DNA from: an uncultured Bacilli bacterium
GTDB taxonomy: Bacteria; Bacillota_I; Bacilli_A; RF39; UBA660
Length of the DNA stretch: 36,439 nt
Direction of reading: 5' to 3'
NCBI GenBank assembly: GCA_944331835.1
Contig: CALVIU010000010.1
Coordinates: 1 to 36,439, forward strand
Shown here: positions 1 through 36,439 of the stretch, one piece after another
Layout: each line of letters opens with the position of its first letter
How positions within the stretch are numbered: position 1 is the first letter of the stretch
Position numbers and translations under genes: made by a program
The notes under the pieces: model-generated
The model's database searches: none
What the model saw: only the letters and a program-made list of their open reading frames with translations
Told to the model about the DNA's origin: nothing

Positions 1-46
1 TTTACAAGCTTTGTACTTTTTTGTGAAGTAAAATATATCATCTTCA

Positions 47-75
47 TAGACTTTTCGTTAGAAATTTAGTACAAT
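47..75 (+). promoter_or_regulatory. Probable promoter of rlmN, leaderless transcript
   Basis: A -35-like TAGACT (47-52) and a -10-like TACAAT (70-75) are separated by 17 bases. The expected transcription start falls at about 81-83, on or next to the ATG at 82. No Shine-Dalgarno sequence lies upstream of that ATG, which fits a leaderless message. The assignment is inference from spacing and motif match only. Confidence 0.45.
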
Positions 76-81
76 TGAAAT

Positions 82-1098
82 ATGAAGAATTTATTTGGTT
101 TTACAAAAGAAATGTTAGAAAATTATTTTATTGATATGGGTGAGAAAAAATATAAAGCCACCCAAGTTTTTGAGTGGCTATATCGCCATAATGAATATGA
201 TATTAGCCAGTTTTCTAATATAAAAAAAGAGATACTTAATAAAATGCAAAATGATTTTACAACGGAATTTATCAATATAGAAAAAGTTTTAGAAGGACCT
301 GATGTTAAAAAGTTTTTATTTAGACTTCTAGATGGTGAAAAAATTGAAGCTGTTTTGATGGAACATAATTACGGGTTATCGGTTTGTGTTTCCAGTCAAG
401 TCGGTTGTAATATGGGATGTAAGTTTTGTGAAAGCGGACGACTTAAAAAGGTAAGAAATCTAGAGGCTTATGAGATTGCCCAACAAATACTTCTTATTCA
501 AAAATACATTGATAAAAGAATTGATAGTGTTGTTGTAATGGGAATCGGTGAACCATTTGATAATTATGACAATATTATTAAATTTATTAAGATAATTAAT
601 GATTCTTATGGTCTTGCTATTGGAGCTAGACATATAACGGTATCTACTTGTGGATTGGTGCCAAAAATTGATGAATTTAGTGATCTTAATTTACAGGTTA
701 ATTTAGCATTATCTTTGCATGCGGCAACTGATGAAGTGCGAAATAAAATCATGCCTGTCAATAAAGTGTATAATGTTGACACTGTAATTGCAGCAATTAA
801 GCGATATATTGCCAAAACTAATAGACGAGTAACTATAGAATATGTTATGCTTAATATGGTTAATGATAGCACTGAAGATGCACAAGAATTAGCCAAACTA
901 TTAAAAGGTATGAATGTTTATGTCAATTTAATTCCATACAACGAGACTAAAAACATAGAGTTTAGTAAGAGTAATAAAGATAGAATAAATAAATTTTATG
1001 ACTCTTTAATGAAAAATGGAATTAATGTAACTGTTCGAAGAGAATTCGGTGGCAATATAAAAGCAGCGTGTGGACAGTTAAGAAGTGAGAGTGATTAA
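82..1098 (+). CDS. rlmN: 23S rRNA (adenine2503-C2)-methyltransferase RlmN (radical SAM)
   Basis: RlmN methylates C2 of A2503 in 23S rRNA (and A37 of some tRNAs) by radical SAM chemistry with a methyl-cysteine intermediate. The 338-residue protein has the radical SAM cluster motif CNMGCKFC at residues 109-116 (C109, C113, C116). A C-terminal Cys (C330, in AACGQLR) matches the conserved second catalytic cysteine. The N-terminal helical domain (EKKYKATQVFEWLY) matches the family start, so the ATG at 82 is preferred although it has no ribosome binding site. It heads the rlmN-stp-prkC-rsgA-rpe run typical of Firmicutes, which favours RlmN over the resistance paralogue Cfr. It overlaps stp by 14 bases. 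Confidence 0.93.
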   Translation: MKNLFGFTKEMLENYFIDMGEKKYKATQVFEWLYRHNEYDISQFSNIKKEILNKMQNDFTTEFINIEKVLEGPDVKKFLFRLLDGEKIEAVLMEHNYGLSVCVSSQVGCNMGCKFCESGRLKKVRNLEAYEIAQQILLIQKYIDKRIDSVVVMGIGEPFDNYDNIIKFIKIINDSYGLAIGARHITVSTCGLVPKIDEFSDLNLQVNLALSLHAATDEVRNKIMPVNKVYNVDTVIAAIKRYIAKTNRRVTIEYVMLNMVNDSTEDAQELAKLLKGMNVYVNLIPYNETKNIEFSKSNKDRINKFYDSLMKNGINVTVRREFGGNIKAACGQLRSESD

Positions 1099-1846
1099 TA
1101 CGAAATCTTTTTATTTGACGGATACAGGAAGAGTTAGAGAACATAATGAAGATAGCGTAACTATCTTGAAAAATATTAGTGGTGAATATCTACTTGTTGT
1201 CGCTGATGGTATGGGAGGACACAGAAAAGGCGAAGTTGCCAGTGCCCTTACTGTTACGCATTTAGGCAAAAGATTTACTGAAAGTGCCTCAATTGGTACA
1301 AAAATCGATGCTGTAAATTGGCTTAGTGATAACATAAATGAAATCAATAGAGAAATTCTAGATTATGGCGAAAAGAATGAAAATTCTAAAGGATTAGGTA
1401 CAACTGTTGTTGCAGCAATTGTGACGAAGGAATTCTTGATTTTTGCTAATATTGGGGATTCATCCGGCTATGTTATGAAAAATAATAAATTACATAGAGT
1501 AACTAAACCGCATACATTAGTAAATTTATTAGTTGATGCGGGAGATTTAACTGAGGAACAGGCCAAAACTCATCCTAAGAAAAATGTGCTAATGAAAGCC
1601 TTGGGTGCTGCGGAAAAGGCTGAACCAGACATTTTTGATGTCGACAATGGTAGCACTGAAGTATTTTTGTGTAGTGATGGAGTAACTTCGTTACTTAATG
1701 ATGATCAAATAGAAAAAGTTTTATTAGAAACTAATCTAACTGTGGAGGAAAAAGTTATTAAACTTATAAAGAAATGTAATGCAAGGGGGGGAACTGACAA
1801 TATATCTATTGCCTATTTAGTTCGAGAAAGGGATGATTTGGCATGA
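1085..1846 (+). CDS. stp: PP2C-family serine/threonine phosphatase (Stp/PrpC)
   Basis: This metal-dependent protein phosphatase dephosphorylates the substrates of the PASTA kinase encoded next to it. PP2C motifs appear in order: TDTGRVREHNEDS (residues 12-24), ADGMGGHRKGE with metal ligand D41, GLGTT, FANIGDSSGY, CSDGVTSLL with D198 and GGTDNIS with D238. At 253 residues it has the family's usual length. The start is a GTG at 1085 inside the end of rlmN; a second GTG at 1091 is possible, and neither has a strong ribosome binding site. Its TGA stop overlaps the ATG of prkC (ATGA), implying coupled translation and matched amounts of phosphatase and kinase. Confidence 0.92.
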   Translation: MRVINTKSFYLTDTGRVREHNEDSVTILKNISGEYLLVVADGMGGHRKGEVASALTVTHLGKRFTESASIGTKIDAVNWLSDNINEINREILDYGEKNENSKGLGTTVVAAIVTKEFLIFANIGDSSGYVMKNNKLHRVTKPHTLVNLLVDAGDLTEEQAKTHPKKNVLMKALGAAEKAEPDIFDVDNGSTEVFLCSDGVTSLLNDDQIEKVLLETNLTVEEKVIKLIKKCNARGGTDNISIAYLVRERDDLA

Positions 1847-3609
1847 TAATGAAGGGGCAAAAAATTAGTGATCGATACCAAATAATTAAATCGATTGGTG
1901 AAGGTGGTATGGCTAATGTTTATCTAGCCTATGACACTATACTTGATCGTAATGTTGCGGTTAAAATTTTACGTGGTGATTTAGCCACTGATGAAAAATT
2001 TGTCCGTCGTTTCCAAAGAGAGGCTTTATCAGCAAGTAGTTTATCTAATCCTAATATTGTAGAAGTTTATGATGTCGGAGAAGATAACGGTGAATATTAT
2101 ATTGTCATGGAATATGTCGAAGGAAAACATTTAAAAAATTTATTAAAAAAACGTGGTAAACTGACAGTTCCAGAAGTTATCGATATAGTTTTACAGATAA
2201 CCAATGGTCTTAGTGTTGCTCATGACTCTTATATAATTCATAGAGACATAAAACCCCAAAATATACTCATACTAGATAATGGATTAATAAAAATAACCGA
2301 CTTTGGTATAGCAGTTGCTATGAATGCAACACAGTTAACACAAACCAATTCTGTAATGGGTAGTGTTCATTATCTTCCACCTGAGCAAGCAAGTGGTAAA
2401 GGAGCAACTCTTCAAAGTGATATTTATTCTATCGGTATTTTAATGTATGAACTTTTAACTGGCAAACTTCCATTTAAAGGAGATAATGCTGTTGAAATAG
2501 CCCTTAAACATTTAAAAGAACCGATGCCAAGTATCAGAGATGAGATTCCTGATATACCACAGAGTGTTGAAAATATTATTTTAAAAGCAACCGCCAAAAA
2601 TCCTAAAAACAGATATGCTGATGCAAGAGAAATGCATGAAGATTTAAAAACATGTCTAGATGAATCGCGGGCTAATGAATTAAAAATTACATTTAAGTAT
2701 CCAGAACATGATTATGATGATACTAAATTATTAAAAACTGTAAAAGAACCAAAGAAAGAAACTAAAAAAGATGAAAAGAAGGACATTAAGGATGGTGAAG
2801 AAATTATAGCAAAGCGTATTAATAAAAATGAATCTAAATCACAAAATAAAATGATTATAATACTTGCTAGTATTTTTGTAGGTTTAGTAGTAATTATCAC
2901 AACGATATTTGTTTTAATCCCTTATATTACTTCTTCAAGACAAGAGGCTGTTCCAGACGTTTCCGGTTATACAGTTAGTGAAGCAATTAACGCTTTACAA
3001 GATGCAGGATTTATTGTTGCAGATGAACAAAGAAGTGAAGCAAGTGATACTATCGATGAAGGTTTAGTTACTAAAACTTCACCAGCAGCAGGATCAATTA
3101 GAAAAGAAGGAACAGAGATAACACTTTATATCTCTTTAGGAGATGTAACGGTTGAAATTGAGGATTATACAGGTCAAAACTACAACGAAGTTAGAGGACG
3201 ACTTGAAGCACTTAATATTGTAGTTTATATTGAAAGTAGAGATATTCCTGAAGGTGATGATCCAGCAGATTATGAAGAAGGAATAGTTATGGATCAGTCA
3301 ATAGAACCTGGAGAAAGATTATCTGAAGGAGATTCGATAACTTTATATATTCCAAAATTAGATAATAAATATCCAAACTTTGTTTTAGATGAGTATACAG
3401 TTGCTGAAGTTGAAGAATTTGCTGAGGATTACGGTATTAATTTAACGATAAATTATGAAGATACTACCGAATATGAACCTGGTACAATTATTAGACAAAG
3501 TAGAGCAGCGGGAACAACTGTTGTAGAAGGTGCAAGACTTACAATAACTGTTGCTCGAGAACCAAGTAGTGAAACTGAAGAACCAGATGATAGCGGAGGA
3601 TTAGAATAA
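1843..3609 (+). CDS. prkC: PASTA-domain serine/threonine protein kinase (PrkC/Stk1)
   Basis: This is a membrane Hanks-type kinase that senses peptidoglycan or lipid II through extracellular PASTA domains and phosphorylates division, wall and translation factors. The kinase domain spans about residues 11-270, with glycine loop GEGGMANVY (19-27), catalytic Lys K41, HRDIKPQN (133-140) and DFG (153-155). A Lys/Glu-rich juxtamembrane stretch (about 295-335) precedes one membrane helix (336-361). Three PASTA repeats follow (about 368-432, 437-505, 509-571), then an acidic tail. The start could be the ATG at 1843 or at 1849. The stop overlaps the rsgA start by one base (TAATG). The penicillin-binding protein at 15026 also ends in PASTA repeats. 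Confidence 0.95.
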   Translation: MIMKGQKISDRYQIIKSIGEGGMANVYLAYDTILDRNVAVKILRGDLATDEKFVRRFQREALSASSLSNPNIVEVYDVGEDNGEYYIVMEYVEGKHLKNLLKKRGKLTVPEVIDIVLQITNGLSVAHDSYIIHRDIKPQNILILDNGLIKITDFGIAVAMNATQLTQTNSVMGSVHYLPPEQASGKGATLQSDIYSIGILMYELLTGKLPFKGDNAVEIALKHLKEPMPSIRDEIPDIPQSVENIILKATAKNPKNRYADAREMHEDLKTCLDESRANELKITFKYPEHDYDDTKLLKTVKEPKKETKKDEKKDIKDGEEIIAKRINKNESKSQNKMIIILASIFVGLVVIITTIFVLIPYITSSRQEAVPDVSGYTVSEAINALQDAGFIVADEQRSEASDTIDEGLVTKTSPAAGSIRKEGTEITLYISLGDVTVEIEDYTGQNYNEVRGRLEALNIVVYIESRDIPEGDDPADYEEGIVMDQSIEPGERLSEGDSITLYIPKLDNKYPNFVLDEYTVAEVEEFAEDYGINLTINYEDTTEYEPGTIIRQSRAAGTTVVEGARLTITVAREPSSETEEPDDSGGLE

Positions 3610-4463
3610 TGCAAGGTCGCATTACCAAACAAATTAGTAATCAATATACTGTTGATGTAAAAAACGAATTATTCGTCTGTAGTGCTAGGGGAAAGTTCAA
3701 AAATATGGGGCTTTCCCCTGTTGTTGGTGATATAGTAGAAATTGATGAAGTTAATAAAACTATCGAAAAAATATTACCTAGGAAAAATAAACTTAATAGA
3801 CCTGTTGTAGCCAATGTCGATACGGCTTTAATTGTAACAAGTGTCAAAAAGCCAGATTTATCACTTTCGCTATTAGATAAACAATTAACTATTGTTATTT
3901 CTAATGATATTGAACCAATTATCATCTTAACTAAATTGGATTTATTAGATAAACAAGAACTAAAAAGCATTAAAAAGATAATGAAATATTATGAAAAATT
4001 AGGAATAAAAGTTATTCCTAATACTAAGTTAAATAAATTAAAAAGGTTATTAAAAGAAAATGTAGTAGTTTTAACAGGACAAACTGGGGCAGGTAAATCA
4101 AGTATTTTAAATAAACTTGATAAAAACTTACATTTGGAAACTAAGCCGGTTAGTGAAGCCTTAAATAGAGGAGTTCATACGACGAGGCATACCGAACTAT
4201 ATAAAATAAATCACATGTATATGGTTGATACTCCAGGCTTTAGTGCTCTTGATTTAACTGACATTTCAATTGATAATTTGCGTGAGGCTTTTAAGGAATT
4301 TGATAAATATACCTGTGCTTATAAAGACTGTACACACAATAATGAAAAAAAATGTGGTGTGAAAGAAGCTTTAGAAAAAGAATTAATATTACCATCTAGA
4401 TATAATAACTATATAAGATTTTTAAAGGAGATATATGAAAGTAGTAGTAAGTTATATAAATAG
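3609..4463 (+). CDS. rsgA: Ribosome small-subunit-dependent GTPase A (RsgA/CpgA)
   Basis: RsgA is a circularly permuted GTPase that acts late in 30S subunit maturation. An OB-fold region (residues 1-60) is followed by the permuted GTPase motifs: G4 TKLD (108-111), G1 GQTGAGKS (157-164), the HTTRH switch (190-194) and G3 DTPG (207-210). The zinc-binding segment is C236, C241, H243, C249. The length of 284 residues is normal. In Firmicutes this gene regularly follows prkC, and the CpgA protein of Bacillus is a PrkC substrate, so the linkage probably has regulatory meaning. The 3' end overlaps rpe by 29 bases. Confidence 0.95.
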   Translation: MQGRITKQISNQYTVDVKNELFVCSARGKFKNMGLSPVVGDIVEIDEVNKTIEKILPRKNKLNRPVVANVDTALIVTSVKKPDLSLSLLDKQLTIVISNDIEPIIILTKLDLLDKQELKSIKKIMKYYEKLGIKVIPNTKLNKLKRLLKENVVVLTGQTGAGKSSILNKLDKNLHLETKPVSEALNRGVHTTRHTELYKINHMYMVDTPGFSALDLTDISIDNLREAFKEFDKYTCAYKDCTHNNEKKCGVKEALEKELILPSRYNNYIRFLKEIYESSSKLYK

Positions 4464-5061
4464 TATGTTTGATAAACATGAGACAATCAAATTAATTGAT
4501 GAAAGTATTGCTGATGGTATCCATGTCGATTTGATGGATGGCAAGTATGTAGCAAATAAAAATTTTGAAATTACAGAACTACCTAGTTTATTTGCAAGTA
4601 TCACAAAACCATTAGATATTCATCTAATGACTAATAATCCTTCAAAATATTTTACTGAATTATTTAAATTAAAACCAGCTTGCATTTATATTCATCCATC
4701 TACAGAAGAAAATCCCATTAAAGCATTAGAAGATATTACATTCAAGAATATAGATGCTGGAATAGTCATCAATCCTGATGAAGATACTCTAGGTTTTGAA
4801 AAATATTTTCCTTATGTTAAAAGAGTACTTTTAATGAGTGTTTACCCTGGTAAAGGAGGTCAGGAATTTTTAGATTCAACCCCTTCCAGACTAAAAGAAT
4901 TAAATAGTTATCAAGAAAAGTATAATTTTGAAATTTATATAGATGGTGGAATAAACGCTGATACTGTCAAACTTGTAAGTGCAGCAGATGGCGTAGTGTC
5001 CGGCTCTTATGTTTGTAACAATCAAGACTTTAATAAACAAATTTTTGAATTGAAACTATAG
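4435..5061 (+). CDS. rpe: Ribulose-phosphate 3-epimerase
   Basis: This enzyme interconverts ribulose-5-phosphate and xylulose-5-phosphate in the pentose phosphate pathway. It is a TIM barrel with metal and catalytic residues visible in IHVDLMDG (H30, D32, D35), DIHLM (H63), SVYPGKGGQEF (about 134-144) and IDGGIN (about 168-174). The N-terminus MKVVVSYINSMF departs from the common APSILSAD beginning, as in some Mollicutes-like sequences, and the protein is slightly short (208 residues). An AAAGGAG ribosome binding site just before 4435 supports the start inside rsgA. It is the last gene of the operon; its stop codon lies in the left arm of the terminator hairpin. Confidence 0.9.
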   Translation: MKVVVSYINSMFDKHETIKLIDESIADGIHVDLMDGKYVANKNFEITELPSLFASITKPLDIHLMTNNPSKYFTELFKLKPACIYIHPSTEENPIKALEDITFKNIDAGIVINPDEDTLGFEKYFPYVKRVLLMSVYPGKGGQEFLDSTPSRLKELNSYQEKYNFEIYIDGGINADTVKLVSAADGVVSGSYVCNNQDFNKQIFELKL

Positions 5062-5086
5062 ATGCTTCGACATTTATAGTTTTTAT
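5053..5086 (+). terminator. Intrinsic terminator of the rlmN-rpe operon
   Basis: Arms AACTATAGATG (5054-5064) and CATTTATAGTT (5071-5081) pair over 11 positions with one G-U. The loop is CTTCGA and a T run follows. The rpe stop codon (5059-5061) lies inside the left arm. A near twin of this hairpin ends the penicillin-binding protein gene at 17136. Confidence 0.85.
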
Positions 5087-5197
5087 TTGCTAAAATTAGA
5101 CGAAAACTCCTATGGACTTATAGAAAGCAAATGTGCTAAGCTAAATAATCAAGGAACAAATCACATACAAACTATGAACTATGTTCTTTATATATAA

Positions 5198-5488
5198 CTA
5201 TTATTAAATTTTTTAGATATTTGGGAAGAAATACATAATCCCAATTTTAATTATGGCGAATTCGCCATAATTAAAAGGCAAGCAGGGTAAGATAGTTATA
5301 AAATTAGTGTTAAAGAATGGGGAGAAAAGACAAATGCTATTGGTATAATGTCAAAAGCAGGAAAATATGGTGGGACTTACGCTCATGATGATATTACTAA
5401 TTGCGTATTTAAGAGATTTGAAAATGAAAAATTTGTAGCGATGAAGAAAAAAATCTTAAATGATGGTATAGAAGAAAAAGAAATATAA
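5198..5488 (+). pseudogene. KilA-N domain gene remnant (phage/mobile-element type)
   Basis: No intact gene occupies this gap, but one frame reads as a KilA-N DNA-binding domain. LDIWEEIHNPNFNYGEF (from 5213) is followed by AIIKRQAG, an in-frame TAA at 5288-5290, then DSYKISVKEWGEKTNAIG and IMSKAGKYGGTYAHDDI. The frame ends at 5488. The order matches the KilA-N core (FLxLWEQLxNPNF, then KWIEATNAIGIxSKAGRYGGTYAHKDI) known from phage antirepressor-like and accessory genes. The N-terminus is missing, one stop interrupts the frame, and the end after AHDDI diverges from the usual FEFASWISPEF, suggesting an internal deletion. Bases 5087-5195 hold another short open stretch that I do not recognise. 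This is a relic of an inserted mobile gene; no product is expected. Confidence 0.75.
5245..5276. repeat. Perfect 32-base palindrome
   Basis: The 16 bases 5245-5260 (ending ATGGCGAA) are exactly complementary to 5261-5276 (TTCGCCAT onward), with no spacer and centred on GAATTC. It lies within the KilA-N relic, over the codons for NFNYGEFAIIK. It could be a dimeric protein-binding site, a cruciform, or fortuitous. Confidence 0.9.
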
Positions 5489-5529
5489 TTAAAAATCTAA
5501 AACTAAAGTTAAACAAATATCTTGTTTGT

Positions 5530-5555
5530 AATAGTTAGAAATAACTATTTTTTTC
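5530..5555 (+). terminator. Hairpin terminator after the KilA-N relic
   Basis: Arms AATAGTTA (5530-5537) and TAACTATT (5542-5549) form 8 perfect pairs around a GAAA loop, with a T run to 5554. It would stop transcription entering from the relic before yqeG. Confidence 0.7.
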
Positions 5556-5568
5556 TGACTTTTAATGT

Positions 5569-5574
5569 TATAAT
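5569..5574 (+). promoter_or_regulatory. -10 element of the yqeG-yqeH-mutL promoter
   Basis: A consensus TATAAT (5569-5574) lies 26 bases before the yqeG start, just after the terminator. No good -35 is visible at 17 bases upstream (TATTTT). The call rests on the -10 and its position. Confidence 0.5.
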
Positions 5575-5600
5575 TATTTTGACTAGGAAGGAGTATTATC

Positions 5601-6119
5601 ATGGATATATTTATACCGGATGTATATCAAAAAAGTATTTATACAATAAATTATAAAAAATTAAAAAAGAATGGCATAAAATGTTTACTATTCGATTTAG
5701 ATAATACTATTGCTCCTTATAAAGTGACTGAACCAGATGTGAAAGTTAAAGAACTTTTTGCTAGATTAGAAGAAGATTTTAAAGTAATCATAATAAGCAA
5801 TAGTCCTAAAAATAGGATAAGACCATTTAAAGAAAAATTAAATGTCGATTGTGCTTACAGTAGTAAAAAGCCATTTAAAACTAAATATAAAAAGATTTTA
5901 GAATTATACAATTTTAAAATTGATGAAGTAGCTTGTATAGGAGATCAAATACTTACCGATATTCTTGGAGCAAATCGTATGGGCTTTACAAGTATACTCG
6001 TTAATAGAGTAGCAAAATATGAAACGATATTTACAAGATTTAATCGTTTTTTTGAAAAATTTATTTTAAAAAAATTGGCTAAGAAAAATTTGTTAGTAAT
6101 GGGAGAATATTACGACTAA
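5601..6119 (+). CDS. yqeG: YqeG-family HAD IIIA-type phosphatase
   Basis: This is a small HAD-superfamily hydrolase. FDLDNT (residues 31-36) holds the nucleophile D32 and acid/base D34; IISNSP carries motif II and GDQILTD (about 114-120) motif IV. The length of 172 residues fits the YqeG/YgpH family. Its substrate is not settled; some homologues are reported as phosphatidylglycerophosphate phosphatases. A strong AGGAAGGAG ribosome binding site precedes the ATG. In Firmicutes yqeG precedes yqeH, as here (17-base gap), but aroE, yhbY and nadD, which usually follow, are absent and mutL comes next instead. Confidence 0.9.
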   Translation: MDIFIPDVYQKSIYTINYKKLKKNGIKCLLFDLDNTIAPYKVTEPDVKVKELFARLEEDFKVIIISNSPKNRIRPFKEKLNVDCAYSSKKPFKTKYKKILELYNFKIDEVACIGDQILTDILGANRMGFTSILVNRVAKYETIFTRFNRFFEKFILKKLAKKNLLVMGEYYD

Positions 6120-6136
6120 AAGAAAGGAGGAAAATA

Positions 6137-7063
6137 ATGAAAAAATGCTTAGGTTGCGGAGCTATATTACAAGATACTGATAGTGAAGCTCCAGGCTATA
6201 CTCCAAAAATAGGTGAGGATTTATGCATGCGTTGTTTTAAACTTAAACATTATGGAGTTTTAACAAACGCTGGTAAAACCCAAGATAACATGATTCTATT
6301 AAAAAAAATCAATAAGAAAAAAGGTTTTGTCATATTTTTAATTGACTTTTTAAATATTTATGAAGATATAATTAATATTTATAAAAAGATAACTTTGCCA
6401 AAAATTTTAGTTATTACTAAGAGTGATTTAATACCTAAAAATATTAAAAAACATAAACTATTAAAAAATATTAAAGATATATATGAAATAAACGAAGATA
6501 TTATTTTAACTAGTGCTAAAACCAAAGAAAATATTCATTTGCTTGAAAATATTTGTTTAACTGAGAAAAATGTAATATTTACAGGGTTTACTAATGCCGG
6601 AAAAAGTAGCATAATTAATACTTTAATTGGTAGTAATATAACTGTAAGTAAATGTGTTAATACTACTCAAGAATTTATCGAAAAAAAAGTGGATGGTGTA
6701 ATTATTACTGATGCTCCCGGATTTATTAGCAATAATTATATTGATAATGTTCCTAAAAATATTGTTAAACCACTATCTTATCAATTGGCAAGTAAATATT
6801 ATTTAAAAATTGCCAATATTGATATTGCCAGTGAAATATCCAATAATTTGACGCTTTATTTAGATAATGCTATAAATGTAGCTAAAAGAAAAATAAAAGA
6901 AGAATTGAATTACGATATAATCGTCCCATCAAACTATGATTTGGTTATCAAAGGTTTAGGTTTTATCCGTTTTAGTCATGCTACTAAAGTTTATATTAAT
7001 ATCGATTCTAAATTTTATGAAATAAGACCAACGATTATCGGAGGTAATTATGAGCAAGATTAG
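6137..7063 (+). CDS. yqeH: Ribosome biogenesis GTPase YqeH
   Basis: YqeH is a circularly permuted GTPase needed for 30S assembly. The N-terminal zinc finger is C4-x2-C7 and C30-x2-C33 (KCLGCG and CMRCF). The permuted motifs are G4 TKSD (94-97), G5 TSAK (125-128), G1 GFTNAGKSS (150-158) and G3 DAPG (192-195). At 308 residues it is shorter than the 366 of Bacillus, mostly through compact loops. AAAGGAGG precedes the start. The end overlaps mutL by 14 bases, and the mutL ribosome binding site lies within yqeH. Confidence 0.92.
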   Translation: MKKCLGCGAILQDTDSEAPGYTPKIGEDLCMRCFKLKHYGVLTNAGKTQDNMILLKKINKKKGFVIFLIDFLNIYEDIINIYKKITLPKILVITKSDLIPKNIKKHKLLKNIKDIYEINEDIILTSAKTKENIHLLENICLTEKNVIFTGFTNAGKSSIINTLIGSNITVSKCVNTTQEFIEKKVDGVIITDAPGFISNNYIDNVPKNIVKPLSYQLASKYYLKIANIDIASEISNNLTLYLDNAINVAKRKIKEELNYDIIVPSNYDLVIKGLGFIRFSHATKVYINIDSKFYEIRPTIIGGNYEQD

Positions 7064-8786
7064 AGTAATGAGTGAAAACCTAGCCAACAAAATTGCTGCT
7101 GGGGAAGTTGTTGAAAAATGTGCATCTGTTGTTAAAGAATTAGTCGAAAATTCAATTGATGCCGGAGCTACAAATATAAAGGTTAATTTAATTGATGGAG
7201 GTTTAACTAGTATAAATATCATCGATAACGGTAGTGGCATGGATAAAGAAGATGCGGTTTTATCTTTCTCAAGACATGCTACTAGTAAAATTTATAAAGA
7301 TGATGATTTATATTTTATTGAAACTCTAGGATTTCGTGGTGAAGCACTAGCTAGTATTGCCAGTGTTGCTGAAGTAAATATGGATACTTGTAGTAAAGAA
7401 ATAGGAACTCATGTCCATATTAAAGGTGGAAATATGGATATTGTTGAACCAACTTCAGCTCGTCCTGGAACGAGTATAACAATAACCAATCTTTTTTATA
7501 ATACACCAGCCCGGCTTAAATATTTAAAAAGTGAGGCAACAGAGCTAAATAATTGTGTTCAGTTTATTGAAAAATTATCATTGTCAAGGCCCGATATAGC
7601 TTTCACTTTAACTAATAATGACCGAGTAGTAGTAAAAACAAGTGGTAGTAATAATTTACTTAAAACCATCCACGAAATATATGGCTTGAATGTATCAAGT
7701 AATATGTTAGAAATAAAAGCCAGCAGTGATGATTTTGAAATTACAGGATTTGTAGGTAAGCCTGGCATTCTTAAAAAAAATCGGAATCATTTTAATACTA
7801 TTGTTAATGGTAGAGTTGTTCGCAATAATGATATTAATAGAGCAATAAATGATGCTTATAACACTTATAAGCATGAAGGCTTTTATCCCATAGTTGTAAT
7901 AAATATTGAAACTGACCCAACATTAGTTGATGTCAATATTCATCCAACTAAGCAAGATATTAAGATGAGCAAAATTGAAGAGCTAACAGGGATTCTGTAT
8001 AAAACAATTAAAGAAGCATTATATAATAATTTACTTATTCCGAGTGCGATTGTAGATGAATCTTTAAATAAAGTAGATATTCCATTTACTCCGCCATCTG
8101 TTTATGATAAAGATAATAAAGTTACAGAAGTAATGCAAACATCATTTGATTTAGGTACAACTAAAAGTGAAGAAGAAACTGTTAATAAAAACGAAACATT
8201 TAAAAGACTTAAGTTATATCCGGTGGGTCAAGTACATGGAACATATATAATTGCGGAAAATGAAGATGGCATGTTCATACTCGATCAACATGCGGCACAT
8301 GAAAGAGTTAATTATGAAATGATTAAAAAGAAATTTGCCGAAGAAACACCAAGTTATACAGATATGTTAGTACCTTTACAAATTGAGTTAACTACTAGTG
8401 ACTATGAAGCATTTATGGAAAATAAGGGGGTTTTAGAAGACTTAGGTTTTAAAATTGAAGAGTTCGGTATCAATACCATTGCATTTAAGGCTCATCCAAC
8501 TTGGCTTACCAAGAATTTTGAAGGGGATAATCTTAGAACTATCGTCGATTTAGTTATAACTAACCATAAGAATTTTAATAAAGATCGTTTCTTAGATAGT
8601 TTGGCTAAGATGGTTTCTTGTAAGATGAGCGTTAAAGCTAATGAACACTTAAGTCTAAGTGAAATGGAAGGGTTACTTAATGACTTAGTTAAATGTGATA
8701 ATCCATATAACTGCTGTCATGGTAGACCTTCAATAATGAAGTTTACAAATTATGAATTAGAAAAAATGTTTAAAAGGGTGATGTAG
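7050..8786 (+). CDS. mutL: DNA mismatch repair protein MutL with endonuclease motif
   Basis: MutL links mismatch recognition to strand incision. The GHKL ATPase motifs are intact: KELVENSIDAGA (residues 29-40), DNGSGM (59-64) and GFRGEAL (94-100). The C-terminal domain carries the metal-binding endonuclease motif DQHA-x2-E-x4-E (D412 to E423) and CCHGRP near 555, so this is the nicking type typical of bacteria lacking MutH. At 578 residues it is a little shorter than in Bacillus. No mutS lies in this window. GGAGG just upstream supports the ATG at 7050. Confidence 0.95.
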   Translation: MSKIRVMSENLANKIAAGEVVEKCASVVKELVENSIDAGATNIKVNLIDGGLTSINIIDNGSGMDKEDAVLSFSRHATSKIYKDDDLYFIETLGFRGEALASIASVAEVNMDTCSKEIGTHVHIKGGNMDIVEPTSARPGTSITITNLFYNTPARLKYLKSEATELNNCVQFIEKLSLSRPDIAFTLTNNDRVVVKTSGSNNLLKTIHEIYGLNVSSNMLEIKASSDDFEITGFVGKPGILKKNRNHFNTIVNGRVVRNNDINRAINDAYNTYKHEGFYPIVVINIETDPTLVDVNIHPTKQDIKMSKIEELTGILYKTIKEALYNNLLIPSAIVDESLNKVDIPFTPPSVYDKDNKVTEVMQTSFDLGTTKSEEETVNKNETFKRLKLYPVGQVHGTYIIAENEDGMFILDQHAAHERVNYEMIKKKFAEETPSYTDMLVPLQIELTTSDYEAFMENKGVLEDLGFKIEEFGINTIAFKAHPTWLTKNFEGDNLRTIVDLVITNHKNFNKDRFLDSLAKMVSCKMSVKANEHLSLSEMEGLLNDLVKCDNPYNCCHGRPSIMKFTNYELEKMFKRVM

Positions 8787-8787
8787 C

Positions 8788-9813
8788 GTGCTACCAGAAA
8801 AAAGGAAAAATTTAATAATATTGATTGTCTCAATTATTGGGGTAATCCTAGTAATTATAATCATGTATAACTTTTCAAAGTTTATGCAAAATCAAGGAAA
8901 TGTACCTGAAGAAATAGTATATGATGATCCATATCCTAGTGATTATAAATACTATGGATTTATTATTGATGAAGATAACAATTATCAACTAATGGGCCTT
9001 AGTTCCGATTTTACGGAGGAATTACTAGGTTTAAGGTCATTTTATCCGATGGGTGATATTTACTTTTATAATGACCATTTAGTTTTATATACAGATGCCA
9101 TTAATCAAATCAACTATAATTTTATTGATGATGAATATTTATTTTATGAATTAAATCCTTTTTATAGCAATGATACAGAAGTTTTGATAACACCAGATTA
9201 TTATATTTTTTATACATCGACAACTTTATCCTATTGCAATATAAATGATTGTCAAGAAACACTAGTAACTAATTCCTTAACAGATGATTTAATTTTAACT
9301 AGCGAAAATGTAGTTTTCTATGAATTAGCTGATGGGATTCATAAACTCGACATGACTAATGGCGAAGATAAAATAATAGCTTATTCAGATTCATCAAATA
9401 ATCTAAGTATCTTATTATCTAATGATAAATATTTGGTGTATATGAATGGTTCAAGCATTTACTCATATACAGTTGCATCTTCATCAACTACCAATATCAG
9501 TGATACTATCATTGCAGAAGAAAAAGAATTTTCTATAATTAATCTCCAAGACGATTATTTGCTTTATCAAATTGTTGATGAAGATGGAAACAATTGCTTA
9601 AAAAAATATTCTTTTAGAATTCATGCAATATTAAGAAATACATATAACCTTGGTAACGAAGAAATAACTTATAGTAAAGTAATTGATGAAAATTTGATTT
9701 ATGCCCAATTAGTTAACGAAGACAATGTAAGATATGTTATAATGGATACAACAGAGCAAAAAGTAGTTAAAGAATTTGAAAATTCTTATGTAACATTGAT
9801 AGGAGTTGAATAA
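8788..9813 (+). CDS. Uncharacterised membrane-anchored protein, beta-propeller-like
   Basis: I do not recognise a named family. The 341-residue protein has a charged N-terminus, one membrane helix (about residues 8-30, rich in I and V) and a large outer part. That part has repeated strand-rich units of about 40-50 residues, each with Tyr-rich strands and Asp/Asn turns, resembling the blades of a DUF5050-like propeller. The orientation is probably N-in. The start is a GTG one base after the mutL stop, with AAGGG 10 bases upstream, so it is likely translated from the same message as mutL. It is followed within 2 bases by yceD. Confidence 0.7.
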   Translation: MLPEKRKNLIILIVSIIGVILVIIIMYNFSKFMQNQGNVPEEIVYDDPYPSDYKYYGFIIDEDNNYQLMGLSSDFTEELLGLRSFYPMGDIYFYNDHLVLYTDAINQINYNFIDDEYLFYELNPFYSNDTEVLITPDYYIFYTSTTLSYCNINDCQETLVTNSLTDDLILTSENVVFYELADGIHKLDMTNGEDKIIAYSDSSNNLSILLSNDKYLVYMNGSSIYSYTVASSSTTNISDTIIAEEKEFSIINLQDDYLLYQIVDEDGNNCLKKYSFRIHAILRNTYNLGNEEITYSKVIDENLIYAQLVNEDNVRYVIMDTTEQKVVKEFENSYVTLIGVE

Positions 9814-9814
9814 T

Positions 9815-10288
9815 ATGAATTATATCAATTTAAATCTTTTGCCGGTGTATTTAGATGAAGATATTACATTTGATGCTAAATACTATGAAAATACTCCGAT
9901 AAAGAAAATGGAAAACTTTCATGTTAAAGGTAAAATATTTTATAATTTATCTGATGAAGTAGAAGTAGATTTGCATGTTACTGGAGAAATGTATTTAATT
10001 GATGCTATAACTTTAGAAGAAGTTCCTTATCCAATTGACATAAATATTCAAGAAAATTTAGATGAATTACAAGATGAATCTGGAGAATATTTCGAAAAAA
10101 GTAAAAATATACTTGATAAACTTGAGTTTTTATGGGAAAATATTGTATTGGAAGTTCCTATTAGCTTTACCAAAGCGACTGGTGCTAATATGAGTGGTGA
10201 AGGTTGGGAATTAAATAAAGATAGTGAAGAGGAGGAAATAGATCCTCGCTTAGCAAAATTAAATGAATTATTTAAAGGTGGTGAATAA
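9815..10288 (+). CDS. yceD: YceD/DUF177 family protein
   Basis: This is a DUF177 protein, found immediately upstream of rpmF in most bacteria and implicated in 23S rRNA accumulation in plants and some bacteria. The ATG at 9815 is chosen because AGGAG (9801-9805) sits 9 bases before it; a TTG at 9806 would abut that site. The 157-residue product starts [17 protein letters not shown] and contains the family's beta-rich core ([20 protein letters not shown]) and a tail ending [11 protein letters not shown]. It lacks the Cys-rich variant segment of other YceD proteins. Confidence 0.85.
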
Positions 10289-10290
10289 AT

Positions 10291-10482
10291 ATGGCAGTTC
10301 CTTTTAGAAGAACTAGTAAGACTAAGAAAAGAATGCGTCGTACTCATTTAAAAAAGGAAGTTGGAGCACTTACAACTTGTCCTAAATGTGGGTCTACATT
10401 AAGACCACATAGAGCATGCACTAAATGTGGATATTATAATGGCAAAGAAGTAATTGCAGTTGCTCAAAAAGAAGAAGAATAA
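10291..10482 (+). CDS. rpmF: 50S ribosomal protein L32
   Basis: This is a component of the large ribosomal subunit. The 63-residue sequence starts [19 protein letters not shown], the diagnostic L32 beginning. It has the zinc ribbon CPKC-x9-CTKC, so it is the zinc-dependent C+ form. AAAGGTGGTG upstream, inside the end of yceD, is its ribosome binding site. A strong terminator follows. Confidence 0.98.
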
Positions 10483-10491
10483 GACTAAATG

Positions 10492-10516
10492 CCGTTTTAA
10501 AAAAACGGTTTTTTTT
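10492..10516 (+). terminator. Intrinsic terminator after rpmF
   Basis: CCGTTTT (10492-10498) pairs with AAAACGG (10502-10508) around an AAA loop, with eight T to 10516. Confidence 0.85.
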
Positions 10517-10517
10517 C

Positions 10518-10546
10518 TTGAAAAAAAGTAGTATATATGTTAATAT
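10518..10546 (+). promoter_or_regulatory. Possible promoter of the 615-residue protein gene
   Basis: TTGAAA (10518-10523) lies 17 bases before TAATAT (10541-10546). A better -10 match, TATAAT at 10546-10551, has a 22-base spacing and would leave too short a leader for the ribosome binding site at 10554-10560. Confidence 0.4.
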
Positions 10547-10569
10547 ATAATAGAAAGGGAATATGAATT

Positions 10570-12417
10570 ATGGATGAAGGAAGAAATTTAAGCTCATTAT
10601 TTACAGAAAGAGGATTTACAATTGTTAGCGCTAGCGATTTTATTCGTGAAGCTGATGGTAAGGATGTAAATGAATTGCTTGATAGATTAACAGATTTAGA
10701 AAAGAGAATAAATAGTAGAGCAGAAAGCAACACAGATATTAGAAATTTAGCTAGTAGTGTAGTTGGAAAACTAGAGCAAATTGATAAGTTAGTTAATGAT
10801 GACTCTTATTTTAATCTTTCAGATGCAACAGTTCGTGCGACTTATAATGAACAAATGCGTGATGCTAAAAATAAGTTTTATGTTGCTAGAAAGTTTATGG
10901 AAGCTGAAGCAGAATGGAAAACTGAACAAGATAGTTATGAAAAAAATATAGTTAATATAAATCAAAAGAGATTTAAATTAGATCATGACCCATCTATCCC
11001 TGCTGCAGAAAGAAATGCTCAAGTGTTTGCTATTTTAGCTGAAAAACAAAGCACAGTTAAAAATTATAATGATGCTTTAGAAAATTATAATAGGTGCAAA
11101 GAAGCATATGAAAAAAGCCGTGAGTCTTTTGATTTAACAAAATTTAGAAATGAATTACTTAGCAATATTAATAAAATAGAAGATATGATAAAAAGATCAA
11201 TTTTAGATCAATCTTTAGATAAAGATAATAAGTCTAAAATGGATTATATTTTAGAAATAATTAGAGAAATTAGAGAAACAGTTGTTTTATATGGCTTAGA
11301 AGATAACAAAACTAAACAAGAGTTTGAATCTTTATGTAAAAAATTTGGTATTCAATATAATAAAGATCAAAAAACTGTCACAGTTGAAAAAAGCATATCA
11401 GTAGAAGTTCCAAAAGCTGATTTGCCTACTTCTCCTGAACCTTTAAAACCACAATATACTGGACCAGTTAAAGAAGGAGAACAACTTGCAGTAGTAAGTA
11501 CTCCGAATGAAGAAAAAAAAGAAGATGAAATACACCGCGTTTTTGAAGAATTGAAGAAACTAAATCCTGGTGTAGAATTAAAACTAGTTGGAGATCCAGT
11601 TAATCCTAAATTTGATGGTAGAATTGAATCATCTAAATATGTAAATAGTCTACATTTACCAGAGGATTTCTATACTATTAATAATGGAATTACTAATAAG
11701 TTTAGTAGTAGTAAAACTCCAGTATTAATTGAAGTAGGGGAACTAAAGAGAACTTCGGAAATGTCTAATGAAAAAACTTTAATTGAAGAATCAGCAGAAT
11801 TAAATAGAACTGCAGAAATTCCAGGCGAACAACCAACAGTTCCAACACCTGAAAATGATTCCTTAGTTGTTGAACCAGAAGAAAGTCTATTTGACAAAGC
11901 CAAATCAGCTATTTCTAAATTAACTCAAGAAAGTCGTGTGGCTGGAGGAGTTAAATACGGTGTTAAAAAAGTTAGAAAAGCTATAATTGGACCATATCCT
12001 AAGACTTTCTTAACATTCTCAGCAGTAACTGCAGTTGTAGCATCTATTGCTAGTGCTCCAGTTATGGCTTCAGCTGTAGTTGGTGGTGGTTTAGGTGCTA
12101 TTGCTCAAGCTTTATATAGTAAAACAGTAAAAGGAACAGATGTTAAGATTAAAGCTTTCGAAGACACAAAATATGAAGAAAGTCCAGAAAAAGCTCCAGT
12201 TTTAGTAGCAGCATGGCGTAAAGGTAGTGAAGCTCTAATGGATTTATATAAAAAGAGAAAAAGCGGCGAACTTAAGAAAGCTGAAGAAGCGGAAGAAACC
12301 CTAAGTCCTGAAGAAGAACTTGAAAGTTTAGAACAAGATTTAAATCAAGCATTAGGTGATTACGAAGAAAATAAATCAAGCATATTTGATGACGTACCAT
12401 CTAGGAGTGGGAGGTAA
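10570..12417 (+). CDS. Uncharacterised coiled-coil protein with C-terminal membrane segment
   Basis: I do not recognise this 615-residue protein. Residues about 35-280 are Lys/Glu-rich and predicted helical or coiled coil. A Pro-rich linker follows (about 275-310). A middle region (about 315-370) is mixed, and a Glu/Thr-rich linker (about 385-440) has a loosely repeated ELKRTSEM/ELNRTAEI unit. A hydrophobic stretch (about 478-512, rich in Ala, Gly and Val) may be one or two membrane passes, and an acidic helical tail follows. There is no signal peptide, so most of it is probably cytoplasmic with a membrane-associated C-terminus. The ATG at 10570 follows AAAGGGA by 9 bases. The gene sits between rpmF and a DUF1292-like gene. 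Confidence 0.75.
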   Translation: MDEGRNLSSLFTERGFTIVSASDFIREADGKDVNELLDRLTDLEKRINSRAESNTDIRNLASSVVGKLEQIDKLVNDDSYFNLSDATVRATYNEQMRDAKNKFYVARKFMEAEAEWKTEQDSYEKNIVNINQKRFKLDHDPSIPAAERNAQVFAILAEKQSTVKNYNDALENYNRCKEAYEKSRESFDLTKFRNELLSNINKIEDMIKRSILDQSLDKDNKSKMDYILEIIREIRETVVLYGLEDNKTKQEFESLCKKFGIQYNKDQKTVTVEKSISVEVPKADLPTSPEPLKPQYTGPVKEGEQLAVVSTPNEEKKEDEIHRVFEELKKLNPGVELKLVGDPVNPKFDGRIESSKYVNSLHLPEDFYTINNGITNKFSSSKTPVLIEVGELKRTSEMSNEKTLIEESAELNRTAEIPGEQPTVPTPENDSLVVEPEESLFDKAKSAISKLTQESRVAGGVKYGVKKVRKAIIGPYPKTFLTFSAVTAVVASIASAPVMASAVVGGGLGAIAQALYSKTVKGTDVKIKAFEDTKYEESPEKAPVLVAAWRKGSEALMDLYKKRKSGELKKAEEAEETLSPEEELESLEQDLNQALGDYEENKSSIFDDVPSRSGR

Positions 12418-12420
12418 ATT

Positions 12421-12699
12421 ATGAAGGTTGACACTGTGATTACTTTAGATAATGATGTAAATTGCTTACTTCTTGAAAAAGCAAATTACAATAATGACAA
12501 TTACTTTTTATCAGTTGTATTAGATGATAATGAAGAACCAAGTGATGAATATGTTGTATTAAAAGAAATAATTGAAAATAATCAAAATTATGTAATGCGC
12601 ATTATGGATGAAAATGTGCTTGCTGAACTTATCAAATTATTCACTAAGTCATTTGGAGAAAAAGTTCAAAATTTACCAGATTTTGAAGATGCTGCATAA
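12421..12699 (+). CDS. DUF1292-like small acidic protein
   Basis: This 92-residue protein has the two-strand pattern of DUF1292 (YrzB-like) proteins: an N-terminal VDTVITLDNDVNCLLLEK, an EYVVLKEI strand pair and an acidic end. The molecular function of the family is unknown. GGGAGG precedes the ATG, which lies 3 bases after the previous stop. A second DUF1292-like gene lies at 17235-17480 on the minus strand. Its stop codon is inside the loop of a terminator hairpin. Confidence 0.65.
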   Translation: MKVDTVITLDNDVNCLLLEKANYNNDNYFLSVVLDDNEEPSDEYVVLKEIIENNQNYVMRIMDENVLAELIKLFTKSFGEKVQNLPDFEDAA

Positions 12700-12710
12700 G
12701 CATCTTTTTT
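12686..12710 (+). terminator. Intrinsic terminator overlapping the DUF1292-like stop codon
   Basis: AAGATGC (12686-12692) pairs with GCATCTT (12700-12706) and a T run reaches 12710. The TAA stop (12697-12699) is in the loop. The nfeD gene starts 15 bases later. Confidence 0.75.
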
Positions 12711-12724
12711 AGGAGTGAATTATT

Positions 12725-13144
12725 ATGGATTGGATATTTTGGCTAATTTTAGTAATTGTTTTAGCAATTATTGAACTTGCAACAGTAAATTTACTTACTA
12801 TATGGTTTTGTATTAGTGGTTTAGTTGCTTTGTTTTTATCATTTTATATTGATGATGTAGCAATAGTTTCAACCATATTTGCGGTATTAGGAATATTTTT
12901 ATTATTTACAACTAGACCTATATTAAAAGAATATCTTCCAACTCAAAAGAAAGTAAAAAAAGTAGAAAAACTAATTGGAAGAATAGGTATTGTAACTAAA
13001 GATATTCGTCCTGATATGGAAGGAGAAGTAAAAGTAAGCAATCGTAAATATATAGCGATTTCCGATAAAAAGATTTCTAAAAATACAGAAATTGAAGTTA
13101 TAAATACTGACGGACTAAAGTTAGTTGTAGCAAAGAAAAAGTAA
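12725..13144 (+). CDS. nfeD: NfeD-family membrane protein
   Basis: This is the short NfeD form, 139 residues. Three closely spaced membrane helices (about residues 4-22, 25-44 and 47-66) are followed by a soluble OB-fold domain (about 80-139, with GRIGIVTKDIRPDMEGEVKV). Such proteins partner with flotillin or SPFH proteins and influence membrane domain organisation; no SPFH gene is in this window. TAGGAG lies before the ATG. Confidence 0.85.
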   Translation: MDWIFWLILVIVLAIIELATVNLLTIWFCISGLVALFLSFYIDDVAIVSTIFAVLGIFLLFTTRPILKEYLPTQKKVKKVEKLIGRIGIVTKDIRPDMEGEVKVSNRKYIAISDKKISKNTEIEVINTDGLKLVVAKKK

Positions 13145-13145
13145 A

Positions 13146-13191
13146 GGGGCTGTCGTGAAACGAATTAATTAGTTTCTTGACAGTCTCTTTT
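13146..13191 (+). terminator. Intrinsic terminator after nfeD
   Basis: GGGCTGTC (13147-13154) pairs with GACAGTC (13179-13185) with G-U help. An inner GAAAC/GTTTC stem and a short T run follow. The rest of the gap to mraZ (13192-13284) shows only a ten-base direct repeat, TACTGATAAT, starting at 13201 and 13218, with no gene. Confidence 0.7.
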
Positions 13192-13284
13192 ACTAATTTT
13201 TACTGATAATTATTTTATACTGATAATATCGAATAGCTTAAGGCGATGCAAAAAAAGATAAACGTCAAGTAATGTAAAGAAGTC

Positions 13285-13313
13285 AAAAAGTAAATATTGG
13301 ATATTTACTTTTT
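13285..13313 (+). terminator. Strong hairpin upstream of mraZ
   Basis: AAAAAGTAAATAT (13285-13297) pairs perfectly over 13 bases with ATATTTACTTTTT (13301-13313), loop TGG. It isolates the division cluster from upstream transcription. Because of the A/T tracts it can work in both directions. Confidence 0.8.
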
Positions 13314-13332
13314 TTATGTTTTTTGGTAACAT
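13304..13332 (+). promoter_or_regulatory. Possible mraZ promoter
   Basis: TTTACT (13304-13309) lies 17 bases before TAACAT (13327-13332), each 4 of 6 matches to consensus. Transcription would begin at about 13339-13341, right at the first MraZ repeat. The assignment is tentative. Confidence 0.4.
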
Positions 13333-13340
13333 TATGGTAG

Positions 13341-13370
13341 ACAGTGGCATACTGTGGAAGAAAGTGGGGG
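13341..13370 (+). promoter_or_regulatory. MraZ operator: three GTGG repeats at 10-base period
   Basis: Three consecutive 10-base units each carry GTGG at the same position: ACAGTGGCAT, ACTGTGGAAG, AAAGTGGGGG. MraZ is known to bind tandem GTGG-type repeats upstream of its own gene (AAAGTGG-like boxes in mycoplasmas, TGGGN repeats in E. coli). The last box doubles as the ribosome binding site, so MraZ could block both transcription and initiation. Confidence 0.85.
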
Positions 13371-13375
13371 ATAAA

Positions 13376-13816
13376 ATGTTATTGGGTGAATATCATCATA
13401 ATATCGATGATAAAGGCCGATTAGTTATTCCTACTAAGTATCGTGAAGAATTAGGTGATGAATTTATCATTACTAGGGGAATTGAACGATGCTTATATGT
13501 CTATTCCAAAGTAGAATGGGAAAAATTAGTTAGCAAATTAAATACTCTACCTTTCACTAAAAAAGACGCCCGAACATTTATGAGGTCCTTCTTTTCTGGC
13601 GCTACTGTTTGTGAGTTCGATAAAAGTGGTCGAATAAACATTACCTCCCCGTTGGTTAGTTACGCCGGTTTGACAAAAGAATGTGTCATAATCGGCGTGA
13701 ATGACCGATTAGAAATATGGAGTGAAGAAGCATTTAACAAATTTATGGATGATAATCAAGAACAACTTGAAGATATTGCTGAACATCTATTTGAGGTGCA
13801 AAATGAAGCATTATAG
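13376..13816 (+). CDS. mraZ: Transcriptional regulator MraZ
   Basis: MraZ is a DNA-binding ring protein that controls the division and cell wall cluster. The true start is the ATG at 13376 (MLLGEYHHNIDDKGRLVIP), 5 bases after GTGGGGG. A frame open further upstream would add residues unlike the family and run through the operator. The 146-residue protein has two AbrB-like half-domains, with signatures DDKGRLVIP and FDKSGRINIT. The stop overlaps rsmH by 14 bases. Confidence 0.95.
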   Translation: MLLGEYHHNIDDKGRLVIPTKYREELGDEFIITRGIERCLYVYSKVEWEKLVSKLNTLPFTKKDARTFMRSFFSGATVCEFDKSGRINITSPLVSYAGLTKECVIIGVNDRLEIWSEEAFNKFMDDNQEQLEDIAEHLFEVQNEAL

Positions 13817-14711
13817 TGTTTTAAAAGATGAATTAATTGATTCACTCAATATTAAAGAAGACGGGATATATGTTGATGCAACCGTAGGGTATGCCGGGGA
13901 CGCTACTAAGATATTAAAAAGAATAAAAAGGGGATATCTATTCGCCTTCGATCAAGATCCAGTTGCAGTTGAGTATTCAACAAACACTTTAAAAAATATT
14001 GGTAATAACTTTAAAATATTTACTGCCAATTTTGTAGAAATGCCTGAATTATTAAAAAATGTTGGCTTAGTAGATGGCATAATCTTCGATTTAGGATTTT
14101 CTTCTCCCCAAATTGATGATGAATCTAGAGGATTTTCTTTTATGCATGATGGACCGTTAGATATGCGAATGTCTAGTAAAGGAAAAAGTGCTAAAGAAAT
14201 AATCGATACTTACAGTGTCGAAAAACTTACTCAAGTATTTTTCCAATATGGTGAAGAAAAAATGAGTAAAGTTATTGCCAAAAATATTATTAAAGAAAAA
14301 GAAAGTATTACGACAACTTTAGAATTAGTTGAAGTAATAAAAAAGGCAGTTGGGGCTAATTACTTTTATAAAAATCATCCAGAAAGAAAAATATTTCAAG
14401 CATTAAGAATTGAAGTAAATGATGAATTAAAAGTATTAGAAACTGTTTTGCCGGAGGCTATTAAACTACTAAAAAAAGGTGGTAGACTTAGTGTTATAAC
14501 ATTCCATTCTCTTGAGGATAGAATAGTTAAAAATATTTTTAAAAAATATAGTGAAGTTGATGAATTACTTAAAGGTGAAAAAGATATTCCTGAGGAATAT
14601 AAACCTTTAATTAAAATAATAAATAAAAAACCAATTTTGCCAAGTGCTAAAGAACTTGCTGAAAATTCTAGAAGTGCTAGTGCAAAATTAAGAATAGTTG
14701 AAAGGATATGA
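13803..14711 (+). CDS. rsmH: 16S rRNA (cytosine1402-N4)-methyltransferase RsmH
   Basis: RsmH methylates N4 of C1402 in 16S rRNA. The start at 13803 (MKHYSVLKDELIDSLNIKEDG) is set by GAGGTG at 13793-13798 and by the family's usual beginning. Motifs are DATVGYAGD for SAM binding (a variant of the common DATLGGGGH), FDQDP, FDLGFSSPQIDDESRGFSF, DGPLDMRM, HPERKIFQALRIEVN and ITFHSLEDRIVK. The length is 302 residues. It is translationally coupled to mraZ and overlapped by the ftsL ribosome binding site. Confidence 0.95.
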   Translation: MKHYSVLKDELIDSLNIKEDGIYVDATVGYAGDATKILKRIKRGYLFAFDQDPVAVEYSTNTLKNIGNNFKIFTANFVEMPELLKNVGLVDGIIFDLGFSSPQIDDESRGFSFMHDGPLDMRMSSKGKSAKEIIDTYSVEKLTQVFFQYGEEKMSKVIAKNIIKEKESITTTLELVEVIKKAVGANYFYKNHPERKIFQALRIEVNDELKVLETVLPEAIKLLKKGGRLSVITFHSLEDRIVKNIFKKYSEVDELLKGEKDIPEEYKPLIKIINKKPILPSAKELAENSRSASAKLRIVERI

Positions 14712-14715
14712 TAGT

Positions 14716-15015
14716 ATGGCTAGTAAAAAGACAAGAAAAATTAAATTACTAAAGGGTGAAAAGTTTATGTATGGCATTTTAATTTTTTTAGTACTTGCCA
14801 TACCTATGTTTAGTGTGTATACTAGTTCTTTGTTAAGTGAAACAAATAACGAAGTAGAAAAATTAAAAAATAATATAGAAAGTCAAGAATTAGTTAACCA
14901 AAGTTTATCAATGCAAGTTGATGAATTAGCTAGTTTAGAAAACATTCAAAAAATTGCTGAAGAATATGGACTTTCTTATGTAAATAGTAATATAAAAATA
15001 ATTTCAGCAGAATAG
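14716..15015 (+). CDS. ftsL: Cell division protein FtsL-like
   Basis: This is a 99-residue bitopic protein with a basic N-terminus (ASKKTRKIKLLKGEK), a membrane helix (about residues 18-37) and an extracellular leucine-zipper-like coiled coil (NNEVEKLKNNIESQELVNQ). FtsL sequences are poorly conserved, so the call rests on size, topology and position between rsmH and the penicillin-binding protein. The ATG at 14716 follows GAAAGGA by about 10 bases and is preferred to an in-frame TTG at 14698. Confidence 0.8.
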   Translation: MASKKTRKIKLLKGEKFMYGILIFLVLAIPMFSVYTSSLLSETNNEVEKLKNNIESQELVNQSLSMQVDELASLENIQKIAEEYGLSYVNSNIKIISAE

Positions 15016-15025
15016 GAGAGAGTGT

Positions 15026-17137
15026 ATGAAAAAAAGAGCAACAGTTAAAATATCTAAAGTTATTATTTTAATAGTTGCTTTTTTGTTTGTGGCAGCTATT
15101 GTAAAATTATCTTATATAGTTTTAAGTAGTAAAGTTGATGGTATTGATTTACAGGCGAAAGCCGCATCAATTGCTACAACTGAAGAAACATTGTATGCAA
15201 ATCGTGGCAATATTTATGATGTTAATGGGGAAATGCTAGCAACAACAGTTAATGCTTATACAGTAATTGCTTACCTTGATGAAAGTAGAACAACTGATGC
15301 TGAAAATCCTCGCCATGTTGTTGATAAAGAGGCAACTGCTGCTGCTTTAGCACCACTTCTTGAAATGAGTGAAGAAAGAATACTAGAATTATTAAATAAA
15401 GATGTTTATCAAGTAGAATTAGGTCCTGGTGGAAGAGGAATAACTGAAGTATTAAAAAGAGCAATTGAAGAATTAGAACTTCCTGGAATAGATTTTATAA
15501 GTGATTCTAAAAAAAGATATTATAGCAATTCGACATTCGCTTCATATATAATTGGTTATGCCAAAGAAAACGAAGAAGGTAAGTTAGTTGGAGAATTAGG
15601 CATCGAAGGATACTATGATGATTTATTATCAGGTACTAATGGTTATACCCAATATTTAAAATATACATCTAGTAACTATAAAATACCTAATACACCAGAA
15701 GAAACTGTTGAAGCAGTAGATGGATCGGATATTTATTTGACAATTGATTTTGATATTCAATATATTGCTGAAAATGCTGTTAAAGAATTTCAAGATACAT
15801 ATAAAACAGAATGGGCGATATTTACTGTAATGGATGCTGACACGGGAGCAATCGTAGCATCTGCTACTAGTCCTAATTTTAATCCTAATGATACAAATAC
15901 TATAACTAGTTACATGAATCCTTTAGTAAGCTATCAATATGAACCTGGTTCTGTTATGAAAATATTTTCCTTTGCATCAGCGATTGAAGAAGGTCTATAT
16001 GATGGTGATGAGTTATATGAATCTGGTTCAATTCAAGTAGATTCAGAAACAGTTATTAATGACGTCGATAAAACTTGGGGAACCATTTCATTTGATACAG
16101 GTTTTGCGTATTCTTCCAATGTTGCTGCAACGACACTTGCTTTCCGTTTGCTAGAATATGGTGAAAAGAAATTGCCAGATTATTATGATGCTTTAGGTTT
16201 TGGCAAAAAAACTGGTATTGAACTTGCTAATGAAGTAAGTGGTGATATGGAAGTCGTTTATAAATCGGAACTTGCCAATTCATCATTTGGTCAAGGTATA
16301 AGTGTTACTCCAATTCAAATGCTTCAAGCACTATCTAGTATGACTAATGATGGTAATATAATAAAGCCTTATATTGTTGATAAAATTGTCAATAGTGAAG
16401 GCAATATTACATATGAAGGAAAAAGAACAGTAGTAAATAATGTTTATAGTAGTCAAACAGTTGAAAAAATGCATGAACTTATGCATAAGATGATTTATGA
16501 AGGTTTATCTACTGCTTGGCAAATTGAAGGTTTAAGCATGATGGGAAAAACTGGTACAGCCCAAATAGCATCACCAAATGGTGGTTATTTAACTGGAGAA
16601 TATGATACAATAAGGTCATTCGCTGGAATATTTCCTGAAGAAGACCCAGAATATATCGTCTATGTAGCTGCTAGAAAAGTAGAAGGAAATAGTGTAAAAT
16701 TTGCTAATGTTGTAACATCAGCTATCGAAGAAATTGCTAAACATGCTAAACTTACTAGTGAAACAAAAGAAACAGATTTAAGTAAAGTAATAAATATTGA
16801 AAATTACTTAAGCAAAGATATAAGCTCTGTAACTACAATGTTAGAAAATCAAAAGTTAAATATTGTTGTAATTGGAAATGGTAAATATATTACTAATCAA
16901 TACCCATTAAAAAATGGTACCGTTTTAGAAAATGGCAAATTATTTTTAGTTACTAATGGTACTGAGTTAAAGATGCCTAATATGACTGGCTGGAGTTTAA
17001 GTGATGTTAAAAATTATTGTAATTTAATAGGATTAAATCTCGAATATAACGGCTATGGTTATGTTTCGACTCAGAGTCTAGCTCAAGACACAGTATTAGA
17101 TGTTGCTAATATGACGCTGAGTGTTCAATTAGAATAA
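15026..17137 (+). CDS. pbpB: Class B penicillin-binding protein with C-terminal PASTA repeats
   Basis: This is a peptidoglycan transpeptidase for septal synthesis. The 703-residue protein has one N-terminal membrane helix (about 11-33), a dimerisation domain (NRGNIYDVNGEMLATT near 60) and the transpeptidase domain. The catalytic motifs are S309-x2-K312 (GSVMK), S363-S364-N365 and K508-T-G. Two PASTA units fill about 590-703. Bacillus homologues are PBP2B (division) and SpoVD (sporulation); with no sporulation genes here, the division role is favoured. AGGAGAG supports the start. It ends the cluster; mraY, murD and later division genes are not next to it. The gene symbol is by homology class only. 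Confidence 0.9.
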   Translation: MKKRATVKISKVIILIVAFLFVAAIVKLSYIVLSSKVDGIDLQAKAASIATTEETLYANRGNIYDVNGEMLATTVNAYTVIAYLDESRTTDAENPRHVVDKEATAAALAPLLEMSEERILELLNKDVYQVELGPGGRGITEVLKRAIEELELPGIDFISDSKKRYYSNSTFASYIIGYAKENEEGKLVGELGIEGYYDDLLSGTNGYTQYLKYTSSNYKIPNTPEETVEAVDGSDIYLTIDFDIQYIAENAVKEFQDTYKTEWAIFTVMDADTGAIVASATSPNFNPNDTNTITSYMNPLVSYQYEPGSVMKIFSFASAIEEGLYDGDELYESGSIQVDSETVINDVDKTWGTISFDTGFAYSSNVAATTLAFRLLEYGEKKLPDYYDALGFGKKTGIELANEVSGDMEVVYKSELANSSFGQGISVTPIQMLQALSSMTNDGNIIKPYIVDKIVNSEGNITYEGKRTVVNNVYSSQTVEKMHELMHKMIYEGLSTAWQIEGLSMMGKTGTAQIASPNGGYLTGEYDTIRSFAGIFPEEDPEYIVYVAARKVEGNSVKFANVVTSAIEEIAKHAKLTSETKETDLSKVINIENYLSKDISSVTTMLENQKLNIVVIGNGKYITNQYPLKNGTVLENGKLFLVTNGTELKMPNMTGWSLSDVKNYCNLIGLNLEYNGYGYVSTQSLAQDTVLDVANMTLSVQLE

Positions 17138-17169
17138 AACTATAGATGGCGAAACATCTATAGTTTTTA
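17136..17169 (+). terminator. Terminator of the mraZ-pbp operon
   Basis: AAAACTATAGATG (17136-17148) pairs with CATCTATAGTTTT (17155-17167), loop GCGAAA, then T. It overlaps the stop codon and is nearly identical to the rpe terminator at 5053. Confidence 0.85.
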
Positions 17170-17181
17170 TTTGGATAGCCA

Positions 17182-17222
17182 AAAAAGGACTGTATGGCTT
17201 TGACGTCAAACAGTCCTTTTTA
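17182..17222. terminator. Bidirectional hairpin between convergent genes
   Basis: AAAAAGGACTG (17182-17192) and CAGTCCTTTTT (17211-17221) form 11 pairs with A and T tracts on both sides. It can serve the plus-strand pbp gene and the minus-strand gene ending at 17235. The loop holds a 12-base palindrome, TTTGACGTCAAA. Confidence 0.8.
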
Positions 17223-17234
17223 AAGTTCATATAT

Positions 17235-17480
17235 TTAATTGAAATTCTTTAATTCATCTTGATGTTTATTCAAAAAAGCTTGTATAGCTGTATCAAATTC
17301 TTGATCGCTTTCTAGTTTTACAAGATATTCTTCATTATTTTCAATTTTTACTTTTCTTATACAAAAATCCATTACATCATTTTCATTAGTTAAATAAACA
17401 TATTTAATACCATTTATTAATATTTCATCAGTAATAACAAAAGTACCATTTTCTAAATCAATCACTTTTACTTCTTCCAT
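17235..17480 (-). CDS. DUF1292-like small acidic protein
   Basis: This 81-residue protein starts MEEVKVIDLENGTFVITDEI and has the strand pattern and acidic character of DUF1292 proteins, like the product at 12421. Function is unknown. It is read on the minus strand, with a GGAGG ribosome binding site inside the upstream gene. Its ATG overlaps that gene's stop by one base (TAATG). Confidence 0.7.
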   Translation of the reverse strand: MEEVKVIDLENGTFVITDEILINGIKYVYLTNENDVMDFCIRKVKIENNEEYLVKLESDQEFDTAIQAFLNKHQDELKNFN

Positions 17481-18184
17481 TATCTGCCTCCGCCGTTAAG
17501 TTTTGTTAATAATTCTTGGACTTTTTCTATATCATTTTGCCCATATGCTAAAGTTACATCTCTCATAAATCTAATGTAATCATCTTTTTCCATTCCTAGA
17601 CTTGCTAAATAATCTGTAAAGTTAGTATGATTACAAGCTCTTACTTCTTCTTCAGTATAATCTAACGGATTTTCCGTAACAATATCTTGAAGCTCGTGCA
17701 TTATCTTATCCATATATTCATCTCTTTGATAATCATTTAATCCTAAGTAAGTTCCATATATTCTTGTGTCAATATCAATATCTTTGTTTTCATTAAGAGT
17801 TTCTTGAGCTATTTTTCTAACATCATCATAATACCAAGTATAACCATTACCATCACTACTTAGTGTATTAGTATAAACAACGTTATCATTTACATGATCA
17901 GCTACTATATTTACAAATTCATTACGTGCAACATTATCCTTTGTTATATCAATCATTTTACTACCAACACCTAAAACTGTAGCAGTGGCAACAATTCCAA
18001 TAATAGCCTTTTTAACAAAATCTCTTTGTTTGTTCTTTGGTCTAGTTTGATATTTTATCTTAGTTTGTCTTAGTCTTTCTTCTTGTTCACGTTCAATGCT
18101 TTCACGTCTAGCTCTAGCATAATTTTTATTAACCAAAGCTAATACTTCTTGATCCTCTTGATTAAATTTATCTAAAGTATCCAT
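17480..18184 (-). CDS. Uncharacterised single-pass membrane protein
   Basis: I do not recognise a family. The 234-residue protein has a charged, Arg/Glu-rich N-terminal region (about residues 20-55), one membrane segment (about 57-80, KKAIIGIVATATVLGVGSK), and an outer helical part rich in Asp and Tyr with one Cys. The start has AGAAGG upstream on the minus strand. It forms a two-gene unit with the DUF1292-like gene and is divergent from the AAA+ operon, with only about 137 bases between the two starts. Confidence 0.7.
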   Translation of the reverse strand: MDTLDKFNQEDQEVLALVNKNYARARRESIEREQEERLRQTKIKYQTRPKNKQRDFVKKAIIGIVATATVLGVGSKMIDITKDNVARNEFVNIVADHVNDNVVYTNTLSSDGNGYTWYYDDVRKIAQETLNENKDIDIDTRIYGTYLGLNDYQRDEYMDKIMHELQDIVTENPLDYTEEEVRACNHTNFTDYLASLGMEKDDYIRFMRDVTLAYGQNDIEKVQELLTKLNGGGR

Positions 18185-18207
18185 TTAACTACCTTCTTTC
18201 TAATATT

Positions 18208-18236
18208 ATTTTAACTTAAGATAAAAAGATATGCAA
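18208..18236 (-). promoter_or_regulatory. Promoter of the minus-strand two-gene unit
   Basis: On the minus strand TTGCAT (18231-18236) is followed after 17 bases by TAAAAT (18208-18213), about 24 bases before the ATG at 18184. Confidence 0.65.
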
Positions 18237-18265
18237 CATTTTTTACAAAATAGTAAATGTCAATA

Positions 18266-18294
18266 TTGCAAATACATTTTTTGTTTGGTATAAT
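18266..18294 (+). promoter_or_regulatory. Promoter of the AAA+/DUF2357 operon
   Basis: TTGCAA (18266-18271), a 17-base spacer and a perfect TATAAT (18289-18294) preceded by TGG, an extended -10. It lies 28 bases before the first ATG and back to back with the minus-strand promoter. Confidence 0.8.
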
Positions 18295-18321
18295 TTAAAA
18301 AGAATAGGTTAGGTGACATAG

Positions 18322-19395
18322 ATGAGTTTAAGTGTTATCGATAAATATGTAGAAAAAAAGAAGAAAGATCTCTTGGAATATTCCAAAATATTGGAATCAT
18401 TGATAACCTTAGAAGATAACAAAATGTGGAATAATAAATCTGAATTTAGTGTATACTCCAAAGAAATAATATCATTATATGCCGATAAATATTACTTTGA
18501 TAATAATATCCACCGTGATAATCCGATTGAATATTCCAACGATAATATCAATTATGTATTACAATCGATAATTGAATATTGCAAAAATAATAATAAGGAA
18601 AGTATGCTACGAGAGTTAAAAAACGAAACGTTTTTACTTTCTGTAATCATTTGTACTTCTTGCTATTTGGATATCGCTACAAATGTTGTTGATGGACAAT
18701 TTGTAGATACTAAAAATAAATTTAAATATTTATTAAATTATTTAAAGAAAACTAAAATATTGAAAGTATTTGCATCTGATAAAGTACGTATTAATGATTT
18801 GTTTAATATTATTAAGAAAAATACTAAAGAAGATAGCAAATTCTTTGAATATTTTAAAAGTGATGACTATTTTAATAGATATAAAATATATACTAAAGAT
18901 CCATATTATTATTTAGTTGAGTTTGAATATAATATTCCAGAATTAAAAGATTTTGATGAATCTTTAGTAAATAAGGTTAAAAATAGTTATCAAACTAAAT
19001 TGTTGGGAGTATCTCTCGATTTGCTTAGTATTCATATTTTAGAAGAACTAGTAAGTAATAGGGTAGTAAATACTTATCTTATAAAGTTAGATGAAGTATT
19101 AAATAGGAAACCAAATTTATTAAAAGTATTTGATGATAAATATTTTAAAGAGCATATTAAAGTATTAGTTCCACTAAATAAAGAAGTAGAATTTAATGAT
19201 ACAATTAATGCTATTAGTAAAATGGGAATTAATATTTTATATGAATATGATGAAGCTGGCAACGTCAATGAAAACAAATTCACCTATGATATGGAAGTAA
19301 TAGTGCCAGAAGGATTTTTAGATAATAATGCTGAAAATAAATATACATGGGATAAAAATGGTGTAAAGTTTGTAAGTAAGAATAAGGAGGATTAA
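18322..19395 (+). CDS. Uncharacterised protein, first gene of the AAA+/DUF2357 operon
   Basis: No family is recognised. The 357-residue protein is Lys/Asn/Tyr-rich, mostly helical to about residue 290, and ends in a strand-rich segment (FTYDMEVIVPEGFLDN). There is no signal peptide; one moderately hydrophobic helix near 107-120 (FLLSVIICTSCYLDIAT) is more likely a buried core than a membrane pass. AGGTGA at 18311-18316 sets the start. The stop is 3 bases before the AAA+ gene, whose ribosome binding site lies inside it, so the two are surely co-translated. A partner or adaptor for the AAA+ protein is a reasonable inference. Confidence 0.75.
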   Translation: MSLSVIDKYVEKKKKDLLEYSKILESLITLEDNKMWNNKSEFSVYSKEIISLYADKYYFDNNIHRDNPIEYSNDNINYVLQSIIEYCKNNNKESMLRELKNETFLLSVIICTSCYLDIATNVVDGQFVDTKNKFKYLLNYLKKTKILKVFASDKVRINDLFNIIKKNTKEDSKFFEYFKSDDYFNRYKIYTKDPYYYLVEFEYNIPELKDFDESLVNKVKNSYQTKLLGVSLDLLSIHILEELVSNRVVNTYLIKLDEVLNRKPNLLKVFDDKYFKEHIKVLVPLNKEVEFNDTINAISKMGINILYEYDEAGNVNENKFTYDMEVIVPEGFLDNNAENKYTWDKNGVKFVSKNKED

Positions 19396-19397
19396 TT

Positions 19398-20903
19398 ATG
19401 AGTGTGTATGGAGAATTTTTTACAAAATTTATGGAGCCTTTCTTTGAAGGATTATTAGAAATAGTTAAAGGAATAGGCCGTGGTTTAGGACAAATGTTTA
19501 ATGTCGTTAACTATGTAACTGTTGTTAATGATTATAAAAGTGATTTAACTGGTGTTGGTATGGTTATCATGATTTTATCAATTATTTTATTGTTGGCATT
19601 ATTTGCAGTAATAATATTTTTGATTTATCGGGCAGTTAGAACATATGTAAGATATCGCCGAAATGTTAAGAAAGAAGATAGATTAATTGAAGAAATCGAA
19701 GTATTAAATAATGAAATTTTAAAATTAAAAAGACAAAATGCTAAGATTGCTGAACTTACCAATGAAAATGGCGAAATTGAATATGATGAAAATGGTAAAG
19801 TTAAAAACGAATTAAAAGAAGGAGAAAGCAGATTCTTTAAACTTAGCAGTGTTGATGCTAAATTCAAAGAATATACTCCGGAAGAAATTCATAACAATTT
19901 TACTTTACAAGAATTATGTGATACATTCAGAAACTTTTCAGCTTCTAAATTAGGATTATATTACGATATTAATTTAATAAGATTGTTTATTGCTTCGTTT
20001 GCTTCAAATAAACTTATAATTCTAGAAGGTATTTCTGGTACTGGTAAAACTTCTCTTGCTTATGCTTTCGGGGAATTTACTAAAAATGAAACAACTGTAG
20101 CAAGTGTTCAACCATCATGGAGAGACTCAACTGAAATATTTGGATATTTCAACGAATTTACAAAGAAATTTAATGAAACTGAAATATTAGAAAAGATGTA
20201 TGAAGCCCAATATACTGATGAAGTTTATATTACACTTCTTGATGAAATGAATATTTCTCGTGTTGAATACTATTTTGCGGAAATGTTATCTATTCTAGAA
20301 CTTCCTAATAAAAAGGATTGGGTTGTTGAATTAGTTCCAAATGTATGGCCTGGAGATCCTGAAAAATTGGATGAAGGAAAATTAAAAATTCCTGAAAATA
20401 TGTGGTATATTGGTACAATTAACAACGATGACTCAACATTTATGATTACTGATAAGGTTTATGATAGAGCAATGCCTATTGCAATTGATGATAAATGCGA
20501 AGAATTTGAATCTCCTGATACTGAAGCAGTACAAATCAGTTATAAATATTTTGAAGGATTATTTGATAAAGCTGAAAAGGAACATCCAGTTACTGATGAA
20601 ACTCTTGAAAAAGTTGCTCAACTTGACCGTTATGTAATTGATCATTTCCGTCTTGCTTTTGGTAATCGTATTGTTAAACAACTTCGTGAATTCGTTCCGG
20701 CATTTGTTGCTTGTGGTGGCGATGAAGTAGCAGGTATCGATTATCTAATTGCTCATAAGATTTTAAGAAAATTTGAACAATTAAATTTAGCATATATTAA
20801 AGACGAAATTGATGGATTAATTAATTATTTAGAAAAATTATTTGGAACTGGTAAAACTCCAGAATGTAAAGCATATTTACTTCGCCTTAAGAAGACAATA
20901 TAG
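19398..20903 (+). CDS. Membrane-anchored McrB-like AAA+ NTPase
   Basis: This 501-residue protein has an amphipathic N-terminus, one strong membrane helix (about residues 52-78), a coiled coil (about 88-125) and a C-terminal AAA+ domain. Walker A is GISGTGKT (211-218), Walker B is LLDEMN with D282 and E283, the sensor 1 region is GTINNDD (N342, N343), and R357 is a candidate arginine finger. The LDEMN and IN-x2-D patterns are those of the McrB branch, where MNxxD is the GTPase signature; whether this one uses GTP or ATP cannot be told. McrB proteins drive a McrC nuclease in type IV restriction. A membrane anchor is unusual. AAGGAGG precedes the start. Confidence 0.8.
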   Translation: MSVYGEFFTKFMEPFFEGLLEIVKGIGRGLGQMFNVVNYVTVVNDYKSDLTGVGMVIMILSIILLLALFAVIIFLIYRAVRTYVRYRRNVKKEDRLIEEIEVLNNEILKLKRQNAKIAELTNENGEIEYDENGKVKNELKEGESRFFKLSSVDAKFKEYTPEEIHNNFTLQELCDTFRNFSASKLGLYYDINLIRLFIASFASNKLIILEGISGTGKTSLAYAFGEFTKNETTVASVQPSWRDSTEIFGYFNEFTKKFNETEILEKMYEAQYTDEVYITLLDEMNISRVEYYFAEMLSILELPNKKDWVVELVPNVWPGDPEKLDEGKLKIPENMWYIGTINNDDSTFMITDKVYDRAMPIAIDDKCEEFESPDTEAVQISYKYFEGLFDKAEKEHPVTDETLEKVAQLDRYVIDHFRLAFGNRIVKQLREFVPAFVACGGDEVAGIDYLIAHKILRKFEQLNLAYIKDEIDGLINYLEKLFGTGKTPECKAYLLRLKKTI

Positions 20904-20910
20904 GTGAATC

Positions 20911-21996
20911 ATGAATATAGTTGATTACATAAATAATTTAAATAAAGAAAAAGTCGAAAAATTTATTGAGTCTACTAGTTCAGATATAATTATCAAAAGT
21001 GATATTGAAAAAAAAGTAAGTGATACATCTTGGATCGATATGGTCGAAGAATGTATCCCTTATCTTGATAATATTATTAGAAATCCTCGTAGATTTATTG
21101 TTCAAGAAGAAAATATTGTACCAATTGAAAAGGCTAAAGTAGTAACCGAAGAATCAATTAGACATTTGGCACAAAATACTAATTTAATTCAAGAAGTTCA
21201 TGATGATGGTACAGTTATTCCCCTTAAGCTTTTAAACGTTTATCGGGAAGAAACAATCGACCTTTATGAAAATAGATTTATTAAATCATTAGTTGATAAT
21301 CTATATACATTTGTGCAAAATAAACTTAATGAATCAGACCAAAGATCATATGCTAAAGTGCATAATGTAGTAACTTATCAAGGAGAAAAAAAAGATAAAA
21401 GTGCATCATATAAAATTAATTTAACTCTTGAAAGCAATTTTGATGACGAAGTTGATGCTTCTAAAGATGGACATACTTTGGAAGAACGCATCGAGCATAT
21501 TAGAGATGTCATCGGAGCTTTTAGATCATCAACATTTATTAAAGGGTTAAAGGAAAGTAGTCCAGTACGTAGTCCAATTAGAAAGACAAACGTAATACTT
21601 AAAGAACCAAACTTTATGAAAGCACTTGATTTATGGGAATATTTAGAAAAAAATAATATTAAACCGATGACTTCAATAGTTAGTGAATCAAAAGAAAGTA
21701 AAGATGCTAATATAAAAGAAAAATATGATTTAAGCTTCTTTATTGATACGGATGCATTAAGAGAATCTAAGAGTGAAGCACCAGTATATAATGAAGCAAT
21801 TATTAGTAAACTTATCAATGATTTTGTATATTCAGGAGATGTAACTGAAGCTGATTTTAAGAAAATATTGAATAAAGAATTCAAAGAAGCAAGTAAGAGA
21901 AAACTTAAGGAAGAAGCAAATGTTAAGAAATGCTTCAAAAACTTCTTTGATGAATTTGATAAGAAATCCAAAAAAGCATTTAGCTTATTAAAATAG
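20911..21996 (+). CDS. DUF2357-like (McrC-related) partner protein
   Basis: This 361-residue protein carries the pattern of DUF2357 proteins: EESIRHLAQNTNLI (residues 80-93), then REETIDLYENRF (112-123), corresponding to the family's RxLAxHT and TxDxxENRF segments. DUF2357 proteins pair with McrB-type AAA+ proteins and often carry a PD-(D/E)xK nuclease domain. I see no clear nuclease motif in the C-terminal half (about 200-361), which is Lys/Glu-rich and helical. It may therefore be a regulatory or adaptor partner, or hold a divergent nuclease. It starts 8 bases after the AAA+ stop, with AGGTGA overlapping that stop. Confidence 0.65.
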   Translation: MNIVDYINNLNKEKVEKFIESTSSDIIIKSDIEKKVSDTSWIDMVEECIPYLDNIIRNPRRFIVQEENIVPIEKAKVVTEESIRHLAQNTNLIQEVHDDGTVIPLKLLNVYREETIDLYENRFIKSLVDNLYTFVQNKLNESDQRSYAKVHNVVTYQGEKKDKSASYKINLTLESNFDDEVDASKDGHTLEERIEHIRDVIGAFRSSTFIKGLKESSPVRSPIRKTNVILKEPNFMKALDLWEYLEKNNIKPMTSIVSESKESKDANIKEKYDLSFFIDTDALRESKSEAPVYNEAIISKLINDFVYSGDVTEADFKKILNKEFKEASKRKLKEEANVKKCFKNFFDEFDKKSKKAFSLLK

Positions 21997-22011
21997 TGAG
22001 GGATGAATTTT

Positions 22012-23676
22012 ATGGCAAAGAAAAAAGAAGAAAAGATAAAGAAAAATAGTAACAGAGAAGTAATAGATTTAAAAGAATTTATGCTTTTAGATGCTAAAAA
22101 GCAAGATGAAACTATCAAGAAAACTCTTGATATTATGTATGAAGGAAGCATCGAAGTAACTAAAAAGCATATTGAGAAAGTTTTAAATATCTGTTTTGAT
22201 ACCAAAGACAATGAAGTTTACTTACCAGGTAGTTTAAAAGTAGAAAAAACTGGTAGTAAATTATTATTCTATTTTGCTAAACGTAACAATGTGGGACTTA
22301 TCATTCTTTTTCTTCTTGCATTCCTATTTATGGGTGGCTTTGCTACATATACTGGAGTTCAATATTTAGGAAGATTACAAATGAATCAAGATTTAGATGG
22401 TGACGGTGTTGCTGATTTAAACATCGATTTAGATGACGATGGCATTTGTGATATTAACTGTGATACTGATAAAGATGGTAAACCTGATCGTAATATTGAT
22501 TACCAAGGTAATCGTAAGCCAATATTTAATGTTCAAATGGATGATGGTACAATATTTAATCCAGTAAATCAAGATACTGATGATGATGGTATTTGTGATA
22601 TCAATTGTGATATTGATAAAGATGGCTGGCCAGATACTAATATCGATTTAGATGGTGATGGAGAGCCAGATATCAACATTGATACTAATGGTGATGGCGT
22701 TGCAGATATAAATATTGACACAAATGGTGATGGAAATCCCGATATTAATATTGATTCTGATAATGATGGTGTATGTGACCGTAATTGTGTTCCACCTTCA
22801 ACACAAAACAAAGGTGAATTAGATGTCGATTTAGATGGCGACGGAATATGTGATGTTAATTGTGATACCGATGGTGATGGAAAACCTGATACAAATTTAG
22901 ATTATTGGGGAGATAAAAATCCAACATTTAATGTCGAAGATGAAGAAGGAAATATTGATAATCCTACTAATCAGGACACTGATGGTGATGGAGTATGCGA
23001 TATCAATTGCGATATAAATGATGATGGCTGGCCAGATACAAATATTGATTTAGATGGTGATGGAGAGCCAGATGTCAATATCGATACTAATGATGATGGC
23101 ATACCAGATTTAAATATTGATACCGATGGTGATAAAGAACCAGATATGAACATTGATACTGATGGCGATGGGGTATGTGATGAAAATTGTGCTTCCATTG
23201 TAACTGATGATGGTACAACTGATGGTATTTATCAGGAAGGCGATGATGATCTTGATTTCAATACTGCTAGCTTAATTGTTATTTTTGAATCACAAAATAA
23301 AGTTGTAGCAGATAATATTTATCCTGATGATCAAGTTGGCGAAGGATTTAATACTACAATACCAGATTTAGTATTTACAGTCCAAAACATGACTAATCAA
23401 ACCATATATTACGATTTAAGTTGGATAGTAAACGAAAATACTTTTGAAAGTACTAATTTCTGGTATCGAGTTGCTAGTGATAATAACGGATTTAATCAAG
23501 ATTGGATTACTGCTCCAAAAACAGATAGTGTATTTGCAAATAGAATAGCAATTGCTCCTAATGTAACTCAGACTTACCATATTTCATTTACATTACATGG
23601 AACTGGTGAGGAACAAAACTATGACCAAGGTAAAATCTTTGATGGTCAAGTATCAATTGAATTGAATGAAGAATAA
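22012..23676 (+). CDS. Single-pass membrane protein with calcium-loop (TSP type 3-like) ectodomain
   Basis: The ATG at 22012 is chosen because GTGAGGG (21996-22002) lies 9 bases before it; the ATG at 22003 abuts that site. The 554-residue protein has a basic cytoplasmic N-terminal region of about 90 residues and one membrane helix (about 93-116). The ectodomain has roughly 20 DxDxDGxxD-type calcium loops as in thrombospondin type 3 repeats, arranged as two copies of about 130 residues. A beta-rich C-terminal domain of about 150 residues follows. Six CDxNC (Cys-x3-Cys) motifs are spread through the repeats. There is no sorting signal. As the last gene of the AAA+ operon, it may be the surface sensor or exit point of that system. 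Confidence 0.8.
   Translation: MAKKKEEKIKKNSNREVIDLKEFMLLDAKKQDETIKKTLDIMYEGSIEVTKKHIEKVLNICFDTKDNEVYLPGSLKVEKTGSKLLFYFAKRNNVGLIILFLLAFLFMGGFATYTGVQYLGRLQMNQDLDGDGVADLNIDLDDDGICDINCDTDKDGKPDRNIDYQGNRKPIFNVQMDDGTIFNPVNQDTDDDGICDINCDIDKDGWPDTNIDLDGDGEPDINIDTNGDGVADINIDTNGDGNPDINIDSDNDGVCDRNCVPPSTQNKGELDVDLDGDGICDVNCDTDGDGKPDTNLDYWGDKNPTFNVEDEEGNIDNPTNQDTDGDGVCDINCDINDDGWPDTNIDLDGDGEPDVNIDTNDDGIPDLNIDTDGDKEPDMNIDTDGDGVCDENCASIVTDDGTTDGIYQEGDDDLDFNTASLIVIFESQNKVVADNIYPDDQVGEGFNTTIPDLVFTVQNMTNQTIYYDLSWIVNENTFESTNFWYRVASDNNGFNQDWITAPKTDSVFANRIAIAPNVTQTYHISFTLHGTGEEQNYDQGKIFDGQVSIELNEE
22387..23196 (+). repeat. Duplicated block encoding calcium-binding repeats
   Basis: Two in-frame copies of about 400 bases are offset by 402 bases. 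For example, GATGGCTGGCCAGATA begins at 22621 and again at 23023. Each copy encodes about 130 residues with the same order of loops and the sequence GWPDTNIDLDGDGEPD. Sequence divergence between copies indicates an older duplication. Confidence 0.85.
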
Positions 23677-23694
23677 GCTTGCAAGAGCTTTTTT
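23675..23694 (+). terminator. Terminator of the AAA+/DUF2357 operon
   Basis: AAGCTT (23675-23680) pairs with GAGCTT (23685-23690) with one G-U, loop GCAA, then a T run. The -35 of the next promoter (23679-23684) is buried in the hairpin. Confidence 0.65.
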
Positions 23695-23707
23695 CTTTTG
23701 CTATAAT
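23679..23707 (+). promoter_or_regulatory. Promoter of the tandem RNxxxH protein gene
   Basis: TTGCAA (23679-23684), a 17-base spacer and a perfect TATAAT (23702-23707), 24 bases before the ATG at 23732. It gives the gene its own transcription despite its close position to the operon. Confidence 0.75.
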
Positions 23708-23731
23708 ACTAAGAAAACAAGGGGGAGAAAT

Positions 23732-25300
23732 ATGCAAGGAGTAGAAAAGGCTAGTTTAGGTACAAGATATTTATTAAAATATTTAGAAAATAAAAAACCC
23801 GTATATTTTGATGTTGTAAAAAACTGTATATCAGAAGTAAGATTTTGGGCTTTAGTTATGCACTTTTGTAACAATATGGATGATCTGTTTAAAGAACTTC
23901 CTGATGAAATAATAGCTAAGGTATTTAAGAGTGAAAAAATAGCTAAAGTAATTGATGTATTAGATGGAAGTAAATCTGTCGTTTATCAATATGGAACAGG
24001 TTACCATTCATCTATTATAGAAAACTATCGCACTCAAATTCGCCTTATTCGCAATTGTCTAGCCCATGGGAATTTTTCCTTCGACGGAGAAAAGATAAGT
24101 GTCCAAAATCCATCTTTAGATTTCTGGGCGACATTTGATATTAAATGGTTTGAGGCTCTGGTGTTGAGTTTACTATCGAATCATATGATGAAAAAAGGAA
24201 TAACTGATTATAGCATTATTGCTACAGAATCCCTTGAGGGAAAAGCTGTTAGTGAAATGCTAGCATTAAATAATACGGGAAGTTTAAATTTAATAAAAAT
24301 TACATGTGTTGCTGATAACCCTAAAGCAGTTATCAGCAAATTTCCTAAATTGGCTAAAGTAGAAAATAGAATTAATTTTAATCAAATGAAAACATCTTTT
24401 ATAAGAGCCTTATATAAAGAGATACAATTAAAGTCTTTAGAAATGCCACCGAAAGAGGCTTTCACTAATGCTCTTTACCTTTTAAAAAGAGCGTATGCTG
24501 GTATATTGGATATTGAATGTATTAAATTAGATGATAATCTATTCAATGATTCAGAATTTTTAAAATTAAGCCTTAAAGATGGCTGCATCTATTTAACAAA
24601 TAAATGCAATAAGGAAAACAAAGTAATGCGTAATACAATTGATTTAAAAAGCATTTTAGCAATATTAGATCAAATAGAAGCTGGAAAAGAATTGACATTA
24701 GAAACTGAATATGAGTTTAAAGACTATGAATTATTTTTATTAAAATTGTATGGTTATATATTGTTTTCCCAAAAGTTTTCAGTTTATCATCAAGAAAGAA
24801 TGCAAGATATATTTGAAGAGTATTTAGAATATCTTAATCAACATTATGTTCATGCTCACAATGTTTGGAAAGAATATATAAAAAAGATTAGTAAAAGTGT
24901 TGATGCATTAATGTTATCTAATGCTAGCAGTAGAGAAATAGAGCTATGGAAAGAGCGATTAAAAATGTATAAAGATCGTTTAGATAGATTAGTAAATGAA
25001 GATATTAATGAACAAACATTTTGGAATTTTAGAAACTCCTTAACTCATGGACTTGTTGAAGAAGCAGGCGATAGAATTATCTTTTATGGTGAAGAACCAG
25101 AGATAATGTTACCAAAATTAAATAGTAAAACTAAGGAATTACTTTTAACAAGCTTTCGGAATAAAGGAAGAACATTTGAGTTAAATGTAGATAAGAATAT
25201 ATATTTACAAATGCTTGACAGATTATATGAAAAAGCTGGTATAGAAATTAGTGTAAATATTGCCAAATATCGTCAAAGAAAAGGGTATTTAAAAAGTTAA
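23732..25300 (+). CDS. Tandem HEPN-like protein with two RNxxxH motifs
   Basis: The start at 23732 follows GGGGGAG; the frame is open upstream but overlaps the previous gene and promoter. The 522-residue protein has no membrane helix. Two matching segments stand out: IRLIRNCLAHGNFSFDGEKI (R107, N108, H112) and FRNSLTHGLVEEAGDRIIFY (R434, N435, H439). Both are an R-N-x3-H-G motif followed by a short beta hairpin. R-x4-H with Asn at the second position is the catalytic signature of HEPN ribonucleases in toxin, abortive infection and CRISPR effector proteins, but it also occurs in HEPN domains with other roles. The two copies lie in equivalent N- and C-terminal helical regions, suggesting an internal duplication. 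RNase activity is inference. Confidence 0.65.
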   Translation: MQGVEKASLGTRYLLKYLENKKPVYFDVVKNCISEVRFWALVMHFCNNMDDLFKELPDEIIAKVFKSEKIAKVIDVLDGSKSVVYQYGTGYHSSIIENYRTQIRLIRNCLAHGNFSFDGEKISVQNPSLDFWATFDIKWFEALVLSLLSNHMMKKGITDYSIIATESLEGKAVSEMLALNNTGSLNLIKITCVADNPKAVISKFPKLAKVENRINFNQMKTSFIRALYKEIQLKSLEMPPKEAFTNALYLLKRAYAGILDIECIKLDDNLFNDSEFLKLSLKDGCIYLTNKCNKENKVMRNTIDLKSILAILDQIEAGKELTLETEYEFKDYELFLLKLYGYILFSQKFSVYHQERMQDIFEEYLEYLNQHYVHAHNVWKEYIKKISKSVDALMLSNASSREIELWKERLKMYKDRLDRLVNEDINEQTFWNFRNSLTHGLVEEAGDRIIFYGEEPEIMLPKLNSKTKELLLTSFRNKGRTFELNVDKNIYLQMLDRLYEKAGIEISVNIAKYRQRKGYLKS

Positions 25301-25302
25301 TA

Positions 25303-25331
25303 TTGCTAAAAGAAAATAACTATTATATAAT
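25303..25331 (+). promoter_or_regulatory. Promoter of the signal peptidase gene
   Basis: TTGCTA (25303-25308), a 17-base spacer and TATAAT (25326-25331), 25 bases before the ATG. Confidence 0.75.
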
Positions 25332-25356
25332 TTAATTTGTAGATAGGAGATTACTT

Positions 25357-25884
25357 ATGGATTGGTTAAGTATTCGGGAATTATTATGGGATACCATAAA
25401 ATTAATTTTAGTAATAGTAGTAATTTTATTCTTAATGATTTACGTAGTATCAGTAACTCAAGTTGTAGGTAGTTCAATGAGTCCTACATTAAATGATGAA
25501 GAAGTCCTAATTTTAAATAAATTTAATTATCATGTGTTTGATATTAAAAGGGGAGATATAGTCTCTCTTGATTATGAAGATACAAAATATTTAATAAAAA
25601 GAATAATTGGACTTCCCGGAGAAACAATTGAAATAAAAGATAGTAATCTTTATATAGATGGAAAACTTTATGAAGAAGAATATCTAAGTGATGATCTTGT
25701 CTATCCGGATTTTTCACTTGCTGATTTGGGTTATGATGTTATACCTGAGGATATGTATTTTGTCTTGGGAGATAATCGCGAAAACTCATTAGATAGTAGA
25801 GAAATAGGCCTTGTGAGTAAAGATTCCATTAACGGAAAGATTGCTATGAGGCTTTGGCCTTTAAATAAAATTACATTTTTTTAG
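25357..25884 (+). CDS. sip: Type I signal peptidase
   Basis: This enzyme cleaves signal peptides from exported proteins at the outer membrane face. The 175-residue protein has one N-terminal membrane helix (about 12-34), the catalytic Ser in GSSMSPT (S40), the catalytic Lys in YLIKRIIGLPGE (K81), and the conserved LGDNRENSLDSRE box. The short form with one anchor is typical of Firmicutes. TAGGAGA precedes the start. It sits directly before a 1342-residue exported protein with its own promoter and may process it and the other secreted proteins further right. Confidence 0.95.
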   Translation: MDWLSIRELLWDTIKLILVIVVILFLMIYVVSVTQVVGSSMSPTLNDEEVLILNKFNYHVFDIKRGDIVSLDYEDTKYLIKRIIGLPGETIEIKDSNLYIDGKLYEEEYLSDDLVYPDFSLADLGYDVIPEDMYFVLGDNRENSLDSREIGLVSKDSINGKIAMRLWPLNKITFF

Positions 25885-25895
25885 AAAACATTAAG

Positions 25896-25936
25896 CTAAC
25901 CTTACATAAATTATATATGGGGGGTTAGTTTTTTTT
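25896..25936 (+). terminator. Terminator after the signal peptidase gene
   Basis: CTAACC (25896-25901) pairs with GGTTAG (25923-25928), with inner CATA/TATG support and eight T to 25936. Confidence 0.7.
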
Positions 25937-25947
25937 GTGTAATTATG

Positions 25948-25976
25948 TTGAAAAATGTCGAATAGTGTGGTATATT
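25948..25976 (+). promoter_or_regulatory. Promoter of the 1342-residue surface protein gene
   Basis: TTGAAA (25948-25953), a 17-base spacer and TATATT (25971-25976) preceded by TGG (extended -10), 25 bases before the ATG at 26002. Confidence 0.75.
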
Positions 25977-26001
25977 AGAGTCAGCTAGAAAGGGAGGAAA
26001 T

Positions 26002-29000
26002 ATGGATAAGAGAAAAGGTATAATTTTAGCTATTGTACTATTTTTGATCATTGGACTTGGAACATTCGTGTTTGCAGGTGGCAGTGATGAAGGATCCGGA
26101 GATGGTACAATTACTCCACAACCTGATGGTGGAGATGATAATGATCCTACTAATCCATCAGATCCTACTACGGAAGATGATGGAAATATAACGGAAGGAG
26201 AAGACAGAGAAGATACTACTAGACCAACTGGTGGAAACGATGACACTGATGGAGATGAATTAGTAACTGATGGCGAAGGCGAAAATAATCCAACAACTCC
26301 AACAGTTGATTATAAAGCTCTACTAGATGAGTTAGCAAATATGGTAGAAAGTGCTACTAGTAAGGAAGACTTAGCAGAAGCAGAACAATTTAGAAAAGAT
26401 AACAATATTACTGAAGAAAATGTTGCTACTTTAAATGATGAAGATGCTAGTAAAACTTATGATGAAGTTATTGCTATTTTAACTGATAATGATTCACCAG
26501 TAGTAATACCTGATGATTTAAATGGAAGTTTTACAAATAAAGATAGTGTAGCAGTTGAAATAACTGATACAACTGATGTGTCTTATACATTGACAATCAA
26601 TGGTGAAGAAGTTACTGATGCTGATTTAGCCAATTTAACTGAAGAAGGAAATTATAAACTTACAGTTACCGATTCAGCATTTAATAGTACTACTATAACA
26701 TTTACAGTTGATAGAACAGATCCAGTATTATTAGTAAATGGTGAAGAAGTAGAAAATGGCGAAACTATTTATGTAAATGAAGATGCAAAAATGACTGTAG
26801 ATGAAACTAATCTAGAATCATTTACATCAAATGGCAATGATAGAACAGAAAGTATACTTAAGGGTAGTTGGACTGCTCAAAATGATGGACCATATAATAT
26901 TGTAGTAACAGATAAAGCTGGTAATAAGACAACTTATAAAGTTGTTGTTGATAAAACTCCAATTGCTGTAAATCATTTATATGTATTAAATAATACTCAT
27001 AATGATTATAATGTAAGTGAAGAAAATCGCTATAAAGTAATTGGTAATGGTCAAGATTTATATGTTGAATATGTTCTAAAAGAAGAATTTACTTCTAATC
27101 CAATACTTACTATTGGTGGTAAAGAATATGAAATGACTTGTGATGTTGCAAGTTGGAATGATGAACTTTACAAATGTGATGCTCATGTAACTATTAGTGA
27201 AGATATGAATCTTGTTAATGGTGAAGTAATTCCATTTACTATAACAGGTGTTAAAGATATCGCTGGTAATGAAACAGTTGTTACAGAAAAAGATACAACT
27301 GTAAGTGATAAATATGGAAAAGTTGTATATGACAATGATCCAGCACAATCTATTTGGGTATACATTTTAAATGCTGATGAAGAACACAGAACAATTATTG
27401 GTAATAATCAAAAGTTAATTGTTGAAATAAATGTTAATGAAGAATTACTTGTAAATCCAGTAATTACTATTGGAGATTATCAAGTAGAATTAACTCGTAG
27501 AGCTAATGATTCTCGTTATATTTATTCAAAAACTATTACAATTGATGCTGATAAAATGAAATTAGTTCATGATGAAAATATAGCATTTACTATTTCAGTT
27601 ACTGATGTTGCAGGTAATACTACAACTTTGGATAATGATAATGTTACAATTCATGAAGAAAACGGCTATGACCAAGTTAAATATGATGGAAAGGCACCAA
27701 AATATAAGCAATTAGGAGTATTAAATGTCGATCATTTAAGAAACGATGAAGATGTAACTGTTGCTAAAACAGGTGATGAAATAAGAGTATTATTCCATTT
27801 TGATGAAATACTTGATGTTAATCCAAAAATGACTATTGGTGAATCTAAAACTGTTTATGAATTAAAGTTAGCAACAGATTATGAAAATTTTGCAGAATAT
27901 ACATATGTGGCTGACATTACTTTAACTGAAGATATGAATTTATCTGATGGGGCTTTAGTATATACAATCTATGGATATGCTGATGCTGCAGGTAATGTTG
28001 GAAAAACAATACATTCTACAGATTCAGATATAAAAACATACAGTCAATATCCAGGAGTAAAATATGATACTACTGCTGGAATTATAGAACTAAATGGCGA
28101 AAGCCAAATTGTATTAGAAGCAGGAATTGATGAATATGCAGAATTAGGAGCAACAGTTACAGACAATATTGATGGCGAAAAGCAATTAACCCCTGCATAC
28201 ATACATTATTCTAAAAATGATGATTTTATCGATGAAGTTCCATCAGTTGATTATATGAAAACTGGAACATATAAAATAGTATACAAATACACTGATGCTG
28301 CAGGCAATGCTAGTGTAGATGCTAACCGCCCAGATCATGATTATGTTATAAGAACAGTAATTGTAAAAGATGAAACAAAACCATTATTAACACTTAATGG
28401 TAGTTCGACAATAAAATTAGAATATGGTGTTGATGAATACAACGAATTAGGAGCTACAGTAACAGATAATGTTGATGCACCTATTACTAATTTAACACCT
28501 ACTCAAATCAAATTTAATGGCAAAATTATAAAAGATATTTCAAGTGTTAAATTTGATCAAATAGGTACATATAAATTAACTTATACATATACTGACTCTA
28601 ACGGAAATGTAGGAGTAAGTTATAAGAATCCAGAATTAAATGGTGTAGTAAGAACAGTAATTGTAAAAGATGAAACAAAACCATTATTGAAATTAAATGG
28701 AGATTCTACCATTAGACTTATAAATGGTAAAGATAACTATATTGAATTAGGAGCGACAGTAACAGATAACTTTGATGCACCTATTACTAATTTGGCACCT
28801 ACTCAAATCAAATTTAATGGCAAAATTATAGAAGATATTTCAAGTGTTAAATTTGATCAAATAGGTACATATAAATTAACTTATACATATACTGACTCTA
28901 ACGGAAATGTAGGAGTTAGTCATAAGAATCCAGAATTAAATAGTGTAGTAAGAACAGTAATTGTAATGTCAGAAAACACTACGTCCTTGGTTGATGGCGT

Positions 29001-30030
29001 TGGATATGAATCATTGAAAGATGCCGTTAATGCTGCACTTAGTAGTGGAAGTACAGTAGAATTATTAAATGACGTAGTTAGTTCAGAAAGCATAAATATT
29101 ACTGCAGGTAAAGAATTAACATTAGATTTAAATGGTAATGATATTTCTTTTGACTTTAAGAAAAATTTTACAGTTAGCGGAGGAACACTTAATTTAATAG
29201 GTGAAGGAACTGTTAGAGAAAGTTCTCCATATTTTGGCCCAATAGTTGTTAATAGAGAATTTATGCAAGGAAATAAATTGACAATTAATGTTGGCGAAAA
29301 CGTAACATTAGAAGGGTATTCTGGAATATTTATAGATAAAGGAAAAGCAAAATCTGCTATGAATACCACAATTAATTTTAAAGGTAAGATTAATTCTATA
29401 AGAGATGTAGATGGATATTCCGGATATGCTATTTATGTAAATGGAGATATTAAAAATAAAACTAATTATCCAATTATAAATATTTATGAAGGATCAGAAA
29501 TAAAATCCGTAGGTATGGGTATTTATGCTGCTGGATATGCTGAATGGAACATATATGGTGGATCAATTGAAGCACCAGGAATGGCCATTGGTATTAAAGC
29601 TGGTAAATTAAATATTTCTGGAGGAACATTTAAAGCAACTGGAGAATTAAATATTCCAACTAAGCCTGATGGCAATGGGATAAATGATTCTGGATCAGTA
29701 TTACAAATTGAAAGTAATTGTGGATATGCTCAAAATATGGAAATAAATATTAGTGGGGGAACATTTATAAGTGAAAATGCTGCTGCAATATATGAATACC
29801 CTGATGATACAACAACATCTGTAAAAGAATTTGTAATATCTGGAGGAACTTTTATAAGTAATAACTATGATAAAAACTTTGTTTTTGGACAAAGCTTTAT
29901 AAGTAGTCATAATAACTTTATGTCAAATATATCTTTTAATAAAGAAAATTCTGTATTAGATAGTTATTTAGCTGAAGGATATATTATTGAACCTCAAGCT
30001 GATGGAAGTTATAAAATAGTTCAAGGTTAG
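26002..30030 (+). CDS. Large exported surface protein with Ig-like, DUF5011-like and beta-helix regions
   Basis: Function is unknown; an adhesin or wall-associated role is inferred. The 1342-residue protein has a signal peptide (residues 1-26, ending FVFA), an acidic Pro/Gly/Thr linker (27-95), a short helical segment (about 97-155) and Ig-like domains (about 160-320). Three related beta units follow (about 325-690, each with a VLN start and an NPxxTIG core). Next are three DUF5011/HYR-like repeats of about 100 residues (690-990), with ELGATVTDN and GTYKLTYTYTDSNGN. The last 350 residues are Asn/Gly-rich and resemble a parallel beta-helix with SGGTF repeats. There is no LPxTG or C-terminal membrane helix, so the mode of attachment is unclear. 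AGGGAGG precedes the start. Confidence 0.85.
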   Translation: MDKRKGIILAIVLFLIIGLGTFVFAGGSDEGSGDGTITPQPDGGDDNDPTNPSDPTTEDDGNITEGEDREDTTRPTGGNDDTDGDELVTDGEGENNPTTPTVDYKALLDELANMVESATSKEDLAEAEQFRKDNNITEENVATLNDEDASKTYDEVIAILTDNDSPVVIPDDLNGSFTNKDSVAVEITDTTDVSYTLTINGEEVTDADLANLTEEGNYKLTVTDSAFNSTTITFTVDRTDPVLLVNGEEVENGETIYVNEDAKMTVDETNLESFTSNGNDRTESILKGSWTAQNDGPYNIVVTDKAGNKTTYKVVVDKTPIAVNHLYVLNNTHNDYNVSEENRYKVIGNGQDLYVEYVLKEEFTSNPILTIGGKEYEMTCDVASWNDELYKCDAHVTISEDMNLVNGEVIPFTITGVKDIAGNETVVTEKDTTVSDKYGKVVYDNDPAQSIWVYILNADEEHRTIIGNNQKLIVEINVNEELLVNPVITIGDYQVELTRRANDSRYIYSKTITIDADKMKLVHDENIAFTISVTDVAGNTTTLDNDNVTIHEENGYDQVKYDGKAPKYKQLGVLNVDHLRNDEDVTVAKTGDEIRVLFHFDEILDVNPKMTIGESKTVYELKLATDYENFAEYTYVADITLTEDMNLSDGALVYTIYGYADAAGNVGKTIHSTDSDIKTYSQYPGVKYDTTAGIIELNGESQIVLEAGIDEYAELGATVTDNIDGEKQLTPAYIHYSKNDDFIDEVPSVDYMKTGTYKIVYKYTDAAGNASVDANRPDHDYVIRTVIVKDETKPLLTLNGSSTIKLEYGVDEYNELGATVTDNVDAPITNLTPTQIKFNGKIIKDISSVKFDQIGTYKLTYTYTDSNGNVGVSYKNPELNGVVRTVIVKDETKPLLKLNGDSTIRLINGKDNYIELGATVTDNFDAPITNLAPTQIKFNGKIIEDISSVKFDQIGTYKLTYTYTDSNGNVGVSHKNPELNSVVRTVIVMSENTTSLVDGVGYESLKDAVNAALSSGSTVELLNDVVSSESINITAGKELTLDLNGNDISFDFKKNFTVSGGTLNLIGEGTVRESSPYFGPIVVNREFMQGNKLTINVGENVTLEGYSGIFIDKGKAKSAMNTTINFKGKINSIRDVDGYSGYAIYVNGDIKNKTNYPIINIYEGSEIKSVGMGIYAAGYAEWNIYGGSIEAPGMAIGIKAGKLNISGGTFKATGELNIPTKPDGNGINDSGSVLQIESNCGYAQNMEINISGGTFISENAAAIYEYPDDTTTSVKEFVISGGTFISNNYDKNFVFGQSFISSHNNFMSNISFNKENSVLDSYLAEGYIIEPQADGSYKIVQG
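28351..28950 (+). repeat. 300-base tandem repeat within the surface protein gene
   Basis: Two adjacent units, 28351-28650 and 28651-28950, are nearly identical over their second two-thirds. Each starts with AGAACAGTAATTGTAAAAGA, which recurs in part at 28951. The offset is exactly 300 bases, so the repeat preserves frame and can expand or contract by 100-residue domains. Confidence 0.9.
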
Positions 30031-30053
30031 TTTAATTAAGAGCAAAAAATAAA

Positions 30054-30077
30054 GGCTCTTCGAAATCTAGTGGGGAG
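30054..30077 (+). repeat. Left terminal inverted repeat of the ISL3-family element
   Basis: This 24-base sequence, from GGCTCTTCGAAAT to TGGGGAG, is the exact reverse complement of 31677-31700. Confidence 0.9.
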
Positions 30078-30179
30078 CAAAAATAACTCTTCATCGAAAT
30101 CTGGTGGGGAGTTTTCTTAATATAGCTTCGAAATTCAGTGGGGAGTTTTAGTAAAAAAACTTCGAAATCTGATGGGGAG
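30058..30179 (+). repeat. Four 20-base sites at exact 34-base period
   Basis: The sites CTTCGAAATCTAGTGGGGAG (30058), CATCGAAATCTGGTGGGGAG (30092), CTTCGAAATTCAGTGGGGAG (30126) and CTTCGAAATCTGATGGGGAG (30160) all lie in the same orientation, spaced exactly 34 bases apart. The first is part of the terminal repeat. They are probably transposase-binding sites. The right end has only a single copy, so the element is asymmetric. The 14-base gaps are too short for CRISPR spacers. Confidence 0.9.
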
Positions 30180-30208
30180 ATGATAGAGTTATTTTATCAT
30201 CTCTTTTT
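30177..30208 (+). terminator. Hairpin terminator upstream of the transposase frame
   Basis: GAGATGATA (30177-30185) pairs perfectly with TATCATCTC (30195-30203), with five T after it. It would shield the transposase from outside transcription, a known safeguard in insertion sequences. Confidence 0.75.
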
Positions 30209-30242
30209 GTATGCAATAATTGATACAGAAAGAGGTGCTGAA

Positions 30243-31526
30243 GTGGATGAATTAAGAAAAATCATGGGGTTAGGAAATGGTTATAAAGTTGTTAAGATTG
30301 AAGAAGGAAGTGATGGCAAGGTAAAAGCTAAATATATTCATGTAGAAACTAAAAGTAGTAAATGTAAATGCCCAAAATGTGGGAAATATACTAAAAGTGT
30401 TCATGATAGATTAAAGTCAGTGAAATTAAAATATGTAAAAGCATTTGAACAAGTTACATATGTAATGCTTAGCAAAAAGAGATTCATATGTCATAAATGT
30501 AATTATAAATTTACAGAACCAGTCACAATTCAAGGAGAAAGCAAAAGCATATCAAATAAAGTAGAACAAAAAATATTAATTGATTTAAGAAATTATAATT
30601 TAAGTTTAAAATATATAGCAGAAGAAAATAATGTGAGTGATAATACAATCAGAAACATACTTAAAGAAAGTATGGCGAATTATCCGGAACATGTAATAAA
30701 TCTTCCTAGAGTAATATCATTTGATGAATTTAAAGCAGATACTAAAAAAGGAAAATATGCATTTGTCTTAAATGATCCAATCCATAAAAAAGTCCTTGAC
30801 ATATTACCAAATAGAAAAAAGAATACCTAATCCAATATTTTACATATTGCAATAATAGGTATTCAGTAGAGTATGTCATATCAGATATGTATGAACCATA
30901 CTTGTTGGTCACCCAGATAATGTTTCCCAAAGCTAAATATGTGGTTGACCCATTCCATTATACCAGATATATAATGGATGCACTAGATAATGTAAGAATA
31001 AGATTACAAGAAAATTATGGATATAATAGTTATGAATATAAAATGTTAAAAAACAAGAAAAATATAAGTTTATTAAGACAATATAGTAATGATATAGATT
31101 GGTTTACCTATACCAAAAGATATAAAAATAAACATATGGTAGAAATATTAAAATATGATCTTAGAAAAAATATTAAGTATAAGTAAAAAATATAAAATAG
31201 CATATCAATTAAAAGAATTATTTTTAGATATAACACATCATGCAACGTATGAAGATGTAGAAAAGCAATTGCTTAGTTGGATATCATTAGTAAGAGAACA
31301 AGATATACCGGAGATGGTTGAAGCAGCAAGGACAATAGAAAATTGGTTAGAATATATATGTAATTCATTTATAGATAAAAGATTTTCGAATGGATATACA
31401 GAAGGAATGAATAATAAAATAAAAGTAATAAAAAGAGTAGGATTTGGATATAAAGATTTTGACTTTTTTAGAATAAGATTATTATATATTTTAAATGATA
31501 AAAATAATAAAAAGTCCAAAAAATAG
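30243..31526 (+). pseudogene. ISL3-family transposase, interrupted by two frame changes
   Basis: Read across three frames, this is a DDE transposase. An N-terminal zinc ribbon (CKCPKCGKY and ICHKCNYKF) is followed by a helix-turn-helix region (YIAEENNVSDNTIRNIL). The catalytic residues are D in SFDEFK (codon 30723), D in VVDPFH (codon 30947) and E in GYTEGMNN (codon 31401), the last within the family's C-terminal SNGYTEGMNNKIKVIKRVG block. The likely start is the GTG at 30243, 5 bases after AGAGGTG. Frame 1 stops at 30830, after an A6 run (30815-30820) where a -1 shift restores the protein. A second A6 run (31165-31170) needs loss of one base. The first may be programmed frameshifting; with the second, the gene is probably inactive unless these are sequencing errors. 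Confidence 0.8.
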
Positions 31527-31601
31527 CTTTGTAAAAAAATAGAAATTTCACAAAAAAGTAAGAATTAAAAAAAATTTAAAATTAAAGTGTTATCAGCCAT
31601 A

Positions 31602-31645
31602 AAAAACAAGCATTTAAAATATAATCATTAAAATGCTTGTTTTTC
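31602..31645 (+). terminator. Terminator at the right end of the insertion sequence
   Basis: AAAAACAAGCATTT (31602-31615) pairs perfectly over 14 bases with AAATGCTTGTTTTT (31631-31644). Bases 31527-31601, between the transposase and this hairpin, hold nothing recognisable. Confidence 0.8.
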
Positions 31646-31676
31646 TCAGTAATTAATTAGAATTATTAAAATTTAA

Positions 31677-31700
31677 CTCCCCACTAGATTTCGAAGAGCC
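31677..31700 (-). repeat. Right terminal inverted repeat of the ISL3-family element
   Basis: This is the exact reverse complement of 30054-30077 and the only copy of the site at this end. Confidence 0.9.
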
Positions 31701-31707
31701 AAATTTT

Positions 31708-31735
31708 AAGAGCAAAATTAATTGCTCTTTTTTTA
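31708..31735 (+). terminator. Terminator downstream of the insertion sequence
   Basis: AAGAGCAA (31708-31715) pairs with TTGCTCTT (31722-31729), with T to 31734. It probably served the surface protein gene before the insertion; the same hairpin type recurs at 33670. Bases 31736-31805 show no clear promoter for the sigma gene. Confidence 0.8.
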
Positions 31736-31823
31736 GTGAAATAATAATATATTAAAAAAAGATAATTTCTTTGCAATAAAATTGATTCCTATTGCATTGT
31801 CTTAGTGAAAGGAGTTAAAAACA

Positions 31824-32330
31824 GTGGAGTTAAGTAGTTACATTGTAAGAATAGCTGATAAGGATACAAATGCTTTACATGAATTATATGAATTTATAAA
31901 TAAAAATGTTTATGCATATTCTCTAAGTATTTTAAAAAATCATGATGATGCTTTAGAGGTAATGCAAGATACATTTATAACTATTTATAATAATGCTGAT
32001 AAGTATGAAAACCAAGATAAACCAATGGCATGGATACTTACTATTACTAAGAATTTGTCTTATATGAAGTTAAGAAAAAGTAAAGTAACAAGTGATATTG
32101 ATGATCTAGTATTTGCAAGTAATGATAATCATGATGATAAATTATTAGTTAAGTATCTATTAGATAAATTAACTAAGGAAGAAAGAGAAATAGTAATACT
32201 ACATGTTGTAAATGGATTTAAGTTTCATGAAATATCTAAATTGCTTAATTTAAAGTTGTCTACGACATTATCTAAATATCACAGAGCAATTAAAAGAATC
32301 AAAGAAATTGTAAAGGAGGAATCGATATGA
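31824..32330 (+). CDS. ECF-type RNA polymerase sigma factor
   Basis: This is a 168-residue sigma-70 family factor with region 2 (about 8-80, DALEVMQDTFITIY and AWILTITKNLSYMKLRK) and region 4 (about 112-162, LTKEEREIVILHVVNGFKFHEIS). The start is a GTG at 31824 with AAAGGAG 9 bases upstream; an ATG start is absent. The stop overlaps the next ATG (ATGA), pairing it with its anti-sigma factor. It is much shorter than Bacillus SigI (about 250 residues) and is ECF-like, although its partner is RsgI-like. The surface genes to the left and right are candidate targets; this is inferred from position only. Confidence 0.88.
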   Translation: MELSSYIVRIADKDTNALHELYEFINKNVYAYSLSILKNHDDALEVMQDTFITIYNNADKYENQDKPMAWILTITKNLSYMKLRKSKVTSDIDDLVFASNDNHDDKLLVKYLLDKLTKEEREIVILHVVNGFKFHEISKLLNLKLSTTLSKYHRAIKRIKEIVKEESI

Positions 32331-33670
32331 GTAAAATAAAGAAAAAAATTAAGGGGGCTTTTAATAATATCGTACTTCCAGATTTTGATATGAATAATCT
32401 AGAAAAAAGGAAAGGAATGGTATTAGTGAAAGAAGAGAGTAAAAAAAGTAAAAAGGGGTTATGGATTGGTTTATCTACAGCAGTGGTTGCTGTTTGTGTT
32501 TGTTTATTTATTGGCCTTGGCTATTTTAATAATAATATGAGGGTTGCATCTACAATTGGTATTGATGTAAATCCTAGTATTACTGTAACTGTTAACAAAA
32601 AAGAAAAAGTACTTGATGTAACACCCAATAATGATGATGCAAAAATAATATTGGAAGGAATGGATCTGGCAGGTAGTGATATAAATGTTGCTATTAATGC
32701 CTTGATTGGTTCAATGGTTAAAAATGGCTACATTGATGAACTGGCTAATTCAATACTTATCTCCGTAGATAATCCAAATAGTGCTGAAAGCGAAGCATTA
32801 AGACAAAAAATAGTTGATGAATTAAATGCTTTTATAAATAGTGGAAATAATATTTCTGTTGTTAGTCAAAGCATTACTTCAAGTAGTGATAAAGAATCAT
32901 TAGCAAATAGTTATGGTATATCAGTAGGTAAATTAGAACTTATTGAAAAATTAATTGCTAAAAATAATTTATATACTTATGAAGAATTAAAAAATTTATC
33001 TATTAATGAATTAAATTTACTTCTTGGAAGTACTACCGAAAATGTAACTACCTCAGGTACTGCTAGTGATAAGTCATATATAGGTAAAGATAAAGCATTA
33101 GAAATTGCTTTAAGTGATGCTGGAGTAAGCAGTGTAACTTGGAGTGAAGTAGAGATGGATTATGATGATGGATTCATGACTTATGAAGTAGAATTTACCT
33201 ATAATAATCGAGAATATGATTATGAGATAAATGCTATAACTGGAGATGTTTTAGAATCTAATAGAGAATATGATGATGATGCAAATGCTAATAGTGGTTC
33301 ATCAAGTAATAGTAATAGTTCTAGCAGCAGTTCAAGTAATAATTCTAGTAGTAGTGCTAATACGTATTCTATTTCATCAACCATTTCTGGTTATGAAAGT
33401 GAAGCAGAAAGTATATTGAGTTCTATCAATAATATTACAACTCCAAGTACTAGAGATGAAGCTGCATCTTTATATAGAGAATGGGAAAGTAAGATTGAAT
33501 CTTTAGATAAAGAGTTAGATAATTATGATGATACTCTAGAAAGAATGTATAAACGAGGAGAATTATCTCGTAGTGATTATAATTCTTATGAACGCCAAAT
33601 AGAAGCGATAGAAAACACTTTAGAACAAGCAGAAGAAACTTTAGAATACCGCACTGGTTATGATGATTAA
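32327..33670 (+). CDS. RsgI-like transmembrane anti-sigma factor with PepSY domain
   Basis: This 447-residue protein has a basic cytoplasmic N-terminus of about 43 residues that would bind the sigma factor, and a membrane helix (about 45-66). Next is an RsgI-type outer domain starting ASTIGIDVNPSITVTVN (from 74), with NNDDAKIILEGMDL following. The N82-P83 bond lies at the position where RsgI proteins undergo self-cleavage. A PepSY-like domain (about 250-312, ALEIALSDAGV to YEINAITGDVLE), a Ser/Asn-rich linker (about 320-345) and a charged coiled coil (about 355-440) complete it. RsgI homologues release SigI after extracellular cues such as polysaccharides. Here PepSY and a coiled coil replace carbohydrate-binding modules. 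Confidence 0.85.
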   Translation: MSKIKKKIKGAFNNIVLPDFDMNNLEKRKGMVLVKEESKKSKKGLWIGLSTAVVAVCVCLFIGLGYFNNNMRVASTIGIDVNPSITVTVNKKEKVLDVTPNNDDAKIILEGMDLAGSDINVAINALIGSMVKNGYIDELANSILISVDNPNSAESEALRQKIVDELNAFINSGNNISVVSQSITSSSDKESLANSYGISVGKLELIEKLIAKNNLYTYEELKNLSINELNLLLGSTTENVTTSGTASDKSYIGKDKALEIALSDAGVSSVTWSEVEMDYDDGFMTYEVEFTYNNREYDYEINAITGDVLESNREYDDDANANSGSSSNSNSSSSSSSNNSSSSANTYSISSTISGYESEAESILSSINNITTPSTRDEAASLYREWESKIESLDKELDNYDDTLERMYKRGELSRSDYNSYERQIEAIENTLEQAEETLEYRTGYDD

Positions 33671-33698
33671 AGAGTAAACTTAATTGCTCTTTTTTTTA
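33670..33698 (+). terminator. Terminator of the sigma/anti-sigma operon
   Basis: AAGAGTAA (33670-33677) pairs with TTGCTCTT (33684-33691) with one G-U, then T to 33697. It belongs to the same type as 31708. Confidence 0.8.
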
Positions 33699-33709
33699 TT
33701 TCTAAAATA

Positions 33710-33718
33710 TGCTATACT
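33710..33718 (+). promoter_or_regulatory. Extended -10 promoter of the PH-domain gene
   Basis: TGCTATACT gives TG plus TATACT (33713-33718), 34 bases before the ATG. The -35 position falls in the T run of the preceding terminator and is poor. Confidence 0.5.
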
Positions 33719-33752
33719 TTTTATGTAGTAAAAATAAGTAAGGAGTAATCAT

Positions 33753-34145
33753 ATGGCATATATAAAGTTTAAAGAATTAACTAAATATTTTGATTTTAAA
33801 GACGAAACTAATCCTTTTGATTTACCGGATTATACCAAAGAGTATGTCGAAAAAGAAGAAAAGATATTAATGGGATATAAAAATAGTAAAGATTATGTAG
33901 TTTTTACGGATAAAAAAATGATTTTATTTGATAGAGATACATTAGCTTTATATTATAAAAAAATTCATATAATTCCTTATGTGTCAATATCTACTAGCGC
34001 TATTAATTTTAAACCAGGAAAAGTGGAAATACTATTTAGTTTAGATAGTGGTTATCAGCTTCATATTAACTTTTTAGATATGGATCACAATAAAAAGGAA
34101 AACATAAAAAAAATATATAAAGCTATGATGCGTGTTAAGTTATAA
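33753..34145 (+). CDS. Bacterial PH-domain protein
   Basis: This 130-residue soluble protein matches the bPH (DUF1696-like) pattern: EKILMGYKNSKDYVVFTDKK, MILFDRD, then IHIIPYVSIS and a long C-terminal helix. The ligand and role of this family are unknown; some members are linked to envelope stress. AAGGAG lies before the ATG. It lies between the sigma pair and the secreted beta-helix proteins, with its own promoter and terminator. Confidence 0.75.
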   Translation: MAYIKFKELTKYFDFKDETNPFDLPDYTKEYVEKEEKILMGYKNSKDYVVFTDKKMILFDRDTLALYYKKIHIIPYVSISTSAINFKPGKVEILFSLDSGYQLHINFLDMDHNKKENIKKIYKAMMRVKL

Positions 34146-34161
34146 TTTATTGCATTATTTT

Positions 34162-34191
34162 GTCAATTGATGGATAATCAATTGACTTTTT
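34162..34191 (+). terminator. Terminator after the PH-domain gene
   Basis: GTCAATTGAT (34162-34171) pairs perfectly with ATCAATTGAC (34177-34186), with T to 34191. The right arm contains the -35 of the next promoter. Confidence 0.8.
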
Positions 34192-34210
34192 ATATTTAAT
34201 TTTGTATTAT
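34182..34210 (+). promoter_or_regulatory. Promoter of the first beta-helix surface protein gene
   Basis: TTGACT (34182-34187), a 17-base spacer and TATTAT (34205-34210). It is nearly identical in sequence to the promoter at 35643. Confidence 0.8.
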
Positions 34211-34231
34211 TAAAATAGAAAGGAGTAGAAT

Positions 34232-35560
34232 ATGAGAAAAGTAAATTTGGCTTTAGGTTTATTTGTAGTGTTTATGTTTGGCTTCATAGCAAACGTATCT
34301 GCTAAGGAAATTAATGTAACTGATGTAAGTACATTAAATGAGGCTTTAACAGATGCTGATGCAGGGGATACTATTATATTAGCTGATGGTACATATAATA
34401 CCGACATTACAATTGAAAAAGATATTGTATTAAAAGGTACAAGTGTTGATGGTACTATCGTTAATGGTTCTGTTATTTTAAATGCTGAAGGTATTGAAGT
34501 TACTCTTGATTCTTTAACAATAACAGATGCTGGAACCATAATTGATGTAAAAGCAACATCTACATTAACTGTAAATAATGCTAAGGTATTATATGCTGGT
34601 TACAACGGAACATTTAGCGTTAATAATTCTGATGGTATTTGGCTTGAAAAAACAGCTAATGGTTCAACAGTTAATGTAACAAATAGTACCGTAGTTGCAA
34701 AATACGCTATATGGGTTTATGGAGAAGAAAATACTGTAAATGTTACTGGTTCAACAATTAATGGTTGGGCTGCTATAGATATTTCTAATGGTAGCGGTTC
34801 TCAAACTACAGCTAATAATAACAAGGTTAGTATAAACGATTCTACAATTATAGGAACAAACGTTTATAATGGACGTACTGATGCTTATGGTGTTATAGTT
34901 ATCGGTGGACAATCTAATGTAAAAGTTGAAATTAGTGAATCTACAGTAAAAAATGAGTTCCCTGTAACAAATAACCAAGTAGATGTAATATTATTTTCTC
35001 CATCATATGCAACTTCTGAAAATTCAGAAGTAACAATTTTAAATTCTGAATTGATTAACAATGATGCAACAGGAAGTAGTGCTGTTATTAACTATAGTTC
35101 AGAAGAAATTCAAAATGGTGAAAATATAGTATCTTTATATGAAACAACAATTACTTCTGAAAACGATACTATTTATAGTACAGTTGGTGATTATGTTACA
35201 TTTACTATTGATTTAATGGGTGTTCAAACAACAACTCCAATACCTGCAAATTCAACAATACCTGAAGATGCTCTTGTTTTAGATGAAATTGAAGGGTATA
35301 CTTTTGAAGGTTGGTATTTAGATGAAGATTTTACCACTCCATTTGATGCAACTGTTCCAGTAACTGATAATACTATATTATATGCTAAGTTAACTGAAAT
35401 AGTTGAAGAACCAACAACACCTGAAAATCCATCTGAACCAGAAGAACCAATAGAAAACCCAAGTACAAGTGATAACATTTTAACTTATGTTGTTCTTGGT
35501 GGAATTTCTCTAGTAGGAATTGTTGGTGCTAGTCTTTATTTAAAGAAAAAATCAAATTAA
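34232..35560 (+). CDS. Secreted beta-helix protein with InlB-type repeat and C-terminal sorting-like signal
   Basis: This 442-residue protein has a signal peptide (residues 1-24, ending NVSA). A strand-rich Asn/Thr/Val region (about 25-310) follows, with beta-helix rungs such as STVVAKYAIWVYGEENTVNV and STINGWAAIDI. An InlB B-type (Listeria-Bacteroides) repeat, GYTFEGWYLDEDFTTPFD, lies at about 355-390, then a Pro/Glu linker. The end is NPSTS (409-413), a membrane helix (about 416-437) and a KKK tail. That layout is a cell wall sorting signal in form, with NPSTS in place of LPxTG. No sortase gene is in the window. The likely role is surface adhesion or glycan contact (inference). AAAGGAG precedes the start. 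Confidence 0.85.
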   Translation: MRKVNLALGLFVVFMFGFIANVSAKEINVTDVSTLNEALTDADAGDTIILADGTYNTDITIEKDIVLKGTSVDGTIVNGSVILNAEGIEVTLDSLTITDAGTIIDVKATSTLTVNNAKVLYAGYNGTFSVNNSDGIWLEKTANGSTVNVTNSTVVAKYAIWVYGEENTVNVTGSTINGWAAIDISNGSGSQTTANNNKVSINDSTIIGTNVYNGRTDAYGVIVIGGQSNVKVEISESTVKNEFPVTNNQVDVILFSPSYATSENSEVTILNSELINNDATGSSAVINYSSEEIQNGENIVSLYETTITSENDTIYSTVGDYVTFTIDLMGVQTTTPIPANSTIPEDALVLDEIEGYTFEGWYLDEDFTTPFDATVPVTDNTILYAKLTEIVEEPTTPENPSEPEEPIENPSTSDNILTYVVLGGISLVGIVGASLYLKKKSN

Positions 35561-35581
35561 TCAATTTAAATTTTAAGTAAT

Positions 35582-35607
35582 AAGCAACATTCAATTGATT
35601 GCTTTTG
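35582..35607 (+). terminator. Weak terminator after the beta-helix protein gene
   Basis: AAGCAA (35582-35587) pairs with TTGCTT (35599-35604); the loop holds TCAATTGA, and only a short T run follows. Confidence 0.5.
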
Positions 35608-35642
35608 TTATGTCTAAATGTGTTAAATTATTTGATGTATGA

Positions 35643-35671
35643 TTGACTATTTATGTTTAATTTTGTATTAT
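35643..35671 (+). promoter_or_regulatory. Promoter of the second beta-helix surface protein gene
   Basis: TTGACT (35643-35648), a 17-base spacer and TATTAT (35666-35671). About 26 bases spanning the -10 are identical to those before the gene at 34232. Confidence 0.8.
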
Positions 35672-35692
35672 TAAAATAGAAGGAGAGTAAAA

Positions 35693-36439
35693 ATGAAGAA
35701 AGTTAGTCTTGGGGTTTTGGGAATTTCAGTATTTTTATCTACTTGTTTAACAGTAAGTGCTGCTAGTATGCCTAGTCCTGATGGTGATGGCAAAATAACA
35801 TTGACAGATGATATTGCTTTAACAGAAACATTTACAGTAAATGAAGGGGAAACAATTACTTTAGATTTGGCGGGACATACAATTACAGGTGGTGCAGATA
35901 TCGATTATTATACAATTGAAAATAAAGGAAATTTAACAATTGTAGATAGTGGTGATAATGGTAAAATTGTTTGTGAAGAAGATAGTTCATCTTGTATTAG
36001 AAACAATTTAGGTACATTAACAGTTGATGGGGTATATGTTGAATCACCATTTGCTACTATTAAGAATGAAGCAGATTCCATTCTTGATGTTAAAAATTCA
36101 GAAATTGTTACTACACATGTTGGTAATAGTTTGGCTGGTGGATTTACTGGTGCTTTACAAAACTGGGGGACAACAACAGTAGATAACACAACAATCACGG
36201 CTGCAAGTGACTATGCTGTTTTTGCAAGAAGTGGTGCTGATGAAGGTAAGAGTTCAGAAATAACTATTTCTAATTCCAATTTAAGTGGTGCATATTTTGT
36301 TGTAACTGAAAGAACAAATAGTACAACTACTACGCAAACAATAAATATAAGTGATTCAACATTAAGTGGTCGTGCAAGTACCCCAAGTGGGACAGTTCAA
36401 AGTTATAGTGGTGATATTACATTAACTACTAATCATGTA
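35693..36439 (+). CDS. Secreted beta-helix protein, 3' end outside the window
   Basis: An open frame of 249 codons runs from the ATG at 35693 to the window edge without a stop. It starts with a signal peptide (about residues 1-24, ending TVSA). The visible part (GETITLDLAGHTITGG, GNLTIVDSGDNGKIVC, GTLTVDGVYVESPFATIKN) is the repeating strand pattern of parallel beta-helix surface proteins, close in style to the C-terminal part of the protein encoded at 26002 and to the protein encoded at 34232. AGGAGAG lies upstream. The C-terminal anchor, if any, is not visible. Confidence 0.85.
   Translation, partial: MKKVSLGVLGISVFLSTCLTVSAASMPSPDGDGKITLTDDIALTETFTVNEGETITLDLAGHTITGGADIDYYTIENKGNLTIVDSGDNGKIVCEEDSSSCIRNNLGTLTVDGVYVESPFATIKNEADSILDVKNSEIVTTHVGNSLAGGFTGALQNWGTTTVDNTTITAASDYAVFARSGADEGKSSEITISNSNLSGAYFVVTERTNSTTTTQTINISDSTLSGRASTPSGTVQSYSGDITLTTNHV

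Follow-up and report, generated by a model that had tools for sequence, protein, structure and literature searches.

We propose that four adjoining genes (A to D) of an uncultured bacterium encode a membrane-tethered McrB/DUF2357 machine, which helps to export or assemble surface proteins of the SipW class rather than acting on invading DNA. We judge this proposal about equally likely to hold or to fail; the observations behind it are homologies, gene order, a gene fusion, a nested tree position and predicted folds.

The operon and its surroundings

The window, meaning the whole analysed stretch of 36,439 nucleotides, is contig C10 of a 1.25-Mb genome in 58 contigs. It belongs to a gut bacterium whose closest relatives are uncultured Bacilli known from metagenomes. 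The following features were located:

18266-18294, + strand: candidate promoter TTGCAA-17-TATAAT with TG extension (consensus scan only, score 10/12)
18322-19395, + strand: gene A, 357 aa, cytosolic; N-terminal half helical, C-terminal half EAL-like
18853-19392, + strand: EAL-like half of A (residues about 178-357)
19398-20903, + strand: gene B, 501 aa, membrane-anchored McrB-like AAA+ protein of the GTPase type
19563-19619, + strand: membrane helix of B (residues 56-74), from hydropathy and flanking charge
20028-20051, + strand: Walker A motif GISGTGKT of B, invariant in 36/36 relatives
20421-20432, + strand: NNDD of B, matching the NxD[D/E] signature that marks the CoCoNuT/CoCoPALM branch (definition from PMC11090510); GTINNDDST invariant in 36/36 relatives
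20911-21996, + strand: gene C, 361 aa, DUF2357 (McrC N-terminal type), without nuclease motif
21064-21453, + strand: DUF2357 match in C (Pfam PF09823, E=5.5e-12)
22003-23676, + strand: gene D, 557 aa; cytosolic N-domain, one membrane helix, Asp-rich modules and a tip domain
22291-22347, + strand: membrane helix of D (residues 97-115)
about 22390-23256, + strand: two 134-aa Asp-rich DxDxDG modules of D
23263-23673, + strand: C-terminal exported-protein domain of D, homologous to SipW-adjacent exported proteins
25357-25884, + strand: LepB-type signal peptidase I, downstream of the operon (Pfam Peptidase_S26, E=2e-46)

The open reading frames bear out the tight packing described in the first-pass annotation, with intergenic gaps of 2, 7 and 6 nt for A/B, B/C and C/D. 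Of its single strong promoter, the site scoring 10/12 stands, but such sites are not enriched, the region holding fewer promoter-like sites than expected by chance (44 vs 54.9 in shuffles). The single terminator was not recovered: a terminator scan after D found none, and only a 5-bp stem with a T-run at ~23675-23698 was seen by eye. All four genes are under purifying selection when compared with four relatives (dN/dS 0.05-0.20), A being the most relaxed. The co-occurrence of the four genes in related genomes, which had been proposed as a check, was also seen, as the A-B-C-D set is kept together in 30 related loci.

The region directly upstream (12725-17137) encodes an NfeD-type protein, MraZ, MraW, FtsL/DivIC and a PASTA-bearing PBP. 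After D, a 522-aa protein (23732-25297) shows weak HEPN-type matches (MAE_28990, E=7e-5; RTasHEPN, E=3e-4), and the gap between D and this gene contains a promoter-like site of its own. The LepB-type gene is a second copy in this genome (the other at G000:C53); six related loci also have a LepB-type peptidase close to the operon, and we count it as a looser associate. Downstream of it lies the gene (26002-30030) of a surface protein of 1342 aa that contains three Ig-like domains, and large surface proteins occupy the same place in L033, L035 and L042.

In the window clade, the operon is located just downstream of the mraZ-mraW-ftsL-ftsI (PBP2) division cluster, and many near relatives likewise carry a PBP upstream of it. 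The ring might accordingly work with this cluster in cell-wall or division remodelling, and the helix and putative coiled-coil region of B weakly resembles FtsL (TIGR02209, only E=0.06). However, the B-C genes of distant relatives are found elsewhere, together with SipW and exported proteins, and about 70% of the sampled family species lack the system. We regard a division role as very unlikely.

Properties of the four proteins

A profile of B built from 36 sequences matched only McrB among the PDB sequences (E=2e-6). This confirms the McrB-branch identity given to B at first sight, including the grouping of its AAA+ domain that was to be checked. The motifs GISGTGKT, LDEMN and GTINNDDST are invariant in 36/36 relatives. 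The membrane helix claimed for B is evident from hydropathy at residues 56-74 and is also present in the aligned relatives. Lys/Arg residues are more frequent in the 20 residues after this helix than before it (5.5 vs 1.9, means of the relatives), which places the AAA+ domain inside the cell. Pfam searches revealed no DNA-binding family at the N-terminus of B, where the membrane helix is found instead. The system is patchily distributed (42/145 family genomes), and the B profile finds matches in roughly one in three of the sampled class genomes (87/247, including a minority of divergent McrB types).

The assignment of C to DUF2357, likewise named as a check, is backed by a Pfam match (PF09823, E=5.5e-12) that passes the cut-off. 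Across 36 sequences, C has no conserved PD-(D/E)xK columns after residue 242 and no conserved nuclease motif of acidic and Lys residues there, in agreement with the earlier remark that it carries no nuclease motif. C yielded a poor structure model (pTM 0.43); this includes a predicted long C-terminal helix and gave no usable match with Foldseek and VIA-align. Because of this weak model, the absence of a nuclease is judged from sequence conservation, and McrC-like docking of C is a family-based expectation. A conventional McrBC restriction system would account for the McrB and DUF2357 homology, but not for a membrane helix in place of the DNA-binding domain of McrB, for a partner devoid of the PD-(D/E)xK motif or for the SipW linkage in relatives, and we find it scarcely credible.

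Searches of the A sequence against Pfam, NCBIfam, PADLOC and PDB yielded no match; A was therefore identified only through structure and profile comparison. Its AlphaFold model is confident (pLDDT 92). For residues 178-357, all 50 matches listed by VIA-align were EAL domains (Z 9.0-10.7, with 149-174 residues of the predicted model aligned to the EAL chains), while Foldseek was weak, with a best E of 0.011 to FimX. The closest folds thus are EAL domains, among them those of FimX and LapD, which are degenerate EAL receptors. There was no Pfam EAL match in A at E<=1, the EAL residues are not conserved, and the candidate EAL glutamate varies across the alignment. A is hence predicted to fold like an EAL domain while lacking conserved EAL residues. 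Furthermore, profile comparison by hhalign related A to a distant set of stand-alone A proteins (97.9%, E=5e-13) and to the C-terminal part of SipW fusions (91.8%), compared with <=0.5% for column shuffles and <=1.8% for unrelated clusters; both sets combined gave 99.0% (E=4.8e-18, 282 columns). At the level of these profiles, A is a homologue of the domain that relatives carry joined to SipW, and it no longer is the unrecognised protein of the first-pass annotation.

D consists of a cytosolic N-domain of ~95 residues, one helix, Asp-rich 134-residue modules and a C-terminal domain of ~137 residues. It is indeed a single-pass membrane protein, as noted before (helix at residues 97-115), and the flanking charge places its N-terminus inside. 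Its two 134-aa modules contain 16-21 DxDxDG-type loops. The ectodomain had been likened to TSP3, but Pfam gave no TSP_3 match at E<=1; the other database matches of D were only low-complexity ones to SD-repeat proteins. In relatives, D measures about 420, 557, 690 or 831 aa and differs in module number, so the stalk varies in units. Judging from the families, this Asp-rich stalk is probably stiffened by calcium. The tip domain is related to three exported proteins adjoining SipW in locus L063 (hhalign 98.3%, E=1.6e-14; controls <=1.5%), and it had no match in the PDB, including the expected TasA.

The EAL-like fold of A and the single-pass topology of D would also suit a signalling relay, in which the ectodomain of D senses the outside (calcium or a host ligand) and an A-B-C complex in the cytosol turns the signal into regulation, the EAL-like domain acting as a second-messenger receptor. 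The nearest folds of A do include the degenerate receptors FimX and LapD, and 16/20 genomes hosting the system have a GGDEF match. On the other hand, the EAL residues of A are not conserved, three system-bearing genomes listed at 92-93% completeness have no GGDEF match, and the only GGDEF match of the window genome, a membrane protein (L116 2-1528, G000:C13), carries DGNEF at its active site. In our opinion, such a relay is unlikely. As a separate observation, proteins like this DGNEF-bearing one also occur in relatives. GGDEF matches of ~680 aa were suspected to be GdpP, which would have left no c-di-GMP enzyme, but their sequences are not those of GdpP.

SipW linkage in related loci

The genomic context of B in relatives points to protein export. 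Of 33 family loci, 30 encode a SipW-type signal peptidase no more than 6.5 kb away from B; B and C are adjacent in all 33, and an A-like protein lies upstream in 30, in 10 of them fused to SipW. Among other loci of the class, 26/29 have SipW within two genes of B, usually without A, and those lacking it are the divergent L144, L149 and L171. The SipW identity was established for L064 (TIGR02228, E=2e-25; NF046067, E=2e-23). With ~5 SipW-type genes per genome, ~0.06 are expected per 13 kb by chance, so the linkage is far beyond chance. SipW/archaeal-type signal peptidases are by far the most recurrent named family among the neighbour proteins of 13 loci (23/99). The B-C genes of relatives also adjoin secreted proteins with SipW-like signals (TYAWF/ATFAYF-like). 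These cargo proteins have no relative in the PDB, TasA structures included, and the camelysin family (Peptidase_M73) was matched by 1/99 neighbours (3.6e-6); the link to TasA therefore rests on signal type and location.

The window clade itself shows a different arrangement: SipW is found in 0/31 loci, whereas C adjoins B in all 31, A precedes it in 29 and D is close by in 30; the loci without A or D in reach are short or truncated contigs. Also, no SipW is within reach of the window operon; the one SipW of this genome is on another contig. In a midpoint-rooted, 72-row tree of B, which has some long branches elsewhere, the window clade is nested inside the SipW-linked B proteins (100/97 and 100/100). 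Given this nested position, the absence of linked SipW in the window clade looks derived. Locus L063, where exported proteins and SipW are encoded in a single series with A to D, is an intermediate between the SipW-linked and the window forms.

Several further arrangements were observed. One genome of the window's genus has both a B-C locus with a SipW-A fusion and a window-type B (L173 and G151:C39:88492-89994). A deep-branching group of B proteins (L153, L168, L169, L170) is ~600 aa long with 3-4 predicted membrane helices, and B adjoins SipW proteins of 290-350 aa there. In the divergent loci L149 and L171, at least two McrB-like proteins surround one DUF2357 protein (B-C-B), without SipW. 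Many loci encode a two-helix SipW-like protein upstream of B (e.g., L064 2296-2823). According to a crude regular expression, the Ser and His motifs are missing in 33/40 of these two-helix proteins, and 10/11 SipW-A fusions retain them; pairs of a pseudo-peptidase and an active peptidase are therefore possible in SipW loci.

The first-pass annotation had left the choice between a membrane-sited machine and an envelope-linked defence system. The envelope link is strengthened by the signal peptidases and exported proteins, while the defence part is not supported by the neighbouring genes or by C, which lacks the nuclease motif. An anti-phage system, our main alternative, would have D sense adsorption or membrane damage, upon which the McrB-like ring and its DUF2357 partner trigger a response such as membrane disruption. 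The McrBC ancestry of B and C, the match of B to the PADLOC candidate defence family PDC-M26A (E=6e-40), the weakly HEPN-like gene downstream and the patchy presence in family genomes are in line with this idea. However, no defence family recurs among the 99 neighbour proteins (each in <=2), the core carries neither a nuclease motif nor a toxin, and the conserved partners are a signal peptidase and exported proteins. In addition, the window locus is situated beside the division cluster and not in a defence island. We consider anti-phage defence improbable.

Proposed machine and comparison with known systems

Based on the families involved, we suggest the following course for an export or assembly machine. 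B would probably form a hexameric NTPase ring at the cytosolic side of the membrane, anchored by its N-terminal helices. By analogy with McrC and McrB, C would dock into this ring and stimulate NTP hydrolysis. A, with its degenerate EAL-like fold, may be an adaptor in the cytosol that joins ring and peptidase by direct contact. Since A is joined to SipW in relatives, and given the gene order, the ring would act at the place at which exported proteins of the SipW class undergo processing and assembly; SipW-type signal peptidases mature matrix fibre proteins. The window lineage no longer has the linked SipW or the set of several cargo genes, which would leave A-B-C to serve D as their one client. 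Here, A would join the ring to D, whose cytosolic domain would face the ring and whose Asp-rich stalk would hold the SipW-cargo-like domain outward.

To our knowledge, nearly everything known of McrBC-type GTPases concerns the restriction of DNA or RNA. If the machine exists as proposed, a defence motor has been reused for building the cell surface, and a large group of proteins (B matches in 87/247 class genomes) gains a function. Catalogues of defence genes may then count B-type loci wrongly. More tentatively, and with less confidence than in the proposal itself, the McrB/McrC motor may have been converted in Bacilli to use NTP for assembling or extruding surface fibres of the SipW class, an inactive EAL-fold adaptor linking it to a signal peptidase. 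Motors that assemble surface organelles would then include a new class, and the window would hold its minimal version, with one client and a stalk of variable length. Both the fusion of A to SipW and the minimal A-B-C-D operon make the machine directly testable.

With E. coli McrBC, the system shares the GTPase-type AAA+ domain with Walker motifs and the DUF2357 partner; it differs in the membrane helix of B in place of a DNA-binding domain, the NxDD signature, the lack of PD-(D/E)xK in C and the exported-protein context. CoCoNuT systems also combine an NxD-branch GTPase in tandem with a DUF2357 protein, whereas the window system has no nuclease motif and no RNA-binding modules were found in it; it has a membrane anchor and a SipW context instead. 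In the SipW-TasA-TapA/CalY operons of Bacillus, as in the relatives studied here, a SipW-type peptidase adjoins exported proteins with TYAWF/ATFAYF-like signals, but the cargo sequences of the relatives show no detectable match to TasA structures, and we know of no AAA+ or DUF2357 proteins in the Bacillus matrix fibre operons. FimX and LapD share the EAL-like fold with A, which differs from them in lacking conserved EAL residues and in that its EAL-like fold escapes sequence searches.

The closest counterpart is CoCoPALM, which Bell et al. (2024, eLife, PMC11090510) name in one paragraph, deferring detail. They describe a branch in which the NxxD signature has shrunk to NxD, mostly with E or D as the next residue. 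CoCoPALM is introduced there as a GTPase with FtsB-like membrane and coiled-coil helices, a DUF2357 partner usually with coiled coils and an association with a signal peptidase family. Our search of the open literature (subscription journals and preprints lay outside it) found no follow-up. B is an NxD-branch McrB-like GTPase whose NNDD fits this signature, with an N-terminal membrane helix, a putative coiled coil and a DUF2357 partner; the signal peptidase association is seen in relatives (30/33 family and 26/29 class loci), though not in the window clade (0/31), some loci of which have a LepB-type copy downstream. The window form differs in having no linked SipW and in its EAL-like A and modular single-pass D, and the account in that paragraph does not include SipW-A fusions or exported cargo. 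Going by the features described there, the system probably belongs with the CoCoPALM group, a kind named but uncharacterised. New here are the EAL-like A, the joining of A to SipW, the relation of D to exported proteins and the SipW-less minimal operon with its modular stalk and derived position.

Follow-up and report, generated by a model that had tools for sequence, protein, structure and literature searches.

The gene pair analysed here lies in a stretch of 36,439 nucleotides from an uncultured Bacilli bacterium (contig CALVIU010000010.1), the whole of which is referred to as the window, and the question that it raises is how an anti-sigma factor of the RsgI type comes to be encoded directly behind a sigma factor short enough to be of the ECF kind, and what such a combination might do for the cell. 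Self-cleaving anti-sigma factors have been studied as partners of SigI. Our answer, which we hold to be probable, is that the pair forms an autoregulated circuit, made up of an ECF sigma factor and a modular, self-cutting PepSY anti-sigma factor, of a type that is widespread and is undescribed in the literature that was searched.

The sigma factor

The two genes, with their ATGA overlap, are found where the initial annotation had placed them, and their Pfam domains agree with its description of an ECF-length sigma factor running into an RsgI-type protein (Table 1). In the sigma factor, Pfam recognises Sigma70_r2 (E 2e-11) and Sigma70_r4_2 (E 6e-10), and by this domain content, sigma2 and sigma4 only, it is an ECF factor (group IV). 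SigI, by comparison, consists of sigma2 plus SigI-C, has no sigma4 and is about 240 residues long; the window protein has sigma4 and just 168 residues, and no SigI model occurs among the 25 of its 93 NCBIfam matches that are listed.

For a relative of the pair, a construct was modelled in which the sigma factor is joined to the start of its anti-sigma factor by reading through the intergenic stop. The sigma model aligns with SigE over residues 13-183 (Z 15.4) and with SigK over residues 16-183 (Z 14.9), as against SigI6 and SigI1, with which it aligns over sigma2 alone (13-104). In the tethered model the anti-sigma end is composed of helices with pLDDT 58-81, at an overall pTM of 0.45.

Table 1 Features of the gene pair and of its upstream region, in window coordinates
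Feature	Position	Strand	Details or basis
Terminator-like hairpin upstream, probably insulating the operon	31708..31729	+	Consensus match only
-35-like element TGCAATAAAA of predicted autoregulatory ECF promoter	31772..31781	+	Motif conservation
-10-like core CATT (YRTT), 13 nt past the -35 element	31795..31798	+	Motif conservation
ECF sigma factor gene	31824..32330	+	168 aa; start GTG; sigma2 + sigma4
Anti-sigma factor gene	32327..33670	+	447 aa; ATGA overlap with sigma gene
Residues 1-43, cytoplasmic, presumed sigma-binding end	32327..32455	+	Not RsgI_N; binding presumed
Transmembrane helix, residues 44-70	32456..32536	+	AlphaFold model
RsgI_M periplasmic domain (PRD), residues 75-208	32549..32950	+	Pfam, structure match
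DVNPS, predicted self-cleavage N82/P83	32564..32578	+	NP conservation; cleavage by extension from RsgI
PepSY domain, residues 252-311	33080..33259	+	Pfam, model
Ser/Asn-rich linker, probably disordered	33272..33352	+	Sequence; low pLDDT 319-342
C-terminal three-helix region	33353..33667	+	Model; in same genus also a separate lipoprotein

Layout of the anti-sigma factor

Pfam matches the anti-sigma factor to RsgI_M (PF23750) at residues 75-208, with E 3.1e-27, and to PepSY at residues 252-311, with E 6.3e-10. At E values up to 1 there is no Pfam match to RsgI_N, and DUF3298, which is the lysozyme-binding domain of RsiV (the anti-sigma factor of SigV), is absent from the 17 Pfam matches seen at that level. 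Residues 1-43 contain neither His nor Cys, and so no HxxxCxxC zinc motif, the mark of the zinc-type ECF anti-sigma factors. By sequence, its closest relatives in the PDB are RsgIs, RsgI2 and RsgI9 among them, in each case the periplasmic domain, and the matched Clostridium thermocellum chains start at the residue aligned with P83, i.e. after the cut; a Foldseek search with the window model likewise returned RsgI periplasmic domains as all of its best ten hits, then CD1622 and the PepSY protein YpeB. The AlphaFold model, made from 34 sequences, is confident for the PRD and for PepSY, places a transmembrane helix at residues 44-70, has the NP loop connecting two strands (75-80 and 84-89), and shows a low-confidence linker (319-342) followed by three confident C-terminal helices (343-443); residues 1-45 have pLDDT 36-50.

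The term “RsgI-like”, as used in the initial annotation, fits the periplasmic domain, with its RsgI_M match and NP site, but not the cytoplasmic end, which has no RsgI_N match. The remainder of the layout proposed there, in which PepSY replaces a sugar-binding module in the outer part and a Ser/Asn linker leads to a helical C-terminus, is borne out by the PepSY match and by the model. Within the genus, the C-terminal helical domain is also encoded on its own, as a small lipoprotein (L007), and the window's own genome has it at G000:C27:6595-7023, in a copy that lacks a signal peptide and appears truncated.

The predicted NP cleavage site

Conservation of the NP site, on which the suggestion of self-cleavage turned, proves to be high: it is kept in 52 of the 55 surveyed PRDs paired with ECF factors (and lost in the other three), in 80 of 80 named ECF-paired relatives, and in the window itself. 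By analogy with RsgI, the window PRD would be expected to cut itself between N82 and P83, the two pieces staying together. For RsgI, two sources describe self-cleavage, a step carried out by RseP and degradation in the cytoplasm (PMC10575876, PMC12203970), and in the second of these the C. thermocellum RsgIs are described as having XAA signals that are used by ClpXP (PMC12203970). The transmembrane helix in the window is without the AA of these signals, for which reason the last degradation step may differ.

Occurrence of the pairing

A search for RsgI_M in a phylum sample of 392 genomes, the listed members of which are all from the window's own class, found the domain in 64. The survey loci (every listed place except G381:C67) hold 101 distinct PRD proteins; 47 of these lie directly behind an ECF sigma factor and 10 behind SigI, while the remainder are lipoprotein-like (37), membrane-anchored or unclear (5) or cut (2). 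Loci L001-L122 hold 124 such proteins, comprising 55 paired with ECF factors, 10 paired with SigI, 39 lipoprotein-like, 18 with a TM helix or of other kinds and 2 cut.

The set of 55 ECF-paired proteins, which combines survey loci with a family search, has RsgI_M throughout (55/55), PepSY in 18 and RsgI_N in none, as against RsgI_N in 7 of the 10 SigI-paired proteins, whose sigma partners served as a control set and matched SigI models in every case (10/10). That RsgI_N is missing from the ECF-paired proteins suggests a known self-cleaving module joined to another sigma-binding end. Among the complete sigma partners of the ECF-paired set, from which the cut sigma factor of L114 was excluded, sigma2 is present in 53 of 54 and sigma4_2 in 52 of 54, and across the 141 genomes of the window's family, its own included, none encodes a SigI scoring over the curated cut-off.

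Named genomes were scanned with five close relatives as queries, yielding 273 encoding stretches, the best 80 of which were used. These 80 come from uncultured Bacilli and Clostridia, from Oscillibacter and from others, including Roseburia inulinivorans DSM 16841, Traorella massiliensis and Bacilliculturomica massiliensis. Directly upstream of each of the best 80 lies an ECF sigma factor, at a spacing of -14 to +15 nt in 79 cases, and every anti-sigma factor among them has from 1 to 7 PepSY domains, a figure that is biased because the ranking query itself carried PepSY (the wider figure being 18/55). The nearest kin of the window (L125-L129) have one PepSY domain and align with the query right up to its C-terminal residue; PepSY repeats are present in most of the other named relatives shown. 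The pairing had at first been regarded as a local oddity, and this does not hold: the type is widespread in Bacilli and Clostridia (47/101 in the survey, 80/80 among the named loci). On a tree of PRDs (150 rows and 134 columns, with PRDs of fewer than 85 residues omitted and the 80 named loci sampled at one in three), partner labels are clustered, with 17 changes against a shuffled mean of 59.7, and many forks are open.

Two other arrangements of the PRD were seen. In the window's family some PRD proteins are anchored in the membrane and have the NP site, but only a short cytoplasmic stretch of a few residues and no sigma gene upstream (L008, L009, L012, L016, L018, L019, L022, L027, L032). 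A lipobox-bearing second PRD protein often comes after the sigma/anti-sigma pair, with 10 cases within 400 nt, in SigI operons (L080, L084, L095, L096, L111, L115, L118) and at loci that are ECF or cut (L081, L038, L049).

A promoter motif before the sigma gene

The earlier observation that no SigI promoter is to be seen here was correct, but an ECF-like and probably autoregulatory promoter is present, namely TGCAATAAAA-N13-YRTT at 31772-31798, 52 nt before the sigma start. Upstream regions were collected for 131 sigma genes of this type, and 106 were kept as non-redundant. Exact TGCAATAAAA occurs in 54 of these 106, where Markov shuffles lead one to expect 0.2, and is followed 12-14 nt on by YRTT in 41 (0.06 in shuffles); for upstream regions of the PepSY type, both elements are exact in 38 of 59. 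The median distance from motif to start codon is 50 nt, and a paralogous operon in the window's genome carries the motif as well. A conserved ECF-type motif upstream of the sigma gene implies autoregulation, and to judge from sequence the pattern appears to be that expected of an autoregulated ECF operon.

A variant, CCAATAAAA with a TTGTT-like -10 element, stands upstream of some ECF-PRD sigma genes (L097, L098, L106, L113, L121, L122). At bases 471-3316 of L327 (G548:C23), a PRD-PepSY protein of 750 residues lies behind a sigma gene that belongs to a different subtype and has no TGCAATAAAA motif.

Motif sites beyond the sigma promoter

For genome searches a strict pattern, TGCAATAAAA-N13-YRTTR, was used, with the reversed pattern as control. 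In the genomes of 65 relatives this gave 55 sites against 4 for the control (a batch of 15 genomes contributing 14 sites and 1 control site, and a batch of 50 contributing 41 and 3). Sigma promoters account for 37 of the 55, and one of the other 18 is the reverse reading of a sigma promoter, leaving 17.

Six of these 17 precede proteins with PepSY domains by Pfam, five free and secreted and one a receptor copy, although the number of independent targets is fewer than six because two come from closely kin Oscillibacter genomes. A secreted protein combining Cu_amine_oxidN1 with two PepSY domains is found behind the motif in these two Oscillibacter genomes (L235, L273), in Bacilliculturomica massiliensis (L236) and in an uncultured Clostridia genome (L274). 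An Oscillospiraceae genome (L277) has a motif-preceded secreted protein with three PepSY domains, the gene for which is divergent from the sigma operon, with two copies of the motif side by side; divergent sigma and PepSY promoters with two motif copies are recorded for L317. The receptor copy (L270, Clostridiales) has a PRD and four PepSY domains without a sigma-binding end. A further 2 of the 17 sites precede 99-residue proteins that have no Pfam match over the cut-off; these look PepSY-like by eye, but in the absence of Pfam support they were rejected as PepSY targets and are not counted. One site precedes the gene for an SLH surface protein (G538), and the other 8, intragenic or unclear, are probably due to chance.

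PepSY proteins are few in these organisms, the anti-sigma factor often being the sole one (sets of 13 and 31 genomes). In the 13-genome set, 6 members of which were included for having a second motif site, upstream DNA could be read for six of the free PepSY genes with secreted products, and all six have the motif, 5 of them exactly and 1 with a single mismatch; two further PepSY genes lie at contig ends, and one hit is at a true RsgI. In the set of 31, assembled without regard to a second site, the motif is missing before 4 of 5 further free PepSY genes (G531, G559:C152, G569:C31, G546) and is found before the receptor copy of G559 alone; the PepSY hit at G548:C23 belongs to an additional ECF-PRD pair, and the other hits, omitted from the count, are presumably of YpeB or YycI type. 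With these 4 of 5, the view that free PepSY genes are targets without exception is not supported, and PepSY output belongs to some lineages. Within that limit, the position of the motif suggests a PepSY-gene regulon in several Clostridia, and suggests that the output of the circuit is its own sensor domain.

In the window's genome, allowing up to one mismatch, 17 motif sites compare with 9 for the reversed pattern, the two sigma promoters alone being convincing; the exact motif occurs at these two and once inside a sigma-like gene on contig C4. The motif search of this genome found no PepSY target, and no motif before its M4 peptidase gene. In the window's genus, the coiled-coil lipoprotein was considered as a target and rejected, having no motif upstream.

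Mechanism and rival explanations

By extension from RsgI, the circuit might work as follows. The short cytoplasmic end would hold the ECF sigma factor, and the RsgI-type periplasmic domain would cut itself at N82-P83 with its halves remaining together, PepSY and the helical stalk presumably lying outside the cell. Were something to bind or pull on PepSY or the stalk, the outer piece would leave, and the site-2 protease RseP would then cut the membrane helix and set the sigma factor free; an M50 protease of the RseP type is encoded in the window's genome. Motif conservation supports the next step, in which free sigma factor would transcribe its own operon from TGCAATAAAA-N13-YRTT. In several Clostridia it would also transcribe the gene for a further PepSY protein, either a secreted one or a receptor copy that lacks the sigma-binding end, and this extra PepSY protein could mop up the same ligand and so shut the signal off. 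As ligand, an extracellular protease or some other protein bound by PepSY is the most likely, and the earlier suggestion of a protease or peptide signal likewise draws on PepSY biology by analogy. A possible partner for PepSY in the window's genome is a thermolysin-like peptidase of the M4 family (G000:C9), in which FTP and, weakly, PepSY are matched. The fuller version of this reading, in which a large chimeric family joins the RsgI module to ECF factors and a PepSY receptor, the sigma factor has few targets beyond its own gene and a PepSY copy that is secreted or free of the sigma-binding end, and the circuit titrates its own ligand (probably an extracellular protease), is put forward tentatively, as somewhat less likely than otherwise.

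The rival with most to recommend it keeps the PRD as described and makes the outer part a mechanical or cell-wall sensor, in which PepSY and stalk are anchored to the wall or to a protein and the cut halves are separated by tension instead of a protease ligand. The window's helical stalk stands in for the extra PepSY domains of its relatives, in which the PepSY number ranges from 1 to 7, and in G538 the motif stands before a gene whose product is a surface protein with SLH; however, six targets carry PepSY, which points to PepSY binding rather than to length, and we regard a mechanical sensor as unlikely, if deserving of attention. It is more doubtful still, and rather improbable, that the PRD in this branch no longer cuts itself and that the cascade is set off by a distinct site-1 protease, as with RsiV and SigV: the three surveyed ECF-paired PRDs without NP do indicate that the pairing is possible in its absence, but the site is otherwise retained throughout the survey, in all the named relatives and in the window.

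A true SigI-RsgI pair, merely diverged, would have the RsgI_M domain and NP site that are seen, and yet is extremely improbable given the sigma4 domain of the window sigma factor, RsgI_N in 0/55 ECF-paired proteins, the lack of any SigI over cut-off in the family and a promoter that is not of SigI type; SigI membership was rejected on sigma4, on the lack of an RsgI_N partner, and on a relative's sigma model that aligns with SigE and SigK over both domains. That the two genes are neighbours by chance has a negligible claim beside 55 + 80 closely coupled pairs, 79 of the 80 lying within -14 to +15 nt. Our preference remains with the autoregulated ECF circuit and its PepSY anti-sigma factor.

Relation to known systems

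With SigI-RsgI of C. thermocellum and Bacillus subtilis the pair shares a membrane anti-sigma factor, the same periplasmic fold and NP site, a two-gene operon and an expected RseP step. It differs in that its sigma factor has sigma4 and no SigI-C, its anti-sigma N-terminus gives no RsgI_N match, its outer part is PepSY with a helical stalk rather than a carbohydrate-binding module, and its promoter is TGCAATAAAA-N13-YRTT. The window pair resembles SigV-RsiV, and the other ECF pairs of Firmicutes in which the anti-sigma end is not of the zinc type, in its ECF sigma factor, short cytoplasmic end, single TM helix and predicted autoregulation, but its anti-sigma factor has an RsgI-type PRD and no DUF3298 Pfam match.

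PepSY domains are protease inhibitors in M4 propeptides, and free PepSY proteins have no clear role, according to PMC4282423; the same source has the exported PepSY of YpeB and of Streptomyces SspA as thought to bind and restrain partner proteins (PMC4282423), a resemblance to the present case, in which, unlike those, an anti-sigma factor carries PepSY as its outer part. The open-licence literature yielded no paper bringing RsgI and PepSY together. In the part of PMC4711584 available, “RsgI-like” and “ECF sigma” both occur, with SigI and ECF kept as separate kinds, and the accessible part of an ECF anti-sigma survey makes no mention of RsgI (PMC7406223). What is already known, then, is RsgI with SigI, and ECF factors with other anti-sigma factors; an RsgI-type trigger on an ECF sigma factor with PepSY is undescribed in the open-licence literature that could be searched, and the conserved ECF-type promoter of these pairs is new here.

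That ECF systems in gut Bacilli and in Clostridia carry this self-cleaving trigger implies that it is separable from its sigma factor. Carriers include cultured species (Roseburia inulinivorans, Traorella massiliensis), the regulon can be read from the promoter motif, and PepSY, being common to receptor and output, offers a direct test of the role of free PepSY proteins.

Neighbourhood of the pair

The window's genome has a second full copy of the operon (G000:C15:21738-23084; L002, L123), with an anti-sigma factor 71% identical and the same promoter motif, adjoining a gene whose product weakly matches SPOCS and LysM. Just upstream of the pair, at 30138-31526 of the window, is a broken ISL3-type transposase in three pieces. 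Downstream, at 34232-35560, is a surface-type protein ending in NPSTSDN, a hydrophobic stretch and KKKSN, which we take to resemble a sortase signal.
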